This document shows, in pieces, positions 1 through 64,000 of a stretch of 64,000 bases of DNA. The notes beneath the pieces are model-generated. The model was not told the DNA's origin. It saw only the letters and a program-made list of their open reading frames with translations, and searched no databases. This DNA comes from Streptomyces sp. NBC_01707 (GTDB lineage: Bacteria; Actinomycetota; Actinomycetes; Streptomycetales; Streptomycetaceae), in contig NZ_CP109190.1 in assembly GCF_041438805.1 (NCBI RefSeq), positions 4,712,001 through 4,776,000 on the forward strand, read 5' to 3'. The stretch's first letter is position 1. Each line of letters opens with the position of its first letter. The position numbers were made by a program, and so were the translations under genes.

Positions 1-272
1 CTGATGTCCACGTCGTCGGCCTCGCGCAGCCGGCGGCGCAGCTCCTCGCGCCCTTCGTCCGTCAGGGTCAACGTGTGACGGGGTGCCGCCCTGCTTCCGG
101 GCTCGGTCCGGCGGCCGAGCCACCCGGCGCGCTCCAGGCGCTTGATCGCCGGGTACAGCGTGCCGTCCGCGATCGGGCGGACATGGCCGGTGAGATGGGC
201 GACGCGGCGCTTCAACTCGTAGCCGTGCAGCGGCTGCTCGTACAGAAATCCCAGGATGGCCAGTTCCAGCAC
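1..272 (-). CDS. PadR-family transcriptional regulator (partial, C-terminus off window)
   Basis: The first 90 residues of a PadR-type winged-helix repressor are visible. The frame opens LELAILGFLYEQPLHGYELK and continues with GTLYPAIKRLERAGW, the PadR wing and recognition region. The GTG start is chosen because GGGGAGG lies 8 nt upstream; an in-frame ATG at 298 would add nine residues but has no ribosome site. The gene is divergent from the alpha/beta hydrolase at 358, and an imperfect palindrome lies between them. PadR proteins usually repress themselves and a neighbouring gene, so the hydrolase is the likely target (inference). The C-terminal effector and dimerisation part lies outside the window. 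Confidence 0.9.
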   Translation of the reverse strand, partial: MLELAILGFLYEQPLHGYELKRRVAHLTGHVRPIADGTLYPAIKRLERAGWLGRRTEPGSRAAPRHTLTLTDEGREELRRRLREADDVDI

Positions 273-296
273 CTGAGCATCCTCCCCTCTCGCGTC

Positions 297-316
297 ATAC
301 ATCGGCACCGATATAT
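297..316. promoter_or_regulatory. Candidate PadR operator
   Basis: A 20-bp imperfect palindrome, ATACATCGGC-ACCGATATAT, with 8 of 10 paired positions complementary, lies in the gap between divergent padR and the hydrolase gene. It is AT-richer than its surroundings. Position and symmetry fit a shared operator for the PadR dimer; binding is inferred. Confidence 0.5.
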
Positions 317-357
317 GGTCTCGCCGATGGTTTCATGGCCGGAGGGGAGCGGGAGAC

Positions 358-1131
358 ATGCAGAACGCACAGGTGACTGCGGGCGGTGCGCGCATCCGGT
401 GGGTGGAGATCCCGGGCAGCGACGGACGGACCCGCGTCTATCTGCATGGGCTCGGCGCCTCGTCCGGTCCGTACTTCACCGCGAGCGCCGTCCATCCGCT
501 CCTCGCCGACAGCCGTTCGCTGCTCATGGACATGCTCGGCTTCGGCATCAGTGACCGGCCCACGGACTTCGACTACACGCTCGAGGCGCACGCCGACGCG
601 ATCGCCGTCGCACTCAGGGCCGCCGATGCGTACGCGACGGACGTCGTGGCACACAGCATGGGCGGTTCGGTGGCCATCGTGCTCGCGGCACGCCACCCGG
701 AGCTGGTGGCGCGGCTCGTCCTGATCGACGCCAACCTCGACCCGGTCGCACCCGATCGGCAGCGGCCCGGCAGCAGCGGCATCGCCGCGTACACGGAGGA
801 GGAGTTCCTCGGTCAGGGCATGGCCGAGGTGCGCGACCGGGTGGGACCCCACTGGTGGTCGACGATGCGGCTCTCGGGCCCGGAGGCGCTGTACCGCAGT
901 GCCGTGCACCTCGCGCGCGGAACGACGCCCACGATGCGCGAGCAGCTGCTGGAGCTCAAGATTCCGCGCACTTACCTGCGGCCGGAGGGCGACGGGCCGC
1001 TGCCCGACGAGGACGGTCTGGTCGAGGGCGGGGTGCGGGTCGTGCCCGTCCCGGGGTGCGAGCACAACATCATGCTGGACAACCCCGAGGCGTTCGTGAA
1101 GGAGACGGCCCGGGCCCTGGGGCTCGGCTGA
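358..1131 (+). CDS. Alpha/beta-fold hydrolase
   Basis: This 257-aa cytoplasmic protein has the alpha/beta-hydrolase layout. An oxyanion-loop motif HGLGASSG begins at residue 30, the nucleophile elbow AHSMGG has Ser100, and the catalytic His is probably His236 in CEHNIML. There is no signal peptide. GGAGGGGAGCGGGAG lies just upstream of the ATG. The substrate cannot be read from the sequence; esterase, lipase-like or C-C hydrolase activity are all possible. The gene is divergent from a padR gene with a palindrome between them, so it is probably PadR-repressed and may act on an aromatic or other small effector (inference). Confidence 0.88.
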   Translation: MQNAQVTAGGARIRWVEIPGSDGRTRVYLHGLGASSGPYFTASAVHPLLADSRSLLMDMLGFGISDRPTDFDYTLEAHADAIAVALRAADAYATDVVAHSMGGSVAIVLAARHPELVARLVLIDANLDPVAPDRQRPGSSGIAAYTEEEFLGQGMAEVRDRVGPHWWSTMRLSGPEALYRSAVHLARGTTPTMREQLLELKIPRTYLRPEGDGPLPDEDGLVEGGVRVVPVPGCEHNIMLDNPEAFVKETARALGLG

Positions 1132-1157
1132 CGGGAGCCGGTGTCCGCGCCCCGGCC

Positions 1158-1247
1158 TCAGCCTCCGACTGCGGCTGCGACGGCGACAACGGCGAACATC
1201 AGTACGAGTACGACGGCCATGATGCGGTTTCTGGTCTTCGGGTCCAC
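1158..1247 (-). CDS. Small single-helix membrane peptide (29 aa)
   Basis: This short frame reads from a GTG start as VDPKTRNRIM followed by about 17 hydrophobic residues (AVVLVLMFAVVAVAAAV) and ends GG. A charged N-terminus followed by one transmembrane helix is the usual form of a small actinobacterial membrane peptide. It lies 22 nt downstream of the 2'-5' RNA ligase gene on the same strand, so co-transcription is likely. There is no clear Shine-Dalgarno sequence. Function is unknown. Tiny transporter-associated membrane peptides are annotated in Streptomyces genomes and this may be one, but I cannot confirm the family. Confidence 0.5.
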   Translation of the reverse strand: MDPKTRNRIMAVVLVLMFAVVAVAAAVGG

Positions 1248-1269
1248 CCGTCGAGCGTAACCGCACCGC

Positions 1270-1842
1270 TCAGTGCCCCAGCGGCCAGGAGGCCACCACC
1301 TCGTACCGCGGCCGCTCCCCCGGCACCCCGGCGACCGGCAGATTGCTGCGCACGAGAGCGACCTCGCCGACCTCCCACGGTGTGCCCTCGAAGGGGTCCA
1401 GGGCCTCCACGTAGGGGTGCAGGTCCGTCTCGGAGCGGCTGCGGGCGAGGGTGAGGTGCGGGGTGTAGCGGCGGTGCTCGTCCATCGCGACGCCGGCGCG
1501 GCGGGCTGCCGCGTCGGCGCGCTCGGCGAGGAGCCTCAGCGTGTCGAGTTCGCCGGCGGCCCCGGCCCACAGCACATGGCCGTCGAACCGGCCGCCTCGG
1601 TGGATGCGCAGCGGGAACCGCTCGGTGCGGTGGGCGGCGCGCCCCAGCCGTTCGTGCAGGTCGGGCAGCAGCCCTTCGTCGACCACGCCGAGGAAGGCGA
1701 GCGTGAAGTGCCACGCGTCGGTGCCGGTCCAGCGCATGCCACCGGCCCCCGGAAGGGTGTGCAGCGGGGCGACGGCACGGCGGAGCTCCGCGATCGCGGA
1801 GTCGGGCGGCAGAACGGCGACGAAGAGTCTCATCCGGCTCAT
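1270..1842 (-). CDS. thpR: 2'-5' RNA ligase / RNA 2',3'-cyclic phosphodiesterase (ThpR, 2H superfamily)
   Basis: The 190-aa protein carries both HxTx signatures of the 2H phosphodiesterase family: HFTL at residue 45 and HLTL near residue 130. It opens MRLFVAVLPP, as ThpR proteins do. Characterised members hydrolyse RNA 2',3'-cyclic phosphates and ligate tRNA halves in vitro; the cellular role is unclear. The length matches bacterial family members. A second ATG three codons in (1833) is an alternative start. It is probably co-transcribed with the small membrane peptide that follows. Confidence 0.9.
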   Translation of the reverse strand: MSRMRLFVAVLPPDSAIAELRRAVAPLHTLPGAGGMRWTGTDAWHFTLAFLGVVDEGLLPDLHERLGRAAHRTERFPLRIHRGGRFDGHVLWAGAAGELDTLRLLAERADAAARRAGVAMDEHRRYTPHLTLARSRSETDLHPYVEALDPFEGTPWEVGEVALVRSNLPVAGVPGERPRYEVVASWPLGH

Positions 1843-1926
1843 GGGCCGAGTGTCGCACCGTACCCCCGCGCGCCCCGGTCACCGTGCGTACCGCGTCGTA
1901 CCCGTCGATCGGCCCGAGTCGCTACG

Positions 1927-1965
1927 GGCAGGCCCCGGCCGGTTTCCACCGACCGGGGCCTTGCC
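1927..1965 (-). terminator. Hairpin terminator downstream of the MFS gene
   Basis: GGCCCCGG-C-CGGT (from 1931) pairs with ACCG-A-CCGGGGCC across a 4-nt loop, with one C/A mismatch; GGCA and TTGCC extend the stem outward. It lies 21 nt after the stop of the minus-strand MFS gene. Confidence 0.65.
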
Positions 1966-1985
1966 ACGTCGCGTACGGGCGGTTC

Positions 1986-3320
1986 TCAGGCCGCCGTCGC
2001 CAGTTGCTCGCGGGGGACGAACCGCACATGCGGGTGGCCCGGCCTCAGGTCGACCTTGATCCGCAGGCCGCCGACACGGGCCAGCATGAAGCCGACGCCG
2101 AGTGCGGCGAACATCGAGAACGTGCCGCCGACCGCCATGGCGGTCCGGACACCGTACGTGTCGCTGATCCAGCCCACGATCGGGGCGCCCACCGGCGTAC
2201 CCCCGGCGAAGACCATCATGTACAGGCTCATCACCCGGCCGCGCATGGCCGGGTCGGCGGCCATCTGGACGCTCGTGTTCGCGCTGATGTTGGTGGTCAG
2301 GCCGATCATGCCGATCGGGACCAGCAGGATCGCGAAGAGCCAGACGTACGGCGACATGGACGCGACGATCTCCAGGAGACCGAACACCGTTCCCGCCGCC
2401 ACCAGCATCCGCAGCCGCGAGGAGCGCCGCCGGGCGGCCAGCAGTGCGCCGGCCAGCGAACCGGCCGCCATGAGGATGTTGAAGAACGAGTACATCCCCG
2501 CGCCGCCGTGGAAGATCTCGTCCGCGAAGGCGGTGAGCCAGATCGGGAAGTTGAAGCCGAACGTGCCGACGAAGCCGACCAGGACGATCGGCCAGATCAG
2601 CTCGGGGCGTCCCGAGACGTAGCGCAGCCCCTCGCGGAGCTGCCCCTTGGCACGCGGCACGACGACCGCCTTGTGCAGTTCGCTCGTGCGCATCAGCAGC
2701 AGGCCGATGAGCGGGGCGCCGAAGGACAGGCCGTTGAACATGAAGGCCCAGCCGCTGCCGACCGTGGTGATCAGGACACCCGCGACGGCGGGACCGATCA
2801 GCCGGGCCGACTGGAAGTTGGCCGAATTCAGACTGACCGCGTTCCGCAGCTGGGCGGGGCCGACCATCTCGGAGACGAAGGACTGGCGGGCCGGGTTGTC
2901 CACGACCGTGACCATGCCGAGCAGGAAGGCGATCAGGTAGACGTGCCACACCTGGACGACGCCGGAGAGGGTGAGGGCGGCGAGGGCGAGCCCACAGAGG
3001 CCGAGCGCGGCCTGGCTGAAGAGGAGGAGCTTGCGCTTCGGCAGTCGGTCGGCGATGACGCCGCCGTACAGGCCGAAGAGCAGCATGGGAAGGAACTGGA
3101 GGGCCGTGGTGATGCCGACGGCGGTGGCGGACCCGGTGAGGCTCAGGACGAGCCAGTCCTGCGTGATGCGGGACATCCAGGTACCGGTGTTGGAGATCAC
3201 CGCGCCTGTGGCGAACAGGCGGTAGTTGCGGATCTTCAGCGACGAGAAGGTCCCGCCGGGCTTGCTCTCGTGGGTGGACGTCGGTGCGGGGGCGGAGTCT
3301 GCTCCGGATCCCGTACTCAA
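1986..3320 (-). CDS. MFS transporter (EntS/multidrug-type)
   Basis: This 444-aa integral membrane protein has about 12 predicted transmembrane helices. It shows the family pattern ADRLPKRK in the loop after TM2, NPARQSFVSEMV in the central region, and NTSVQMAADPAMRGRVMSLYMM in the second half. These are typical of drug or metabolite exporters of the EntS/Bcr-like branch. The TTG start (3320) is preceded by AGGAGG 9 nt upstream; longer in-frame starts are shadows. It follows the marR gene at 3418-3858 on the same strand, so a MarR-controlled efflux operon is likely. A terminator hairpin follows. The substrate is unknown. Confidence 0.88.
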   Translation of the reverse strand: MSTGSGADSAPAPTSTHESKPGGTFSSLKIRNYRLFATGAVISNTGTWMSRITQDWLVLSLTGSATAVGITTALQFLPMLLFGLYGGVIADRLPKRKLLLFSQAALGLCGLALAALTLSGVVQVWHVYLIAFLLGMVTVVDNPARQSFVSEMVGPAQLRNAVSLNSANFQSARLIGPAVAGVLITTVGSGWAFMFNGLSFGAPLIGLLLMRTSELHKAVVVPRAKGQLREGLRYVSGRPELIWPIVLVGFVGTFGFNFPIWLTAFADEIFHGGAGMYSFFNILMAAGSLAGALLAARRRSSRLRMLVAAGTVFGLLEIVASMSPYVWLFAILLVPIGMIGLTTNISANTSVQMAADPAMRGRVMSLYMMVFAGGTPVGAPIVGWISDTYGVRTAMAVGGTFSMFAALGVGFMLARVGGLRIKVDLRPGHPHVRFVPREQLATAA

Positions 3321-3329
3321 AAGGGTTCG

Positions 3330-3335
3330 CCTCCT
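3330..3335 (-). promoter_or_regulatory. Ribosome-binding site fixing the TTG start of the MFS gene
   Basis: A perfect AGGAGG (reverse strand) is 9 nt upstream of TTG 3320. It is the only good Shine-Dalgarno match in the N-terminal part of this frame and supports a TTG start. Confidence 0.6.
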
Positions 3336-3417
3336 CGGGCGTGGACTGCGTGCTGACTGACGGGATGCGGCCGTACGGGCTGCACGCGGACTCCGGCCCG
3401 GCGTACCCCCCGTACCG

Positions 3418-3858
3418 CTACAGGTGGGCGAGCTTCTCCAGCACTGGTGCGGCCTTGCGCAGCGTCTCCCACTCGTCCTCGTCCAGGCCCTCGGCGAGGG
3501 TGGCCAGCCAGGCGTTCCGCTTGGAGCGGCTCTCCTCGAGCATGGCTTCGGCCTGCTCGGTCTGGCTGACCATCTTCTGGCGACGGTCATCGGGGTGCGG
3601 TTCCAGTCTGACCAGTCCCTTGGCTTCGAGCAGCGCGACGATGCGGGTCATCGACGGAGGCTGCACATGCTCCTTGCGGGCCAGCTCACCGGGGGTGGCG
3701 GAACCGCAGCGGGCGAGCGTGCCGAGCACCGACATCTCGGTGGGGCTCAGCGACTCGTCGACGCGCTGGTGCTTGAGGCGTCGGCCCAGCAGCATCACGG
3801 CGGAACGAAGGGAGCTCACGGCGGCGGCACTCTCGCCGTCGTGGATCAGGTCAGGCAT
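3418..3858 (-). CDS. MarR-family transcriptional regulator
   Basis: This 146-aa winged-helix regulator begins with a dimerisation helix, followed by LSPTEMSVLGTLARCG and the recognition helix region VQPPSMTRIVALLEAKGLV. The wing has the conserved HPDDRRQK. It lies upstream of an MFS exporter on the same strand, the classic MarR-efflux arrangement. GTTAGCGTAAC lies 5 nt before the start codon, in position for autorepression. The ligand is unknown; phenolic compounds or antibiotics are common for the family. Confidence 0.92.
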   Translation of the reverse strand: MPDLIHDGESAAAVSSLRSAVMLLGRRLKHQRVDESLSPTEMSVLGTLARCGSATPGELARKEHVQPPSMTRIVALLEAKGLVRLEPHPDDRRQKMVSQTEQAEAMLEESRSKRNAWLATLAEGLDEDEWETLRKAAPVLEKLAHL

Positions 3859-3862
3859 GTTC

Positions 3863-3873
3863 GTTAGCGTAAC
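3863..3873. promoter_or_regulatory. Candidate MarR operator
   Basis: GTTA-GCG-TAAC is an 11-bp palindrome with perfect 4-bp arms, directly upstream of the marR start codon and in an AT-rich stretch. Autorepression by MarR is inferred from position. Confidence 0.35.
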
Positions 3874-3993
3874 TCATTACCTACCCTAAATACCACTCGA
3901 CTGGTACACGCGCGGGCTATCGATCACCCAAACGAGTGAGTCGGAACCGGAAAGTGACGCGAAACGACCCCAAAGGCCGTAACCCTGCTTGCC

Positions 3994-4188
3994 ATGGGAT
4001 CGACAGTGCTCAGCCTGCGGATGGACGGTGAGCTGCTCGACCGGCTCCGGCAGCACGCCGCCAGACGCGGAATGAGCGTCCAGGACTATGTCGTCAGGAC
4101 GCTCATCCGCGACGATTTCGACGAGCGCTTCCAATCCGCCGTCGAGGAGACGGAAAAGTTCTACGGGGCGGACGACCGGGTGAACTGA
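3994..4188 (+). CDS. Ribbon-helix-helix (CopG-like) small protein
   Basis: This 64-aa protein opens with a beta-strand-like VLSLRMDGELLDRLRQHAAR and continues RGMSVQDYVVRTLI, the strand-helix-helix pattern of MetJ/Arc/CopG DNA-binding proteins. No toxin gene follows it, since the next gene is a convergent permease, so it is not an obvious antitoxin. It is divergent from marR, and the approximately 135-bp gap could hold both promoters. A 16-bp perfect hairpin begins inside its last codons. The DNA target is unknown. Confidence 0.75.
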   Translation: MGSTVLSLRMDGELLDRLRQHAARRGMSVQDYVVRTLIRDDFDERFQSAVEETEKFYGADDRVN

Positions 4189-4208
4189 CTCGCCCGGTCG
4201 TCCGCCCC
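4165..4208. terminator. Bidirectional terminator overlapping the stop codon of the RHH gene
   Basis: A perfect 16-bp stem (4165-4180 with 4193-4208) encloses a 12-nt loop that contains the TGA stop of the small RHH gene. The convergent NCS2 permease ends at 4231, so one hairpin can serve both genes. Confidence 0.75.
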
Positions 4209-4230
4209 GCAGAGGGCGACGTGTGAAGGG

Positions 4231-5688
4231 TTACGACGTCAGGCCGAGGGCCGGCATCGCGTAGTAGAAGACGAAGACCGCCGACACCACGTACATGGCC
4301 ACCGGCACCTCGCGCCAGCGACCGGCCGCCACCCGCAGCACGGAGAAGGCGATGAAGCCGATGCCGATGCCGTTGGTGATCGAGTACGTGAACGGCATCA
4401 TCACCATGGCCAGGAAGGCCGGGACGGCGAGCGTGTAGTCGCTCCAGTCGATGTCCCGCACCGACCCCGCGATGATCAGGAAGCCGACCGCGAGCAGCGC
4501 CGGCGTGGCCGCCTGCGACGGAACCATGGTCGCCAGCGGCGTCAGGAACAGCGCCACCGTGAACAGCAGACCCGTCACCACGCTGGCGAAGCCGGTGCGG
4601 GCGCCCTCTCCGACGCCCGCCGTGGACTCCACGAAGCAGGTACTGGCGGAGGAGGAGCTCGCACCACCCGCGGCGACCGCGATGCCGTCCACGAACAGCA
4701 CCTTGTTGATGCCGGGGAAGTTGCCGTCCTTGTCCGTCAGCTTGGCCTCGTCACCGACACCGAGGATGGTGCCCATCGCGTCGAAGAAGCAGGACAGCAG
4801 CACGGTGAAGACGAACAGGATGCCGGTGAGCGCACCGACCTTGTCGAAGCCGCCGAACAGGCTGACCTTGCCGATCAGTCCGAAGTCGGGGGTGGCGACC
4901 GGATTGCCCGGCCACTGCGGAACGGTCAGGCCCCAGGCCTCGCCCGGCAGGTCGGCGACCGTGTCGATGACCATCGCGACGACCGTCATGGCGACGATCG
5001 AGATCAGGATCGCGCCCGGCACCTTGCGGACGATCAGCGCGAGGGTGAGCAGCGCGCCGAGGATGAAGACCAGAACCGGCCAGCCGTTGAGGTGGCCGTC
5101 ACTGCCGAGCTGAAGCGGCACGGTGGTGTGCGCGACGTCCGGGATGCGGGAGACGAAGCCCGAGTCGACCAGACCGATCAGCAGGATGAAGAGACCGATA
5201 CCGATCGCGATGCCCTTGCGGAGCGACTTCGGTACGGCGTTCATCACGCGTTCGCGCAGCCCGGTCGCGACGAGCAGCATGACGACGATGCCGGCGAGGA
5301 CGACCATGCCCATCGCGTCCGGCCAGCTCATCCGGGGGGCGAGCTGCAGGGCGACAACGGTGTTGACGCCGAGACCGGCGGCCAGCGCGATCGGCACATT
5401 GCCGATGACGCCCATCAACAGGGTGGAGAACGCCGCGGTCAGCACGGTGGCGGTGACCAGCTGGCCGCCATTGAGCTGATGCCCGTACATGTCCTTCGCG
5501 CTGCCGAGGATGATCGGGTTCAGCACGATGATGTACGCCATCGCGAAGAACGTGGCGAATCCGCCGCGGATCTCACGCGCGACCGACGACCCCCGCTCGG
5601 AGATCTTGAAGAAACGGTCCAGGCCGCCGTGCGGCTGTGGAGCTATGGGCTGCCTGGAGTCGACCGAAGCGGTGGCCGAGGGGGACAT
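4231..5688 (-). CDS. NCS2-family purine permease (AzgA/GhxP-type)
   Basis: This 485-aa polytopic membrane protein matches the AzgA-like branch of nucleobase transporters. The N-terminal region has REIRGGFATFFAMAYIIVLNP and NVPIALAAGLGVNTVVALQL. Later there are CFFDAMGTILGVGDEA and ASSSSASTCFVESTAGVGEG, which hold the conserved acidic residues that bind substrate in this family. The predicted substrates are adenine, guanine and hypoxanthine, imported by proton symport. GAGG sits 6 nt before the ATG. It is transcribed alone from an AT-rich upstream region with no recognised purine riboswitch. It converges on the RHH gene and shares its hairpin. Confidence 0.92.
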   Translation of the reverse strand: MSPSATASVDSRQPIAPQPHGGLDRFFKISERGSSVAREIRGGFATFFAMAYIIVLNPIILGSAKDMYGHQLNGGQLVTATVLTAAFSTLLMGVIGNVPIALAAGLGVNTVVALQLAPRMSWPDAMGMVVLAGIVVMLLVATGLRERVMNAVPKSLRKGIAIGIGLFILLIGLVDSGFVSRIPDVAHTTVPLQLGSDGHLNGWPVLVFILGALLTLALIVRKVPGAILISIVAMTVVAMVIDTVADLPGEAWGLTVPQWPGNPVATPDFGLIGKVSLFGGFDKVGALTGILFVFTVLLSCFFDAMGTILGVGDEAKLTDKDGNFPGINKVLFVDGIAVAAGGASSSSASTCFVESTAGVGEGARTGFASVVTGLLFTVALFLTPLATMVPSQAATPALLAVGFLIIAGSVRDIDWSDYTLAVPAFLAMVMMPFTYSITNGIGIGFIAFSVLRVAAGRWREVPVAMYVVSAVFVFYYAMPALGLTS

Positions 5689-5875
5689 GTATGACCTCAG
5701 TCGTGCGTAGAGGGGGGAAGAGAGTGGTCAGCTTTGGACTTTTACACGAATAAATCGAGACAGCCGTAAGCAGATTCAGTATGAATACATAAGGCGAAGA
5801 TCGCTATCTCCGCGCGTAGACCCTTGGGCCGACTGGCCTGACAGGCTTTACATACGGGCCGCATACACTGACGTC
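5689..5875. other. AT-rich divergent promoter region
   Basis: This gap between the divergent permease and DUF2530 genes is much richer in A/T than the rest of the window, mainly at 5730-5800. It must contain both promoters. On the plus strand TACACT (5864-5869) sits 6 nt before the ATG at 5876, suggesting a leaderless transcript for the DUF2530 gene. I see no conserved RNA element. Confidence 0.4.
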
Positions 5876-6151
5876 ATGGCGAAGTGGACACCGACACACG
5901 AGGCACCCGAGCCCCTGGAGGGGCCCGTCGTCGCCACCATCACCGGCGGAACGATCCTCTGGTTCGTCCTCTTCCTCGTCCAGCTCCCGTTCTACGGCTG
6001 GTTCGACGACCACGGGCACACCTGGTGGGTGTGGACGTGTCTGGCCGGTGCCGGGCTCGGACTGATCGGCATCTGGTACGTGCGGGGACGCGACGCCGCG
6101 CTCAAGCGGGCGGCCGCCGCGAAGCCCGGAACGGCCGACGGCGGCCACTGA
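5876..6151 (+). CDS. DUF2530 membrane protein
   Basis: This 91-aa protein has two hydrophobic segments, roughly residues 20-40 (VATITGGTILWFVLFLVQLP) and 50-68 (WWVWTCLAGAGLGLIGIWYV), joined by a short loop containing WFDDHGH. The pattern matches the actinobacterial DUF2530 family, whose function is unknown. A charged C-terminal tail (GRDAALKRAAAAK) is probably cytoplasmic. A -10-like TACACT immediately before the ATG suggests a leaderless mRNA. It is divergent from the purine permease. Confidence 0.8.
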   Translation: MAKWTPTHEAPEPLEGPVVATITGGTILWFVLFLVQLPFYGWFDDHGHTWWVWTCLAGAGLGLIGIWYVRGRDAALKRAAAAKPGTADGGH

Positions 6152-6341
6152 CGCCATCGGCGCAAGCCGCTGCCTCGAGCCATCGGCGGAAACCGGGACA
6201 CGGACCGGCGCGCAACCGTCACGGAACTCAGGGACGCGACCCCCGACTTCCCTGATGCCCCGGACCGCGCCCGTCCTCCTGCGGTCTGATCTTCGGATCC
6301 CCGGCGGGTGAATCGGACGTTCCGCCCGTACCGTCGGAACC

Positions 6342-8810
6342 ATGACGCAGCGGGCAGTCGACTCCTCCGGGAAGCCAAAACCCCGCCGGCCCCGGCCGGC
6401 CCCCATCGACGCCGGTTCCGAACTCGACCCGGTACACCCGATGAAGCTGCCGGACTCGGCCGTGCGCAGCACCGGGCTGACCGCCGCCGAGGTCGCCGAG
6501 CGGATCGCCCGGGGCGAAGTCAACGACGTGCCCGTCCGCTCGTCGCGCTCCGTGGGCGAGATCGTCCGCGCCAATGTCTTCACCCGGTTCAATCTGATCA
6601 TCGGCGTGCTCTGGCTGGTCATGCTGTTCGTCGCACCGTTCCAGGACAGCCTCTTCGGCTACGTGATCATCGCCAACACCGGCATCGGCATCGTCCAGGA
6701 GTGGCGGGCCAAGAAGACCCTCGACGGCCTGGCCGTCATCGGCGAGGCGAAACCCACGGTCCGGCGCGACGGGGTCGCCGCAGAGATATCCACCTCGGAG
6801 ATCGTCCTCGGCGATCTGGTCGAGCTCGGCCCCGGCGACAAGGTCGTCGTGGACGGCGCGGTGGCCGAGGCCGACAACCTGGAGATCGACGAGTCGCTGC
6901 TCACCGGTGAGGCCGACCCCGTGGTGAAACAGCCCGGCGATCCGGTGATGTCCGGCAGCTTCGTCGTCGCGGGCGGCGGCGCGTTCTCCGCCACCAAGGT
7001 CGGCCGCGAGGCCTACGCCGCGCAGCTCGCGGAGGAGGCGTCGCGCTTCACCCTCGTCCAGTCCGAACTGCGCAGCGGCATCAGCACGATCCTCAAGTAC
7101 GTCACCTGGATGATGGTGCCGACCGCGATCGGCCTGATCATCAGCCAGCTCGTCGTCAAGAAGAGCGACCTCAAGGACTCCATCGCCCGGACGGTCGGCG
7201 GAATCGTCCCGATGATCCCGGAGGGCCTGGTCCTGCTCACCTCGGTCGCCTTCGCGATCGGTGTCGTACGGCTCGGCCGGAAGCAGTGCCTGGTGCAGGA
7301 GCTGCCCGCCATCGAGGGCCTCGCCCGGGTCGACGTCGTCTGCCTCGACAAGACCGGCACGCTCACCGAAGGCGGCATGGACGTCACCGAGGTGCGGGCG
7401 CTGGGCGGTGCGGACGACCCGTACATCCGCCAGGTGCTGGCCAATCTCGGCGCGTCCGACCCGCGGCCCAATGCCAGCCTGCAGGCGATCATCGACGCGT
7501 ACCCGTCCCCGAACGGCGAGGCGTGGCGTTGCACGGAGGCGCTGCCGTTCTCCTCGGCACGCAAGTACAGCGGCGCCGCGTTCGACGAGGGCAGCGGCAA
7601 GGCGTCGAGCTGGCTGCTCGGCGCACCCGATGTGCTGCTCCCGGACCACGACCCGGCGCTCGGCGAGATCGAACAGCTCAACCGGCAGGGACTGCGGGTC
7701 CTGCTGCTGGCCCGCGCGCAGGGCGAGCTGGAAGGGCCGCAGAGCGCCGCCGGAGCCGAACCGGCCGCGCTGGTCGTCCTGGAGCAGCGGTTGCGGCCGG
7801 ACGCCGGGCAGACACTCCGCTACTTCGCCGACCAGCGGGTCGCCACGAAGGTCATCTCCGGGGACAACGCCGTCTCGGTCGGCGCGGTCGCGGGCAAGCT
7901 CGGCCTGCCCGGCGCCGAACACACCCTGGACGCGCGTCGGCTGCCCACGGACCCGGACGACATGGCCACGGCCATGGAGGAGAACGCGGTCTTCGGCCGG
8001 GTCACCCCGCAGCAGAAGCGGGAGATGGTCGCCGCGCTCCAGTCCCGCGGCCACACGGTCGCGATGACGGGGGACGGGGTCAATGACGTGCTCGCACTCA
8101 AGGACGCCGACATCGGGGTCTCGATGGGATCCGGCTCGGAGGCGACGCGCGCGGTGGCGCAGATCGTGCTGCTCAACAACAGCTTCGCGACCCTGCCGTC
8201 GGTGGTCGCCGAGGGCCGCCGGGTCATCGGCAACATCACCCGGGTGGCCACCCTGTTCCTGACGAAGACCGTCTACTCGGTGCTGCTGGCGATCCTGGTG
8301 GTCTGCTTCCAGGTCGAGTACCCGTTCCTGCCCCGGCATCTGACCCTGCTGTCGACGCTGACGATCGGCGTCCCCGCGTTCTTCCTGGCCCTCGCGCCCA
8401 ACACGGAGCGGGCCCGGCCGCACTTCGTCCGCAGAGTCATGCGGTACTCGGTCCCGTCCGGCGTCATCGCGGCCGTCGCCACGTTCGCGACGTATCTGAT
8501 CGCCCGCCACTACTACACGGGGCCCGGTTCGCTGGACGCGGAGACCAGTGCGGCGACGCTCACGCTGTTCCTGGTCTCGATGTGGGTCCTCGCGATCATC
8601 GCCCGCCCCTACACCTGGTGGCGGATCCTCCTGGTCGCGGCGATGGGGGCGGCGTTCCTGGTCGTGCTGGTGGTGCCCTGGCTGCAGGGCTTCTTCGCCC
8701 TGAAGCTGGTGGGCACGGTCATGCCGTGGGCAGCGGTGGGGATCGCGGTGGTGGCGGCGACCGCCCTGGAGTTCTCCTGGCGCCTGGTCAGTCGCCGCTT
8801 CCCCGTATAG
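6342..8810 (+). CDS. CtpE-like cation-transporting P-type ATPase
   Basis: This 822-aa P-type ATPase has the actuator motif TGEAD near residue 188, the phosphorylation motif DKTGTLTEGG with Asp336, and the hinge motif TGDGVND near residue 577. The membrane motif IPEGL around residue 293, followed by LLTSVAFAIGVVRLGRK, marks the CtpE/YfgQ branch rather than heavy-metal ATPases; there is no CPx motif and no HMA domain. Mycobacterial CtpE has been linked to calcium uptake, and related Gram-positive proteins to divalent cations, so Ca2+, Mg2+ or Mn2+ are the likely cargo (inference). The Shine-Dalgarno sequence is weak. It converges on the first secreted paralogue with a 3-nt gap. Confidence 0.88.
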   Translation: MTQRAVDSSGKPKPRRPRPAPIDAGSELDPVHPMKLPDSAVRSTGLTAAEVAERIARGEVNDVPVRSSRSVGEIVRANVFTRFNLIIGVLWLVMLFVAPFQDSLFGYVIIANTGIGIVQEWRAKKTLDGLAVIGEAKPTVRRDGVAAEISTSEIVLGDLVELGPGDKVVVDGAVAEADNLEIDESLLTGEADPVVKQPGDPVMSGSFVVAGGGAFSATKVGREAYAAQLAEEASRFTLVQSELRSGISTILKYVTWMMVPTAIGLIISQLVVKKSDLKDSIARTVGGIVPMIPEGLVLLTSVAFAIGVVRLGRKQCLVQELPAIEGLARVDVVCLDKTGTLTEGGMDVTEVRALGGADDPYIRQVLANLGASDPRPNASLQAIIDAYPSPNGEAWRCTEALPFSSARKYSGAAFDEGSGKASSWLLGAPDVLLPDHDPALGEIEQLNRQGLRVLLLARAQGELEGPQSAAGAEPAALVVLEQRLRPDAGQTLRYFADQRVATKVISGDNAVSVGAVAGKLGLPGAEHTLDARRLPTDPDDMATAMEENAVFGRVTPQQKREMVAALQSRGHTVAMTGDGVNDVLALKDADIGVSMGSGSEATRAVAQIVLLNNSFATLPSVVAEGRRVIGNITRVATLFLTKTVYSVLLAILVVCFQVEYPFLPRHLTLLSTLTIGVPAFFLALAPNTERARPHFVRRVMRYSVPSGVIAAVATFATYLIARHYYTGPGSLDAETSAATLTLFLVSMWVLAIIARPYTWWRILLVAAMGAAFLVVLVVPWLQGFFALKLVGTVMPWAAVGIAVVAATALEFSWRLVSRRFPV

Positions 8811-8813
8811 CTG

Positions 8814-9581
8814 TCAACGCACGTCGACGTAGTCACCGGTGGTGGTGACGGCCGGGGTGGTGGACGTGCCGGCGAAGCTGTAACGCCAGTAGCCGTCGAC
8901 CGAGGCCTTCACCGTCGCCTTGAGGGCGCCGGTGCTGCTCGACTTGATCGTCTTCACCGTGGTGTAGGCGGTGCTGGTCTTCTTACGGAACTGCAGCTTC
9001 ACCGGCTGGACGGTGTAGCCGGCGTAGGCGTGCGTCTCCCAGTTGGCGCGCGTCAGCTTGCCGGTGACCGTGATGGTCCTGCCCTTCTTGACAGGCTCCG
9101 GGGCCGCGTTGACCGTCAGCTTCGACAGCCGCTGCACACGGGTCGTGGCGAAGGAGTCGTACGACGTGCTGGAGCCGTCCTTGGCCTCGGCGCCCGCGAG
9201 GACGTGCCAGGAACCGGCCAGTGCGTTGCTGGTCAGGTCGGCCCTCGGGTCGACCGTGAGGGTGAACGAGCAGGTGGCGGTGGTGGCGCTCGCGTTCTTG
9301 CAGGTGGCTTCCTGCGTCGGCACCAACGCGCCGTCCATGCCCTTCTCCAGACTCGTCCCGTGCCAGAGGATCGCCCAGCCGGTGGCTATGCCAGAGGCGT
9401 GCGAGGCGGTGACGGAGACGGTGACCGTCTTCGGCACCGTCGTCCCCAGAACGATGTCCTTGCCGCCGTTGACGGTGACCTTGGAGAGGACGGGAGCCGT
9501 TGCCGCGTGCGCGGACGGCACGGCGAGGGCGGAGAGGGCCAGGGCGCCGGTCAGGGCGGCGACAGTGGCACGAATGCGCAT
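8814..9581 (-). CDS. Secreted protein, paralogue 1 (DUF5707-like)
   Basis: This 255-aa protein has a Sec signal peptide (MRIRATVAALTGALALSALA, then PSAHA before the probable cleavage site). An N-terminal Ig-like segment carries a conserved VTVNGGKDIVLGTT. A second beta-rich domain starts near residue 155 with LSKLTVNAAPEPVKKGRTIT and runs to the end. The C-terminal third is nearly identical to that of the upstream neighbour at 9743-10672, showing recent tandem duplication or gene conversion. GGGGA sits 5 nt before the ATG. The function is unknown; I recall similar proteins being annotated DUF5707 but could not check. It is probably extracellular or cell-wall associated. Confidence 0.75.
   Translation of the reverse strand: MRIRATVAALTGALALSALAVPSAHAATAPVLSKVTVNGGKDIVLGTTVPKTVTVSVTASHASGIATGWAILWHGTSLEKGMDGALVPTQEATCKNASATTATCSFTLTVDPRADLTSNALAGSWHVLAGAEAKDGSSTSYDSFATTRVQRLSKLTVNAAPEPVKKGRTITVTGKLTRANWETHAYAGYTVQPVKLQFRKKTSTAYTTVKTIKSSSTGALKATVKASVDGYWRYSFAGTSTTPAVTTTGDYVDVR
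8821..9126. repeat. Long direct repeat, copy A (3' part of secreted paralogue 1)
   Basis: These 306 bp align without gaps to 9750-10055 and differ at only a modest number of positions by eye. The two copies encode the conserved C-terminal domains of the tandem secreted paralogues, while their 5' halves are clearly diverged. Confidence 0.8.
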
Positions 9582-9673
9582 GGGTGTCCCCAGGTGAGAT
9601 GACGGGAATGGGCCCCGCCGGCAGTGGCTCCGACGGATCGGCCTCGGCGGGACCCGATGAGTGGGTGGGTCCG

Positions 9674-9712
9674 CCGGGCAGCGGGACCTCGCTCGGAGAT
9701 CCCGCTGCCCGG
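9674..9712 (-). terminator. Terminator between the secreted paralogues
   Basis: A perfect 13-bp stem (9674-9686 with 9700-9712) and 13-nt loop lies 31 nt downstream of the stop codon of paralogue 2. It probably separates its transcript from that of paralogue 1. Confidence 0.65.
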
Positions 9713-9742
9713 ATGGAACCGTTGGTGCAACTACCGCTTTGA

Positions 9743-10672
9743 CTACTGCACGTCGACGTAGTCACCGGTGGTGGTGACGGCCGGGGTGGTGGACGTGCCG
9801 GCGAAGCTGTAGCGCCAGTAGCCGTCGACCGAGGCCGTGACCGTGGTCTTCAGGGCGCCGGTGCTGCTCGACTTGATCGTCTTCACCGTGGTGTAGGCGG
9901 TGCTGGTCTTCTTACGGAACTGGAGCTTCACCGGCTGGACGGTGTAGCCGTGGTAGGCGAAGTCGTCCCAGTTGGCACGCGTCAGCTTGCCGGTGACCGT
10001 GATGGTCCTGCCCTTCTTGACGGGCTCCGGGGCGGCGTTGACGGTCAGCTTCGAGTAGCGCTGCAGCTTGGAGGTGCCCAGGCCGTCCTGCATCGCGTAG
10101 TCGATCTGGCTCGGGTCGAAGGCGGGGTCGGACGGGTCCTGGCCGTTGAGGTCGTAGGCCCAACCCATGGCCTTCCACGTCGTGGCGTCCGCATTGCCGA
10201 TGAAGTCGATCTGCGGCCAGACGTCGATCTGCCCCTTGCAGGTGGCGACCGTCGAGGAGACGGTCTTGCAGGTGGGGGCCACGTCACCGAAGAGGTCGTT
10301 GGTCGGCGTGTCGAACGAACCGCGGTAGAGGTCGACACCCAGCTCGAAGTCGTCGGCGAAGAGGTCCACGTCGGCGGCGTGCGTCACGGTGAACGTGGTC
10401 GGCACGGTCACCGTGTTGGTGGTGCCGACGACGATCGGCTTGCCGCCGTTCACCGTGACCTTGGAGAAGGTGAGGTCGAGCGGGGTCCCGGCGGTTTCGG
10501 CGGCGCCGACGGAGCGCGCGCCGGTCTTCGTGCCGGACGCGGCGTGCGCGGCACGCGCGACGTCGGAGAGGGCCGAGTGGTGCGCGTCGGCGGCGGTGGC
10601 CGCCGACGGTACGACGAGGGCGGAGAGAGCCAGGGCGCCGCTCAGGGCGGCCACAGTGGCACGTATACGCAT
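9743..10672 (-). CDS. Secreted protein, paralogue 2 (DUF5707-like)
   Basis: This 309-aa secreted protein has a signal peptide (MRIRATVAALSGALALSALV, then a PSAATA cleavage region). A roughly 40-residue linker follows, then VTVNGGKPIVVGTT and a middle domain rich in Asp and Phe (DVDLFADDFELGVDLY). The last 100 residues are almost identical to paralogue 1. The ATG at 10672 is preferred because GGGGA is 6 nt upstream and it matches the paralogue start; an ATG two codons earlier overlaps the ribosome site. A hairpin separates the two genes, so they are probably transcribed separately. Function is unknown. The acidic middle part could bind divalent cations, but no defined calcium-binding motif is seen. 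Confidence 0.72.
   Translation of the reverse strand: MRIRATVAALSGALALSALVVPSAATAADAHHSALSDVARAAHAASGTKTGARSVGAAETAGTPLDLTFSKVTVNGGKPIVVGTTNTVTVPTTFTVTHAADVDLFADDFELGVDLYRGSFDTPTNDLFGDVAPTCKTVSSTVATCKGQIDVWPQIDFIGNADATTWKAMGWAYDLNGQDPSDPAFDPSQIDYAMQDGLGTSKLQRYSKLTVNAAPEPVKKGRTITVTGKLTRANWDDFAYHGYTVQPVKLQFRKKTSTAYTTVKTIKSSSTGALKTTVTASVDGYWRYSFAGTSTTPAVTTTGDYVDVQ
9750..10055. repeat. Long direct repeat, copy B (3' part of secreted paralogue 2)
   Basis: This is the counterpart of 8821-9126, with the same length and collinear sequence. Several differences are silent, which fits purifying selection on the encoded domain or homogenisation by gene conversion. Confidence 0.8.
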
Positions 10673-10847
10673 GTTCATTCCCCGGTGGAGAAAGGGGCCC
10701 GCGGAGGTCGTCCGTCCGTGAGGCCCAAGATCGTCTGTGAAGCCTGGTGGCTTCACGGACGAGATCGATGGGGCGGGTGAACGGTTGTGCGGCCGGAGGG
10801 ATTCTTTACGCGCACGTGACCGGGCCATGGCAATCGGGCCTGCGCCG

Positions 10848-13800
10848 TCAGTCGAACCAGCGGTCCCGGGCCAGTTCCTCCGTGCGCGACGGGTCCTCCA
10901 GCAGCGCCGCGACCTCGAAGCGGCGCGGCCACTGCCCCGCCGCCCACGCCAGGCCCGCCGCGACACCCTCGAGCGTCGACGCGTGGACGACCCCGTCCGG
11001 CGTGCGGCGCCAGTCCAGCTCGACGCCGCCCGCGCGGAGTTCGCCGTGCTCGATGTACGTGTCCGGGGTCCCGGCGCCGAGCAGGATCCGTACCGGCTCC
11101 GGCACCTGGTGCTCCTCGCCCTCCGTCGTCACCTGCGCCTCGACGGTCTCGCCGAGCCGCCGCACCTGGAACAGCTCGGCCAGTTCGGCGGCGCGTGCCG
11201 GGGCCACCGGCAGCAGCGGAAGGCTGTCCGTCAGGGGCAGCAGATCGGGGGCGTCCGCGATCACCGCGTCCGCCGCGTCGACGACCCGTACCTCGCCGTC
11301 GACCACGGCCCGCAGCTCGTCGGGCAGCGTGACATGTTCGGGGTCGAGATCGGCCAGGGCCGTGTACAGCTCGTGGAGTTGCACGGAGCCCACCGGGCGG
11401 CTGCCGTCCGCGAGCCGGCCGAGGAGTTCGGCGGCACCGCCCGGCTCGTCGAGGAGCGCCGCGACGGACGTCCGTACGCCGAGCGCGCGCAGCACCTGGA
11501 CGTCGTCGAAGCCGGTCGCGTCGGCGGAGTCGTACAGTCCGGACAGCCGCGGGTCGCCGCCCGCGGCCCGCAGACCCGCCGGCCGGCGGCCGGCGAGCAC
11601 CGGGTGGTCGCGCAGCCACCAGGCGGTGTACGGGCGCACGGACCGGGTCGTGCCGTCCGGGAGCAACACCCGCACCGGCTGCGTCAGCGCGTCGCGCAGC
11701 GGCGGGCGGGAGAGCAGGGCGAGCGCCTGCGGCCAGGCGTCGTCGTCGACGAGGTCGAGGTCACGGACGGCGACGAGTTCGGTGACGACCGGCGGCACGG
11801 GGGTGTCCGGCAGCTGGTCGAGGATGTCCTCGCACCACACGTCGACGGCGTCGAGCAGCCCCGCGTCGTCGGGCTCGGCGAAGTCGCCTTCACGCGGCTC
11901 CAGTTCGTCCGGGTCGAGGACGACATCGGTGGCGCGGACGAGTGCGAAGGTGGCCAGCACCCCGCAGGCGGTCAGCGGCTGTTCGCCCCAGCGCGCGGCC
12001 AGTTCCTCGTCGCAGAGGGCGAGTTCGCCGTCGCGCATGATCTGGGCGAACGGGCTTCCCGGCAGCACGAGTTCACCGGCCGGAGCGGGCTCGCCCTCCT
12101 CGTCCGGGAGCGCGAGTGCGCCGAGCCATGGTTCGTCGCCGGGCGACAGGTCTGCGTCCCGGACCAGCGTGAGGACGGTCTCCGCGAGCTCTTCGGCGTC
12201 CAGAGCGTCCTCGTCCCACACCTCGCCCGCGTCCAGCGAACCGGCGACGGCGGCGCGCACCTGCGGGGTCGTCAGCACGGCGCGCGGAGTGGCGGGCAGG
12301 GCGCCCAGCTTCTCCAGGAGCGGATGGGCTGCCTCCGGATGCGCGACCTTCAGGCCGAGTCTGGCCAGCCGGTCGAGAACGGGGCCGGTGAGCGCTTCGG
12401 GCAGCGGCAGCAGGACCTGACGGGGACCGATCGTGGTACGCGGGGCCGCGACGCCGCCCGGTCCCTCCACCGCCTGATCCACCGTCCCGGCCAGTGGCAC
12501 CGGCAGTCCGGAGAGCCGGTCCGGGTCGATGCCGGACAGGCTGTCGTACAGCCGCCGCCACCAGCCGGGATCGCGCTCCAGACCGGCGAGCCGGTCGATG
12601 GCCTCGGTCAGCGGCACCCTGGCCACCCCGAGCGTGCGCAGCTCGCTGCGGCGCTCAAGTCCCGCGGGCAGCAGGCACGGCAGCACCTCGGCGAGCACCC
12701 GGACGGTCTCGGCGCCGACCCCCTCCAGCACTTCGGCCTCGATGGGCCGCAGCGCGGTGGTGGGCTCGTGGGCGCTCTCCGGCTCGGCGTCCCAGGCGTC
12801 CCACCGGTCCGGCTCGGCGGCGGTGTCGCGCGGGGCGGCAGGCTCCAGGAACGCGACGCGCGGCAGCCGTTCCAGGATCGCGCCGCGCAGCGCACCGTCC
12901 AGTTCGCCGTTGCCGAGCGGGCCGGGCACCAGGTCGATCGTTCCGACGCTCACCGGATGCCAGTCCGCGAGCAGTTCGGCGTAGGCGTCGGCCGCGCGCT
13001 GCACCAGGAAGTCGGTGAGCGGGCCGGGCGCGGGGTGGCGGCGGGTGGTGTCGAGCGGCAGCGACGCGATGAGCAGGGCGGGCACGCCGAGGGGCTCGTC
13101 GGTGGGGGTCGGGGCGTGGACGACGGCGGCGGTACGGGGGTAGACCGGCGCCCCGTCCATGTCCACGGGTACCGCCCAGGTCACCGACCAGTGAGGGCGC
13201 AGCCGCTCCTCGAGGGGGCGGTCGGCGAGCAGGGCCGGCTCGATCGGACCGTGGTGCGCGACCGTGCGCCAGCGGTTCCTGCCGTGCACGGAGTCGTCGA
13301 CGTGCGTGTACGGGCCGTGCTGGGACCGGTGCAACGTCCGTACCCCGTCAGGGGTGTCGATGACGATCTCCTCGAGGCCGGGCAGCGTCAGGAGCAGCGC
13401 GTCGTCGACGGCGGCGAGCAGTCGGCCGACGAGATCCTCGGCGACGCCGTCGCGCAGCGGCAGGACGACGACCGTGTCGTACCCGTCCGGCGCGGTGCCC
13501 TCGGCGGGCAGCGGGAGCCGGAGCAGGGGTACGTGACCGTCGCGGCGGCGGAGTTCGTCACCGAGGCCGGGGCTGCCGACGGCGGCCTGCCGGGCGAGGC
13601 CGCGGGCCTCGGCGAGGGACCAGCGGACCCCACCGTGCCTGCCCACTACGGCGGGCTCGTCGCTGACCGCGAGCACGGCGGCGAAACCGACACCGAACCT
13701 GCCCACCGCGGACTCATGGCCCTCACGCTTGGCGGAGGCCCGGAGCGTGCTGAGCGATTCGACACCGGTGGCGTCGAGAGGGGCACCGGTGTTGGCGGCG

Positions 13801-14060
13801 GCGAGGACGGCGTTCCCGGTGTCGCCGGGGTGCAGGGTGAGACGGAGACGGCCGGCGACGCCGGCGCGGGCGGCGGCGTCGGCGGCGTTCTGGGCCAGCT
13901 CGACGACGAGACGGTCACGGTAGCCGCCGAGGGCGAGGTCCTCCTCGGCGTTGGCGTCCTCCCGGAACCGGGCGGGACCGGCGCCCCAGGCATCGAGCAC
14001 CCCGCGCCGCAGCCGTGCCGTCCCGAACGGATCGGCCCCCTCGGTCGCATTCATGCTCAC
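10848..14060 (-). CDS. Sacsin-like GHKL ATPase-domain protein (1070 aa)
   Basis: This very large protein begins with an HSP90/sacsin-like ATP-binding fold. ELAQNAADAAARAG is the N-box, GVESLSTLRASAKREGHE follows, and GRFGVGFAAVLAVSDEP is the glycine-rich lid, all within about 150 residues. The remaining 900 residues are Leu-, Asp- and Pro-rich with no recognised catalytic motif or transmembrane helix. The GTG start at 14060 has GGAG 7 nt upstream; an ATG two codons later is an alternative. Sacsin-type ATPases are associated with chaperone-like roles, and bacterial members are largely uncharacterised. It is a single gene with no obvious partner. I can assign the ATPase domain but not a cellular function. 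Confidence 0.85.
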   Translation of the reverse strand: MSMNATEGADPFGTARLRRGVLDAWGAGPARFREDANAEEDLALGGYRDRLVVELAQNAADAAARAGVAGRLRLTLHPGDTGNAVLAAANTGAPLDATGVESLSTLRASAKREGHESAVGRFGVGFAAVLAVSDEPAVVGRHGGVRWSLAEARGLARQAAVGSPGLGDELRRRDGHVPLLRLPLPAEGTAPDGYDTVVVLPLRDGVAEDLVGRLLAAVDDALLLTLPGLEEIVIDTPDGVRTLHRSQHGPYTHVDDSVHGRNRWRTVAHHGPIEPALLADRPLEERLRPHWSVTWAVPVDMDGAPVYPRTAAVVHAPTPTDEPLGVPALLIASLPLDTTRRHPAPGPLTDFLVQRAADAYAELLADWHPVSVGTIDLVPGPLGNGELDGALRGAILERLPRVAFLEPAAPRDTAAEPDRWDAWDAEPESAHEPTTALRPIEAEVLEGVGAETVRVLAEVLPCLLPAGLERRSELRTLGVARVPLTEAIDRLAGLERDPGWWRRLYDSLSGIDPDRLSGLPVPLAGTVDQAVEGPGGVAAPRTTIGPRQVLLPLPEALTGPVLDRLARLGLKVAHPEAAHPLLEKLGALPATPRAVLTTPQVRAAVAGSLDAGEVWDEDALDAEELAETVLTLVRDADLSPGDEPWLGALALPDEEGEPAPAGELVLPGSPFAQIMRDGELALCDEELAARWGEQPLTACGVLATFALVRATDVVLDPDELEPREGDFAEPDDAGLLDAVDVWCEDILDQLPDTPVPPVVTELVAVRDLDLVDDDAWPQALALLSRPPLRDALTQPVRVLLPDGTTRSVRPYTAWWLRDHPVLAGRRPAGLRAAGGDPRLSGLYDSADATGFDDVQVLRALGVRTSVAALLDEPGGAAELLGRLADGSRPVGSVQLHELYTALADLDPEHVTLPDELRAVVDGEVRVVDAADAVIADAPDLLPLTDSLPLLPVAPARAAELAELFQVRRLGETVEAQVTTEGEEHQVPEPVRILLGAGTPDTYIEHGELRAGGVELDWRRTPDGVVHASTLEGVAAGLAWAAGQWPRRFEVAALLEDPSRTEELARDRWFD

Positions 14061-14368
14061 GCTCTGACTCCGCTCTGTCCGGTGACGCGATATCCGTGTG
14101 CGGCGGGGAGTGCGGGTGCACCCGTGCCGCCAGTGTGCGCCCGAAGGTACCGCGAGCGGAAAGCCGGTGCGCCGAGCCCGTGCGCCACGTTTTGTCCTCA
14201 AACGCCGGACAGGCTCGGGTCGGCCCCGTCGAAAGGCTCCGCCGTGCCGTTGAGGCCATGGGGGAGACCGGGGAAGAAGCGGTCACCGGACAAAGCGGTC
14301 ACCCGGTGGCCGGACGGCGCGAACGGCCCCCGGCACCGTGGACCCGAATCCCCCGGCGCCCAGGAGCG
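14061..14368. other. Intergenic region with a dispersed repeat copy
   Basis: This 308-bp gap holds no convincing gene. GTCCTCAAACGCCGGAC at 14194-14210 is one of three copies in this window of a short intergenic repeat (others near 24313 and 32719). Confidence 0.5.
14194..14216. repeat. Dispersed intergenic repeat, copy 1
   Basis: GTCCTCAAACGCCGGAC followed by AGGCTC is the reverse complement of the element at 24313-24338. All copies here lie outside genes. Similar sequences are, from memory, frequent in Streptomyces intergenic DNA. Confidence 0.5.
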
Positions 14369-15304
14369 TCAGGAGTGGCCGAGGTCCTCCGACGGCGCAT
14401 CCGGCTCCGCCGGAACGGACCCGCCGTCCCTTGCCGGGCGCAGCAGATACTCGTCCACCTGCATCGTGTCCAGTGCGTGCGGCGCCGGCTTCGGCGGCTT
14501 CGGCATCACCGCGGCCTCCGAGTGCCCACCGCACCCGTACGACAGCGAGACGACCCGCCCGTCCGCCGGGCTGAACTCGTTCGCGCACACCCCGAACGCC
14601 TGCCGCAGCGATCCCGCGATCGGCACCAGGAAGGCACACGTGTCGCAGGAGGCCGGTGCCGCCTGCGCCATCGGCGTCTTCGCGCCGAATGCCTCGTCCC
14701 ACCGGTCGGCCGCCGCGTGCAGCCCGTACCGGGACAGCACCCGCGCCCGCCGCATCCCGAGCTCTTCGGCGACCGCGGCGATCGAGCCGCGGTCCGTCGC
14801 CTCCGGGCGCGTCGTCAGCTCCGCGTCCTCCGCGTCGACGAGATCGGCCAGTTCCTCCGACATCTCGGAGACCACCGAGTTCGGCGGCGGCTCGTCCTCA
14901 CCGGTGTACCCGGGCTCCAGACGGAGATCCTCCGCCTCGGTGGGCAGCAGATCGCCGGGCCCCATGTCGCCGGGGCGCAGGCGCTCGCTCCACGGCACCC
15001 ACTCGGGCGCGAGGAGCGCATCCGCCCCGGGCAGCAGTACCGCCTCGTCGAGCGTGACGTTCTTGGCGCGGGAGGCCCTGGCGACCGTCACCGCCCAGCG
15101 CCAGCCCCGGTAGCCGGGTTCCTTGCACTCGAAGTAGTGCGTGACGACCCGGTCCCCTTCGGAGACCAGCGCCACATGCTCACCGACCACTCCTGGCGCG
15201 GCGGCTTCCTCGGCCGCCGAGCGCGCGAGGTCTACCGCCTCGGCGCACAGACGGTCGGGGGCAGGGGTACGGGCAGTACGGCTTCGCGTCGTAGCAGCAC
15301 TCAC
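14369..15304 (-). CDS. DUF3027 protein
   Basis: This 311-aa soluble protein matches actinobacterial DUF3027. An N-terminal domain contains HYFECKEPGYRGWRWAVTVA. The middle section SRYGLHAAADRWDEAFGAKT is followed by CDTCAFLVPIAGSLRQAFGV, CANEFSPADGRVVSLSYGCG and GHSEA. The four cysteines (CDTC, VCANE, YGCGGH) could bind a metal, although this is not shown for the family. The start is GTG 15304. The family usually lies near the mqnB-mqnD genes as it does here, but no link to menaquinone synthesis is established. Function is unknown. Confidence 0.85.
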   Translation of the reverse strand: MSAATTRSRTARTPAPDRLCAEAVDLARSAAEEAAAPGVVGEHVALVSEGDRVVTHYFECKEPGYRGWRWAVTVARASRAKNVTLDEAVLLPGADALLAPEWVPWSERLRPGDMGPGDLLPTEAEDLRLEPGYTGEDEPPPNSVVSEMSEELADLVDAEDAELTTRPEATDRGSIAAVAEELGMRRARVLSRYGLHAAADRWDEAFGAKTPMAQAAPASCDTCAFLVPIAGSLRQAFGVCANEFSPADGRVVSLSYGCGGHSEAAVMPKPPKPAPHALDTMQVDEYLLRPARDGGSVPAEPDAPSEDLGHS

Positions 15305-15707
15305 AGGTCTCGCTTCTCTCCATACGCCGTCTCACGAGCGCGCCAGCAGATCCATCGATTACGGCCATAACGGTTGCGGGCGGAGCGGACCTGGGGGCCG
15401 CGTCGACGTCCACACCCGTTGTGCCTGCCTCGGGCGCGCCTTCTGCTATCCATTCTGCGGGATCGCCGAGAGGCGCGCGGCCAAGAACAACCGCCGGTGG
15501 CGCGCTACGCACGCTACCCTCTCTGCCGCTCCCCGCCCACCTGCCCGTCCCAAACAAGGCCGTATCCACTGCCGTGTCCGTGTCAGAACGGGCCGGGCAG
15601 CCACGACGACGGGCGACCGTGGTCCCCACTGACCCGACAGGGCGGCGCTCATCGCGCCTCACACCGTTCTCGGTTCGTTACCGGTGTGACTGGGGCACTA
15701 TGACGGG
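15305..15707. other. 400-bp divergent intergenic region
   Basis: This gap lies between the divergent DUF3027 and MFS genes. No open frame in it has convincing coding character. A CACTATGAC stretch directly before the MFS GTG could be a -10 region for a near-leaderless transcript. No other element is recognised. Confidence 0.4.
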
Positions 15708-17144
15708 GTGGCTTCCGCCAGGTCGCACGACGGGTCCGGCCCGCTCCGCAGGACGGCCCGGACGATCGGTCATGCCCTGCACGTGCCGTTCACCGGCACG
15801 GCGAAGGGCATTCGCAAGGCGACCCACGCCCACGGCGCCGGCGAATCCGGGCTCGGCAAACTGATCGAACTGCATGCCGTGAACGGCGCGGGCGACGTGA
15901 TGATCACCGTCGCACTCGCCTCGACGGTGTTCTTCTCGGTGCCGACGGACGAGGCCCGCGGGCGCGTCGCGCTCTATCTCGCCATCACGATGGCACCCTT
16001 CACGCTCCTCGCCCCGGTCATCGGCCCGCTCCTGGACCGCCTGCCGCACGGCCGCCGCGCCGCGATGGCGGGCGCCATGCTGGCCCGGGCGCTGCTGGCG
16101 ATCACCATGTCGAGTGCGGTCGCCACGGGCGATCTGGAGCTGTATCCGGCGGCGCTGGGCGTCCTGGTCTCCTCGAAGGCGTACGGGGTCGTACGCAGCG
16201 CGGTGGTGCCGCGCCTGCTGCCACCGGGTTTCTCCCTGGTGAAGGCGAACTCCCGGGTCACCCTGGCCGGGCTCCTGGCCACCGGTGTGGCGGCGCCGAT
16301 CGGCGCCGGGCTGCAGACCGTCGGACCCGGCTGGCCGCTGTTCGGCGCGTGCGTGATCTTCATCGGCGGCACCGTGCTCGCCTTCACACTGCCACGCAAG
16401 GTCGACTCGGCGAAGGGTGAGCGCCGGGCCCAGCTGGTCGAGCACCACGGCCACCAGCCGTCCGTCCCGGCCAAGCCGTCCAAGACCAACGGAAAACGGG
16501 CCAACGGCAAGAAGACCACCATGAGGTCCGGGGAGAAGGAGAAGCGGCCGGGGCTGCGGACCGTCGGGCCGTCCGTCCTGCACGGGCTCCAGGCGAACGC
16601 CGCGCACCGCGCCCTCTCCGGCTTCCTGATCTTCTTCCTGGCGTTCCTGCTGCGTGAGCAGCCGCTGGCCGGGCAGAGCGCCGCCGTCTCGCTCGGCATC
16701 GTCGGTGTCGCGGCCGGTGTCGGCAATGCCCTCGGTACGGCCATGGGGTCCTGGCTCCGGGCCCGTGGCCCCGAGGTGATCATCGCCGCGGTGCTGGGAC
16801 TGGCCCTCGGCATCGCCGTCCTCGCCGCGGTCTTCTATTCCACCCTGATGGTCGCCGCGCTCAGTGCGGTGGCGGGCTTCACCCAGGCCCTGTCCAAGCT
16901 GTCGCTGGACGCCACGATCCAGCGTGACGTGCCGGAAGAGGTCCGGACCTCCGCGTTCGCCCGGTCCGAGACACTGCTGCAGATGTCCTGGGTGGTCGGC
17001 GGCGCCATCGGTATTTCCCTCCCCCTCAACGGCGTACTGGGGATGTCGGTCGCCTCGGGGATCCTCGCCGTCGGCGCGGCAGCCTCCGTACGGGGTCTGC
17101 TGAGCGCCGCGCGGCGCGGCTCGCCGCACCCCCGCGTGGCGTGA
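15708..17144 (+). CDS. MFS transporter
   Basis: This 478-aa polytopic membrane protein has about 12 transmembrane helices. A cytoplasmic N-terminal extension of about 45 residues is followed by a first half with TMAPFTLLAPVIGPLLDRLP and RRAAMAGAMLARALLA, the MFS motif-A region. A long Lys/Arg-rich central loop (around residues 225-285, with NGKRANGKKTTMRSGEKEKR) separates the two halves. The start is GTG. Downstream are the DUF2771 lipoprotein and mqnB-mqnD genes on the same strand, with gaps of 27-30 nt, so a single transcript is likely. The substrate is unknown. The conserved neighbourhood with mqn genes makes a housekeeping role plausible (inference). Confidence 0.85.
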   Translation: MASARSHDGSGPLRRTARTIGHALHVPFTGTAKGIRKATHAHGAGESGLGKLIELHAVNGAGDVMITVALASTVFFSVPTDEARGRVALYLAITMAPFTLLAPVIGPLLDRLPHGRRAAMAGAMLARALLAITMSSAVATGDLELYPAALGVLVSSKAYGVVRSAVVPRLLPPGFSLVKANSRVTLAGLLATGVAAPIGAGLQTVGPGWPLFGACVIFIGGTVLAFTLPRKVDSAKGERRAQLVEHHGHQPSVPAKPSKTNGKRANGKKTTMRSGEKEKRPGLRTVGPSVLHGLQANAAHRALSGFLIFFLAFLLREQPLAGQSAAVSLGIVGVAAGVGNALGTAMGSWLRARGPEVIIAAVLGLALGIAVLAAVFYSTLMVAALSAVAGFTQALSKLSLDATIQRDVPEEVRTSAFARSETLLQMSWVVGGAIGISLPLNGVLGMSVASGILAVGAAASVRGLLSAARRGSPHPRVA

Positions 17145-17171
17145 GCCGGAGCGACCGATAACCTTCGGGCC

Positions 17172-17651
17172 ATGACCGTTGCGTTCTTCTCCGGTAAGGG
17201 CCGTCGTATCGGCGTCGCTCTTGGTGCCGTGTCCGCGGGACTCCTTGTCCTGTCCGCCTGCGACAAGCCGACGCCGCTCGCCACCGTGACGGTCGGCGAC
17301 ACCACGGTGACCACCGAGGCGTCCTGCTACAACGACGGCGACGCCCTCAAGAACTCGCAGATCCAGGCCTGCTTGAACAAGAAGGCGGACAAGTCCGTCA
17401 AGGTCGCGATGGACGACAAGGTCCGCTTCGGCGTCGACCCCGAGATCGCGGACAACGGCTGGACGCTCTTCATCAACGGCCAGCAGGCCGAGCAGGAGCC
17501 GTACAAGAAGACCTACCGGTCCGTCCCGGGCAGCGCCTTCTTCTCCAGCCAGACCGGCGAGACCACGAACAAGACGCAGATCAGCATCGTGGAGACCGAC
17601 GGCAAGAAGCTCACCGGCATCTGGCACTTCGAGCTCAAGAAGACCGACTGA
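17172..17651 (+). CDS. DUF2771 lipoprotein
   Basis: This 159-aa exported protein has a lipoprotein signal peptide: a charged start, a hydrophobic stretch VALGAVSAGLLVLSAC, and a lipobox LSAC with the lipidated Cys at about residue 34. The mature part has VTVGDTTVTTEASCYNDG, a second Cys in IQACLNKK, and VETDGKKLTGIWHFELKK at the end. This is characteristic of actinobacterial DUF2771, whose function is unknown. It lies between the MFS gene and mqnB in the same orientation. Confidence 0.85.
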   Translation: MTVAFFSGKGRRIGVALGAVSAGLLVLSACDKPTPLATVTVGDTTVTTEASCYNDGDALKNSQIQACLNKKADKSVKVAMDDKVRFGVDPEIADNGWTLFINGQQAEQEPYKKTYRSVPGSAFFSSQTGETTNKTQISIVETDGKKLTGIWHFELKKTD

Positions 17652-17680
17652 TCCCCTCCTGACCTGGGAGGGCCCTCCCC

Positions 17681-18415
17681 GTGCGTGTGCTTGTCGTGAC
17701 CGCTGTCCCGGTGGAACGGGACGCGGTCACGCGTGCGTTCACGGACGGACCGCAGATCCTCGACGTCCCCGGCGCCGAGCTGCACCGCGCCGGTTCCTTC
17801 GATGTCGTCGCGGGCGGAGCGGGTCCGGCTTCCGCGGCCGCCGCGGCCGCCTTCGCCCTGGCCTCGGGGGCCGGGGCGGAGGCCGGTCCGGGCGCCGGGA
17901 CGGGACCGTACGGCCTGGTCGTCTCGGCCGGGATCGGCGGCGGGTTCGCACCCGACGCCCCCGTCGGCTCCCTCGTCGTGGCAAGCGGGATCGTCGCCGC
18001 CGACCTGGGCGCCGAGACCCCCGACGGCTTCGTTCCCGTCACCGACCTGGGGTTCGGACGGGAACGGTTCCTGCCGCCGCCCGACCTGGTACGGGATGTG
18101 GCCGCGGCCACCGGCGCGCTGACCGGCGAGGTCCTCACCGTCTCCACCGTGACCGGCAGCGCCGGCCGCGCCGCCGCCCTGCGCACCGCCCACCCGCAAG
18201 CCGTCGCCGAGGCGATGGAGGGGTTCGGGGTCGCCGAGGCCGCCGAGCGGCTGCGCGTACCGGTGCTGGAGATCCGGGCCGTCTCGAACGCCGTCGGCCC
18301 GCGCGACCGGAACGCCTGGCGCATCGGCGACGCGCTGGCCGCGCTCACCGAGGCATTCGGGAAGCTCACCCCCGTACTGGAAGGCTGGACCACTCCCCAT
18401 GACCGACACCGCTGA
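17681..18415 (+). CDS. mqnB: Futalosine hydrolase (MqnB)
   Basis: This 244-aa enzyme belongs to the MTA/SAH nucleosidase-like family and cleaves futalosine to dehypoxanthinyl futalosine, the second step of the alternative menaquinone pathway. Visible signatures are MRVLVVTAVPVERDAV at the N-terminus, SAGIGGGFAPDAPVGSLVVA, EAMEGFGVAEAAERL with the ribose-contacting MEG, and EIRAVSNAVGPRDR with the catalytic-region aspartate. The start is GTG. Its 3' end overlaps mqnD by 17 nt, showing translational coupling. Annotation confidence is high because the next gene is mqnD. Confidence 0.95.
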   Translation: MRVLVVTAVPVERDAVTRAFTDGPQILDVPGAELHRAGSFDVVAGGAGPASAAAAAAFALASGAGAEAGPGAGTGPYGLVVSAGIGGGFAPDAPVGSLVVASGIVAADLGAETPDGFVPVTDLGFGRERFLPPPDLVRDVAAATGALTGEVLTVSTVTGSAGRAAALRTAHPQAVAEAMEGFGVAEAAERLRVPVLEIRAVSNAVGPRDRNAWRIGDALAALTEAFGKLTPVLEGWTTPHDRHR

Positions 18416-19265
18416 CACCACCGGCGACGCCCTGCGCATCGCCTTCTCGCCGTGCCCGAACGACACGTTCGTCTTCGATGCCTGGGCGCACGGCCGGGTC
18501 CCCGGCGCGCCCGCCCTCGATGTCACGTTCGCCGACATCGATCTCACCAACGGCATGGCCGAGCGCGGCGAGCTGGACGTGCTGAAGGTGTCGTACGCGG
18601 TGCTGCCCTGGGTCCTGGAGGAGTACGCGCTGCTGCCCTGCGGCGGGGCGCTGGGACGCGGCTGCGGGCCGCTCGTCCTGACGAAGGAGCCGGGTACGGA
18701 TCTGACGGGGAAGACCGTCGCCGTGCCGAGCGAGCGCTCGACCGCCTATCTGCTGTTCCGGCTCTGGGCGGCGGATGTCGTCCCGGGCGACGTCGGCGAG
18801 ATCGTCGTCATGCCGTTCGACGAGATCATGCCCGCCGTGCGGGACGGGAAGGTGGACGCCGGTCTCGTCATCCACGAGGCGAGGTTCACGTACCGGAACT
18901 ACGGCCTGCACAGCCTCGCCGACATGGGCGAGCACTGGGAGTTGACGACCGGCCTGCCGATCCCGCTCGGCGCGATCATCGCCAAGCGGTCGCTGGGCGC
19001 CGAGAAGCTGAAGGCGCTGGCCGAGTCGGTGCGCACGTCGGTGCGGATGGCCTGGGACGACCCGGAGGCGTCGCGGCCGTACGTGCTGGAGCACGCCCAG
19101 GAGATGGACCCGGCCGTGGCCGACCAGCACATCGGGCTGTACGTCAACGAGTTCACCGCGGACCTCGGCGAGAACGGCTACGCGGCGATCCGCGGACTGC
19201 TGACCCGCGCGGCGGCCGAGGGGCTGGTGCCGCCCCTCGGCCCGGACGCGCTGTCGTTCGTCTGA
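18399..19265 (+). CDS. mqnD: 1,4-dihydroxy-6-naphthoate synthase (MqnD)
   Basis: This 288-aa enzyme converts cyclic dehypoxanthinyl futalosine to 1,4-dihydroxy-6-naphthoate in the futalosine route to menaquinone. The hallmark IAFSPCPNDTFVFDAW is near the N-terminus, followed by DVLKVSYAVLPWVL, TVAVPSERSTAYLLFRLW and HEARFTYRNYGL, matching MqnD rather than MqnA. The fold is that of periplasmic-type binding proteins but there is no signal peptide. It overlaps mqnB by 17 nt. The other pathway genes (mqnA, mqnC) are not in the window. A 14-bp hairpin follows the gene. Confidence 0.95.
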   Translation: MTDTADTTGDALRIAFSPCPNDTFVFDAWAHGRVPGAPALDVTFADIDLTNGMAERGELDVLKVSYAVLPWVLEEYALLPCGGALGRGCGPLVLTKEPGTDLTGKTVAVPSERSTAYLLFRLWAADVVPGDVGEIVVMPFDEIMPAVRDGKVDAGLVIHEARFTYRNYGLHSLADMGEHWELTTGLPIPLGAIIAKRSLGAEKLKALAESVRTSVRMAWDDPEASRPYVLEHAQEMDPAVADQHIGLYVNEFTADLGENGYAAIRGLLTRAAAEGLVPPLGPDALSFV

Positions 19266-19279
19266 CGTCGACGGGCGCC

Positions 19280-19313
19280 GGCCGGCGACAGGCTGCGCGG
19301 CCTGTCGCCGGCC
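19280..19313. terminator. Bidirectional terminator between mqnD and the cold-shock gene
   Basis: A 14-bp perfect stem (19280-19293 with 19300-19313) and 6-nt loop fills the 50-nt gap between convergent mqnD and csp, ending only 3 nt before the csp stop codon. Confidence 0.75.
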
Positions 19314-19315
19314 CG

Positions 19316-19699
19316 CTACACGTCCAGCTGGTCGGCGACCGCGCGCAGCAGGCCGCCGATCTGCTTGCCCGCCGCCTTGTCGGGGTAGCGGCCCCGCTCC
19401 AGCATCGGCGTGATGTTCTCCAGCAGCGTCGTCAGATCCTGCACGATCGACGCCAGTTCGTCCGGCTTGCGGCGCTGGGCGGCCGCGACGGACGGCGTCG
19501 GGTCCAGAATCGTCACCGATAGCGCCTGGTCTCCGCGCTGACCTGCGACGACGCCGAATTCGACGCGCTGACCGGGCTTGAGGGCGTCTACTCCGTCAGG
19601 GAGCACCGACGAGTGCACGAACACGTCGCCACCGTCGTCGCGGGAAAGGAAGCCGAAGCCCTTCTCGCTGTTGAACCATTTGACCTTGCCAGTCGGCAA
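19316..19699 (-). CDS. Cold-shock domain protein with C-terminal extension
   Basis: The first 67 residues form a cold-shock domain, with GKVKWFNSEKGFGFLSRDDG (RNP1 region) and DVFVHSSVLP (RNP2). An additional helical tail of about 55 residues, ELASIVQDLTTLLENITPML and so on, is absent from classical CspA proteins. The domain binds single-stranded nucleic acid; the tail may mediate oligomerisation (inference). TTG 19699 gives the family-typical MPTGKVKWF start; GTG 19708 is an alternative. It converges on mqnD. No long cold-shock leader is evident. Confidence 0.88.
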   Translation of the reverse strand: MPTGKVKWFNSEKGFGFLSRDDGGDVFVHSSVLPDGVDALKPGQRVEFGVVAGQRGDQALSVTILDPTPSVAAAQRRKPDELASIVQDLTTLLENITPMLERGRYPDKAAGKQIGGLLRAVADQLDV

Positions 19700-19896
19700 A
19701 GCACGCACCCCATCTCAACCTGTATGCCGGAACCAAGCCTCAGCAGGTCAGGCCGGACCATGGTCGTGCTCCCCTGCTGGCAGAAGCCTCCACAGGTGCA
19801 GTACCCCTCGTCAAGCCTGGTCATCCGGACTGTGTCCAGAAACGGCGCACTACGGGTGAAGAGGGGTTCTTCCGGGGTGGGAACTACCCTTGCGGG

Positions 19897-20133
19897 GTGA
19901 GTACTCCTCCTTCTGGTGCAGGCGACCGGCTCGTCCGGGTCGGCGCGATCGTCTTCTTCATCGGGGCACTGGCCACGCTGGTCACAGTGGCTCCGTTGTT
20001 CCTCGGAACCGACCCGTTCCCGTCCATCGCGTACGCGGTGTGCATGTTGATGGGGGTGGGATTCCTGATCGCGGCGGCCGGCGTGGTGCGGTCGGCGTGG
20101 GCAGGGTCTCCGAAGCGGGACGCCACGCGGTAG
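19897..20133 (+). CDS. Small two-helix membrane protein
   Basis: This 78-aa protein has two hydrophobic segments, roughly residues 13-35 (RVGAIVFFIGALATLVTVAP) and 45-65 (AYAVCMLMGVGFLIAAAGVV), and a basic C-terminus (SPKRDATR). It starts at GTG without a clear Shine-Dalgarno sequence. It is divergent from the cold-shock gene and convergent with the HAD gene. I recognise no family; function is unknown. Confidence 0.7.
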   Translation: MSTPPSGAGDRLVRVGAIVFFIGALATLVTVAPLFLGTDPFPSIAYAVCMLMGVGFLIAAAGVVRSAWAGSPKRDATR

Positions 20134-20168
20134 AGCGAGAGCGGGGGCGGAGTCCCGCCGGACCCGCC

Positions 20169-20786
20169 CTACGCGGCCCGGTAGACGTCCAGCCAGGCCG
20201 GGAACTCCGTCAGGTTCTGCAGGATCACATCCGCGCCCGCCGCTCGCAGTTCGTCCGCGTCGCACGGGCCCGTCGTCACCGCCACCGACAGCGCCTGCGC
20301 CGTGCGGGCACCGCGTACGTCCCCGGTGTGGTCGCCGACATAGACCTGTGCGCCGTGCTCGCGCAGCGCCCGCGCCTTTCCCTCCGCCCACAGGCCGCCG
20401 ACGATCTCGTCGGCCTCGATCCCGAGATGCGCCAGGTGGAGCCTGGCGTTCGGCTCGTACTTCGCCGTGACGACGATCGTCCGGCCGCCCCGCTCGCGGA
20501 TCGCGGCGATGGACTCCCGGGCGCCGGGCAGAGCCGGGGTCGGGGTGATGGCGTGTGTGGGATAGATCTCCCGGTACCGGTCGGCCGTGGCGGCCACGAC
20601 GTCCGCCGGGAACCAGTTCGCCAGTTCGTCCTCCAGCGGCGGACCGAGCCGGCTGACCACCAGATCGGTGTCGATCTGCCTCCCCGTCTCGGCGGAAAGC
20701 GCCTGGTAGGCAGCCTTGATGCCGGGCCGGGAATCGATGAGCGTCATATCGAGGTCGAAGCCGACCGTCAGGGGGTGCGGAGCCAT
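20169..20786 (-). CDS. HAD-superfamily hydrolase (phosphoglycolate-phosphatase-like)
   Basis: This 205-aa HAD hydrolase has motif I GFDLDMTLIDSRPG with the nucleophile Asp and acid Asp at DLD, motif II around TIVVTAKYEPNA (Thr), and motif III/IV VYVGDHTGDV with paired acidic residues. A small helical cap follows motif I. The length and cap type fit phosphoglycolate or pyrophosphatase-type HAD enzymes; the substrate is unassigned. It is divergent from the siderophore transporter operon. Confidence 0.85.
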   Translation of the reverse strand: MAPHPLTVGFDLDMTLIDSRPGIKAAYQALSAETGRQIDTDLVVSRLGPPLEDELANWFPADVVAATADRYREIYPTHAITPTPALPGARESIAAIRERGGRTIVVTAKYEPNARLHLAHLGIEADEIVGGLWAEGKARALREHGAQVYVGDHTGDVRGARTAQALSVAVTTGPCDADELRAAGADVILQNLTEFPAWLDVYRAA

Positions 20787-20853
20787 GGCTCCATTGTGCC
20801 GAGGTCACGGAACTGCCCCTCGCCCTCCGGGCCCCGTCACACCCCGCCTAGAC

Positions 20854-20872
20854 TAAGCCAAGCCTTACCTAG
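20854..20872. promoter_or_regulatory. Iron box (DmdR/IdeR-type operator)
   Basis: Read on the reverse strand, the 19-bp site CTAGGTAAGGCTTGGCTTA matches the published IdeR/DtxR consensus TTAGGTTAGGCTAACCTAA at 13 of 19 positions, including the GGT-AGGCT core. It lies directly upstream of the siderophore permease operon, where Fe2+-loaded DmdR1 would repress in iron-replete cells (inference from consensus and context). Confidence 0.7.
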
Positions 20873-20931
20873 CTGTGTCGGCCTTGCGTGGCTGCACAGA
20901 GCCAGGTCGTCCAGTTCGCCGATTGGGTCCG

Positions 20932-21942
20932 ATGCCAGCCGCCGCACCTCGCCGCCACAGACGCGCTCTCGCGACGGCGACGGCCGTCCTGGCGCTGCTC
21001 GTGGCCGTACTGCTCAGCCTTGCCGTGGGCGCGCGCACCATCGCGCCGTCCGCGGTGCTCGACGCCCTGCTGCACGGCGGGCACTCCGACGCCGCCGAAG
21101 TGATCCGCCGGCTGCGGGTGCCACGCACCCTGATCGGGCTGATGGTCGGTGCGGCGCTGGCCCTCGCGGGCACCGTGCTCCAGGGCATCACCCGTAACCC
21201 CATCGCCGACCCCGGGATCCTCGGCATCAGCCAGGGCGCCTCGGTCGGCGTGGTGCTGGCCATCGCGTACGCGGGGATCCACACGCTGACCGGGTACGTC
21301 TGGTTCGCGTTCACCGGGGCGGCCGTCGCGTCCGTCGCCGTGTACGCGATCGCGTCGCGCGGGCGCGGCGGGGCGACGCCGGTGAAGCTCGCGCTGGGCG
21401 GCGCCGCGATCAATGCGCTGCTGGTCTCCGTGACGATGGCGGTGCTGACGACGAAGGCGTCCGCGCTCGACGAGTTCCGCTTCTGGCAGGTCGGTTCGAT
21501 CTCCGGGCGGGAGGCCGAGGTGGCGCAGCAGATCTGGCCGTTCCTGCTGGCCGGCACGGTGCTCGTGCTGTCCGTGGCGCGGGGCCTCGATGCGCTGGCA
21601 CTGGGCGAGGACGTGGCGAAGGGGCTGGGGCAGAAGGTCGCGACGGTACGGATCGTCGGCGGCGTCGGAGCCACCGTGCTGACCGGGGTCGGAGTGGCCG
21701 CGGCCGGGCCGATCGCGTTCATCGGGCTGGCCGTCCCGCACATCGCCCGCGCGATCGTCGGCAGCGACCACCGGTGGGTACTGCCGATGGCGGCGCTGAT
21801 CGGCCCCGTGATGCTGCTGGTCTCGGACGTCATCGGCCGGATCGTCTTCCCGCCGGGCGAGGTCCCGGCGGGCGTGATGACGGCGCTGATCGGAGTGCCG
21901 TTCCTGGTCGCACTCGTACGTCGGAAGGCGGTCCCGGCATGA
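20932..21942 (+). CDS. FecCD-family siderophore ABC permease 1
   Basis: This 336-aa permease has about nine to ten transmembrane helices. It shows [40 protein letters not shown] and [20 protein letters not shown], the typical FecCD motifs; the last includes the coupling helix that contacts the ATPase. ATG 20932 gives a family-typical length; GTG 20875 is in frame but nearly touches the iron box. It overlaps the second permease by 4 nt (ATGA). It forms the membrane channel for an Fe(III)-siderophore with that permease and the ATPase. No substrate-binding protein gene is present. Confidence 0.92.
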
Positions 21943-23015
21943 GCGGCACCCTCACCCGGACCCCGGTCCGGCCCGCCGGGTACAGCGTCGTACGGATCGG
22001 GGCACGCGGGCGGTTCCTGCTGCACCGGCGTGCGGTCGTCGCCGCGGCGGTCCTCGTCGTGCTGCTGGCGGTCGTCTGCGTCGCGTACCTCTGCGTCGGC
22101 GAGAGCTTCGTCGCGCCGGCCGACGTCGTGAAGGTGATCCTCGGGCAGCCGTCGCCGTACGAACTGGTCGTCGGGACGCTGCGGCTGCCCCGCATGGTCG
22201 TCGGTCTGCTCGTCGGCGCGGCCTTCGGGATCGCCGGGGCGCTGATCCAGACGGTGGCCCGCAATCCGCTGGCCAGCCCCGACATCATCGGCATCAGCCA
22301 GGGTGCGGGCGCGCTCACGGTCGGCGCGATGACGTTCGGCGTCACCTCGTACACCGTGCTGCCGTACCTGTCGGTCATCGGCGGGATCGCGGCGGCGGCG
22401 CTCGTGTACGTCTTCGCATGGCGCGGCGGGCTGCACGCCACCCGGTTCGTCCTCATCGGCATCGGCTTCGCCATCGCGCTGCGGTCCGTCACCACACTGT
22501 TCCTGACCAAGGGCGACTATCTGGTCGCCCAGCAGGCGCAGATCTGGATGACGGGTTCGCTGAACGGCCGCGGCTGGAACGAGGTGGCGCCGATCGGCTG
22601 GACGCTGCTCGCGCTGCTGCCGGCCGTCCTGTGGGCGGCGCGTGCGCAGCGCACCGTGTCGATGGACGACGACACCGCGACCGCGCTGGGAGTACGGCTG
22701 GGCCGGGTGCGCCTGGGGCTCGTCGCGCTCGGTGTGATCCTGGCGTCCGTGGCGACGGGCACGGCCGGGCCGGTCGACTTCGTGGCGCTGCTCGCCCCGC
22801 AGATCGCCCGCCGCATGACACGTACCGCCCAGATCCCGCTGCTGTGCTCGGCGCTGCTCGGCGCGGTGATCGTCGTCTTCGGCGATCTGCTGGCGCGCAA
22901 ACTCTTCTCACCCACCGAGCTGCCGGTGGGTGTGCTGACGGCGGCGGTCGGCGCCCCGTATCTGATCTGGCTGATCATCCGCGGTCACGGTGGCCGCAAT
23001 GGAGGCAAGGCATGA
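21939..23015 (+). CDS. FecCD-family siderophore ABC permease 2
   Basis: This 358-aa permease is paralogous to the preceding one. Diagnostic segments are [40 protein letters not shown] and [20 protein letters not shown] (coupling helix region). About 30 N-terminal residues precede the first helix. The start overlaps the stop of permease 1 and its own stop overlaps the ATPase start, both as ATGA, so all three are translationally coupled. It heterodimerises with permease 1 to transport an iron-siderophore complex. Confidence 0.92.
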
Positions 23016-23866
23016 GCTCGACCCGTACGCCCGATGCCGTCGCCGAGGCGACGACCGGCCGTCTCGCCGCGCGCCGGCTGACCCTCGCCTACGAGGACCG
23101 CACGGTCGTGCACGAGCTGGACCTCACCGTTCCCGACGGCCGGGTGACGGTCATCGTCGGCCCGAACGCGTGCGGCAAGTCGACCACCCTGCGCGCGCTG
23201 GGCCGACTGCTCAAGCCGCGCGGCGGAGCCGTACTCCTCGACGGTACGGAGCTGTCCCGGATCCCCACCAAGAAGATCGCCCAGTCGATAGGACTGCTGC
23301 CGCAGACCCCGGTCGCGCCCGAGGCGATCACCGTCTCCGACCTCGTCGCCCGCGGCCGTCAACCGCACCAGCACTGGTGGCAGCAGTGGTCGGAGGAGGA
23401 CGAGCGGGCCGTCACCGACGCCATGGTCCGTACGGACATCACGGCACTCGGCGACCGGTCGGTGGACGAACTGTCCGGTGGACAGCGGCAGCGGGTCTGG
23501 ATCGCGATGGCGCTGGCCCAGGAGACGGATCTGCTGCTGCTCGACGAACCGACGACGTACCTCGACATCTCGCACCAGGTGGAGGTCCTCGACCTGGTGC
23601 GTCAGCTCGCCGCACCGGCGGCCGACGGCAGCCGCGGCCGGACGGTCGTCACCGTGCTCCACGACCTGAACCAGGCCGCCCGCTACGCGGACCACCTGGT
23701 CGCGATGAAGGCGGGCCGGATCGTCGCCGAGGGCCACCCGGCGGACATCGTCACCGCGGAGCTCGTACGCGAGGTGTTCGGCCTGGAGGCGGTGATCGTC
23801 CCGGACCCGGTGACGGGTTCTCCCCTGGTCGTACCGGGCGCCCCGTGGTCCCCCGGTCCGCGGTGA
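23012..23866 (+). CDS. Iron-siderophore ABC transporter ATP-binding protein (FepC-like)
   Basis: This 284-aa ABC ATPase has Walker [11 protein letters not shown]-loop [14 protein letters not shown], signature [15 protein letters not shown], Walker [14 protein letters not shown] and switch [13 protein letters not shown]. The order and spacing match FepC/FecE-type siderophore importers. It is the last gene of the iron-box operon. The missing binding protein must be encoded elsewhere. A 470-bp palindromic region follows immediately. Confidence 0.93.
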
Positions 23867-23869
23867 CCT

Positions 23870-24340
23870 GTTCCGTCCTCGATCTCCCCCGTGGGCACAA
23901 CGACATGGGCCCCCTCGACGGGCTTGATGTGTGCGTCTGGTCCTTGGGGGTACCGTCGCCTTGTCGGGTGGTCCGGTGCCCCTCCGGGGCGTCTCCTCGG
24001 GCAACGAACGTTCGGCGGGTACCGCAGAGGGGAGCCCGGGTCTTTGTTCGTCACCCTGCGGGGACTCCCCTGCACGGCCCCGGACCGGCCGTCCCGCGAG
24101 TGCCGCAATGCGCTCCACCGGGTCGCAGACGCGGGTGATGCCCGGGTGGGGCCGTGCAGGGGAGTCCCCGCAGGGGCTGGCGTACGTGCCGGGCTCGTCC
24201 GTGTTGCCGACTTCCGCGCCAGTCCCGAGGAGACGCCCCGGAGGGGCACCACCCACCACGCGCCCCCGGCAGGCGCACCGGTGCGCGTCCACGTACCGGG
24301 CACGCACCCTTCAAGCCCGTCCGGCGCTTGAGGACGGAAC
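23870..24340. repeat. Long nested inverted repeat between convergent genes
   Basis: Nearly the whole 508-bp gap is palindromic. Perfect inverted arms are 23975-24001 with 24224-24250 (27 bp) and 24054-24081 with 24148-24175 (28 bp). Outer, slightly diverged arms are 23919-23936 with 24302-24319 (16 of 18) and 23870-23882 with 24328-24340 (12 of 13). Left and right halves look like two copies of one unit inserted head-to-head. No transposase or coding frame is present. It could act as a bidirectional terminator, a cruciform or a MITE-like element. Confidence 0.8.
24313..24338. repeat. Dispersed intergenic repeat, copy 2
   Basis: AAGCCCGTCCGGCGCTTGAG plus GACGGA forms the right edge of the large palindrome. 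It matches the reverse complement of copy 1 (14194) and resembles copy 3 (32719). Confidence 0.5.
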
Positions 24341-24374
24341 CGTCAGCCGGACGCCCCGGCACGCGCAGCCCCGC

Positions 24375-25490
24375 CTACTCCACCCGCCTCCGCGCCCGCC
24401 ACACCAGGAACAGAGCGGACGTCACCGCCGCCACCCGCACCACCACCGGCCACACCCCGCTCAGTGCCTCGCCCATCCCGTCCTGAGGGATCGGCTCGCC
24501 CCAGCGCCCGTCCAGCCGCCCCCACAGCCAGGCCAGTCCGCCCGCCGCGACCATGCCCGGCAGCCACATCGCGGCCAGTTTCGCCTCCGTACGCGAGAGC
24601 GTGCGTGAGCCGTACGCGAGCAGCCAGCCGCCCGCCAGGGCCACCCAGTACCCGGTCACCGCCCCGGTGACCAGCAGCGCGGCGGCGAGCAGCAACAACG
24701 GGTGGGAGAAGCGGAACCCCTTGCCCTCCCGGGGCGCACGCCGACGCAGCCGCGGCCGCCACCGACCGCGCGGCGCGTCGTCCGCCTCACCGGAATCAGC
24801 ACCGTCGGAGCCGGCCCCGGCGCCGTCCTCCCGCACGGGGTCTTCCGCATCCGCACCGGCCACCGCCGCGGCCCCCTCCGCCGGCGGCCGCGGCGGCCTC
24901 AACAGCTCGGCGATCTCCACCCCGCCGACGAACCCCGGCACCTCCACACCGTCCCCGAACGGCCCCGACTCGATGCGCCACCAGTCGGGTTCGCTCCCGG
25001 ACGCGCCCAGTTCGTCCGATCCCGCCATGTGCGGCGGCGACGGCACCCGCTGGGCCGGCACATCGCCCCCCGAAGCACCCGGAGCACCTGAGGCCCCCGA
25101 GATCTCCGGGGTCCGGGAGGACCCCGCCGCCCCGTCCGACGCGCCCTTGCGCGAACTCTCTTTCCGAAGCGTCCCTCTACGCGGCCGGGGGATCCCTCGC
25201 GACTCCGGATCACCCGCATCCGGAGCCTCCGCCGCCCCCGGCAACGTCACCGTTCCGTCGGCCGACCGGGCCGCCGCGGCGACCAGTTCGTCCGGCGTGC
25301 CGAGCCGCCCGATGATGCGGCGCACCGCCGCCGGCGTGTCCGTGGCCTGGCTTCCGCGCTGCTGGTCGATCTCGGTGCGCAGTGCCGCCACGAGCCGCAT
25401 CCGGGTGCCCGAGGACAGCTGTTGCTGCTGGGCCAGATCCCCGACCCGGCTCAGATAGTCGTAGACGAGCTGGTCGCTCTCGATCCCCAC
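24375..25490 (-). CDS. HAAS-like membrane protein with Pro/Gly/Ser-rich linker
   Basis: This 371-aa protein has an N-terminal helical domain resembling HAAS/DUF1700 (DQLVYDYLSRVGDLAQQQQL, then RLVAALRTEIDQQR and IIGRLGTPDELVAAA). A long low-complexity linker, roughly residues 80-250, follows, with an embedded PDWWRIESGPFGDGVEVPGF. The C-terminal part has about four hydrophobic helices starting near FSHPLLLLAAALLVTGAV. The GTG start has AGAGGGGAA 7 nt upstream. HAAS domains couple to sensor or regulator partners, none of which is adjacent. It is divergent from the helicase-associated gene. Function is unknown. Confidence 0.75.
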   Translation of the reverse strand: MGIESDQLVYDYLSRVGDLAQQQQLSSGTRMRLVAALRTEIDQQRGSQATDTPAAVRRIIGRLGTPDELVAAAARSADGTVTLPGAAEAPDAGDPESRGIPRPRRGTLRKESSRKGASDGAAGSSRTPEISGASGAPGASGGDVPAQRVPSPPHMAGSDELGASGSEPDWWRIESGPFGDGVEVPGFVGGVEIAELLRPPRPPAEGAAAVAGADAEDPVREDGAGAGSDGADSGEADDAPRGRWRPRLRRRAPREGKGFRFSHPLLLLAAALLVTGAVTGYWVALAGGWLLAYGSRTLSRTEAKLAAMWLPGMVAAGGLAWLWGRLDGRWGEPIPQDGMGEALSGVWPVVVRVAAVTSALFLVWRARRRVE

Positions 25491-25557
25491 GCGATGGTTC
25501 CCCTCTGACCGGCCTGCACCGACGGTAGCGCCCTCGGGCCTGTCCGGAGCGACTACC

Positions 25558-28026
25558 GTGGGACGGATGGGGATGACCACACCACCGCGGACGCTCGCCG
25601 AAGCTCTGCGCGCCCGGGACGACGAGTCGTTGGCCGGGCTGCTCCGCGCCCGCCCCGATCTTCTGTCTCCGGTGCCGAACGACATCACCCAGCTGGCGAC
25701 GAGGGCCGGCACCCGGGCCTCCGTCGTACGCGCGCTGGAGCACCTCGACCGGTTCGCCCTGCAGACCGCGGAGGCGCTGGCCGTCGCGCCCGATCCGGCC
25801 CCGTACGAGACCCTGCTCGCCCTGCTCACCGGCGACGGCCAGGACGACGGCACGGCCCGCGACGACTCGGGGGCGGCGATCCGGCGCGCGACCCCCGACG
25901 CCCTCGCGACCCTGCGCGAACAGGCCCTCGTCTGGGGCGAGGACGACCGGCTGCGGCTGGTGCGCACCGCGCGCGAACTTCTCGCCCCGTCCCCGCAGCA
26001 CCCCTCCCCCACCGGTCTGGGGCCGACCGTCGCCGAGGCCACGGCCGGCATGTCGCCCGGCCGGCTCCAGGAGATCCTGACGGCGGCCGGGCTGCCCGCC
26101 ACCCACGACCCGGTCTCCGCCGTGGCCTCCTTGTCCGCGCTCTTCACCGACCGGCCCAGGATGGGCGAGCTGCTCGACACCGCGCCGGTCGAGGCCCTGT
26201 CGGTGCTGGACCGGTTGGTGTGGGGCCCGCCGTACGGGGAGGTGACCCCGAACCCGACGCCCCCGGTGAAGTGGCTGCGCGACCGCGGGCTGCTGCTGCC
26301 CGTGTCGACGCGCACGGTCGTCCTGCCGCGCGAGGCCGCCCTGCATCTGCGGGCCGGGCGCGCCCATCGCGTACCGGAGCCGCTGCCGCCCGCGGTCGTG
26401 GCGGTCGCGACGCGCGATCCCCAGGCTGTGGACAGCGCGGCCGCGGGCCAGGCATTCCTGGCGGTGTCCACCGTCGAGGAACTCCTGACGAGCTGGAACG
26501 GCGGCGGCCCACCGATACTGCGCGCCGGCGGCCTCAGCGTCCGCGAGCTGAAGCGGACCGCGGCCGTCCTCGACGTCTCCGAGCCGATCGCCACGTTCTG
26601 GCTCGAACTCGCCTACGCGGCCGGGCTGCTGGCCTCCGACGGCGAGGCCGACGAGCGGTACGCGCCGACGCCCGCGTACGACGACTGGACCGAACTCCCC
26701 GTCCAGGACCGCTGGGTGCACCTCGCCACCACCTGGCTCGCCGCCACCCGCACCGCCGGCCTGGTCGGCGGCCAGGACGCCAAGGGCCGGGCCCTGTCCG
26801 CACTCGGCCCCGACCTCGACCGCTCGGCGGCCCCCGAGGTACGTCACCGCGTCCTGGCCCTGCTCGCCTCGCTGGACGCCGGCACCGCCCCGGACCCGGA
26901 GACGCTGCTCGCCCGGCTCCGCTGGGAGCGGCCGCTGCGCGGCGCCTCCACCTCCGCCGGGAACACCACCGACCTCCGGTCCCGGATCGCCCTGTGGACG
27001 CTGAACGAGTCCGAACTCCTCGGCATCACCGGACGCGGCGCGCTCTCCTCCCAGTCCCGCGCCCTGCTCGACTCCGGGCCGGCGAAGGCCGCCGCGCTGC
27101 TCGCCCCGCTCATCCCGGACCCCCTCGACCACGTGCTGCTCCAGGCCGACCTGACGGCCGTCGCACCCGGCCCGCTGGAACGTCCCCTCGCCGACACCCT
27201 GTCCGTCCTCGCGGACATCGAGTCGAAGGGTGGTGCGACGGTCTACCGGTTCACGCCCGGCTCCGTACGCCGCGCGCTGGACGCCGGACAGTCCGCGGCC
27301 GATCTGCACGCGTTCCTCGCCGCGCACAGCCGTACGCCGGTCCCGCAGCCCCTCAGCTATCTCATCGACGACGTCGCCCGCCGCCACGGCCATCTGCGGA
27401 TCGGCGCCGCGTCCGCGTACGTGCGCTGCGACGACGAGGCCGTGCTCAACGAGATCCTGGCCGACCGGCGCTCGGCCACCCTGCGCCTGCGCCGCCTCGC
27501 GCCGACGGCACTGGCCGCCCAGATCGACCCGGCGTCCCTGCTCGAAGGGCTGCGCGAGATGGGCTACGCCCCGGCCGCCGAGTCCGCCGAGGGCGACGTC
27601 CTGATCACCCGCGCGGGCACCCGCCGCACCCCGCCCCGTACACCGCCCGCCCCCGTCCCCGAGGGCCCGCCGGTCCCCGACGGAACGCTGCTGGGCGCGG
27701 CGGTGCGGGCGATCCGTGCCGGGGACACGGCCGCGACGATCGTCCACAAGGAGACGGACGGGACCACCACCGCCCCGGCCGGCTCACTGCCCCGCACGAC
27801 GTCCGCGGAGACCCTCGCCACGGTCCAGGCGGCGGCCATGACGGGCTCCGCGGTATGGATCGGGTACGTCAACGCGGACGGCGCGGCCAGCCAGCGGGTC
27901 ATCGCCCCGGTCCGGGTGGAGGGCGGCTTCGTGACGGCCTACGACCATACGGCGGACGAGGTCCGCACCTACCCGCTGCACCGGATCACCGGCGTCGCCG
28001 AACTGGCCGACGACGCCACCACCTGA
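25558..28026 (+). CDS. Helicase-associated protein with XPB/Ssl2-like and WYL-like C-terminal region
   Basis: This 822-aa protein lacks Walker motifs but matches the actinobacterial helicase-associated family that accompanies XPB. The N-terminus (LAEALRARDDESLAGLLRAR, then VPNDITQLATRAGTRASVVR) is a helical domain. The region around residues 480-680 (LLQADLTAVAPGPLERPLAD, FTPGSVRRALDAGQSAADLH) resembles the XPB/Ssl2-like N-terminal accessory domain. The last 80 residues (SAVWIGYVNADGAASQRVIA, TAYDHTADEVRTYPLHRITG) look like a WYL domain. The GTG start has GGAG 8 nt upstream. It is followed by the XPB helicase in the same direction. A DNA-repair partnership is inferred from context. Confidence 0.8.
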   Translation: MGRMGMTTPPRTLAEALRARDDESLAGLLRARPDLLSPVPNDITQLATRAGTRASVVRALEHLDRFALQTAEALAVAPDPAPYETLLALLTGDGQDDGTARDDSGAAIRRATPDALATLREQALVWGEDDRLRLVRTARELLAPSPQHPSPTGLGPTVAEATAGMSPGRLQEILTAAGLPATHDPVSAVASLSALFTDRPRMGELLDTAPVEALSVLDRLVWGPPYGEVTPNPTPPVKWLRDRGLLLPVSTRTVVLPREAALHLRAGRAHRVPEPLPPAVVAVATRDPQAVDSAAAGQAFLAVSTVEELLTSWNGGGPPILRAGGLSVRELKRTAAVLDVSEPIATFWLELAYAAGLLASDGEADERYAPTPAYDDWTELPVQDRWVHLATTWLAATRTAGLVGGQDAKGRALSALGPDLDRSAAPEVRHRVLALLASLDAGTAPDPETLLARLRWERPLRGASTSAGNTTDLRSRIALWTLNESELLGITGRGALSSQSRALLDSGPAKAAALLAPLIPDPLDHVLLQADLTAVAPGPLERPLADTLSVLADIESKGGATVYRFTPGSVRRALDAGQSAADLHAFLAAHSRTPVPQPLSYLIDDVARRHGHLRIGAASAYVRCDDEAVLNEILADRRSATLRLRRLAPTALAAQIDPASLLEGLREMGYAPAAESAEGDVLITRAGTRRTPPRTPPAPVPEGPPVPDGTLLGAAVRAIRAGDTAATIVHKETDGTTTAPAGSLPRTTSAETLATVQAAAMTGSAVWIGYVNADGAASQRVIAPVRVEGGFVTAYDHTADEVRTYPLHRITGVAELADDATT

Positions 28027-28235
28027 CCTCCCGCCCGGCGGGCGAGCCACCGCCGGCCCGCGCGTTCCACGGCCCGAGGGGGCACCGGCGGGCCCGGACG
28101 CGTCCCGTACGGCCACGGCGAGCGAGTGGGCCGGACAGCCCGCGCGCCGACACCTACGCGCCACCTACCCCGCATGCGGCACACTGGACGTTTGGCCGCA
28201 CGGGCGGCCGCACCCCGTAGAAAGGGCCGAGACGC

Positions 28236-29879
28236 GTGACCGGACCCCTCATCGTCCAAAGCGACAAGACGCTGCTCCTGGAAGTCGACCACGACCAGGC
28301 CGATGCCTGCCGTCGCGCGATCGCGCCCTTCGCGGAACTGGAGCGGGCGCCCGAGCACATCCACACCTACCGGCTGACCCCCCTCGGGCTGTGGAACGCA
28401 CGCGCCGCCGGGCACGACGCCGAGCAGGTCGTCGACGCGCTCGTGCAGTACTCGCGTTATCCGGTACCGCACGCGCTGCTCGTCGACATCGCCGAGACGA
28501 TGGCCCGGTACGGCCGCCTCACGCTCTCCAAGCATCCGGTCCACGGGCTGGTGCTGACCTCCACCGACCGGCCCGTGCTGGAGGAGATCCTCCGGTCGAA
28601 GAAGGTCCAGCCGCTGGTCGGGGCCAGGATCGACCCGGACACCGTGGCCGTGCACCCGTCCGAGCGCGGGCAGATCAAGCAGACGCTGCTGAAGCTGGGC
28701 TGGCCGGCCGAGGACCTCGCCGGGTACGTCGACGGCGAGGCGCACCCGATCGAGCTGGCCGAGGACGGCTGGGCACTGCGGCCGTACCAGAAGCAGGCCG
28801 TCGAGGGGTTCTGGCACGGCGGTTCCGGTGTCGTCGTACTGCCCTGTGGTGCGGGCAAGACTCTGGTCGGGGCCGGTGCGATGGCGGAGGCCAAGGCGAC
28901 CACGCTGATCCTGGTGACGAACACCGTCTCGGCCCGGCAGTGGAAGCACGAGCTGGTCAAGCGGACGTCGCTGACCGAGGACGAGATCGGCGAGTACAGC
29001 GGTACGCGCAAGGAGATCCGGCCGGTCACCATCGCCACGTACCAGGTGCTGACGACCCGCCGTAAGGGCGTCTATCCGCATCTGGAGCTGTTCGACTCCC
29101 GCGACTGGGGCCTGGTGATCTACGACGAGGTGCATCTGCTGCCCGCACCCGTCTTCAAGTTCACCGCCGACCTGCAGGCCCGGCGGCGGCTCGGCCTCAC
29201 CGCGACGCTCGTCCGGGAGGACGGCCGCGAGTCGGACGTCTTCTCGCTCATCGGCCCCAAGCGGTTCGACGCGCCGTGGAAGGAGATCGAGGCGCAGGGG
29301 TACATCGCGCCCGCCGACTGTGTCGAGGTCCGGGTCAATCTGACGGATTCGGAGCGGCTGGCCTACGCGACCGCGGAGGCCGAGGAGAAGTACCGGTTCT
29401 GCGCGACGACCGCGACGAAGCGGAAGGTGACGGAGGCGCTGGTGCGCAAGCACCGGGGCGAGCAGACCCTCGTCATCGGGCAGTACATCGACCAGCTCGA
29501 CGAGCTGGGCGAGCACCTGGACGCACCTGTGATCAAGGGCGAGACGAGCAACGCCCAGCGGGAGAAGCTCTTCGACGCGTTCCGCCAGGGCGAGATCAGC
29601 GTCCTCGTCGTGTCGAAGGTCGCGAACTTCTCGATCGACCTGCCGGAGGCGACTGTCGCCATCCAGGTGTCGGGCACCTTCGGCTCACGGCAGGAGGAGG
29701 CGCAACGGCTCGGCCGGGTGCTGCGGCCCAAGGCGGACGGGCACGAGGCCCGGTTCTACTCGGTGGTCGCCCGCGACACGATCGACCAGGACTTCGCGGC
29801 ACACCGCCAGCGGTTCCTGGCCGAGCAGGGCTACGCGTACCGGATCGTGGACGCGGACGAGCTGCTGACGGACAACTGA
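28236..29879 (+). CDS. XPB-type DNA repair helicase
   Basis: This 547-aa superfamily 2 helicase has an N-terminal domain of about 180 residues, then RPYQKQAVEGFWHGGSGVVV (Q motif), Walker A LPCGAGKT with Lys208, the DEVH box at residue 297, motif III LGLTATLVREDGRESD, and motif VI QEEAQRLGRVLRPK. The DEVH box and overall length are characteristic of bacterial XPB, a 3'-5' ATP-dependent DNA helicase with annealing activity. AAAGGG is 9 nt before the GTG start. It is downstream of the helicase-associated gene. A weak hairpin follows. Confidence 0.93.
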   Translation: MTGPLIVQSDKTLLLEVDHDQADACRRAIAPFAELERAPEHIHTYRLTPLGLWNARAAGHDAEQVVDALVQYSRYPVPHALLVDIAETMARYGRLTLSKHPVHGLVLTSTDRPVLEEILRSKKVQPLVGARIDPDTVAVHPSERGQIKQTLLKLGWPAEDLAGYVDGEAHPIELAEDGWALRPYQKQAVEGFWHGGSGVVVLPCGAGKTLVGAGAMAEAKATTLILVTNTVSARQWKHELVKRTSLTEDEIGEYSGTRKEIRPVTIATYQVLTTRRKGVYPHLELFDSRDWGLVIYDEVHLLPAPVFKFTADLQARRRLGLTATLVREDGRESDVFSLIGPKRFDAPWKEIEAQGYIAPADCVEVRVNLTDSERLAYATAEAEEKYRFCATTATKRKVTEALVRKHRGEQTLVIGQYIDQLDELGEHLDAPVIKGETSNAQREKLFDAFRQGEISVLVVSKVANFSIDLPEATVAIQVSGTFGSRQEEAQRLGRVLRPKADGHEARFYSVVARDTIDQDFAAHRQRFLAEQGYAYRIVDADELLTDN

Positions 29880-29898
29880 GCGGACGGAACAGGCGGGT

Positions 29899-29915
29899 CC
29901 CGGCGAGAAGCCGGG
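29899..29915 (+). terminator. Weak hairpin after the XPB helicase gene
   Basis: CCCGGC-gagaa-GCCGGG, a 6-bp stem with a 5-nt loop, lies 20 nt after the stop codon. It is too short to be certain as a terminator. Confidence 0.35.
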
Positions 29916-29977
29916 GCTCGTCGTGTCCGCGCCGGACGCTCGTACCGGCGCGTGCGTGCCCGGAGGCCCCGCCGTAA

Positions 29978-30214
29978 TCAGTGTTCGCGGCGTACGGAGT
30001 GGTCGTGCTGTTCTCGAGGGTCGCGGCGCAGGACGCCCGCCTCCTCCGCGTACTCGCCGAGGACGACCACGCCGAACGCGGCGCGTGCGAAAACCTTCAC
30101 GGCGCGCACGGCGTCGCCGACGTGGTGGGTGGGCGGGTGACCGGTGGCGGCCGTCGCGCCGTGCGCGGGGCCGGTTCCATGTGGGTTCAGACCGACGGTG
30201 CTCATGTGATCCAT
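29978..30214 (-). CDS. Hypothetical small protein (78 aa)
   Basis: The frame reads MDHMSTVGLNPHGTGP, then a His/Thr-rich stretch and DAVRAVKVFARAAFGVVVLG, an amphipathic to hydrophobic segment, ending in a charged tail (GEYAEEAGVLRRDPREQHDH). Starts at 30241, 30214 and 30205 are possible; none has an ideal ribosome site. Codon use agrees with a real Streptomyces gene, but the reverse strand is also open. I recognise no family and propose no function. It converges on the XPB gene and is divergent from helD. Confidence 0.5.
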   Translation of the reverse strand: MDHMSTVGLNPHGTGPAHGATAATGHPPTHHVGDAVRAVKVFARAAFGVVVLGEYAEEAGVLRRDPREQHDHSVRREH

Positions 30215-30241
30215 GGTCCTGCGCCCGTCCCGTAAAGGCAT

Positions 30242-30589
30242 CGGCCCACGGACGGAATCCCCGTGGTCTTCGCATAGGTCTCGGGTCGCATGCCGTCCCC
30301 TACGGGGTGGGGCGGGGGGACCGGGGGTGGGCCGGGCAGCTCAATTCGTTCGACCCTGCCGATCGCGGTCGATACAATCGCCGGTCTGCCCGCCTCCCGC
30401 ACCGTGGTACCGGCTCGCCGCCGGCAGCCGGGGGAGCGCCGCCGACCGGACGGAAACCGGCCGACAGTCGTACGTGCCCCTGCGTGCGTACCCCGTGATC
30501 GATCCTCGAGCGGACCGCATCGCCCCCTGACGGAAACCGGGAGCGAGCTGCGGGCCGCCGTCCTGCGTTGAAAAGCCGGAGGCAACACC
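30242..30589. other. Long leader region of the HelD-type gene
   Basis: This gap has no gene. It carries a good promoter (30349-30378), implying a leader of about 205 nt. The 12-mer GACGGAAACCGG occurs at 30449-30460 and 30529-30540, both inside the leader. Confidence 0.45.
30349..30378 (+). promoter_or_regulatory. Promoter of the HelD-type gene
   Basis: TTCGAC (30349-30354), an 18-nt spacer and TACAAT (30373-30378) form a vegetative-type promoter reading toward the gene at 30590. The expected start is about 30385. Confidence 0.55.
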
Positions 30590-32680
30590 GTGCCCGCGCA
30601 CGAACACGAAAGCGACACCACCACCACCGATCCGCTGGCTCGCGAGCGCTCCCACCTCGCCGCGTCCCGGGCCGCGTTGCGCGCCATGCGGGAGGACGCC
30701 CAGGCCCTCGACATCCGCGATGTCACCGCGAACTGGGTCAACGCCGCCGTCCTGCAGGCCCAGATCGACGAACGCATCAAGTCGCTCGCCGACCTCTCCC
30801 ACACCCCGCTCTTCTTCGGCCGCCTCGACTATCTGCACCCGGTCGGTGCCGAGCAGGCCGAGGGCGCGGAGGGCGAGCAGTTCTACATCGGCCGGCGCCA
30901 TGTCCATGACGCCGATGGCGATCCGATGGTCATCGACTGGCGTGCGCCGGTCTCTCAGCCGTTCTACCGGGCTTCGAAGAAGGACCCGCAGGACGTCGGA
31001 CAGCGTCGCCGCTTCGGGTACACCGGCGGCGAGCTGACCGCGTACGAGGACGAGCACCTCAGCGACCCCACCGAGGCCGCGCAGACCAGCAAGCTGCTCC
31101 AGGCGGAGATCGAGCGGCCGCGCGTCGGTCCGATGCGCGACATCGTGGCGACGATCCAGCCCGAGCAGGACGAGATCGTCCGCAGCGGGCTCGGCGGGAC
31201 GGTCTGCGTGCAGGGAGGGCCCGGCACCGGCAAGACCGCCGTCGGCCTGCACCGGGTCGCGTATCTGCTGTACGCGCACCGTGAGCGGCTCGCCCGCACC
31301 GGCACGCTGGTCATCGGGCCGAACCGGTCGTTCCTCCACTACATCGAGCAGGTGCTCCCGGCCCTCGGTGAGCTGGAGGTGAAGCAGGCGACCGTCGACG
31401 ATCTGGTGGCGGCGCACGTCGAGGTGCGGGGCACGGACGCGGCGGAGGCGGCGGTCGTCAAGGGTGATGCCCGGATGGCGGAGGTGCTGCGGCGGGCGAT
31501 CCGTTCGCATGTGACGCTGCCGACGGAGCCGGTGATGGTGGTGCGCGGGTCGCGCCGCTGGCGGGTGCCCGCGTACGAACTGGAGGAGATGGTCACCGAG
31601 TTGCTGGCCCGCGACATGCGGTACGGCGCGGCGCACGAGGCGCTTCCGCAGCGCATCGCGCACGCCGTTCTGGTGCGGATGGAGGAGGCCGGCGAGGCCC
31701 CCGACGACCGGGTGCAGAACGCGGTGGCCCGTACTCCCGCGGTCAAGGCGGCCGTGAAGGCCATCTGGCCGGCCGTCGACCCGGCGAAGCTCGTCCTGCG
31801 ACTCCTGTCCGACCCGGAGTTCCTGGCCGCGCACGCGGACGGTCTGCTCACCGAGGACGAGCAGAAGACGATCCTGTGGACGAAACCGGCCCGGAGCGTG
31901 AAGTCGGCGAAGTGGTCGGCGGCGGACGCGGTGCTGATCGACGAGGCGGGCGATCTGGTGGCGCGTACGCACTCGCTCGGCCATGTCGTCCTCGACGAGG
32001 CGCAGGACCTCTCCCCCATGCAGTACCGGGCGGTGGGCCGCCGCTGCACGACCGGTTCGGCGACCGTGCTCGGCGACCTGGCGCAGGGGACGACGCCGTG
32101 GTCGACGGAGAGCTGGGCGCAGGCGCTGCACCACCTGGGCAAGGAGGACGCGGTGGTGGAGGAGCTGACGGCGGGCTTCCGCGTGCCGAGGGAGGTCATC
32201 GCGTACGCGTCACGGCTGCTTCCGGTGATCTCGCCGGGTCTGGCGGAGGTGGAGTCGGTGCGTGAGTCGCCGGGTTCCCTGGCGGTGCGGGAGGTGGCCG
32301 GCCCGGCCGCTCTGGACGCGGCGGTACTCGCGGCGTGCGAGGAGTCGCTGACCCAGGAGGGGTCGATCGGCCTGATCGCGGCGGACGCCCGGATCCCGGC
32401 GCTGGCGGAGGCACTCACTGCGGCGGGGCACGCCTATCTCTCCCCCGGCGAGGAGACGACGGCCGAGTCCCGGCTGACGCTGGTCCCGGCTTCCTTGGCG
32501 AAGGGGCTGGAGTACGACTACGTGGTGCTGGACGAGCCGGCGGCGGTGGTCGACGGCGAACCGGACGAGCGCACGGGCCTGCGCCGGTTGTATGTGGCGC
32601 TGACCCGTGCGGTGTCGGGGCTGACGGTGGTGCACGCGACGGGGCTGCCGGAGGCTCTTGGGGACACCGGGGTCCGGTAG
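30590..32680 (+). CDS. HelD-type superfamily 1 ATPase (RNA polymerase recycling factor)
   Basis: This 696-aa UvrD/Rep-like protein has an N-terminal coiled-coil-like helical arm (LARERSHLAASRAALRAMRE), Walker A GGPGTGKTAVGLHR with Lys215, Walker B region HVVLDEAQDLSPMQYRAVGR, GDLAQGTTPWS, and a C-terminal LYVALTRAVSGLTVVHATG. This is the HelD architecture, whose members remove stalled RNA polymerase from DNA; some actinobacterial members (HelR) also give rifamycin tolerance. The GTG start has GGAGG 7 nt upstream. A leader of about 205 nt suggests extra regulation. The sequence alone does not show which HelD subgroup it belongs to. Confidence 0.9.
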   Translation: MPAHEHESDTTTTDPLARERSHLAASRAALRAMREDAQALDIRDVTANWVNAAVLQAQIDERIKSLADLSHTPLFFGRLDYLHPVGAEQAEGAEGEQFYIGRRHVHDADGDPMVIDWRAPVSQPFYRASKKDPQDVGQRRRFGYTGGELTAYEDEHLSDPTEAAQTSKLLQAEIERPRVGPMRDIVATIQPEQDEIVRSGLGGTVCVQGGPGTGKTAVGLHRVAYLLYAHRERLARTGTLVIGPNRSFLHYIEQVLPALGELEVKQATVDDLVAAHVEVRGTDAAEAAVVKGDARMAEVLRRAIRSHVTLPTEPVMVVRGSRRWRVPAYELEEMVTELLARDMRYGAAHEALPQRIAHAVLVRMEEAGEAPDDRVQNAVARTPAVKAAVKAIWPAVDPAKLVLRLLSDPEFLAAHADGLLTEDEQKTILWTKPARSVKSAKWSAADAVLIDEAGDLVARTHSLGHVVLDEAQDLSPMQYRAVGRRCTTGSATVLGDLAQGTTPWSTESWAQALHHLGKEDAVVEELTAGFRVPREVIAYASRLLPVISPGLAEVESVRESPGSLAVREVAGPAALDAAVLAACEESLTQEGSIGLIAADARIPALAEALTAAGHAYLSPGEETTAESRLTLVPASLAKGLEYDYVVLDEPAAVVDGEPDERTGLRRLYVALTRAVSGLTVVHATGLPEALGDTGVR

Positions 32681-32718
32681 CGGCCGGGCCTCAGTCGCCG
32701 GACGGGCCGGGCTTGCCG

Positions 32719-32742
32719 CCCGTCCGGCGATCGAGGACGGAA
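32719..32742. repeat. Dispersed intergenic repeat, copy 3
   Basis: CCCGTCCGGCGATCGAGGAC plus GGAA, in the short gap between convergent helD and cutC, resembles copy 2 at 24313 (same CCCGTCCGGCG core and GAGGACGGAA end). Confidence 0.45.
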
Positions 32743-32746
32743 CCGG

Positions 32747-33454
32747 TCACCCCTGAGAGCCGCCCTGTCCGTCGAGCCGCGCCCGCCACTCCCGTACCGC
32801 TGCCACGTCCACCGGCGCGCCCCATCCCCCGGGCCGCGCCGCGCCCCCGATGTGCACCGCGTCGATGCCCGCGGCCAGCAGCTCCTCCAGATGTTCGAGC
32901 CGCAGCCCGCCCCCCACCAGGATCTGCGGCTCGTAACCGGGCTCGCCCTTCCGTGCCGCCTCGACGAGGAGCGTCGGGATGCCGTCGTCGACGCCGAGCG
33001 CCGATCCGGCCGTGAGGTACGTGTCGAGGCCCGGGAGGTCCGCGAGCTGCTTGCGCAGGGCGTCCCGGTCGGTGGCGCGGTCGATCGCGCGGTGGAACGT
33101 CCAGCCGCAGCCGTCCAGCTCGGCGACGAGCCGCTCGACGGCGACGAGGTCCGCGTGGCCCCGCGCGTCCAGGAAGCCGAGGACGAATTCCTCGGCGCCC
33201 TCGGCGCGCAGCTCGCGTGCCTTCCGTACGAGTACGTCGATGTCACCGGCCGCGAAGCCGTCCGCCACCCTGAGCATCACCCGCAGCGGGATGTCGACCG
33301 CGGCACGGATCTTCGCGAAGGTCGCGCAGGACGGGGTGAGTCCGTCCGCCGCCATGTCGGTGACCAGCTCGAGCCGGTCTGCACCACCCGCCTGAGCAGC
33401 GACCGCGTCCTCCGCGTCGAGAGCGATCACCTCCAGGACTGCACGGTTGCTCAT
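32747..33454 (-). CDS. cutC: CutC-family protein
   Basis: This 235-aa TIM-barrel protein shows the CutC pattern: LEVIALDAEDAVAAQAGGAD with RLELV, GLTPS, VMLRVADGF, EFVLGFLDARG, FHRAIDRATD, and LVGGGLRLEHLEELLAAGID. CutC was first linked to copper tolerance, but its biochemical role is disputed. Here the context supports a metal link: it is divergent from a copper ATPase with a CsoR-like operator between them. A dre-like site lies upstream of the start. GGAGG is present 11 nt before the ATG, a slightly long spacing. Confidence 0.9.
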   Translation of the reverse strand: MSNRAVLEVIALDAEDAVAAQAGGADRLELVTDMAADGLTPSCATFAKIRAAVDIPLRVMLRVADGFAAGDIDVLVRKARELRAEGAEEFVLGFLDARGHADLVAVERLVAELDGCGWTFHRAIDRATDRDALRKQLADLPGLDTYLTAGSALGVDDGIPTLLVEAARKGEPGYEPQILVGGGLRLEHLEELLAAGIDAVHIGGAARPGGWGAPVDVAAVREWRARLDGQGGSQG

Positions 33455-33481
33455 GGGACCCCATTCCTCCAGTAAACAGCT

Positions 33482-33497
33482 ATAGGTCTAGTCCAAT
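33482..33497. promoter_or_regulatory. Candidate DasR (dre-like, GntR/HutC-type) operator
   Basis: ATAGGTCTAGTCCAAT matches the published dre consensus AGTGGTCTAGACCACT at 12 of 16 positions, with the GGTCTAG core intact. It overlaps a -35-like TTGGAC for cutC. Another HutC-subfamily regulator is equally possible. Confidence 0.4.
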
Positions 33498-33663
33498 GGC
33501 CAGCCTACGGGTCAGTCGGCTGAAGGTGCAGCTTCCCTGCGGACGTGAAGATACGCGAGGTCAGAGGGGTGCCCGCCGGCCGGACACACCCGGGCCCGCG
33601 GCTCGGCACGCGATCCACCCTTGCGCTTCATAGGGGAGGGGGGTATACATGCATCAGTATCAG

Positions 33664-33680
33664 ATACCCCCTAGGGGTAT
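33664..33680. promoter_or_regulatory. CsoR-type copper operator
   Basis: ATACCCC-CTA-GGGGTAT, a 17-bp palindrome with perfect 7-bp arms, matches the C- and G-tract pattern of CsoR operators (TA-CCCC-N-GGGG-TA). It lies 20 nt upstream of the copA start codon. A half-site-like GGGGGGTATAC precedes it. Confidence 0.75.
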
Positions 33681-33699
33681 ATACGCCAGGGAGGACACC

Positions 33700-35979
33700 G
33701 TGCCCGCGCACACCGCCGCAACCGGCACCGGCACCACCGCAGAGGTCGAGCTCTCCATCGGCGGCATGACCTGCGCCTCGTGCGCGGCCCGCATCGAGAA
33801 GAAGCTCAACCGGATGGACGGCGTCACCGCCACCGTCAACTACGCCACCGAGAGGGCCAAGGTCAGCTACCGGGACGCGGGCATGTCCGTACAGGACCTG
33901 ATCGCCACCGTCGAGAAGACCGGCTACACGGCGCGGGAGCCTGCCCCTCCGGTACGAACCGAGGAGTCCACGCCCGGCGGCGAGGGCGAGGCCGACGCGC
34001 TCCGCCCGCTGCGGCAGCGGCTGCTCACCGCCGTCGTGCTCGCCGTCCCGGTGATCGCGATGGCGATGATCCCGGCGCTGCAGTTCATGTACTGGCAGTG
34101 GCTCTCACTGGCCCTGACCGCCCCTGTCATCACCTACGCCGCCTGGCCGTTCCACCGCGCCGCCTGGACCAACGCCCGGCACGGCGCGGCGACGATGGAC
34201 ACGCTGATCTCCGTCGGCACATCGGCCGCGTTCCTCTGGTCCGTGTGGGCGCTGTTCCTCGGCACGGCCGGGATGCCGGGCATGACGCACCCCTTCGAGC
34301 TGACCATCGGCCGCAGCGACGGCGCCGGGAACATCTATCTGGAGGCCGCGGCCGGAGTCACCGCGTTCATCCTGGCCGGCCGCTGGTTCGAGGCCCGCTC
34401 CAAGCGGAAGGCCGGCGCGGCACTCAAGGCGCTCCTGGAGCTGGGTGCCAAGGAGGTCACCGTGCTGAGGGGCGGCCGCGAGGTGACCGTGCCGACGGCT
34501 GAGCTGCAGGTCGGGAACCGGTTCCTGGTCCGTCCCGGCGAGAAGGTCGCCACCGACGGCATCGTCGTCGAGGGCGCCTCGGCGGTGGACGCGTCGATGC
34601 TCACCGGCGAGTCGGTCCCGGTCGAGGTCGCGGTCGGTGACGCCGTCACCGGTGCCACGCTCAACGCGGGCGGCCGGCTCGTCGTCGAGGCGACCCGGAT
34701 CGGCGCCGACACCCAGCTGGCACGGATGGCCAGGCTCGTCGAGGACGCACAGAACGGCAAGGCGGCGGCCCAGCGGCTCGCCGACCGGATCTCTGCGGTG
34801 TTCGTGCCGGTCGTCCTGCTGATCGCACTGGTCACCCTGGTCGTCTGGCTGCTCCTCACATCCGACGTGACAGCCTCCTTCACCGCAGCCGTCGCCGTAC
34901 TGATCATCGCCTGCCCCTGCGCCCTCGGCCTCGCCACGCCCACCGCCCTCATGGTCGGCACCGGCCGCGGCGCACAGCTCGGCATCCTGATCAAGGGACC
35001 CGAGGTCCTGGAGACCACCCGCCGTATCGACACGATCGTCCTGGACAAGACCGGCACCGTCACGACCGGCCGGATGACCCTCCAGGACGTCCACGCCACG
35101 GCCGACACCGACACCACACAGGTCCTGCGCCTGGCCGGCGCCCTGGAACACGCCTCCGAACACCCCATCGCCCGAGCGGTCGCCACCGGCGCCCGCGACC
35201 GAACCGGAACAGCACTCCCCGTCCCCGAGGACTTCGCCAACCTCCCCGGCCTCGGCGTCCAGGGTGTTGTCGAGGGCCACGCCGTCCTCGTCGGCCGTGA
35301 GCAGCTGCTCGCCGAGTGGGAGATACATCTGCCTGAGGAGCTGGCCCGGAAGAAGGCGGCGGCGGAAGCGGCCGGCCGGACGGCCGTCGTGGTGGCCTGG
35401 GACGGCGAGGCACGGGCGGTGCTGGATGTCGCCGACGCGGTGAAGGACACCAGCGCCGAGGCGATCGCACGGCTGCGGGCCCTGGGCCTGACACCCCTTC
35501 TGCTCACCGGGGACAACCGGGCGGTGGCGGAGTCGGTCGCGGCGGAGGTCGGGATCCACCCGGACGACGTGTACGCGCAGGTCATGCCCGAGGACAAGGT
35601 CGATGTCGTCAAGCGGCTGCAGGCTCAGGGCCGTTCGGTCGCGATGGTCGGCGACGGCGTCAACGACGCGGCGGCGCTGGCCCAGGCGGACCTGGGCCTG
35701 GCGATGGGCACGGGCACCGACGCGGCGATCGAGGCCGGCGACCTCACCCTGGTCCGCGGGGACCTGCGGGCGGCGGCGGACGCGATCCGGCTGTCACGGA
35801 AGACGCTGGGGACCATCCGTACGAACCTGTTCTGGGCGTTCGCGTACAACGTGGCGGCGCTGCCACTCGCCGCGGCGGGGCTGCTGAACCCGATGATCGC
35901 GGGGGCGGCGATGGCGTTCTCGTCGGTGTTCGTGGTGGGCAACTCGTTGCGGCTGCGGGGGTTCCGCGCGGCAGCGTAG
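33700..35979 (+). CDS. copA: Copper-exporting P1B-type ATPase (CopA)
   Basis: This 759-aa protein has one N-terminal HMA domain with the metal-binding GMTCASC (Cys25, Cys28), eight predicted transmembrane helices, the intramembrane CPC motif at residues 405-407, the phosphorylation site DKTGT with Asp449, a conserved SEHPIA His-Pro pair, and [10 protein letters not shown]. These define a Cu(I)-exporting P1B-1 ATPase. GTG 33700 is chosen because GGGAGG lies 6 nt upstream; the ATG at 33649 lies before the CsoR box. A copper-sensing repressor would act at 33664-33680. No copZ or csoR gene is adjacent. Confidence 0.94.
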
Positions 35980-36002
35980 GACCGCGCTCGACGGGCCGGT
36001 GC

Positions 36003-36863
36003 TCAGCCCGCGCTCACGAACCGCACCCGGGTGCCGGGCACCGCCTGTGCCGCCCCCGCAAGTGCGGTCTCGTCCACGACCCCGACGACCGGGTAGCCCC
36101 CGGTCGTCGGGTGGTCGTTGAGGAACACCACCGGGCGGCCGTCCGGAGGCACCTGGATCGCGCCGAGCACCATCCCCTCACTGGGGAGTTCGCCCTCGTG
36201 GGCTCGCGTCAGGGCCGGGCCCTCCGTGCGCAGGCCGATCCGGTTGCTGTGCGGCGAGACCCGGTACGTGGCCGTGGTGAGCGTGCGCAGCGCCTGATCC
36301 GTGAACCAGGTGTGGCGGGGACCAAGACGTACCGGGAGAACGAGCTCGGCGGGCGCGCCCGGCCAGGGCACGGTGTCGGGGGCCGCAGGAAGCGACCCCC
36401 CGTGTCCCAGGGGCAGTACGTCGCCGTCGCGCAGCGGGGCCGGCCCGAGCCCGGAGAGCAGGTCCGCGGACCTGCTGCCCAGCACCGGTTCCGGCAGCAG
36501 ACCGCCCCCGAACGCGAGATAGCTGCGCAGCCCCTGCACCGCGGGGCCGGCGTCGAGCACCGCACCCGCCGGTACGTGCACGGGTGTCCCCCAGGCCACG
36601 GGCCGGCCGTCGACCGTGACCCGGCAGGGTGCACCGCCGACGACGGCGACCACCGGCCGGTCCGGGCGGACCGCGCAGCCGGTGGCGGTCGTCTCCAACA
36701 GCGCCGCGTCCGCGGGGTTTCCCGCCAGCCGGTTGGCAAGGCGGTGGGAGGGGGCGTCCAGGGCTCCGGCACGCGGCACCCCGAGGTGCGCCCAGCCGAT
36801 ACGGCCCGCGTCCTGAACGGTGGTCAGGGCTCCGGCCCGCGCCACCTCGATGGCACCGGTCAT
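36003..36863 (-). CDS. pxpC: 5-oxoprolinase subunit C (PxpC, biotin-dependent carboxyltransferase-like)
   Basis: This 286-aa protein matches the KipA/PxpC family: MTGAIEVARAGALTTVQDAG with GRIGWAHLGVPRAGALD, YLAFGGGLLPEPVLGSRS, YRVSPHSNRIGLRTEGPAL and NDHPTTGGYPVVGVV. With PxpA and PxpB it forms the ATP-dependent 5-oxoprolinase that opens 5-oxoproline to glutamate. It is the third gene of the operon; its start overlaps the pxpB stop by 4 nt. It converges on copA with a gap of 23 bp. Confidence 0.92.
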   Translation of the reverse strand: MTGAIEVARAGALTTVQDAGRIGWAHLGVPRAGALDAPSHRLANRLAGNPADAALLETTATGCAVRPDRPVVAVVGGAPCRVTVDGRPVAWGTPVHVPAGAVLDAGPAVQGLRSYLAFGGGLLPEPVLGSRSADLLSGLGPAPLRDGDVLPLGHGGSLPAAPDTVPWPGAPAELVLPVRLGPRHTWFTDQALRTLTTATYRVSPHSNRIGLRTEGPALTRAHEGELPSEGMVLGAIQVPPDGRPVVFLNDHPTTGGYPVVGVVDETALAGAAQAVPGTRVRFVSAG

Positions 36864-37642
36864 GGCCGCACCTCCGCCGCGACAAAGCGCACCCGCGCCC
36901 CGGGGCTCAGCAGGGCGGCCGGTTCGCGGGCCGGGTTCCACAGTTCGCCCGGCTCGGGCATCCGCCCGATGATCTGCCAGCCGCCGGGCGACGGGCGCGG
37001 GTACACCCCGGTGTACGCCCCCGCGAGGGCCAGCGCACCGGCCGGAACCCTGGTGCGCGGAGTCGCGCGGCGCGGCATGTGCAGGTGCTCGGGAAGACCC
37101 GTGAGGTAGCCGAAGCCGGGGGCGAACCCGCAGAAGGCCACACGGAACTCGGTCCCGGCGTGGATGCGGGGCACGTCGGCGACGGTGACGCCCCAGGCCG
37201 CCGCGACGTCGGTGAGGTCCGGGCCGTCGTAGACCACGGGGATCTCGACGGCTTCCCCGGTGTCGCGCCGCAGCGGCGGCACCTTCCAGGAGACGAGTTC
37301 CCGGGCGAGCCGCGCGCTGCCGTCCGGGGTGCGGTCCGCGATGCCGTCGAGCAGGACGGTACGGGCACCGGGAACGATCTCGCGTACGGCGGGCAGTTCA
37401 CCGCGTGCCCGCCGCCGCAGCAGCTCGGCGTGAAACGCCTCGGCGTGCTCACCGGAGGGCAGCTCGACGAGCAGCGCTCCGGCCCCGGCGGGAAGCACGC
37501 GGATGCCGGTCGGGCTGCTCGTGTCACGGGACGGGCGGGCGCTCGTCCCCCGCGCCCCTGACGTACCCGCGTCGCGGGGCTGTCCGGTGAGGACGCTCCG
37601 CTCGGCCGTGACCCCCCGCGTGGCGTCGGAACCCGAGCTCAT
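36860..37642 (-). CDS. pxpB: 5-oxoprolinase subunit B (PxpB, allophanate hydrolase-like)
   Basis: This 260-aa KipI/PxpB family protein has an N-terminal extension of about 45 low-complexity residues, then IRVLPAGAGALLVEL and ARELVSWKVPPL. The core signature is VYDGPDLTDVAAAWGVTVAD, HAGTEFRVAFCGFAPGFGYL, and PRRATPRTRVPAGALALAG with GGWQIIGRM. It is the partner of PxpC; in some bacteria the two are fused. The ATG at 37642 overlaps the pxpA stop as ATGA. The extension is unusual compared with typical lengths of about 215-230 aa. Confidence 0.92.
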   Translation of the reverse strand: MSSGSDATRGVTAERSVLTGQPRDAGTSGARGTSARPSRDTSSPTGIRVLPAGAGALLVELPSGEHAEAFHAELLRRRARGELPAVREIVPGARTVLLDGIADRTPDGSARLARELVSWKVPPLRRDTGEAVEIPVVYDGPDLTDVAAAWGVTVADVPRIHAGTEFRVAFCGFAPGFGYLTGLPEHLHMPRRATPRTRVPAGALALAGAYTGVYPRPSPGGWQIIGRMPEPGELWNPAREPAALLSPGARVRFVAAEVRP

Positions 37643-38388
37643 GCGAATGCCCGCACGGCCACGCCCGCTTCTTCGAGCGCCGCTCTGATCCTGCGTGCCA
37701 GCGCCGCCGCGCCCGGGGTGTCGCCGTGCACGCACAGCGAGCGTGCCGCGACGGGTATCCGGCTGCCGTCCGCGCCGGTGACGCCCTGGTCCACGGCCAT
37801 CCCGACACTGCGGCGTACGACTTCGTCCTCGTCGTGCAGCACCGCGCCGGGCTCGCTCCGCGGGACCAGCGTGCCCTGCGGGGTGTACGCGCGGTCGGCG
37901 AAGGCCTCCTCGACGGCGGTGAGACCCGCGGCCCGGGCGTGGTCGAGCAGGCGCGACCCGGGAAGTCCGAGGACCGCCAGGTCCCCGCCGGCCAGCCTGA
38001 CGCCCTCCACCACCGCTGCGGCCTGGTCGTCGTCCCAGACGGCGCGGTTGTAGAGGGCGCCGTGCGGTTTGACGTACGCGACCGTGGAGCCGGCCGCTTC
38101 GGCGAAGACCCGCAGGGCGCCGATCTGGTAGGCGATCTCGGCGGTGAGTTCGGCGGGTGGCACATCCATGGAGCGACGTCCGAAGCCGGCCAGATCGCGG
38201 TAGGCGACCTGGGCACCGATCCGGACGCCCCTGGCGGCCGCGATGTCGCAGACCCGCCGCATCACGGAGGCGTCTCCCGCGTGGAAACCGCAGGCCACAT
38301 TGGCGCTGGTGACGCAGTCGAGCAGCGCGTCGTCATCGGTGAGGGTCCAGTGCCCGAACCCTTCGCCGAGATCCGCGTTGAGATCCAT
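37639..38388 (-). CDS. pxpA: 5-oxoprolinase subunit A (PxpA, LamB/YcsF family)
   Basis: This 249-aa protein has all family hallmarks: MDLNADLGEGFG, TSANVACGFHAGD, YVKPHGALYN, EAFADRAYTPQGTLVPRS and LCVHGDTPGA. PxpA supplies the catalytic hydrolase-like core of the three-part 5-oxoprolinase. The start at 38388 matches the family N-terminus and has AGGCGAG upstream. However, the promoter places the transcription start near 38427, where GTG 38427 or ATG 38424 could initiate a leaderless product with 12-13 extra residues. It is the first gene of pxpABC. Confidence 0.92.
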   Translation of the reverse strand: MDLNADLGEGFGHWTLTDDDALLDCVTSANVACGFHAGDASVMRRVCDIAAARGVRIGAQVAYRDLAGFGRRSMDVPPAELTAEIAYQIGALRVFAEAAGSTVAYVKPHGALYNRAVWDDDQAAAVVEGVRLAGGDLAVLGLPGSRLLDHARAAGLTAVEEAFADRAYTPQGTLVPRSEPGAVLHDEDEVVRRSVGMAVDQGVTGADGSRIPVAARSLCVHGDTPGAAALARRIRAALEEAGVAVRAFA

Positions 38389-38433
38389 CGGGCTCGCCTG
38401 GTTCGTCGGGTTCGTCAGATCCATCACGAGCGC

Positions 38434-38462
38434 ACGCTAGCGATTGTTCAACAATCTGACAA
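38434..38462 (-). promoter_or_regulatory. Promoter of pxpABC
   Basis: On the minus strand TTGTCA, a 17-nt spacer and TAGCGT form the promoter. The spacer is almost entirely the palindromic operator at 38442-38456. Confidence 0.65.
38442..38456. promoter_or_regulatory. GntR operator, copy 1 (pxpABC/gntR)
   Basis: GATTGTTCAACAATC is a perfect 15-bp palindrome placed between the -35 and -10 of the pxpABC promoter. A copy differing by one base is in the same position of the DUF969 promoter (39551-39565). Confidence 0.75.
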
Positions 38463-38553
38463 GACCCGGCTTGGGGGGCGAGACACCCGTACGGTTCACT
38501 GGGCACAGAGTGCGCAGCGGACGACGCGCACGGCAACAGGCGGAGGACGGGGC

Positions 38554-39270
38554 ATGGCGGGGAATGCGGGCGGCCGGACTTCTCCGGATCTCTCGGAACT
38601 GGCGGCGGACAGCGCCCTGCTGGCCCGGTCCGGCACCGCCGAGCGGGTCGCCGCCATCCTGCGGGACCGGATCACCGAAGGCTACTTCCCGCCGGGCAGC
38701 CGGCTCTCCGAGGAGAGCATCAGCGGAGCCCTCGCCGTGTCCCGGAACACCCTGCGCGAGGCGTTCCGCCTGCTGTCGCACGAACGCCTCCTGGAACATC
38801 GGCTCAACAAGGGCGTCTTCGTCCGCGTGCTCGCCGTCGACGACCTGGTGGACATCTACCGGGTCCGGCTGCTCGTCGAGTGCGCCGCCCTGCGGACGCT
38901 GGGCGAGCCGCCGTACGACCTGACGGCCGTCGAGGCAGCCGTGTCGACGGGCGAGCAGGCGGCACTGGCCGGCGACTGGCCGGGCTGCTCGACCGCCAAC
39001 ATCCGCTTCCACCAGGCTCTGGCCGGGCTCGCCAACAGCCCCCGCACGGACGAGCTGATGCGCAACGTCCTCGCCGAACTGCGGCTGGCCTTCCACGTGA
39101 TGGCCGACCCGCGACGGTTCCACGAGCCCTACCTCACCCGGAACAGGGAGATCGCGGACAGACTCGCCGACGGCGACGCCGTGGGCGCCGAGCGGATGCT
39201 GGCCTTCTACCTGGAGGACTCACGGCGCCAGCTGGCGGAGGCGTACGCGGAGCGCCTGACCGCGCGATAG
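38554..39270 (+). CDS. GntR-family (FCD-domain) regulator
   Basis: This 238-aa protein has an N-terminal winged helix (VAAILRDRITEGYFPPGSRL, SEESISGALAVSRNTLREAF) and an FCD effector domain with metal- and ligand-binding residues in RVRLLVECAALRTLG, NIRFHQALAGLANSPRTDEL and HEPYLTRNREIADRL. The ATG has GGAGG 7 nt upstream. It lies between pxpABC and the DUF969-DUF979-DUF2891 operon. The shared palindrome at both promoters is the likely operator of this protein. The effector may be 5-oxoproline or a related acid (inference). Confidence 0.9.
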   Translation: MAGNAGGRTSPDLSELAADSALLARSGTAERVAAILRDRITEGYFPPGSRLSEESISGALAVSRNTLREAFRLLSHERLLEHRLNKGVFVRVLAVDDLVDIYRVRLLVECAALRTLGEPPYDLTAVEAAVSTGEQAALAGDWPGCSTANIRFHQALAGLANSPRTDELMRNVLAELRLAFHVMADPRRFHEPYLTRNREIADRLADGDAVGAERMLAFYLEDSRRQLAEAYAERLTAR

Positions 39271-39544
39271 CCCCGCCCCCGGCACCGCACCCCGCACGGC
39301 AGACCACCCCGCCCGGCTCGGCGTTCCACCCCGCGCCTGGCCGTTTCACGCGTGGAACGTTCCACAATCCGCACCAACCCCCGAACGCAACCCTCCACAC
39401 CACGCACCGGACCTCTTCCGGGCGAACCCGCAGATCAGGGCCAAAACGCACCATCTATTGCCCGTACCGACCGAACGGCACACCGCCCGCCCGGCCGCAC
39501 CGCCGCGCCCACCTCACGCTTTGCTATCCATGTAGCCCGCACCC
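39271..39544. other. Intergenic region with an extra palindrome
   Basis: There is no gene here. It contains the perfect 14-bp palindrome GTGGAACGTTCCAC at 39352-39365, directly preceded by a second overlapping palindrome, CACGCGTG (39348-39355). Confidence 0.5.
39352..39365. promoter_or_regulatory. Perfect palindrome upstream of the DUF969 operon
   Basis: GTGGAACGTTCCAC is self-complementary over 14 bp, about 180 bp upstream of the DUF969 promoter. It may bind a second regulator. A half-site GCGTTCCACC occurs at 39321-39330. Confidence 0.4.
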
Positions 39545-39574
39545 TTGTGGGTTTGTTGAACAATCGCCTAATGT
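39545..39574 (+). promoter_or_regulatory. Promoter and GntR operator copy 2 (DUF969 operon)
   Basis: TTGTGG (39545-39550), an 18-nt spacer and TAATGT (39569-39574) form the promoter. GTTTGTTGAACAATC (39551-39565) fills most of the spacer and differs from the pxpABC operator (reverse complement) at one position. Confidence 0.75.
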
Positions 39575-39648
39575 CTCGCGCACTACCCCCGTCTGATCAG
39601 GACCGAGCAGGCCTGCCTGCACGTCCATGCGCGGAAGAAGGCCGACGC

Positions 39649-40380
39649 GTGATCGTTCTCCTCGGCGTGCTCGTGGTGATCCTCGGATTCGCCACCCGCC
39701 GCAATCCCCTCCTCGTGGTGGGTGTCGCAGGCATCGTCACAGGGCTGCTCGGCAAGCTCTCCCCGCAGGAGGTGCTGGCCACCTTCGGCAACAGCTTCGC
39801 CTCCGCGCGCTCCGTGACCGTCTTCGTCATCACCCTGCCCGTCATCGGGCTTCTCGAGCGGTACGGACTCCAGGAGCAGGCCCGTACGCTCATCGGCAGG
39901 CTGGGCAAACTGACCACCGGCCGCTTCCTGGCGCTCTACCTGCTGATACGGCAGCTCACCGCCTCCGTCGGCCTCACCAGCATCGGCGGCCCCGCGCAGA
40001 GTGTGCGGCCGCTGATCGCCCCGATGGCCGAGGCCGCCGCCGAGGCCAAGGCCGGTCGTCCGCTGCCGCAGAAGCTGCGCGAGAAGGTCCGCTCGCACGC
40101 GTCCGGCGCCGACACCATCGGAGTGTTCTTCGGTGAGGACTGCTTCATCGCCATCGGATCGATCCTGCTGATCACCGGCTTCGTGAACTCCACGTACGAC
40201 CAGCACCTCGAACCCCTGCACCTGGCCCTGTGGGCGATCCCCTCCGCGATCTGCGCCTTCCTGATCCACGGGGCCCGCCTGCTCAACCTGGACCGGCAGC
40301 TGGAGCGCGAACTCGCCGTCGCCGCCGCCGAGAACGACCTGACGACGCACGCCGGGCTCCGGACGGAGGACGCCAAGTGA
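39649..40380 (+). CDS. DUF969 membrane protein, probable 5-oxoproline permease subunit
   Basis: This 243-aa membrane protein has about six transmembrane helices and the DUF969 pattern: VIVLLGVLVVILGFATRRNP, PLLVVGVAGIVTGLLGKLSP, TLPVIGLLERYGLQEQART, TSIGGPAQSVRPLIAPMAEA and GADTIGVFFGEDCFIAIGSI. The GTG start is preferred over the upstream ATG inside the -10 because AGAAGG is 7 nt before it. It overlaps the DUF979 gene as GTGA. DUF969 and DUF979 occur together and, from memory, often near 5-oxoprolinase genes. A transport role is inferred. Confidence 0.85.
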   Translation: MIVLLGVLVVILGFATRRNPLLVVGVAGIVTGLLGKLSPQEVLATFGNSFASARSVTVFVITLPVIGLLERYGLQEQARTLIGRLGKLTTGRFLALYLLIRQLTASVGLTSIGGPAQSVRPLIAPMAEAAAEAKAGRPLPQKLREKVRSHASGADTIGVFFGEDCFIAIGSILLITGFVNSTYDQHLEPLHLALWAIPSAICAFLIHGARLLNLDRQLERELAVAAAENDLTTHAGLRTEDAK

Positions 40381-41345
40381 TCAAGTCCGAGTACTTCTTC
40401 TGGCTGGTCGGCGCGGTGTTCCTCGTCATGGCCACGCAGATGGTCATGGACCGCAGCAACCCCAAGCGCTTCGGATCGGCCGGGTTCTGGGGTCTGCTGG
40501 GCGCGGCGTTCTTCTACTCCACCGGAGTCGTCGACAAGTCCCTCCCCGCCGAACCGCTGGGTGTCGCCGTCCTGATCCTGATCGTCCTGGGCGGCTGCGG
40601 TCTCACCGGCAAGGGCACATCGCACACTCCTTCCCGCGAGAAGCGCGCGGCCTCGGCCGCCCGTTTCGGCAACAAGCTGTTCCTTCCGGCTCTCACCATC
40701 CCCGTCGTCGCGATGATCTGCGCGACGCTCGTGAAGAACTGGAAGATCGGTGGCGAACCGGTCCTGGAACCGGGGTACGAGACCATCCTGGGCCTCGGCG
40801 TCGGTGCCATCGCCGCGCTGGTCGTGGGCATGGTGCTGTTGCGCGAGCGGAAGATCTCCGTACCGCTGCACTCCGGTCGCAACATGCTGGAATCGATGGG
40901 CTGGGCGCTGATCCTGCCTCAGCTGCTCGCAGTCCTCGGCTCGATCTTCCAGTCCGCCGGTGTCGGCGAGCAGGTCGGAAGGATCACCGAGGCGGTGCTG
41001 CCGGACGGCCAGAAGTTCGTGGCCGTGGCCGTCTACTGCTGCGGCATGGCGCTGTTCACCGTCGTCATGGGCAATGCCTTCGCCGCGTTCCCGGTGATGA
41101 CCGCCGCGATCGGCTGGCCCGTCCTCATCGAGCAGATGAACGGCAACGCGCCCGCGATCCTCGCGATCGGCATGCTCTGCGGCTTCTGCGGCACCCTCGT
41201 CACCCCGATGGCCGCCAACTTCAACCTGGTTCCCGCCGCTCTGCTCGAACTCAAGGACCAGTACGGCCCGATCAAGGCCCAGCTCCCCACGGCAGCCGCC
41301 CTGCTGGTCTGCAACGTCGCGATCATGGCCCTCTTCGCCTTCTGA
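40377..41345 (+). CDS. DUF979 membrane protein, partner of DUF969
   Basis: This 322-aa protein has about nine hydrophobic segments and DUF979 signatures: EYFFWLVGAVFLVMATQMV, GFWGLLGAAFFYSTGV, RFGNKLFLPALTIPVVAMIC, VTDGQ-like LPDGQKFVAVAVYCCGMALF, and GMLCGFCGTLVTPMAANFNL with VPAALLELKDQYGPIKAQLP. It starts at GTG overlapping the DUF969 stop, so the two proteins are made together. It likely forms a two-component carrier for a carboxylate substrate. Regulation by the GntR operator upstream of DUF969 is predicted. Confidence 0.85.
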   Translation: MIKSEYFFWLVGAVFLVMATQMVMDRSNPKRFGSAGFWGLLGAAFFYSTGVVDKSLPAEPLGVAVLILIVLGGCGLTGKGTSHTPSREKRAASAARFGNKLFLPALTIPVVAMICATLVKNWKIGGEPVLEPGYETILGLGVGAIAALVVGMVLLRERKISVPLHSGRNMLESMGWALILPQLLAVLGSIFQSAGVGEQVGRITEAVLPDGQKFVAVAVYCCGMALFTVVMGNAFAAFPVMTAAIGWPVLIEQMNGNAPAILAIGMLCGFCGTLVTPMAANFNLVPAALLELKDQYGPIKAQLPTAAALLVCNVAIMALFAF

Positions 41346-41443
41346 CCCGGCCCGCCCCTGACCCGAGCTCCATCCACCCCTGCCCCCTGGCCCGAGCCGC
41401 CCCTTGACCCGAGCCGCTCGCCCACCTCTCTGGAGTGACCCCG
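41346..41443. repeat. Degenerate short tandem repeats
   Basis: CCTGACCCGAGC, CCTGGCCCGAGC and CCTTGACCCGAGC occur within 60 bp between DUF979 and DUF2891. They look like slipped repeats in a spacer, with no clear hairpin terminator. Confidence 0.35.
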
Positions 41444-42472
41444 ATGTCCCCCGCGCTCCCTGCCACGTACGCCGTCCCCTTCACGGAACTGGCCCTCGCC
41501 AACGTCGTACGCGAGTACCCCAACGCCCCTGCCCACCTGTACGCCGGCCCCGAGGAACTGGTCGCGCCCCGCACCCTGCACCCCGCCTTCTACGGCGGGT
41601 ACGACTGGCATTCCACCGTGCACATGCACTGGCTGCTCGTCCGCCTGCTGCGCCGCTTCTCCACCACCGGGGACCTTCCGGCCACGGTCACCACCCGTGT
41701 CCACGAGGTACTGGACTCCCACCTCACCCCGGAGAACCTCGCCGTCGAGGCGGCGTATCTCCGCAAGCGCCCGCATTTCGAACGCCCCTACGGCTGGGCG
41801 TGGTTGGTGGCGCTGGCGGCGGAGTGCCGTGCGCTCGCCACCCCCGAGGGCGACCGCTGGGCCGACGCCCTCGCCCCCGCCGTGGAGACGGTCGGCGAAC
41901 TCCTCACCGCCTGGCTGCCCAAGGCGACGTACCCGATCAGGCACGGCATCCACCCCAACAGCGCCTTCGGCCTGGGCATGGTTCTGGACGCGGGCGAGCG
42001 CGCCGGTCTGCCCCGCCCGGTGCTCGACGCGGTGGCGGAACGGCTGCGCACCTGGTTCGCCGAGGACCATGACGCCCCCGCCCACTGGGAGCCGTCCGGA
42101 CAGGACTTCCTCTCCCCCGCCCTGACCGAGGCGGACGCCATGCGCCGAGTGCTCCCCACCGCGGAGTTCCGGACCTGGCTGGCCGGGTTCCTGCCGGGGC
42201 TGACGGACTCTCCGCTGCTCACCCCGCCCGTGGTCTCCGACCACGCCGACCCGCAGATCGGCCACCTCCTGGGTCTCACCATGAGCCGGGCCGCGGCCCT
42301 CCGTACGATCGCCGACGCGCTGGGCGAGGGCCCCGCCCACACCGCTCTGACCGCCTCGGCCGAGGCTCATCTCGCCGTCGGCCTGCCGTCGGTCTCCTCC
42401 GGTGACTTCAGCACGGACCACTGGCTGGCCACCTTCGCCGCACTGGCCCTGGACACCCCGCCCGGTCACTGA
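41444..42472 (+). CDS. DUF2891 protein
   Basis: This 342-aa soluble protein matches DUF2891. The N-terminal region has LHPAFYGGYDWHSTVHMHWL, with clustered histidines. Later motifs are HFERPYGWAWLVALAAECRA, YPIRHGIHPNSAFGLGMVLD, and SGQDFLSPALTEADAMRRVL. The helical pattern and His/Asp-rich motifs resemble alpha/alpha-barrel hydrolases, but no catalytic mechanism is established. ATG 41444 has GGAG 9 nt upstream. It follows DUF969-DUF979 in the same direction and probably in the same transcript. An enzyme acting on a 5-oxoproline-containing or related substrate is a plausible role (inference). Confidence 0.83.
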   Translation: MSPALPATYAVPFTELALANVVREYPNAPAHLYAGPEELVAPRTLHPAFYGGYDWHSTVHMHWLLVRLLRRFSTTGDLPATVTTRVHEVLDSHLTPENLAVEAAYLRKRPHFERPYGWAWLVALAAECRALATPEGDRWADALAPAVETVGELLTAWLPKATYPIRHGIHPNSAFGLGMVLDAGERAGLPRPVLDAVAERLRTWFAEDHDAPAHWEPSGQDFLSPALTEADAMRRVLPTAEFRTWLAGFLPGLTDSPLLTPPVVSDHADPQIGHLLGLTMSRAAALRTIADALGEGPAHTALTASAEAHLAVGLPSVSSGDFSTDHWLATFAALALDTPPGH

Positions 42473-42580
42473 CCGGTCCGGCACTCGCACAACGACCGGG
42501 TCGGCCCTCGACGGGCCGCCCCGGCCCCCGCGACGCCCGGCCCGGCCCTCCGGCGGCAGGCCGGCCCTTAGGGTCGTCCC

Positions 42581-43294
42581 ATGACCGACAGCTCGCGCGA
42601 AAGCAGTGCCTCCGGGGCCGCCCACGAGGCGGACGCTGTTCACGGGGCGGGAACCGCCGCCGACGTCCTCCGCGGCCGCTGGCGGGAGGCGCTCGTCGGC
42701 GCGCGGGGCGGCGCCGGAGGTCCGGACCCCGTGCCGTACGCCGACATCCTGCTGACCCGTTGGGCCGAACCGCAGCGCCGCTACCACACCACCGCCCATC
42801 TGACGGCGGTGCTCGACCGCATCGACACACTGGCCGGCCACGCCGCCGACCCGGACGCCGTCCGGCTCGCCGCGTGGTTCCACGACGCGGTGTACCGCCC
42901 GGACCGCTCCGAGAACGAGGAGCGCAGCGCCGCTCTGGCCGAGCGCGCCCTGCCCGAGGCCGGTGTCCCGGACGACATCACCGCCGAAGTGGCGCGGCTG
43001 GTCCGGCTCACCGTCACCCACGACCCTGTGGCAGGCGACACCAACGGCGAAGTGCTGTGCGACGCGGATCTGGCGATCCTGGCGGCCGCCCCCAAGGAGT
43101 ACGCGGAGTACGCGGCTCAGGTGCGGGAGGAGTACGGCTTCGTCCCCGACGACGCGTTCCGGGACGGCCGGGCAGCCGTACTGCGTCAACTGCTGGGGCT
43201 GCCGAGACTGTTCCGTACGCCGCACGGGATCGCGCAGTGGGAGCCGCGCGCCCGGCAGAACCTGCTGACGGAGCTCGAGCTGCTCACCCGTTGA
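42581..43294 (+). CDS. HD-domain metal-dependent hydrolase
   Basis: This 237-aa protein carries HD-superfamily motifs: a first His in RYHTTAHLTAVL, the HD doublet in LAAWFHDAVYRPDRSENEER, VRLTVTHDP, and a distal Asp in LCDADLAILAAAP. It belongs to the group of predicted HD phosphohydrolases seen widely in bacteria; the substrate is unknown. AGGG is 7 nt upstream of the ATG. The first 40 residues are low-complexity. It lies about 110 nt after DUF2891 on the same strand, but a role in the same pathway is not indicated. Confidence 0.85.
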   Translation: MTDSSRESSASGAAHEADAVHGAGTAADVLRGRWREALVGARGGAGGPDPVPYADILLTRWAEPQRRYHTTAHLTAVLDRIDTLAGHAADPDAVRLAAWFHDAVYRPDRSENEERSAALAERALPEAGVPDDITAEVARLVRLTVTHDPVAGDTNGEVLCDADLAILAAAPKEYAEYAAQVREEYGFVPDDAFRDGRAAVLRQLLGLPRLFRTPHGIAQWEPRARQNLLTELELLTR

Positions 43295-43324
43295 GACGGT
43301 CGGCACGATCCGCCGATACGGGAA

Positions 43325-43338
43325 TGTAACGGCCTACA
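43325..43338. promoter_or_regulatory. Candidate operator of the Cmx-type gene
   Basis: TGTA-ACGGCC-TACA (perfect 4-bp arms, 6-bp spacer) lies 19 nt before the start of the efflux gene, in position to overlap its promoter. Confidence 0.35.
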
Positions 43339-43356
43339 TCGTCGTTGGCACCTGTC

Positions 43357-44616
43357 ATGCCCGACTCCGCCGTTCGTCATCGCACCCGTATGCCTTTGGC
43401 CGTATACATTCTCGGCCTTTCGGTTTTCGCACTCGGTACGAGCGAGTTCATGCTCTCCGGGCTGCTGCCGCCGATCGCCGACGACATGAATGTGTCGATC
43501 CCGCGGGCCGGGCTCCTCATATCCGCCTTCGCCATCGGCATGGTGATCGGCGCGCCCCTGCTCGCCGTGGCCACGCTCCGGCTGCCGCGCCGGACCACCC
43601 TCATCGCGCTGATCTCGGTCTTCGGCCTCGGGCAGGTCGCGGGTGCGCTCGCTCCGACGTACGAGGTGCTCTTCGCGTCCCGTGTGGTGAGCGCCTTCGC
43701 GTGCGCCGGGTTCTGGGCGGTCGGTGCGGCGGTCGCCATCGCGATGGTGCCGGTGAACGCGCGGGCCAGAGCGATGGCCGTGATGATCGGCGGGTTGTCG
43801 ATCGCGAACGTCCTCGGCGTACCGCTGGGGGCGTTTCTCGGTGAGAACCTCGGCTGGCGGTCGGCGTTCTGGGCGGTCGGCGCGGCGTCGGCGGTGGCCC
43901 TGGCCGGTGTGGCGACGCTGATCCCCCGCATCCCGCTCCCTGCGGAGAAGCCGCAGCTCAAGCGGGAGATGACCATCTACCGCGACCGTCAGGTGTGGCT
44001 GTCGATCGCGGTCACGGCGCTGGCGGCGGGCGGGGTCTTCTGCGCGTTCAGCTATCTCGCGCCGCTGCTGACGGATGTCGCGGGACTGGACTCGGGCTGG
44101 GTGCCGACGGTCCTCGCGCTGTTCGGGATCGGTGCGCTGATCGGTACGACGATCGGTGGCCGGGTCGCGGACGCGCACCTCTTCGGGGTGCTGATGAGCG
44201 GCATCGCGGCGTCGACGGTCTTCCTGGTCGCGCTGGCGCTGTTCGCCTCGAACCAGATCGCCGCGGTCGGGCTCGCGTTCCTGCTGGGCCTGTCGGCGTT
44301 CTACACGGCCCCGGCGCTGAACGCCCGGATGTTCAACATCGCGGGCGCGGCCCCGACCCTGGCGGGTGCGACGACGACCGCCGCGTTCAATCTGGGCAAC
44401 ACGGGCGGCCCCTGGCTGGGCGGCACGGTGATCGACGCGGACTTCGGGTTCGCGGCGACGGCCTGGGCGGGCGCGGCGATGACGGTGCTGGCACTGGTGG
44501 GGGTGGTGTGGTCACTGCGGCTGCAGGGCGGTGGCCGGTCGCGCCGGGTGGCCGGTTCGACCGCAGCGGCGTCTTCTTCGGAGACGTCCGTGGAAGCGGC
44601 TGCCCCGGCGGTGTGA
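43357..44616 (+). CDS. Cmx/CmrA-type chloramphenicol efflux MFS transporter
   Basis: This 419-aa, 12-helix drug/H+ antiporter begins RTRMPLAVYILGLSVFALGT, then SEFMLSGLLPPIADDMNVSI with PRAGLLISAFAIGMVIGAPL, the Cmx/CmlR pattern. Motif C-like GVPLGAFLGENLGWRSAFW and a conserved GTTIGGRVADAH follow. The C-terminal tail of about 30 residues is Ala/Ser-rich. ATG 43357 is taken; TTG 43345 and ATG 43390 are alternatives, and none has a good ribosome site. It may confer chloramphenicol resistance by export. Other substrates are possible. Confidence 0.85.
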   Translation: MPDSAVRHRTRMPLAVYILGLSVFALGTSEFMLSGLLPPIADDMNVSIPRAGLLISAFAIGMVIGAPLLAVATLRLPRRTTLIALISVFGLGQVAGALAPTYEVLFASRVVSAFACAGFWAVGAAVAIAMVPVNARARAMAVMIGGLSIANVLGVPLGAFLGENLGWRSAFWAVGAASAVALAGVATLIPRIPLPAEKPQLKREMTIYRDRQVWLSIAVTALAAGGVFCAFSYLAPLLTDVAGLDSGWVPTVLALFGIGALIGTTIGGRVADAHLFGVLMSGIAASTVFLVALALFASNQIAAVGLAFLLGLSAFYTAPALNARMFNIAGAAPTLAGATTTAAFNLGNTGGPWLGGTVIDADFGFAATAWAGAAMTVLALVGVVWSLRLQGGGRSRRVAGSTAAASSSETSVEAAAPAV

Positions 44617-44644
44617 CCCCGGCAACCGCGTCGGCCGCATCCGT

Positions 44645-44920
44645 TCAGCTGCCGGGAGCCGGGCGTCCCTTGGGGCGTCGCAGCCCCGCGTCCGTCAGCC
44701 GGCGCACCAGTTCCTTGGAGCCGATCTCCCGGGCCCCGGCCCGCACCGCGTCCGCGTACCGGGTTTCCGGTACGTCGTAGTGGTCGCGCTCGAAGGCCTT
44801 CGGCGGGCAGCCGATCGAGGCGGCGAAGGCGTGCAGTTCCTCGAACGAGACATCGCTGACCAGATGCGACCAGAGACGTCCGTGGCCGGGCCAGTCCGGC
44901 GGGTCGATATAGACCGTCAC
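44645..44920 (-). CDS. DUF4031 protein
   Basis: This 91-aa protein begins MTVYIDPPDWPGHGRLWSHL, the diagnostic DUF4031 N-terminus, then VSDVSFEELHAFAASIG and RDHYDVPETRYADAVRAGA. It is soluble, and its function is unknown. The GTG start overlaps the stop of the upstream 122-aa gene by 4 nt, so the two are translationally coupled. It converges on the Cmx gene. Confidence 0.88.
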   Translation of the reverse strand: MTVYIDPPDWPGHGRLWSHLVSDVSFEELHAFAASIGCPPKAFERDHYDVPETRYADAVRAGAREIGSKELVRRLTDAGLRRPKGRPAPGS

Positions 44921-45285
44921 CGGCGCAGCACCCCGCTCAGCGCGCCGACGCGCGCCACCATCACCGTCGCCTTGGTGCATACCCAGCGCGGGTCCGGCCC
45001 CAGTTCCGGTTCGACGTCGAGGGCGTGCGGGTCGCCGGCGTCGCAGACCGGGCAGAGCGGCCACCGGCCGTAACGCTCCAGCAGCGCGTCCTGGACGTCC
45101 TGGGCGACCAGGCCGACCAGGTACTCCACGCCGTCCGGCCACTGTTCGACCCACCACCGCCGGTGCGTCACCGCGTCCTCGACGAGGGAGACGATCTCGG
45201 CCTCGGCGACGTCGCCGGCCGTGAGATCGGCCATCACCAGCGCGCGGGCGGTATGCAGCGCCTGCTCCAGGCGGTTCAACTCCAT
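44917..45285 (-). CDS. Hypothetical protein with a Cys-rich motif (122 aa)
   Basis: This soluble 122-aa protein is helical at the N-terminus (ELNRLEQALHTARALVMADL, EIVSLVEDAVTHRRWWVEQW) and has CPVCDAGDPHALDV followed 17 residues later by WVCTKA. The CPVC pair and later Cys could bind zinc but are short of a full four-Cys site. It is coupled to the DUF4031 gene (GTGA overlap) and is divergent from the rpiR gene. I recognise no named family. Confidence 0.75.
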   Translation of the reverse strand: MELNRLEQALHTARALVMADLTAGDVAEAEIVSLVEDAVTHRRWWVEQWPDGVEYLVGLVAQDVQDALLERYGRWPLCPVCDAGDPHALDVEPELGPDPRWVCTKATVMVARVGALSGVLRR

Positions 45286-45384
45286 GGAGCCATTCTCACC
45301 CCGTGCCCGACCGGCCTTCGCCGTAAGGAGACCTTTGGCACCGACAGATTCTCGGTTCCGCCAGAGGTCGGGACCAAAGAGGGG

Positions 45385-45413
45385 TTGACGTGCCAGAGGG
45401 TTGAAAATATCTT
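45385..45413 (+). promoter_or_regulatory. Promoter of the RpiR-type regulator
   Basis: TTGACG (45385-45390), a 17-nt spacer and TATCTT (45408-45413) form a near-consensus vegetative promoter. The predicted start is at about 45420, the GTG codon, so the mRNA is probably leaderless. Confidence 0.7.
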
Positions 45414-45417
45414 TCAA
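45401..45417. promoter_or_regulatory. RpiR/MurR operator 1
   Basis: TTGAAA-ATATC-TTTCAA has perfect 6-bp arms around a 5-bp spacer and covers the -10 element. Occupancy would block the promoter. Confidence 0.7.
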
Positions 45418-45419
45418 AC

Positions 45420-46340
45420 GTGACCAATGACCTGAAGGAAAGTTTCAGCGGTGATTCTCCGCCCGCACCGGCCGCCCTCGCGGCCAAGGTGCGGACGCTC
45501 GCACCTTCCATGACCCGCTCCATGCAGCGGGTCGCCGAAGCCGTCGCCGGCGACCCCGCCGGCTGCGCCGCCCTGACGGTCACCGGTCTCGCCGAGCTCA
45601 CCGGCACCAGCGAGGCGACCGTGGTCCGCACGGCCCGTCTCCTCGGCTACCCCGGCTACCGGGATCTGCGCCTCGCCCTGGCCGGGCTCGCCGCCCACCA
45701 GCAGTCCGGCCGCGCCCCCGCCGTCACGGCGGACATAGCGGTCGACGACCCGATCGCCGATGTGGTCGCCAAGCTCGCCTTCGACGAGCAGCAGACCCTC
45801 GCCGACACGGCCGCCGGGCTCGACACGGTGCAGCTCGGTGCCGCCGTCGCCGCCGCGTCGACCGCCCGCCGGATCGACATCTACGGCGTCGGCGCCTCCT
45901 CCCTCGTCGCCCAGGACCTGGGGCAGAAGCTGCTCCGGATCGGCCTGATCGCGCACGCCCACACGGACCCGCACCTGGCGGTGACCAACGCCGTGCAGCT
46001 CCGCTCCGGCGATGTGGCGATCGCGATCACCCACTCCGGCTCCACGGTCGATGTGATCGAACCGCTCCGGGTGGCCTTCGACCAGGGGGCCACGACGATC
46101 GCGATCACCGGCCGCCCCGACGGCCCGGTGACGCAGTACGCGGACCACGTGCTGACGACGTCCACCGCCCGTGAGAGCGAACTGCGCCCCGCCGCGATGT
46201 CGAGCCGTACGAGCCAGCTGCTCGTCGTCGACTGCCTGTTCATAGGCGTCGCCCAGCGGACGTACGAGACGGCCGCCCCGGCGCTGGCCGCCTCCTACGA
46301 GGCGCTCGCCCACCGACATACCCCCCGCAGCACCCGCTGA
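45420..46340 (+). CDS. MurR/RpiR-family transcriptional regulator
   Basis: This 306-aa protein has an N-terminal HTH_6 domain (MTRSMQRVAEAVAGDPAGCA, LAELTGTSEATVVRTARLLG) and a C-terminal SIS sugar-phosphate-binding domain (RRIDIYGVGASSLVAQDLGQ, GDVAIAITHSGSTVDVIEPL). In this family the ligand is a phosphosugar, and the downstream murQ and PTS genes point to MurNAc-6-phosphate. The GTG start coincides with the predicted transcription start. Two TGAA-type palindromes flank the start, suggesting autorepression. Confidence 0.92.
   Translation: MTNDLKESFSGDSPPAPAALAAKVRTLAPSMTRSMQRVAEAVAGDPAGCAALTVTGLAELTGTSEATVVRTARLLGYPGYRDLRLALAGLAAHQQSGRAPAVTADIAVDDPIADVVAKLAFDEQQTLADTAAGLDTVQLGAAVAAASTARRIDIYGVGASSLVAQDLGQKLLRIGLIAHAHTDPHLAVTNAVQLRSGDVAIAITHSGSTVDVIEPLRVAFDQGATTIAITGRPDGPVTQYADHVLTTSTARESELRPAAMSSRTSQLLVVDCLFIGVAQRTYETAAPALAASYEALAHRHTPRSTR
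45432..45448. promoter_or_regulatory. RpiR/MurR operator 2 (inside the coding start)
   Basis: CTGAA-GGAAAGT-TTCAG, with centre 31 bp (three helical turns) from operator 1, lies within codons 5-10 of the regulator gene. The phasing fits cooperative binding or a roadblock. Confidence 0.5.
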
Positions 46341-46402
46341 CCACGACGCCGTACCCGCTGAACCGCACGAGACACGAGATCGAGAAAGCAGAGCCGCTGT
46401 CC

Positions 46403-47380
46403 ATGACCTCCACCACCGACGCCAACGCCGCGACGCCCGGCCGGGACTCCGAGTACGGGGAGCTGCGCGCCGAGCTCGCCACACTCACCACCGAGGCGTT
46501 CCGGCCCGAGCTCGCCGAGATCGACCGGCTGGACACGCTGGAGATTGCCCGGATCATGAACGGCGAGGACCGGACCGTCCCGACCGCCGTCGCCGCCCGG
46601 CTGCCCGAGATCGCAGCGGCGATCGACGGCACGGCCGCTCGCATGGCCCGCGGCGGCCGGCTGATCTACGCGGGCGCCGGCACCCCGGGCCGGCTGGGCA
46701 TCCTGGACGCCAGTGAGTGCCCGCCCACGTTCAACACCGACCCGTCCGAGGTCATCGGCCTGATCGCGGGCGGACCGTCCGCCATCATCACGGCCGTCGA
46801 GGGGGCCGAGGACAGCGCGGAGCTGGCCGCCGCCGACCTCGATGCCCTGGACCTCACCTCCGACGACACGGTCGTCGGCATCTCCGCCTCCGGCCGTACG
46901 CCGTACGCGGTCGGGGCCGTAGAGCACGCCCGCGCCAAGGGCGCGCTGACCATCGGCCTGTCCTGCAACGCGGACTCGGCGCTCGGCGCCGCGGCCGAGC
47001 ACCCCATCGAGATCGTCGTCGGTCCCGAGCTGCTCACCGGTTCGACCCGGCTGAAGGCCGGTACGGCGCAGAAGCTCGTCCTCAACATGCTCTCGACGAT
47101 CACGATGATCCGGCTCGGCAAGACGTACGGAAACCTCATGGTCGACGTCCGCGCCTCCAACGAGAAGCTGCGCGCCCGCTCCCGCCGGATCGTCGCCCTC
47201 GCCACCGGCGCTTCCGACGAGGAGATCGAGGCCGCGCTCGCCGCCACCGACGGCGAGGTGAAGAACGCGATCCTCACCATCCTCGGCCAGGTCGACGGTC
47301 GCACCGCCGCCACCCTTCTGTCCGCGTCCGACGGCCATCTCCGTGCCGCCCTCGCGGCCGCACCACGCACCACCACCTGA
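46403..47380 (+). CDS. murQ: N-acetylmuramic acid 6-phosphate etherase (MurQ)
   Basis: This 325-aa SIS-domain enzyme cleaves the lactyl ether of MurNAc-6-phosphate to give GlcNAc-6-phosphate and lactate in cell-wall recycling. Hallmarks are RLIYAGAGTPGRLGILDASE with the catalytic-region Glu, CPPTFNTDP, EGAEDSAELAAADL, VVGISASGRTPYAVGAVEHA and MVDVRASNEKLRARSRRIV. GAGTPGRLG has Pro where many enzymes have Ser. The gene lies between the RpiR regulator and the PTS gene, all in one direction, forming a MurNAc-use operon. Confidence 0.95.
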   Translation: MTSTTDANAATPGRDSEYGELRAELATLTTEAFRPELAEIDRLDTLEIARIMNGEDRTVPTAVAARLPEIAAAIDGTAARMARGGRLIYAGAGTPGRLGILDASECPPTFNTDPSEVIGLIAGGPSAIITAVEGAEDSAELAAADLDALDLTSDDTVVGISASGRTPYAVGAVEHARAKGALTIGLSCNADSALGAAAEHPIEIVVGPELLTGSTRLKAGTAQKLVLNMLSTITMIRLGKTYGNLMVDVRASNEKLRARSRRIVALATGASDEEIEAALAATDGEVKNAILTILGQVDGRTAATLLSASDGHLRAALAAAPRTTT

Positions 47381-47432
47381 CCCCATCCGGGGAACCGCTC
47401 AGCACCCCCCGCACAGCAAGGCACCACGCACC

Positions 47433-48971
47433 ATGGCTACAGAAGACAAGAACCGCGCCACTGCCGCCGCGATCCTTCCGCTCGTCGGTGGCGCCGCGAA
47501 CGTCAGCTCCGTCGTCCACTGCATGACCCGGCTCCGGCTGGGCCTGCACGACCGCTCGCTCGTCGACGACGAGGCCCTGAAGGCGCTCCCCGCCGTCATG
47601 GGTGTGGTCGAGGACGACACCTACCAGATCGTCCTCGGTCCGGGCACCGTCGCCCGGGTCACCCCGGAGTTCGAGAAGCTGGTCGAGGAGGGTCGCGCAG
47701 CCACCCCCGAACCGGCCACCGCGGCCGAACCGGCCGCTGCCACCGACACCACGGCGGCCGAACTCGCCGCGCAGGGCGCCGCGATCAAGGCAGCGCGGAA
47801 GGCGAAGAACGCCACCCCGTTCAAGCTCTTCCTCCGGAAGATCGCGAACATCTTCGTCCCGCTGATCCCGGCTCTCATCGGCTGCGGCATCATCGCCGGT
47901 CTCAACGGCCTGCTGAAGAACCTGGGCTGGCTGACGTCGGTGACGCCCGCGCTCGGCGCGATGGCGTCCGGCTTCATGGCACTGATCGCCGTCTTCGTCG
48001 GCTACAACACGGCGAAGGAGTTCGGCGGCACGCCGATCCTCGGCGGTGCGGTCGCCGCGATCATCGTCTTCCCCGGTGTCGCGGACATCGAGGCGTTCGG
48101 GCAGAAGCTCTCCCCGGGCCAGGGCGGTGTGCTGGGAGCGCTCGGCGCGGCGGTCCTCGCGGTGTACGTGGAGAAGTGGTGCCGCCGCTGGGTCCCCGAG
48201 GCGCTGGACGTCCTGGTCACCCCGACGCTGACGGTGCTGGTCTCCGGCCTGGTGACGATCTTCGGCCTGATGTACGTGGCCGGTGAGGTCTCCACCGCGA
48301 TCGGCGACTTCGCCAACTGGCTGCTGTCCAACGGCGGTGCGGGCGCGGGCCTGGTCCTCGGCGGCTTCTTCCTCCCCCTGGTCATGCTGGGTCTGCACCA
48401 GGCGCTGATCCCGATCCACACCACCCTGATCGAGCAGCAGGGCTACACGGTCCTCCTCCCGATCCTCGCCATGGCAGGTGCGGGCCAGGTCGGCGCGGCC
48501 CTCGCGGTCTACCTCCGTCTCCCCCGCAACGAGTCGATCCGCCGGACGATCAAGTCGGCTCTCCCGGCCGGTCTGCTGGGTGTGGGCGAGCCCCTGATCT
48601 ACGGTGTCTCGCTCCCCCTCGGCCGCCCGTTCATCACGGCGTGCGTGGGCGGTGCGTTCGGCGGGGCGTTCGTCGGCTTCTTCAACCAGCTCGGCAGCGC
48701 GGTCGGTTCCACGGCGATCGGCCCGTCCGGCTGGGCCCTGTTCCCGCTGCTCGACGGCAACCACGGCCTGGGCACGACGATCGCGATCTACGCGGGCGGC
48801 CTGCTGGTCGGCTATCTGGCGGGCTTCGTCGCCACGTACTTCTTCGGCTTCAGCAAGGATCTGCTGACGGAGTTCAACGTGTCGCAGGAGCCGGCGGCTT
48901 CGACGGTCGCGGCAACCGGTACCCCGGCCACACCGGTCACCGACCCGGCACCGGAGCCGGCCCGCGCCTGA
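47433..48971 (+). CDS. PTS EIIBC component, probable MurNAc transporter (MurP-like)
   Basis: This 512-aa protein has an N-terminal EIIB domain with the phosphorylated Cys30 in VVHCMTRLRLGL. An Ala/Pro/Glu-rich linker of about 40 residues leads to an EIIC domain with some ten transmembrane helices, including FVPLIPALIGCGIIAGLNG, GGTPILGGAVAAIIVFPGV and LLGVGEPLIYGVSLPLGRP. No EIIA domain is fused; EIIA must come from elsewhere. Context with murQ and an RpiR regulator supports uptake and phosphorylation of N-acetylmuramic acid. AAGG is upstream of the ATG. A 13-bp hairpin terminates the operon. Confidence 0.9.
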   Translation: MATEDKNRATAAAILPLVGGAANVSSVVHCMTRLRLGLHDRSLVDDEALKALPAVMGVVEDDTYQIVLGPGTVARVTPEFEKLVEEGRAATPEPATAAEPAAATDTTAAELAAQGAAIKAARKAKNATPFKLFLRKIANIFVPLIPALIGCGIIAGLNGLLKNLGWLTSVTPALGAMASGFMALIAVFVGYNTAKEFGGTPILGGAVAAIIVFPGVADIEAFGQKLSPGQGGVLGALGAAVLAVYVEKWCRRWVPEALDVLVTPTLTVLVSGLVTIFGLMYVAGEVSTAIGDFANWLLSNGGAGAGLVLGGFFLPLVMLGLHQALIPIHTTLIEQQGYTVLLPILAMAGAGQVGAALAVYLRLPRNESIRRTIKSALPAGLLGVGEPLIYGVSLPLGRPFITACVGGAFGGAFVGFFNQLGSAVGSTAIGPSGWALFPLLDGNHGLGTTIAIYAGGLLVGYLAGFVATYFFGFSKDLLTEFNVSQEPAASTVAATGTPATPVTDPAPEPARA

Positions 48972-48986
48972 TCCCGTGACGCAACA

Positions 48987-49016
48987 GAGGGCGGCACCCG
49001 CACGGGTGCCGCCCTC
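48987..49016. terminator. Terminator after the MurNAc operon
   Basis: A perfect 13-bp stem (48987-48999 with 49004-49016) and GCAC loop lies 15 nt after the PTS stop and 12 nt before the convergent Uma2 gene end. Confidence 0.8.
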
Positions 49017-49028
49017 ACTGCTGCCCGG

Positions 49029-49634
49029 TCACGCCGGAAAGTCCGCGGTGAGCAGCGTCGTGCCGAAGGGCTCGGGGAGTGTGAGCGGCTTCCCGAACGG
49101 CACGGCGTCCGAGCGCTTGTACGTCCCGTCCTCGTTCGGCTCCGTGAACAGCGTGGCCATCGCCCCGCGCGTGTCGAAGCGGTCGATCAAGAGGTACATC
49201 GGCACAGCCGCGCGGGCGTAGGCGCGGTACTTCTTCGTCCGGTCCTCCCGGGCGTTTCCCTTCGACGTGATCTCGACGATCAGCAGGGCGTCCGAAGCCT
49301 CCATCGGATCGCTGGATTCCGGATCAGCAGCATCGATCAGCTCCGAAGGCATGACCACTAGATCCGGCACGTAGAGCTTGTCGAGCGGGGCCACGTGGAT
49401 GCCGAGGGTCTGGTAGATCTCCAGCTCTTCGGGCAGATCTCGGTAGAGCCTGCGCTGCACTTTGGCCGCGATGCCGTTGTGATGCGCGTGCGGCGGTGGC
49501 ACCAAGACGATCTGCCCTTCGTCGATCTCGGCGCGCCACCCCTCGGGCACGTCCAGTTCACGCCATGTCTGCAGCAGGTAGTCCCACGGGCGGCCCTCAG
49601 AGGCCTGGTCGTTCTCGACCATCGCGGCGGTCAT
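49029..49634 (-). CDS. Uma2-family (DUF820) restriction-endonuclease-like protein
   Basis: This 201-aa protein matches the Uma2 family. An N-terminal region WRAEIDEGQIVLVPPPHAHH is followed by the PD-(D/E)XK-like core KLYVPDLVVMPSELID and DALLIVEITSKGNAREDRTK, with Asp, Glu and Lys as the putative nuclease residues, then YRAYARAAVPMYLLIDR. AGGAGAGGGGA is upstream of the ATG. Such genes are abundant and multicopy in Streptomyces; nuclease activity and biological role are unproven. It is convergent with the PTS operon. Confidence 0.9.
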   Translation of the reverse strand: MTAAMVENDQASEGRPWDYLLQTWRELDVPEGWRAEIDEGQIVLVPPPHAHHNGIAAKVQRRLYRDLPEELEIYQTLGIHVAPLDKLYVPDLVVMPSELIDAADPESSDPMEASDALLIVEITSKGNAREDRTKKYRAYARAAVPMYLLIDRFDTRGAMATLFTEPNEDGTYKRSDAVPFGKPLTLPEPFGTTLLTADFPA

Positions 49635-49852
49635 CGCGGGTCCCCTCTCCTGCGGCCTGTCAAAGGAGCGTAGATCGACGGTTCTGCGGCGGTCTGCCGA
49701 TGCCATCAGCGTCCCACGACCGGGTGACGAACGCACGGATCTCCCCATACGGCCCCTGGACCTCGAAGCTCGTACGGGAAGCCCACACCCCGTACGGCAA
49801 CGGGCCCGGCCGAAGGGCGGCACCCCGGCCGGGGCGCCGCCCTTCACGCCTC

Positions 49853-50086
49853 TCACGGCAGCCGCCCCTCCCGGTTGACCTCCCTGACCCTGGCCCGCAG
49901 CGCGTCCCCGGGCGAGGCCGGCCGCACGGACTCCGGTGGACAGTCCCACTCGGCCCCACCACCCGGCGGCCGTAGCTGCACATACGGTCCGACGCAGCCC
50001 ATCACGCGCCCCACGCGCCCGTCCCGCGAGTCCACCGCGTACGTCCCGGGCTCCGGCGTACACGGTTCGAGTCCCTCACCCGTCAT
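49853..50086 (-). CDS. WhiJ-locus-associated small protein (77 aa)
   Basis: This 77-aa protein has the motif GTYAVDSRDGRVGRVMGCVG with PYVQLRPPGGGAEWDCPPES, typical of small proteins found beside XRE/DUF397 genes in Streptomyces. The ATG has GGGGAGG 6 nt upstream and overlaps the end of the upstream 83-aa gene by 11 nt, so the two are coupled. It is soluble. No function is established. Confidence 0.75.
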   Translation of the reverse strand: MTGEGLEPCTPEPGTYAVDSRDGRVGRVMGCVGPYVQLRPPGGGAEWDCPPESVRPASPGDALRARVREVNREGRLP

Positions 50087-50327
50087 GACCGGCCTCCCCG
50101 TCACACTTCTTCTCCAGAAAGGCGCTCAGCCGCAGCGCCGTGTCGATGTTGCAGCGCCCGAGATCCACCAACGGCGCGGGCTCGTTCCCCGCGCACGACA
50201 CCGGGTCGATCCGCAACGACGGCAGTGTGAGCCCCATACCTTTCAGCCCCTGCCTCAGCGTCTCCACCGCGTCCTCCGCCTCTCGCACTCTTCCGGCGGC
50301 AACCCGTCGTCGCTCCGTAGTGGTCAT
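50076..50327 (-). CDS. WhiJ-locus-associated small protein (83 aa)
   Basis: This 83-aa protein begins MTTTERRRVAAGRVREAEDA with a helical segment and ends with LPSLRIDPVSCAGNEPAPLV and DLGRCNIDTALRLSAFLEKK, a pattern commonly found divergent from XRE-DUF5753 regulators. GGAAGG lies 8 nt before the ATG. It is translationally coupled to the 77-aa gene. The gap to the XRE start contains two small inverted repeats. Confidence 0.75.
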   Translation of the reverse strand: MTTTERRRVAAGRVREAEDAVETLRQGLKGMGLTLPSLRIDPVSCAGNEPAPLVDLGRCNIDTALRLSAFLEKKCDGEAGHDG

Positions 50328-50368
50328 CCTGCACACCTTCCACGCTCGGTAATCACAATGCATACCCA

Positions 50369-50383
50369 GCGTGTCCAACACGC
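50369..50383. promoter_or_regulatory. Candidate XRE operator
   Basis: GCGTGT-CCA-ACACGC has perfect 6-bp arms and is centred in the divergent gap between the XRE gene and the small-protein pair. A second hairpin, ACAAC-CGCA-GTTGT, lies near 50411. Confidence 0.4.
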
Positions 50384-50440
50384 GGCTAGCCTGGTAGTGG
50401 CGCAGGTCCAACAACCGCAGTTGTGTCACAGGGAGTTGCC

Positions 50441-51283
50441 ATGCCGAGCCCCAAGAAGCTCGACCCGTCCTCGTCTCCACGCGCCCTTCTCGGCGCCGAA
50501 CTCCGCCACCGGAGGGACAGGGCCGGCCTCTCACAGGAAGAGCTCGGGCTGCCGCTCTTCGTCAGCGGCTCATTCATCGGCCAACTGGAGTCCGGTACGC
50601 GCCGGATGCAGGTGGACCAGGCCCAGAAGATCGACGAGATCCTGCACGCGGACGGGTTCTTCGTACGGAACTGCGTAGCCCTGAAGAAGTCGAAGTACCC
50701 GGATCACTTCGCGGAGGCCGCCGAGGCGGAAGCGGGCGCGGAAGTAATCAAGGAGTACTCACCGCTGTTGATTCCGGGACTGTTGCAGACGGCGCCTTAC
50801 GCCCGAGCCGTCTTCGTGTCCTATCGGCCAACCGCGCCGGACGACGTGATCGATGAACTCGTGGCCGCCAGGCTGGAGCGGGCGGTGCTGCTGTCCGATC
50901 CAACAACTCCCATGGTTTGGACCGTTCTCGACGAGGCGGTCTTACGTCGGGAGGTCGGCGGCCCTGCAGTGATGGCGGGAGCCCTCAAACACCTCGCCTC
51001 GCTGATTCGCCAACGCCGCGCCATTGTCCAGATCTTGCCCTTCAGTGCAGGCGGCCACGCGGCGATGGGCGGCCCCCTCAAGCTGATGGCATTTCCCGAT
51101 GCTCCCCCGCTCGCCTATCTGGACGGTCTCGGTTCAGGCCAGTTGCTGGACGATCCAGCAACAGTCAAGGCGTACGGGCTGACTTACGATCTGCTGGTGG
51201 CCAGCGCAGCGTCACCTGAAGCGTCCCAGGCCTTGATCGAGTCGGCGGCGGAGGATTACGAGCATGGATCTCAGCAGTTCTGA
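50441..51283 (+). CDS. XRE-family regulator with DUF5753 (WhiJ-like)
   Basis: This 280-aa protein has an N-terminal HTH (RHRRDRAGLSQEELGLPLFV, GSFIGQLESGTRRM) and a C-terminal DUF5753 effector domain beginning around YSPLLIPGLLQTAPYARAVF, with LERAVLLSDPTTPMVWTVLD and a Pro-Phe-rich end. The ATG has GGGAG 5 nt upstream. The downstream DUF397 gene overlaps it by 20 nt. WhiJ-like regulators of this type act in Streptomyces development with their DUF397 partners. The target is likely the local promoter (inference). Confidence 0.9.
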   Translation: MPSPKKLDPSSSPRALLGAELRHRRDRAGLSQEELGLPLFVSGSFIGQLESGTRRMQVDQAQKIDEILHADGFFVRNCVALKKSKYPDHFAEAAEAEAGAEVIKEYSPLLIPGLLQTAPYARAVFVSYRPTAPDDVIDELVAARLERAVLLSDPTTPMVWTVLDEAVLRREVGGPAVMAGALKHLASLIRQRRAIVQILPFSAGGHAAMGGPLKLMAFPDAPPLAYLDGLGSGQLLDDPATVKAYGLTYDLLVASAASPEASQALIESAAEDYEHGSQQF

Positions 51284-51530
51284 CTACGACATGGTCCTGG
51301 CGACCTGGCACAAGCCCTCTTACGGCGACACAAATGGCGGCAATTGCCTCGAAGTCGCCACGTGGCGGAAATCGACGTACAGCGACGGCAGCGGCGGCAA
51401 CTGCCTGGAGGTCGCCGACGGCCACCCCGGCGTCGTCCCCGTCCGCGACTCCAAGGTCCCGGACGGCCCCGCGCTCGTGTTCCGGACGGCGGCGTGGTCG
51501 TCCTTCGTCGCGGACCTCAAGCGCAGCTGA
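51264..51530 (+). CDS. DUF397 protein with a duplicated N-terminal motif
   Basis: This 88-aa protein ends with the usual DUF397 fold (HPGVVPVRDSKVPDGPALVF, TAAWSSFVADLKRS). Its N-terminal motif is duplicated: WHKPSYGDTNGGNCLEVATW is followed by WRKSTYSDGSGGNCLEVADG. Most DUF397 proteins have one copy. It overlaps the upstream XRE gene by 20 nt. DUF397 proteins are thought to be antagonists or partners of their XRE regulators. A 13-bp hairpin follows. Confidence 0.88.
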   Translation: MDLSSSDYDMVLATWHKPSYGDTNGGNCLEVATWRKSTYSDGSGGNCLEVADGHPGVVPVRDSKVPDGPALVFRTAAWSSFVADLKRS

Positions 51531-51537
51531 GCCCCGA

Positions 51538-51600
51538 GGCTCGAGCCCCGCACTCCGAGCGCTCTTCCCGAGGACCAGGTGGAGGACTCCCCACGCACAC
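51538..51600. repeat. Dispersed intergenic repeat type 2, copy 1
   Basis: The first 32 bp match 55576-55607 at 27 positions, and similarity continues weakly through the GGAGG-CTCC-CCAC segment. Both copies follow protein-coding genes. Confidence 0.45.
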
Positions 51601-51602
51601 AG

Positions 51603-51632
51603 CGGGCCCGACACCACTCGGTGTCGGGCCCG
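51603..51632. terminator. Bidirectional terminator between DUF397 and the sortase substrate
   Basis: A perfect 13-bp stem (51603-51615 with 51620-51632) with loop ACTC lies between the convergent genes. Confidence 0.8.
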
Positions 51633-51685
51633 TTGGGCAGTCAGTGCGTGGGCCGGGGTGCCTGGTGGGCACCCCGCCTCATGCG

Positions 51686-52960
51686 TCAGGCGTGGGAGCC
51701 GGCCTTGCGACGGCGTGCGGCGAACACCGCGCCCGCGCCGATCGCCAGAGCCGTGCCGCTCGCGAGGGCGAGCTGCGACGTCGCGGAGGACGAGCCCGTG
51801 GAGGCGAGGCTGCCGCTCACGGGACTGGCCGACGCGCTGCCCTGCGGATTGACGTCCGAGGTGTTCGGCTCGGTCGTGCTCGGCTTGGCGTCGTCGACCT
51901 TGCCGGGCTTGCTGCCCGCGGCGGCGATCAGGAACTCGTAGCCTTCGAGGTCCGGGTTCCCGCCGCAGGTGCCGTTGTCGTTGAAGTAGTCACCGGCGAC
52001 GAAGGTGACGCCGTTGCCCGCGGGGGCCGAGGCGTCGACCGTGAGGCGCATCTTGACGTCGGCGTGGGCGCCTGCCTTCAGCGGGCTGATGGCGTCCATG
52101 TAGTGCTCGTTGTCGACGGTCTTCCACGTCGAGGACGAGGCGGACGACCACTGCAGGTGCACCAGGTCGTCGATGTCCTTGAGCCCGCTCTTGTCGGTCG
52201 CGTGGACGTAGGCGAACGGAAGCACCTCGTCCATGGTCTTGTCGGTGCCGTTGGTCACCCGGAGATTGAAGTTGACCTTCGTGCCGGCGACGACCGTGGA
52301 CGGCAGACCCGTGACGACCGTGGTGAGCTCGGCCTCGGGGACGCAGTCCTCGCCGCCCTCACCCGCCTCCTCCTTCGCCTTGGCCAGCGCGTCGTCGGCG
52401 GCGGTCTTGTCGGCGAGCGCCGCCTCGGTGGCCTTCCGCGCCTGGTCCAGCTTCCGGGTCGCGGCGACCCGCTCGTCGTCACGCGCGTCCAGGGCCTCCA
52501 CGACCTTGGCATCGGCGGCGACCTTGGCATCGGCGGCCGTCGCGGCGGCGGCTTCCGCCTCGGTGAGAGTCGTCGCCGCCGCGGTCTTCTCCTCCTCGGT
52601 GGCCGTCTCCGGGAGGGCGTCGATCGCCGCCTTGGCGTCGACGACCGCCTGGTCGGCGTTGGTCTTGGTGGTGGCGGCGTCGGCCGCCACGGCCTGGGCG
52701 GCCTTGGCCGCCACGGCCAGCGGAGCGGTGTCGGACAGGACCGCCTCCAGAGCCGCGTAGGCGGCGCTCTCGGCAGCTACTGCGTCGTCGTACGCCGCCT
52801 GCGCGGCGTCGGCGGCCTTTTCCAACTCCGCGATGGACGGCTTCTCCTGCGTCTGCACGGTCGGCTTGTCGTCGGCGAACGCGGGGGTGACCGACAGCAG
52901 GAGGGCAGGCGTGGTCACTGCGGCGGCAACGGCTGTGGCAAGAATCCGGCGAATCTTCAC
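51686..52960 (-). CDS. Cell-wall-anchored coiled-coil protein with LAxTG sorting signal
   Basis: This 424-aa secreted protein has a signal peptide (RRILATAVAAAVTTPALLLS, PAFA cleavage). An Ala/Glu/Asp-rich helical region at roughly residues 38-190 has heptad-like repeats and predicts a coiled-coil rod. A beta-rich domain follows (LTTVVTGLPSTVVAGTKVNF, NGTCGGNPDLEGYEFLIAAA). The C-terminal sorting signal has LASTG, a hydrophobic helix and an RRRKAG tail. LAxTG is the class E sortase motif. The GTG start has AAGGG 5 nt upstream. Surface anchoring by SrtE is inferred. Confidence 0.85.
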   Translation of the reverse strand: MKIRRILATAVAAAVTTPALLLSVTPAFADDKPTVQTQEKPSIAELEKAADAAQAAYDDAVAAESAAYAALEAVLSDTAPLAVAAKAAQAVAADAATTKTNADQAVVDAKAAIDALPETATEEEKTAAATTLTEAEAAAATAADAKVAADAKVVEALDARDDERVAATRKLDQARKATEAALADKTAADDALAKAKEEAGEGGEDCVPEAELTTVVTGLPSTVVAGTKVNFNLRVTNGTDKTMDEVLPFAYVHATDKSGLKDIDDLVHLQWSSASSSTWKTVDNEHYMDAISPLKAGAHADVKMRLTVDASAPAGNGVTFVAGDYFNDNGTCGGNPDLEGYEFLIAAAGSKPGKVDDAKPSTTEPNTSDVNPQGSASASPVSGSLASTGSSSATSQLALASGTALAIGAGAVFAARRRKAGSHA

Positions 52961-53329
52961 AAGAGCCCTTCGGGGTCCGAAAAAGAAGAAGGGGTCGCAG
53001 CGGAATGGGACACGCAGATGCGACTTGAGGCGATGGTATGACCGGGACAACGGTCGATCGTCACGAGTTTTCCACCCGTTCCGGCCGACACCACCACACC
53101 GGCACAGACAGAAGAGACGAAAGGGTGCAGTTGCTTTCACTACACACACTTTCACTGTGAGGAATGCCACATGGCCCTGGATGCGTCGCCCCACGCCTCC
53201 CCGGGGGCCGTACCCGCCCGGCGAGCCCCTGCAGCTTCGCGCACGCCACCCCGCCGCTGTCACTGCGCCCACAACCCGGAAGACCGGAAGGAGAGTTGGG
53301 GCCTTTCCCTCGGGGGTCAAGGCAGAGCC
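52961..53329. other. Intergenic region with paired direct repeats
   Basis: There is no gene here. CTTTCACT occurs at 53134-53141 and 53149-53156, a 15-bp-phased direct repeat upstream of the sortase-substrate gene. The promoter cannot be placed with confidence. Confidence 0.4.
53134..53156. promoter_or_regulatory. Direct repeat CTTTCACT x2
   Basis: Two 8-bp identical repeats lie 15 bp apart in a low-GC patch about 175 bp upstream of the start at 52960. They could be a response-regulator site. Confidence 0.35.
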
Positions 53330-53365
53330 GGGGCACGTTCCCTCCCAGTGCTGGGAACGCGCCCC
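53330..53365 (-). terminator. Terminator after the beta-propeller gene
   Basis: Stem GGGGC-a-CGTTCCC pairs with GGGAACG-c-GCCCC across a 10-nt loop (12 pairs, one mismatch), 33 nt after the gene stop. Confidence 0.7.
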
Positions 53366-53397
53366 GACGTCACGGCCTCATGGGACCGGTCACCGAC

Positions 53398-55401
53398 TCA
53401 GCTGGTGAAGATGAAGTACTTCCAGGCGCCGTGCGTAGTGGAGTTCACATTGTCCCCGGAGCTGGCGTTGATGTACGAGGAGCGCACCCGGGCGCGGACG
53501 CCGGACTTGCCGGCGTGGCCCAGGTTGACGACCGACTTCCCGTTGGTGCCGAGCTTGAAGTACTCGGTGGCCCCGGAGTACCACTTGCCCTGGGAGTACA
53601 CCTGGAGCTCGAGCCGCTGCTTGCGGTCCTTGTAGTAGCTCATCGTCGTCGTGGAGATGACGTCGGTGTTCTTGTGGAAGTAGTAGTACGTCGTGGAGCC
53701 GATCTTGCCGGTCTTGTAGTGCTTGGACAGTGCCGTCGAGACCTTCACCCTGGCGTACGCCGTGGACTTGGTCGTCTTCGGGGCATAGCGGGCGTCGCCC
53801 TTGAACACGGCCGTGACCGTGGCGTCCCGGGTCATGTCCAGGGTGACCGACAGATTGCCGCTGGAGTTGACCGTGCCGGTCTTCACCAGCTTGTTCGGCT
53901 TGTCCGAGCCGAAGGGGTTGGCCCAGATCTCGACCGTGCGGCTCTTGTACGTCGTGCCGAGGTGCGCCGTGAACGCGACGTCCTTGCCGTAGTCGTACAC
54001 CTTGCCGTTGTTGTTCAGCGTCAGCGTGGGCGTGGCGCGGGAGACGTCGACCGTGTCCGAGGCGGTCGCCGGGACGTGCGTGGCGTCACCGGCGTACGAC
54101 ACCTTGTATGTGACCTTGCCGCCGGCCGGCGGGGTGTCCGTGAAGGAGAACTTGCCGCCCGTTGCCAGGGACTTGGTGCCGAGCGACTTGCCGTTCGGCG
54201 ACTCCAGGTCGGTGCGGGTGACGGTCAGCGGCGTCCCCGCAGGCAGCGCGAGGGTGGAGACGAGCGAGCCCTTGACGGTGAGGGACTTGGCGCGGGTGGC
54301 GGTGGCCGGGGCGTCGGCCTTCAGCGTGGCGACGTACTTACGGGGTTCGTCGACGACGTTGAACGTGGAGGAGTCGTTGTCGCCCCCCTCGCTCATCACG
54401 AACAGCTTTCCGCCGTCGGCCGACCAGTTCGTCGAGTGCCCGAACCAGGGCATCCAGCTGTGCGACAGGTTGCGGACGCTGGCGGGCCGGCCGGGGTCGG
54501 CGGCGAAGACGTACGTGTCGCCGAGGTCGTCGGTGTCGAGGACGGTGGCCGCGACCGTGCCGTCCGGGGCGATGCTGACCGTCTCCGGTTCGGAGGCGAC
54601 GGGGAAGGTGCGGACCTCCTCCAGGTCGGAGAGCCGGTACTCGGTGAGCGCGCGGTTCCCGGGCCCGGCCACGACGACGTTCTGGCCGTCCGGGGTGAGG
54701 GCCGCGTCGTTGTAGAAGCCGCCCTTCTCGGCGGAGACGCGGATGGCCGGAGTACCGGAGGAGATGTCGTAGACGACGATCGGACCGGAGCTGATGCCCG
54801 CATCGAGGGCGAGCAGCGTGCCCGGGTTGTCGGGGTCCGCGTAGAGCTTGGGCGGACCGGCGAAGTCGTGCCCGGCCGCCAGGTCCAGCGTCACTGTGGG
54901 CGTCTCGGCGGTCAGGTCGACCGAGCCGAGCCCGGAGTCCCACTGGTCGCCGTATCCGAACCACAGCTTGCCGTCCGCGTAGGCGAGCCGGGAGGGCGTG
55001 GTCCTGGTACCGGTGGGGTACTCGGCGGTCTGCGTGAGTGTCGCGGTGTCGAAGGCGACGATCTTGTCGGCGTCGTAGACCGCGGCGTACAGCGTGCCCG
55101 AGTCCGGGCTCAGTTCGAGGTCCTGGACCTGAGGCAGGCCGGTGAGCTCGGCGATGGCCTTGCCTGCGTAGTCGGTGACGACGATCTTGTTCTGGTACCT
55201 GTCGCTGAAGAACAGCCGCTGATGGACGCCGTCGACGATCGTGTCGGCCGCGGCCGTGACCGCGACGGTCCTGGCGGTGTCGGCGGACGCCGGTGCGGCG
55301 GTGAGCACCGCCGAGCTGAAGAGGACCGCCAGTGCGGTGGCGGCCGGAAGAGTGCGCATACGCACGGTGATTCGAACCCCCCGGAACGAGTGTTTAGCCA
55401 T
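53398..55401 (-). CDS. Secreted YVTN-like beta-propeller protein with C-terminal Ig-like domains
   Basis: This 667-aa exported protein has a signal peptide (PAATALAVLFSSAVLTAAPA). The N-terminal 310 residues form a repeat-blade propeller: QRLFFSDRYQNKIVVTDYAG, LPQVQDLELSPDSGTLYAAV and DPGRPASVRNLSHSWMPWFG are blade-like. Then come at least two Ig-like repeats starting near KSLTVKGSLVSTL and TPTLTLNNNGKVYDYG, and a Tyr-rich C-terminus (YYYFHKNTDVISTTTMSYY). ATG 55401 is annotated; GTG 55365 or ATG 55359 would shorten the signal peptide. The ligand is unknown. Confidence 0.8.
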   Translation of the reverse strand: MAKHSFRGVRITVRMRTLPAATALAVLFSSAVLTAAPASADTARTVAVTAAADTIVDGVHQRLFFSDRYQNKIVVTDYAGKAIAELTGLPQVQDLELSPDSGTLYAAVYDADKIVAFDTATLTQTAEYPTGTRTTPSRLAYADGKLWFGYGDQWDSGLGSVDLTAETPTVTLDLAAGHDFAGPPKLYADPDNPGTLLALDAGISSGPIVVYDISSGTPAIRVSAEKGGFYNDAALTPDGQNVVVAGPGNRALTEYRLSDLEEVRTFPVASEPETVSIAPDGTVAATVLDTDDLGDTYVFAADPGRPASVRNLSHSWMPWFGHSTNWSADGGKLFVMSEGGDNDSSTFNVVDEPRKYVATLKADAPATATRAKSLTVKGSLVSTLALPAGTPLTVTRTDLESPNGKSLGTKSLATGGKFSFTDTPPAGGKVTYKVSYAGDATHVPATASDTVDVSRATPTLTLNNNGKVYDYGKDVAFTAHLGTTYKSRTVEIWANPFGSDKPNKLVKTGTVNSSGNLSVTLDMTRDATVTAVFKGDARYAPKTTKSTAYARVKVSTALSKHYKTGKIGSTTYYYFHKNTDVISTTTMSYYKDRKQRLELQVYSQGKWYSGATEYFKLGTNGKSVVNLGHAGKSGVRARVRSSYINASSGDNVNSTTHGAWKYFIFTS

Positions 55402-55421
55402 TGCGCGCAGACTGACAGGAG

Positions 55422-55443
55422 ACAGGTGATGTGTGTGACCTGT
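55422..55443. promoter_or_regulatory. Inverted repeat upstream of the beta-propeller gene
   Basis: ACAGGT-N10-ACCTGT has perfect 6-bp arms separated by one helical turn, 21 bp upstream of the annotated start. It is a candidate operator. Confidence 0.4.
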
Positions 55444-55787
55444 GCCGTGCGCGTGGCGAGTGAGCGAAGACTAGGTCACGCGACCGACAGCATGACCGCC
55501 ACCCCCGCCGCCGGCAGCCGGCCGTGCCCCAGACGACGCGCGGCGCGCTCTTCACGCCCCCTCGGTCCGCCTCGGGGCTCAAGCCCCGTGCTCCGAGCCC
55601 TCTTTCCAAGGAAGGGGCGGAGGGCTCCTCCCCACCCACCCACCCTCCCCAGCTGGAGAGTTCACTTCTCGTGACCGGCTTGCCACGCACGGTACGGACG
55701 CTCTAGCGTTCCGAATAACGAACGACCCCTGCCGGTGCGGGAACACCGAACAGGGGTCTGACCAACGAGATCGAAACAGGCGATCAA
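55444..55787. other. Intergenic region before the winged-helix gene
   Basis: There is no gene here. It contains dispersed repeat type 2 copy 2 (55576-55640) with an embedded CGGGGC-TCAA-GCCCCG hairpin (55573-55588), which may terminate transcription. Confidence 0.45.
55576..55640. repeat. Dispersed intergenic repeat type 2, copy 2
   Basis: This matches 51538-51600 (27 of the first 32 bp). It starts inside a hairpin and ends in a C-rich tract with CCCACCCACCC. Confidence 0.45.
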
Positions 55788-56659
55788 ATGGCTGTCAGCC
55801 AGCTTAGTGCTGCCCCGCGCGCACCGCACGTACCCCCGCACCCGATGGCCAACCCGGGCTACGGCAAGCGGTCCGCGTCCGGCCAACGACCCCGTACCGC
55901 ACACGACTTCGCGCACCTTCCGCCGCGTGAGGCCGCCGTCGCCGGCTATGTCGACCACTGCCGGACGGTGCCGACATCTCCGTGAAGACGCTGGCCAAGG
56001 TGCTCCCGTACGGGCAGTGCGCACTGCGGACCACGCTGAACAACCTGCAGCGGACCGGCCATCTGCGCCGGGGCAGCGAGCACGTCATCGGTTCGGGCAG
56101 CGCGCGCTGGGTGACGCGTACGTTCTTCTCCCGCACACCTCGCGACGACGCCTGGTGGGCGGCATTCACCCGGGGCGACGTACCACCGGAGCAGCAACGG
56201 CCCACCCGGTCACGGGCGTTCGTCCTGCTCGCCGCGCTCGGCCGGACCGCGCCCGCACTGAGCCTCTCCGCGGCCGACTGTGCGGGGCTGGAGCCGTACG
56301 TCACCGAGTGGCTCGCACGAGGCGCCACCGAAGCCCAGCTGCTGCACGCCCTCACCGGCGGACTGCCGGTGCCCGTCCACCACGCGGCGGCCCTGGTCCG
56401 CAGCCGCCTGATCTCCAAAATGCCACCCGAACGGGCCGCTCCGCCCACCCCGCCCGCCGTGCTGCGAGTCCTGGAGTGCACGAAATGCGGCGCACCGGCC
56501 CGGGGGGAGGCACTGCCCGGCGGTACATGCGGACCGTGCCGGGGCGAACAGGTCCCCGTACCGGCGAGCAGTCGCGGGATCCCGGTCGGCGGGGTCCGCG
56601 ACCGGATGGCCGAGGTGCGCGCCGCGATGGTCCCCCGAACCCGAAGGACACGGGCATGA
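55788..56659 (+). pseudogene. Frameshifted winged-helix/zinc-ribbon protein
   Basis: Two overlapping frames form one gene. The first (55788-55985) begins MAVSQLSAAPR and runs through REAAVAGYVDH before changing to unrelated sequence and a stop. The second (from GTG 55982) begins with VKTLAKVLPYGQCALRTTLN, a winged-helix segment, and ends with a zinc-ribbon CTKCGAPARGEALPGGTCGP CRG. Reading frame continuity (GYVDH then LPDGADISVKTLAK) is restored by one extra base near 55955-55959, so a 1-nt deletion is likely. The TGA and GTG overlap could allow reinitiation. It may be a real mutation, a sequencing error, or two coupled proteins. Confidence 0.75.
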
Positions 56660-56895
56660 CTTCGACTCACGGACGAACCATGCGGTGATCGGCGACCTGC
56701 CCGATCCTCCCGGGCCGTTCGGGACCACGAGCGTGCCCGGAAAGCCCCGCGGCGCTGTGCGCGGTCGGCCCGAAGCCCGCGCACCCCGATTCATCGTGCG
56801 TCCACGAGAAGTTTCCTACCGACCAGTAGACATGCGGCCCGGCCCGACCGAGTGTTGAGCGCGTGCATGCCAAAGTCGACCCAGGAGACACCCTC
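56660..56895. other. Promoter region of the acid phosphatase gene
   Basis: This is a short gap without a gene. CAGGAG lies 8 nt before the ATG at 56896. No clear promoter is recognised. Confidence 0.3.
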
Positions 56896-57564
56896 ATGAG
56901 CCGAACTCGAAGCCGTACCCGGTCCGTCCGTACGGCCGGTGCCGTGTCCGTCGCAGCCGCCGTTCTCGCCCTCGTCGCACCCGCCGGCGCCGCCCAGGCC
57001 GCCCCCGTGTCCGAGCCCACCGCCACCACGTCATGGGCCCCCGGCGGCAATGCCGCCATCCTGGGCATCGACTACGGCACCTGGCAGCGCGATGTCGCCG
57101 CGGTCATCGACGTGGCCCGCCCCTACATCCAGCAGCGCATCGCGCAGACCCCCGCGGGCCAGAAACCGGCGATCGTCCTCGACATCGACAACTCGTCGCT
57201 GGAGACGGACTTCCACTACTTCTGGACGTTTCCGACCCCCGCGATCGCCCAGGTCCGCGATCTGGTCCGGTACGCCGATTCCCAGGGCGTCGCCATCTTC
57301 TTCGTCACCGCCCGTCCGGGCATCATCGCCTCACTGACGCAGCACAACCTCACCGCGGTCGGCTACCCGGTGACCGGCCTCTACGTCCGCGACCTGCCGG
57401 ACCTCTTCGACGAAGTCAGCACGTACAAGACCGCCAAGCGCGCCGAGATCGAGGCCCGGGGCTACACGATCATCGCCAACATCGGCAACAACGAGAGCGA
57501 CCTGGTCGGCGGCCACGCCGAGCGGACGTTCAAGCTCCCGGACTACGACGGGAAGCTCTCCTGA
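56896..57564 (+). CDS. Secreted HAD-type acid phosphatase
   Basis: This 222-aa exported enzyme has an Arg-rich signal peptide (SRTRSRTRSVRTAGAVSVAA, QAAP region) and a HAD core. Motif I is AIVLDIDNSSLETDFHYFW (DIDNSSL, nucleophile Asp), motif II FFVTARPGII, and the C-terminal acidic motif TIIANIGNNESDLVGGHA. It resembles PF03767 class B-like acid phosphatases. The N-terminal Arg pairs suggest Sec or Tat export. AGGAG is 8 nt before the ATG. It is probably extracellular, scavenging phosphate. A 16-bp hairpin follows. Confidence 0.88.
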   Translation: MSRTRSRTRSVRTAGAVSVAAAVLALVAPAGAAQAAPVSEPTATTSWAPGGNAAILGIDYGTWQRDVAAVIDVARPYIQQRIAQTPAGQKPAIVLDIDNSSLETDFHYFWTFPTPAIAQVRDLVRYADSQGVAIFFVTARPGIIASLTQHNLTAVGYPVTGLYVRDLPDLFDEVSTYKTAKRAEIEARGYTIIANIGNNESDLVGGHAERTFKLPDYDGKLS

Positions 57565-57597
57565 CCGCTGACCTGCCGTCACCACCGCGGACATGAC

Positions 57598-57635
57598 ATC
57601 GGCCCCCGGGACCAGTACAGGTCCCGGGGGCCGAT
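57598..57635. terminator. Bidirectional terminator between acid phosphatase and groEL
   Basis: A perfect 16-bp stem (57598-57613 with 57620-57635) and 6-nt loop lies in the 99-bp gap between the convergent genes. Confidence 0.85.
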
Positions 57636-57663
57636 GTGCGACCGAGCTACTGATCCGTCAGGA

Positions 57664-59439
<1,776 letters not shown>

Positions 59440-59445
59440 CGCCAA

Positions 59446-59474
59446 TGATTAGCACTCGACCCCCACGAGTGCAA
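59446..59474 (-). promoter_or_regulatory. groEL promoter
   Basis: On the minus strand TTGCAC (59469-59474), a 17-nt spacer and TAATCA (59446-59451) form the promoter, overlapped by CIRCE 2. Confidence 0.65.
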
Positions 59475-59475
59475 G
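59449..59475. promoter_or_regulatory. CIRCE element 2 (HrcA operator)
   Basis: TTAGCACTC-N9-GAGTGCAAG has a perfect left arm and two differences in the right arm. It covers the promoter. The two CIRCE elements are 9 bp apart. Confidence 0.85.
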
Positions 59476-59561
59476 CGCCCCCGACGGTTGTGGACAAGGC
59501 GTGGACCGGACGACGGCACCGGGATGCCGTGGGGATGCCACGTGGGGCGACGGCCGCCATG

Positions 59562-59607
59562 ACGCGTGAAGGGTCCGTCCCCCTGGGGGTACGGACCCTT
59601 CATGCGT
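59562..59607 (-). terminator. Terminator after the cold-shock gene
   Basis: A 17-bp stem (59562-59578 with 59591-59607, one G-T pair) with an internal CCCC/GGGG extension lies 31 nt after the cold-shock gene stop, isolating it from groEL. Confidence 0.8.
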
Positions 59608-59637
59608 GAGTGGTGTCGTTGGCCGACCGCGCCGAGC

Positions 59638-59844
59638 TCAGCCGACGGCGAGCTTGACCATGTCCGCCTGCGGCCCCTTCTGGCCCTGCGAGATCTCGAA
59701 TTCAACTCGCTGACCCTCTTCGAGGGTGCGGTACCCGTCCATCTGGATCGCGCTGTAGTGGACGAAAACATCCGCACCACCGTCGACCGCGATGAAGCCG
59801 TACCCCTTCTCCGCGTTGAACCACTTGACGGTGCCCTGAGCCAT
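59638..59844 (-). CDS. CspA-family cold-shock protein
   Basis: This 68-aa protein is a single cold-shock domain: [20 protein letters not shown] with RNP1 KGYGFI, and [10 protein letters not shown] with RNP2 VFVHY. It binds RNA and single-stranded DNA, acting as an RNA chaperone. GGGGAG lies 6 nt before the ATG. Upstream is a promoter with a leader of about 107 nt, typical of regulated cold-shock messages. Confidence 0.95.
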
Positions 59845-60198
59845 GCCTAACTCCCCTATTACTGGCCCTTGCACAGGACCGCACTTCGCGGGCCCGGGTC
59901 AGAACTCACCCCCCGACAGGAGAGGGTGCGTGCGCCGGAACGCGTCGACCGCGGCCGAATGTATCTGCCCAACTGCCCTCTGCAACAGGTCAATCGGACG
60001 AGAATTCTGGGCAGCACCGAACACCCGAATATGCGGAATTTATGCGATTCCAGGGCAACTCGGGCCGGGCAAAGGCCACTTATGACGCAAGGAGTTCGAG
60101 CACGTTGGCTGCATCTTGTCGCGGGCGGGCGCATTCTCATATGCGGTCGGCACGGGCAGCGGAGGGGACTTCCCAACTGTACCGCGCTTAACCATGCA
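59845..60198. other. Leader and promoter region of the cold-shock gene
   Basis: This gap has no gene. The promoter TTGCAG-16-TACATT is at 59958-59985 (minus strand). The region has several AT-rich patches, consistent with a structured leader. Confidence 0.45.
59958..59985 (-). promoter_or_regulatory. Promoter of the cold-shock gene
   Basis: TTGCAG (59980-59985), a 16-nt spacer and TACATT (59958-59963) on the minus strand imply a start near 59951 and a leader of about 107 nt. Confidence 0.5.
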
Positions 60199-60237
60199 GA
60201 ATTGCCCCCTCCGCTTACCTCGCAGAGGGGGCAATTC
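60199..60237 (-). terminator. Terminator of the thrC-cysO operon
   Basis: A perfect 13-bp stem (60199-60211 with 60225-60237) with a 13-nt loop lies 62 nt after the MoaD/ThiS stop. Confidence 0.75.
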
Positions 60238-60298
60238 CGGTGACGCTGTGAAGTCGGCCGCGGGGCCTACGGAGAGTCCGTGCCGGGGCGACGGAGGG

Positions 60299-60577
60299 TC
60301 AGCAGCCGCCCGCGACGGCCGGGATGATCGAGATGCCGGCGCCGTCCGGGGTGGCCGCCTCCAGGCCGCCCTCGAAGCGCACGTCGTCGTCGTTGACGTA
60401 CACGTTCACGAACCGGCGCAGCTTGCCCTGGTCGTCCAGGACGCGCGCGGCGATGCCCGGGTGGTTCCGCTCGAGCGACTCGATCACCTGGGAGAGGGTC
60501 GCGCCCTCGGCCGGGACCTCGGCCTGACCGCCCGTGTAGGTGCGCAGGATGGTGGGGATACGGACCTTGACGCTCAT
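60299..60577 (-). CDS. MoaD/ThiS-family sulfur carrier (CysO-like) with extra C-terminal Cys
   Basis: This 92-aa ubiquitin-fold protein begins MSVKVRIPTILRTYTGGQAE, contains LRRFVNVYVNDDDVRFEGGL, and ends AVAGGC. It closely resembles actinobacterial CysO, the sulfur carrier of an alternative cysteine pathway, as I remember that sequence. Carriers normally end in GG; here a Cys follows, so maturation by a protease would be needed before thiocarboxylation. It lies 60 nt downstream of thrC, in the same operon. The extra residue may be real or need checking. Confidence 0.9.
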   Translation of the reverse strand: MSVKVRIPTILRTYTGGQAEVPAEGATLSQVIESLERNHPGIAARVLDDQGKLRRFVNVYVNDDDVRFEGGLEAATPDGAGISIIPAVAGGC

Positions 60578-60637
60578 GTGGGTGCCTTCCTTGCGTCTCG
60601 GGTGGACGTCACGGATGGACGTCCCGGGGTGGTCGGG

Positions 60638-61939
60638 TCAGCTGCGGGCCAGGCCGGCGGCGCGGAACGCGTCGAGGCTGGGCCGGATGGTCGCCGTCGG
60701 ACCGGTGGTCGGGGCGACCGCGTCCAGCGTCTTCAGACCGTCACCGGTGTTGAGGACGACGGTGGTGAGCGTCGGGTCCAGCAGACCGGCCTCGATCAGC
60801 TTCTTCGTCACGCCGACCGTCACCCCGCCGGCCGTCTCCGCGAAGATGCCCTCGGTGCGTGCCAGCAGTTTGATCGCGTCGACGACCTGCTCGTCGTCGA
60901 CATCCTCGACTGCGCCCCCGGTCCGGCGGGCGATGTCCAGGACGTAGGGGCCGTCGGCCGGGTTGCCGATCGCCAGCGACTTGGCGATCGTGTTCGGCTT
61001 CTGGGGGCGTACGACGTCGTGACCGGCCTTGAAGGCGGTGGAGACCGGGGAGCAGCCCTCGGCCTGCGCGCCGAAGATCTTGTACGGCTTGTCCTCGACG
61101 AGACCGAGCTTGATCAGCTCCTGCAGACCCTTGTCAATCTTCGTGAGCTGCGAGCCGGACGCGATCGGGATGACGAGCTGGTCGGGCAGCCGCCAGCCGA
61201 GCTGCTCGCAGATCTCGTACGCGAGCGTCTTGGAACCCTCGCCGTAGTAGGGGCGCAGGTTGACGTTGACGAAGCCCCAGCCCTCGCCGAGCGGGTCGCC
61301 GATGAGCTCCGAGCAGAAGCGGTTGACGTCGTCGTAGTTGCCCTCGATGCCGACCAGTTCACCGCCGTACACCGCGGCCATGACGACCTTGCCCTGCTCC
61401 AGGTCGTGCGGGATGAACACGCAGGACCGCAGGCCGGCCCGGGCGGCGGCCGCGCCCACGGCGCCGGCGAGGTTGCCGGTGGAGGAGCAGGAGAGAGTGG
61501 TGAAGCCGAAGGCGCGGGCGGCCTCGACGGCGATCGCGACGACGCGGTCCTTGAAGGAGTGCGTCGGGTTGCCGGAGTCGTCCTTGACGTACAGGCCGCC
61601 GGTGACGCCCAGTTCACGGGCGAGGTTGTCGGCCTTGACCAGCTTGGTGAAGCCGGGGTTGATGTTCGGCTTGTCCGCGACATCGGCGGGGACCGGCAGC
61701 AGCGGCGCGTAACGCCAGATGTTGTTCGGTCCGGCCTCGATGCGCTTCTTCAGCTCGTCCGGGGAGCCGCTCGGCAGGTCGTACGCCACTTCGAGCGGCC
61801 CGAAACAGGTCGCGCAGGCGAAAATGGGACCGAGCTCGAAACGCTCTCCGCACTCGCGGCAGGAAAGTGCCGCGGCGGGACCGAGGTCGACAGCGTCGGC
61901 GGAAGAATTGGTGCTCACTGCAACGGTCTGCGTAGCCAT
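60638..61939 (-). CDS. thrC: Threonine synthase (ThrC)
   Basis: This 433-aa PLP enzyme converts O-phosphohomoserine to threonine. An N-terminal zinc ribbon (SCRECGERFELG, FACATCFGPLEV) precedes the fold-type II core with PLP Lys130 in PTHSFKDRVVAIA, SSTGNLAGAVGAAAARAG, and YGEGSKTLAYEICEQLGWRL. The Cys-rich N-terminus is typical of the actinobacterial long form. AAAGGG lies 10 nt before the ATG. The gene has an upstream SAM riboswitch. It is followed by the CysO-like gene. Confidence 0.95.
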   Translation of the reverse strand: MATQTVAVSTNSSADAVDLGPAAALSCRECGERFELGPIFACATCFGPLEVAYDLPSGSPDELKKRIEAGPNNIWRYAPLLPVPADVADKPNINPGFTKLVKADNLARELGVTGGLYVKDDSGNPTHSFKDRVVAIAVEAARAFGFTTLSCSSTGNLAGAVGAAAARAGLRSCVFIPHDLEQGKVVMAAVYGGELVGIEGNYDDVNRFCSELIGDPLGEGWGFVNVNLRPYYGEGSKTLAYEICEQLGWRLPDQLVIPIASGSQLTKIDKGLQELIKLGLVEDKPYKIFGAQAEGCSPVSTAFKAGHDVVRPQKPNTIAKSLAIGNPADGPYVLDIARRTGGAVEDVDDEQVVDAIKLLARTEGIFAETAGGVTVGVTKKLIEAGLLDPTLTTVVLNTGDGLKTLDAVAPTTGPTATIRPSLDAFRAAGLARS

Positions 61940-61958
61940 GATGGCGAGGCCCTTTCTC

Positions 61959-62081
61959 CTCATCTTCCTCGCGACGCATTTCGCCACGAGACGGAATTGG
62001 CACCTTCCCCACCTGACCTCGCGGTCGGCAGGAGGGTTGCCGGGACTTCAACGGGCCGTTCCCTCAGTCCCTCTGGATGAG
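61959..62081 (-). promoter_or_regulatory. SAM riboswitch (S-box) upstream of thrC
   Basis: Reading toward thrC, P1 is CTCATC (62076-62081) paired with GATGAG (61959-61964). The core has AGAGGGACTGA, ACGGCCCGTTGAAGTCCCGG with GCAACC, and GGTGCCAATTCC, all S-box hallmarks. P3 (GACCGCGAGGTC) and P4 follow. The ribosome site GAGAAAGGG directly follows P1, suggesting translational control. SAM-I or SAM-IV class is not resolved. Confidence 0.85.
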
Positions 62082-62089
62082 CGCTGTGG

Positions 62090-62106
62090 CACTGGATCAT
62101 CGATCC
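62090..62106 (-). promoter_or_regulatory. Small hairpin upstream of the riboswitch
   Basis: CTGGAT-CATCG-ATCCAG lies within the thrC leader before the S-box. Its role is unknown. Confidence 0.35.
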
Positions 62107-62177
62107 AGGCATTTGTCGGCGGAGGACCCCGGCATGCGAGGGTCGTCCGCGTTGTTCAAGACTGTAACCGAAGCATC

Positions 62178-62200
62178 GGACGGTTGAGATAGCCGTCCGA
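62178..62200. promoter_or_regulatory. Inverted repeat between thrC and gpgS
   Basis: CGGACGG-N9-CCGTCCG has perfect 7-bp arms in the divergent gap. It is a candidate operator or the start of a leader hairpin. Confidence 0.4.
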
Positions 62201-62235
62201 ACCGCGAGATGGATCACATACAGGGAGTATCGACC

Positions 62236-63186
62236 GTGCTGGAAGAGGTCGAACGCTGGCTGACCAGGCGTTCCTGGTCGGCCGCCGACCGCCCGCTGGA
62301 CCGGCTCGTCGCCGCCAGGGCCAGGGACCCGCGGCGCGGAAGTGTGAGTGTCGTGCTGCCCGCCCTCAACGAGGAGGCGACGGTCGGCACGATCGTCGAG
62401 ACGATCCGGGTCGAGTTGATGGAGAAGGTCCAGCTGGTCGACGAGCTGCTGGTGATCGACTCCGGTTCTACGGACGCCACCTCCGAGGTCGCCCGGAAGG
62501 CGGGCGCCCGGGTGGTGCACCGTGACGACATACTCCCGCGGATGCCCGCCCTGCCGGGCAAGGGCGAGGTCCTCTGGCGATCACTCCTGGTCACCGACGG
62601 TGACATCGTCTGCTTCATAGACGCCGACCTGAAGGACTTCTCCGCGGACTTCGTCTCCGGCATCATCGGCCCGCTGCTCACCGATCCCGAGGTGCAGTTC
62701 GTGAAGGCGATGTACGACCGCCCGCTCGGGGACACAGCAGGCCAGGGCGGTCGCGTCACGGAACTGGTGGCCCGCCCGCTGCTCAATCTGCACTGGCCCC
62801 AGCTGGCCGGCCTCGTCCAGCCGCTGGGCGGCGAGTACGCGGTGCGGCGCTCGTTGCTGGAGCGGCTGCCGTTCCCGGTCGGTTACGGAGTGGAACTGGG
62901 CCTGCTCGTGGATGCGCTGCACACCGTGGGTCTGGACGCGCTGGCACAGGTGGATGTGGGGGTCAGGAAACACCGCCATCAGGACGGGCAGGCACTGGGC
63001 CGGATGGCGGCGGCGATCTACCGGACGGCACAACTGCGCCTTTCCCGCGGCCACTTGGTACGGCCGGCCCTCACCCAGTTCGAGCGGGGCGAGACCGGCT
63101 TCGTACCGCGTACGCACGCCGTGGACACGGAGGAGCGGCCGCCGATGCAGGAGATCAGGGAGTACGTTTCGCGCCGCGCCGCCTGA
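62236..63186 (+). CDS. gpgS: Glucosyl-3-phosphoglycerate synthase (GpgS-like)
   Basis: This 316-aa GT81-type glycosyltransferase has VVLPALNEEATVGTIV, LLVIDSGSTDATSEVA, and the metal-binding FIDADLKDF (DxD). Further motifs are VQPLGGEYAVRRSLLERLPF and VGVRKHRHQDGQALGRMAAA. These match GpgS, which transfers glucose from NDP-glucose to 3-phosphoglycerate for glucosylglycerate. GTG 62236 has GGGAG 8 nt upstream; ATG 62209 is an alternative. It is next to otsA in the same direction, suggesting shared compatible-solute function. Confidence 0.85.
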   Translation: MLEEVERWLTRRSWSAADRPLDRLVAARARDPRRGSVSVVLPALNEEATVGTIVETIRVELMEKVQLVDELLVIDSGSTDATSEVARKAGARVVHRDDILPRMPALPGKGEVLWRSLLVTDGDIVCFIDADLKDFSADFVSGIIGPLLTDPEVQFVKAMYDRPLGDTAGQGGRVTELVARPLLNLHWPQLAGLVQPLGGEYAVRRSLLERLPFPVGYGVELGLLVDALHTVGLDALAQVDVGVRKHRHQDGQALGRMAAAIYRTAQLRLSRGHLVRPALTQFERGETGFVPRTHAVDTEERPPMQEIREYVSRRAA

Positions 63187-63205
63187 GGTGGCCTGACTTC
63201 GCACG

Positions 63206-63233
63206 TTTGGGCGGTTCGCGATCGGGCTAGATT
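63206..63233 (+). promoter_or_regulatory. Candidate leaderless promoter of otsA
   Basis: TTTGGG (63206-63211), a 16-nt spacer and TAGATT (63228-63233) lie 7 nt before the ATG, so the mRNA may start at the start codon. Confidence 0.45.
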
Positions 63234-63240
63234 CCGCAAC

Positions 63241-64000
63241 ATGGTCTCCGAGCACGTGATCACGTCTGCTGCCCAGGTACTCGTCGCGTCCAACCGCGGC
63301 CCGGTCTCGTACGCACTGAGCGAGGACGGCTCGATCAGCGCCAGACGGGGCGGCGGCGGACTCGTCTCCGGGCTGAGCGCCGTCGAGGACAAGCTGTGGG
63401 TCTGCGCGGCGCTCGGCGACGGGGACAGGGTGGCGGTCCGGCGCGGGATCGCCGAGCCGGGCGTACGGATGCTCGGCATCGACGCCGATGTGCACGCCGA
63501 CGCGTACAACGGCATCGCGAACTCGGTGCTCTGGTTCGTCCACCACATGCTGTACCAGACGCCGCTGGAGCCGGTCTTCGACTCGGAGTTCCGCCGGCAG
63601 TGGGCGTCGTTCGAGGCGTACAACCTGGCCTTCGCCCAGGCACTCGCCGAGGAGGCGGGCGAGGGCGCGGCGGTGCTGGTGCAGGACTACCACCTGGCCC
63701 TGGTCCCCGGCATGCTCCGCGATCTCCGTCCCGACCTGCGGATCGGCCACTTCTCGCACACACCGTGGGCCCCGGTCGACTACTTCCGCCTGCTGCCCGA
63801 CGACATCGCGGAGCAACTGCTGCGCGGCATGCTCGGCGCGGACCGGGTGGGATTCCTGACCCGGCGGTGGGCGGACGCGTTCACCGCCTGCTGCACGGAG
63901 GTCCTGGGCGGCACCGGCCGGACGAGGACCGGCGTGCACGGTCTGGGCGCGGACGCGGACTTCCTGCGCCGCCGCGCGCACGAGGCGGACGTGGACGAGC
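63241..64000 (+). CDS. otsA: Trehalose-6-phosphate synthase (OtsA), partial
   Basis: The first 253 residues of a GT20 enzyme are visible: VLVASNRGPVSYAL, RRGGGGLVSGLSAV, WFVHHMLYQTPLEPVFDSEF, VQDYHLALVPGML and HFSHTPWAPVDYFRLLP. These cover the glucose-6-phosphate and UDP-glucose binding halves of the N-terminal domain. The reaction makes trehalose-6-phosphate from UDP-glucose and glucose-6-phosphate. The frame runs off the window end without a stop. The neighbour gpgS also makes a compatible solute. Confidence 0.92.
   Translation, partial: MVSEHVITSAAQVLVASNRGPVSYALSEDGSISARRGGGGLVSGLSAVEDKLWVCAALGDGDRVAVRRGIAEPGVRMLGIDADVHADAYNGIANSVLWFVHHMLYQTPLEPVFDSEFRRQWASFEAYNLAFAQALAEEAGEGAAVLVQDYHLALVPGMLRDLRPDLRIGHFSHTPWAPVDYFRLLPDDIAEQLLRGMLGADRVGFLTRRWADAFTACCTEVLGGTGRTRTGVHGLGADADFLRRRAHEADVDE

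Follow-up and report, generated by a model that had tools for sequence, protein, structure and literature searches.

A predicted PxpR regulon in Streptomyces that unites 5-oxoprolinase genes with a candidate DUF969/DUF979 importer and DUF2891

The window, by which we mean the whole 64,000-nucleotide stretch of Streptomyces sp. NBC_01707 that was analysed, carries the 5-oxoprolinase subunit genes pxpA, pxpB and pxpC on one strand and, on the other, a GntR-type regulator gene (pxpR) followed by genes for DUF969, DUF979 and DUF2891 proteins (Table 1). A sequence-only reading of this DNA had assigned these genes to the Pxp, GntR, DUF969, DUF979 and DUF2891 families, and Pfam confirmed every assignment. 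PxpA, PxpB and PxpC lie in one operon and all exceed their Pfam cut-offs; among the NCBIfam models, NF003814 (PxpA) and TIGR00724 (PxpC family) also scored above cut-off, and two equivalog models fell below it, namely TIGR00370 for PxpB (133 bits, cut-off 145.55) and NF045499 for PxpC (196 of 500 bits). From family membership we predict that PxpABC is an ATP-dependent 5-oxoprolinase. Its substrate, 5-oxoproline (pyroglutamate), arises spontaneously from glutamate and glutamine, and bacterial uptake of this compound and the control of that uptake have been described only recently.

Table 1 Genes, operators and predicted promoters of the locus, in window positions.
Feature	Position	Strand	Remarks
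pxpC, predicted 5-oxoprolinase subunit C (CT_A_B)	36003..36863	-	Pfam PF02626, 277.6 bits
pxpB, predicted 5-oxoprolinase subunit B (CT_C_D)	36860..37642	-	Pfam PF02682, 189.6 bits; 4-base overlap with pxpC
pxpA, predicted 5-oxoprolinase subunit A (LamB/YcsF)	37639..38427	-	Pfam PF03746, 324 bits; 4-base overlap with pxpB
pxpABC promoter (predicted)	38434..38462	-	-35 TTGTCA (38462-38457), N17, -10 TAGCGT (38439-38434)
Operator 1, GATTGTTCAACAATC	38442..38456	.	fills spacer of pxpA promoter
pxpR, GntR/FCD repressor (predicted)	38554..39270	+	Pfam PF00392, 58 bits, and PF07729, 64 bits
DUF969 promoter (predicted)	39545..39574	+	-35 TTGTGG (39545-39550), N18, -10 TAATGT (39569-39574)
Operator 2, GTTTGTTGAACAATC	39551..39565	.	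same place in DUF969 promoter
DUF969 membrane protein, half of predicted 5-oxoproline importer	39649..40380	+	Pfam PF06149, 279 bits
DUF979 membrane protein, other importer half (predicted)	40377..41345	+	Pfam PF06166, 384 bits; 4-base overlap with DUF969
DUF2891 protein, predicted accessory enzyme, without obvious signal peptide	41444..42472	+	Pfam PF11199, 390 bits

The two palindromes that had been described between the -35 and -10 boxes are present as claimed, the first as a 7+1+7 palindrome that is perfect save for its free central base, in a 17-nt spacer, and the second as a copy differing by one base, in an 18-nt spacer; read on the minus strand, operator 2 is GATTGTTCAACAAAC, with one mismatch. 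A search of the window with up to three mismatches returned five matches, consisting of both sites on both strands and one three-mismatch place (39355-39369), compared with a mean of 0.16 and a maximum of 1 in 100 dinucleotide shuffles. Across both strands of the 9.9 Mb genome, the TTGTTSAACAA core occurs at just two places, which are operators 1 and 2. The wider consensus GATYGTTSAACRATC matches exactly at operator 1 only, with one mismatch at operator 2 and at one unrelated place, and with two mismatches at 14 places (1 for a reversed control pattern).

Because a sigma-70 consensus scan found no promoter at either operator, the promoters were predicted from conservation and from the Streptomyces promoter type TTGACN/TAGNNT. 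A TTG box directly before the site and a TAnnnT box 17-18 nt downstream accompany all 44 pxpA genes that have the site and 49 of the 53 such DUF969 genes, while random places gave this geometry 3 times in 20000. Transcription of pxpABC would be expected to start at or beside the GTG start codon at 38427, giving a probably leaderless message.

PxpR combines a GntR helix-turn-helix with a C-terminal ligand-binding domain (FCD) and is close to PDB 2HS5 (E 3.7e-61). In an alignment made without the Corynebacterium glutamicum protein, its recognition helix VSRNTLREAF is shared by most members, pxp-linked PxpR proteins included, with single changes in L191, L192, L250, L264 and 2HS5 and the variant VSRGP(L/I)REAM in L193 and L194. 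In C. glutamicum, PxpR is a GntR-type repressor of pxpTABC that acts at agattgttcaacaatct and has 5-oxoproline as its ligand (PMC13274462). Operator 1 with its flanks equals this 17-mer at 16 of 17 bases, which classes it with the cognate operators of PxpR; operator 2 fits the published sequence less well. By analogy, the window PxpR is predicted to act as a repressor and to bind 5-oxoproline, and it would occupy both window sites.

Since the training of a position weight matrix had taken in sites of the scanned loci, its scores were circular and were not used for the conservation claim, for which we relied on the published operator and shuffled controls. Near-duplicate loci (L073, L080, L099) were removed before locus, site and geometry were counted. 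Among 60 Streptomyces loci, which are related and so do not count as independent events, the best match to the published operator lay no more than 400 bp upstream of pxpA, DUF969 or pxpR in 59, a zone that makes up 4.3% of the sequence; the lone miss (L078) has a contig end inside DUF969, and 15 shuffled palindromes scored 0-28 of 60 in the same test. Eight further Streptomyces pxpR loci (L175-L182), kept apart from this count, gave 7 of 8. Of 54 DUF969 genes, 53 have a site at most 330 bp away, as do 44 of 49 pxpA genes, so the conservation at orthologous loci that had been set beforehand as a test of the sequence-only reading is borne out. Streptomyces has thus conserved both operators together with their promoter geometry, also where the two operons lie apart, which is new here: genome G192 has its DUF969 operon on one contig and pxpABC on another, with operators at both, and a search at E up to 1e-15 gave only one PxpR there. 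A chance origin of the palindrome was considered and ruled out by the shuffles, the genome-wide count, the conservation at the loci and the promoter geometry.

Beyond the genus, only 8 of 12 class-wide loci (L183-L194) had their best match upstream of one of the genes pxpR, pxpA and DUF969 (shuffled motifs, 0-5). The four misses comprise L193 and L194, which are 33-35% homologues with the different recognition helix, and L184 and L192, whose best match adjoins the 3' end of pxpR. A second PxpR copy in G233 (L182, 63% identical) has no operator beside its gene. On its own, the core has no diagnostic value for the genus, as 71 of 121 Streptomyces genomes hold at least one copy compared with 29 that have DUF969. 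A phylum-wide sample was of little use, with the 15-base site (at most one mismatch allowed) present in 6 of 149 genomes.

Operators, promoter position, conservation and gene families were all read here from sequence; taken with the published work on homologues, they make it very probable that the locus represents a Streptomyces PxpR regulon with a DUF969/DUF979 importer. PxpR would bind the palindrome within the two promoters and block RNA polymerase, and 5-oxoproline would release it from the operators. The two operons would then yield the DUF969/DUF979 importer, PxpABC and DUF2891, with PxpABC expected to convert 5-oxoproline to glutamate at the cost of ATP. The sequence-only reading had proposed this core, a single regulon with one operator, a GntR protein sensing 5-oxoproline and DUF969-DUF979 as importer, and it draws support from operator conservation and from PMC13274462, PMC12795558 and PMC11467057. 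The idea is probably right and partly known already from C. glutamicum PxpR; that operator was published in May 2026 (PMC13274462), which makes the idea less new. According to the same source, C. glutamicum resembles the window in having a GntR repressor beside pxpABC, with 5-oxoproline as the inducer that is predicted here. Its importer PxpT (NRAMP/APC type) shares one operon and one operator with pxpABC, whereas DUF969/DUF979 and DUF2891 make up a separate operon of the window, and that operon has an operator to itself. In C. glutamicum the motif follows the predicted -10 region, with its centre 65 bp ahead of the pxpT start codon, unlike the spacer position in the window.

The apparent shared switch for import and digestion genes also ties DUF2891 to pyroglutamate use. 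The protein is a relative of the solved chain 8IEU (E 8.6e-54). Residues D54, H56, E113, R114, R166, H170, E216, D266, H274 and H326 (numbered as in the window protein) are invariant across the DUF2891 sequences compared. Its profile retrieved 8IEU/8IEV and noise only from the PDB sequences, and Pfam returned DUF2891 itself only at E up to 10. A literature search for its function found none beyond the deposited structure 8IEU, and searches naming 8IEU or 8IEV gave two unrelated matches only. Clustering of the genes around DUF2891 outside Streptomyces yielded mainly mis-framed or clade-specific neighbours, with no common partner save DUF969/DUF979 among the 14 clusters listed. In Streptomyces, DUF2891 occurs in 17 of 121 genomes, every one among the 29 with DUF969 (chance 2e-13 if genomes were independent) and always in the DUF969 operon. 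In the window, as in the majority of Streptomyces loci, pxpABC adjoins DUF969/DUF979. Of the 29 DUF969 genomes, 12 lack DUF2891, so the pathway can generally do without it. These absences would suit a DUF2891 that is an operon passenger of unrelated function, the pathway being pxpABC, PxpR and DUF969/DUF979 only. So would the picture outside Streptomyces, where a DUF969 or DUF979 match lies near only 8 of 52 DUF2891 loci and pxp genes near none of the 52 (7 of these contigs being shorter than 8 kb), and where 19 of 23 planctomycete and acidobacterial loci scored have a signal-like DUF2891 N-terminus and no pxp neighbour. We nevertheless regard a passenger as rather unlikely, if a serious contender, given the invariable operon position in Streptomyces and the order DUF969-DUF979 then DUF2891 in Campylobacter jejuni, in some loci of Paraburkholderia, Burkholderia and Dyella, in an Opitutaceae and in an acidobacterium. 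In G315, moreover, a fusion joins DUF2891 to a pyroglutamyl-peptidase-like domain, and a PxpR-type operator lies upstream of it. The pxp genes of C. jejuni presumably lie elsewhere in its genome than cj0552-cj0554. That operon has DUF969-DUF979-DUF2891 in the order of the window and, unlike what is predicted for the window, responds to glutamine supply (PMC12795558).

Position, regulation and one gene fusion thus suggest a link between DUF2891 and pyroglutamyl metabolism, probably as a soluble enzyme that forms 5-oxoproline, releases it or processes it, which assigns the family to a defined pathway and narrows its candidate substrates to a short list. Our fuller proposal is tentative, falling a little short of an even call: DUF2891 may be an unrecognised cofactor-free enzyme of pyroglutamyl metabolism (e.g., a cyclase turning glutamine or gamma-glutamyl compounds into 5-oxoproline, or a pyroglutamyl peptidase partner), cytosolic in Streptomyces, outside the membrane in other phyla and PxpR-controlled. 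PxpR regulons across the class of Streptomyces would then be modular, swapping behind one operator four transporter types (DUF969/DUF979, NRAMP, MFS and, in one locus, ABC) and three enzymes that yield or handle 5-oxoproline (pyroglutamyl peptidase, D-glutamate cyclase and DUF2891).

Transport of 5-oxoproline by DUF969/DUF979 in the window species is suggested by analogy. The two families have been modelled as a heterodimer for Clostridioides difficile proteins, with no substrate shown, and DUF979 was assigned there to the IT superfamily, or ion-transporter clan (PMC11467057); in the window the genes of the same two families overlap, and DUF979 gave only noise against PDB sequences. In a preliminary test, a C. 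jejuni mutant in cj0552-4 could no longer grow on free 5-oxoproline (PMC12795558). The conserved dual operator adds regulatory evidence, independent of neighbourhood in the split genomes, that places DUF969/DUF979 in 5-oxoproline use. With operators and regulator unchanged, the pair could instead carry pyroglutamyl peptides, glutamine or a dicarboxylate, 5-oxoproline being the signal only. The ion-transporter clan would allow this, and import of pyroglutamyl peptides would make sense with a peptidase in the operon: 19 of the 29 surveyed Streptomyces DUF969 operons have a pyroglutamyl peptidase gene. It separates DUF979 from DUF2891 in 10 of the 17 genomes with DUF2891 and follows DUF979 in 9 of the 12 operons without it (PF01470 was checked for three of these genes). 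Yet PF01470 is absent from the window operon and has no match in the whole window genome, which keeps the importer all the same and so does not present a pyroglutamyl-peptide catabolic operon. Together with the mutant's loss of growth and the NRAMP or MFS transporters found at the same operator in other 5-oxoproline loci, this makes a different cargo improbable, and we favour 5-oxoproline import.

Other loci that carry the operator have NRAMP, MFS/D-glutamate-cyclase or ABC genes. Niehaus (2017) is said to have described PxpABC 5-oxoprolinase with a transporter in the pxpA-ycsG-ycsI-pxpBC region of Bacillus subtilis. This operon is not known to contain DUF969/DUF979 and presumably includes a D-glutamate cyclase family neighbour; in such a neighbour, the second Streptomyces PxpR locus resembles it. 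The B. subtilis transporter YcsG is of NRAMP type (PMC13274462).

It is very improbable that the palindromes have nothing to do with the regulator gene between them, whether as a general operator or as a product of chance: many copies of the 11-base core must lie elsewhere in the genus, and the divergent DUF969/pxpABC loci L059-L061 and L070 have two sites with no pxpR between, but all four genomes hold a single strong PxpR elsewhere with the same operator beside its gene, the core is confined to the two operators in the window's genome, and the same sequence was mutated in C. glutamicum and thus shown to control the pxpT promoter (PMC13274462). In L071, L090 and L093, the operator adjoining pxpR faces no pxpABC, and autoregulation of pxpR is possible at these loci.

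To characterize the predicted 5-oxoproline locus, we combined Pfam matches with sequence reading and a motif search, and collected the features below. Each neighbouring pair of pxp genes overlaps by 4 bases, as do DUF969 and DUF979. Both palindromes described in the sequence-only reading were found, operator 1 at the pxpA promoter and operator 2 at the DUF969 promoter, and their core, TTGTTSAACAA, has only these two copies in the 9.9 Mb genome. Across the whole genome, the wider consensus GATYGTTSAACRATC matches exactly only at operator 1, with one mismatch at operator 2 and one unrelated place, and with two mismatches at 14 places. The promoter geometry held as well: operator 1 lies between TTGTCA and TAGCGT (17 nt between boxes) and operator 2 between TTGTGG and TAATGT (18 nt), and a repressor sitting on either would cover the polymerase site. 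Since only six bases separate the pxpA -10 box from the GTG start codon, this transcript may be leaderless. A generic sigma-70 scan of the region found no promoter, and such scans are expected to miss GC-rich Streptomyces promoters. Some 180-200 bp before operator 2 lies a third, degenerate palindrome, TGGAACGTTCCACAATC, a possible auxiliary site; it is preserved in close relatives (L073, L074) and changed in two other loci (L064, L075).

Features of the predicted 5-oxoproline locus in the window and of the DUF2891 fusion locus L184
Feature	Position	Strand	Basis
pxpC	within 36003 to 42472	minus	Pfam
pxpB	within 36003 to 42472	minus	Pfam
pxpA	within 36003 to 42472	minus	Pfam
Operator 1	38442-38456		sequence read, motif search
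GntR/FCD regulator (PxpR)	38554-39270	plus	Pfam
Degenerate third palindrome	39353-39369
Operator 2	39551-39565		sequence read, motif search
DUF969	within 36003 to 42472	plus	Pfam
DUF979	within 36003 to 42472	plus	Pfam
DUF2891	within 36003 to 42472	plus	Pfam
Fusion: signal-like N-terminus, pyroglutamyl-peptidase-like domain, DUF2891	L184:4397-6829	minus	Pfam, profile comparison
PxpR-type operator of the fusion	L184:6878-6892

Judged against the literature found, the regulator and its operator are already known. In C. glutamicum the GntR protein PxpR represses pxpTABC and binds 5-oxoproline (KD 726 nM), reporter expression climbs 6.5-fold once agattgttcaacaatct is mutated or deleted, and the motif had earlier been proposed by RegPrecise (Sundermeyer et al. 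2026, PMC13274462). DUF969, DUF979, DUF2891 and Streptomyces are all absent from its main text, and we found no openly licensed work treating oxoprolinase, Streptomyces and GntR together. The joint control and its promoter geometry go beyond this literature, as do the modular make-up of the regulon and the fusion of DUF2891.

The proposal that these genes form one regulon is supported by this work on homologues and by operator conservation. Survey one covered 121 Streptomyces genomes, with DUF969 in 29 and DUF2891 in 17, all inside the 29; it contributed the window, 16 DUF2891 loci, 12 loci where DUF969 occurs without DUF2891, and 6 additional pxpR loci. Survey two added 28 Streptomyces loci among the 80 retained out of 592 relatives (DUF2891 search, named genomes), and removal of 3 near-duplicates left 60 scored loci. 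With the published C. glutamicum operator as query, 59 of 60 loci had their best match no more than 400 bp upstream of pxpA, DUF969 or pxpR, against 0 to 28 for 15 shuffled palindromes in the same zone. The palindrome proved conserved at both promoters, within 330 bp of 53/54 DUF969 genes (in the sole miss, L078, a contig end truncates the locus) and 44/49 pxpA genes. The five pxpA misses have pxpR (L249, L251, L254, L257) or a gene for D-glutamate cyclase (L263) next to the site, and pxpABC follows that gene in the same orientation. A TTG box abutting the palindrome, with TAnnnT 17-18 nt on, accompanied the site in 44/44 pxpA and 49/53 DUF969 cases, compared with 3 in 20000 random places. All these counts run over related loci and are not independent events. 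Mere presence of the 11-base core proves little, because 71/121 Streptomyces genomes have it.

Operators also occur away from pxpR, consistent with regulation in trans. Genome G192 carries DUF969-DUF979-DUF2891 (L067; operator one mismatch from GATYGTTSAACRATC) and pxpABC with pxpR (L263) on separate contigs, with operators at both. Four further genomes (G222, G248, G262, G263) have a divergent pxpABC/DUF969 locus with two operators and no pxpR there, and one strong PxpR elsewhere with its own operator beside it (L261, L262, L264, L265). In L071, L090 and L093 the operator adjoins pxpR, yet no adjacent pxpABC was found, a layout hinting that pxpR controls its own expression there.

PxpR homologues (E up to 1e-25) were detected in 20/148 genomes of the class. 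Of 20 loci drawn from 19 of them, 17 carry a site next to pxpR; this count is partly circular, since some of those sites went into the matrix. In a non-circular test the best match lay upstream of pxpR, pxpA or DUF969 in 7/8 loci (L175-L182) and in 8/12 (L183-L194; shuffled motifs 0-5); the misses were L182, L184, L192, L193 and L194, with the best match in L184 and L192 beside the other end of pxpR.

Regulon membership varies. A pyroglutamyl peptidase gene lies between DUF979 and DUF2891 in 10/17 survey genomes with DUF2891, and after DUF979 in 9/12 DUF969 operons without it (PF01470 verified by Pfam in three of these proteins); the window genome has no match to PF01470 or to D-glutamate cyclase. 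Five Streptomyces loci (L175, L177-L180) are arranged as pxpR / MFS transporter, then D-glutamate cyclase, then pxpABC, with the operator beside pxpR (Pfam on examples). Together with L263 and L264 they make up a second type of PxpR locus in Streptomyces, marked by a member of the D-glutamate cyclase family (PF07286); most have an MFS transporter and most have pxpABC. Elsewhere in the class (L186-L191), the pxp genes are headed by an NRAMP-type transporter (Pfam for four), as in C. glutamicum.

DUF969 and DUF979 are strongly suspected to form the 5-oxoproline importer, a transport idea reportedly traced to Niehaus 2017. DUF979 has been assigned to the ion-transporter clan, DUF969 being named as its partner (PMC11467057), and mutation of C. 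jejuni cj0552-4, an operon of DUF969, DUF979 and DUF2891, abolished 5-oxoproline use in what its authors call a preliminary experiment (PMC12795558). The consulted parts of the openly licensed literature mentioning DUF2891 yielded no established function for it. Many polar residues are invariant across the family (38 sequences aligned), and the structure of one relative, 8IEU (E 8.6e-54), has been solved.

DUF2891 probably acts on a compound near 5-oxoproline, as argued by its rare fusion in genome G315 (L184) and the operator and pxp setting there. DUF2891 forms the C-terminal half (94-97 bits), and the only Pfam match of the N-terminal half is a sub-threshold Peptidase_C15 (12.9 bits). For the fusion protein's nearest relative (83% identical), the domains given are PF27118 and PF11199; among the 120 matches listed of 242, this is the only protein besides the fusion that carries both, which is why we consider the fusion rare. 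The PF27118 and pyroglutamyl peptidase profiles are related (hhalign probability 91.8%, E 7e-7), and an invariant Ser aligns with the peptidase Cys that we take to be catalytic. The operator lies just upstream; around it are pxpA, pxpB, pxpR and pxpC, along with an ABC transporter of the branched-chain-amino-acid type.

A DUF969 or DUF979 match lies near DUF2891 in 8 of the 52 loci taken from outside Streptomyces; none of the 52 has a pxp gene. The Planctomycetota and Acidobacteriota loci (L100-L109 and similar), with no pxp gene nearby, mostly encode signal-like N-termini: a hydrophobic stretch (hydropathy averaging at least 2.2 over 11 residues) precedes DUF2891 in 19/23, the exceptions being L112, L119, L125 and L151. 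DUF969-DUF979 lies upstream in L151 (acidobacterium) and L116 (Opitutaceae), both without the stretch. In Burkholderiales, DUF2891 follows DUF969-DUF979 in some loci and DUF979 pieces in others; C-terminal or partial pieces directly upstream in L120, L121 and L127 (Paraburkholderia/Burkholderia) suggest that the transporter was lost and DUF2891 retained.
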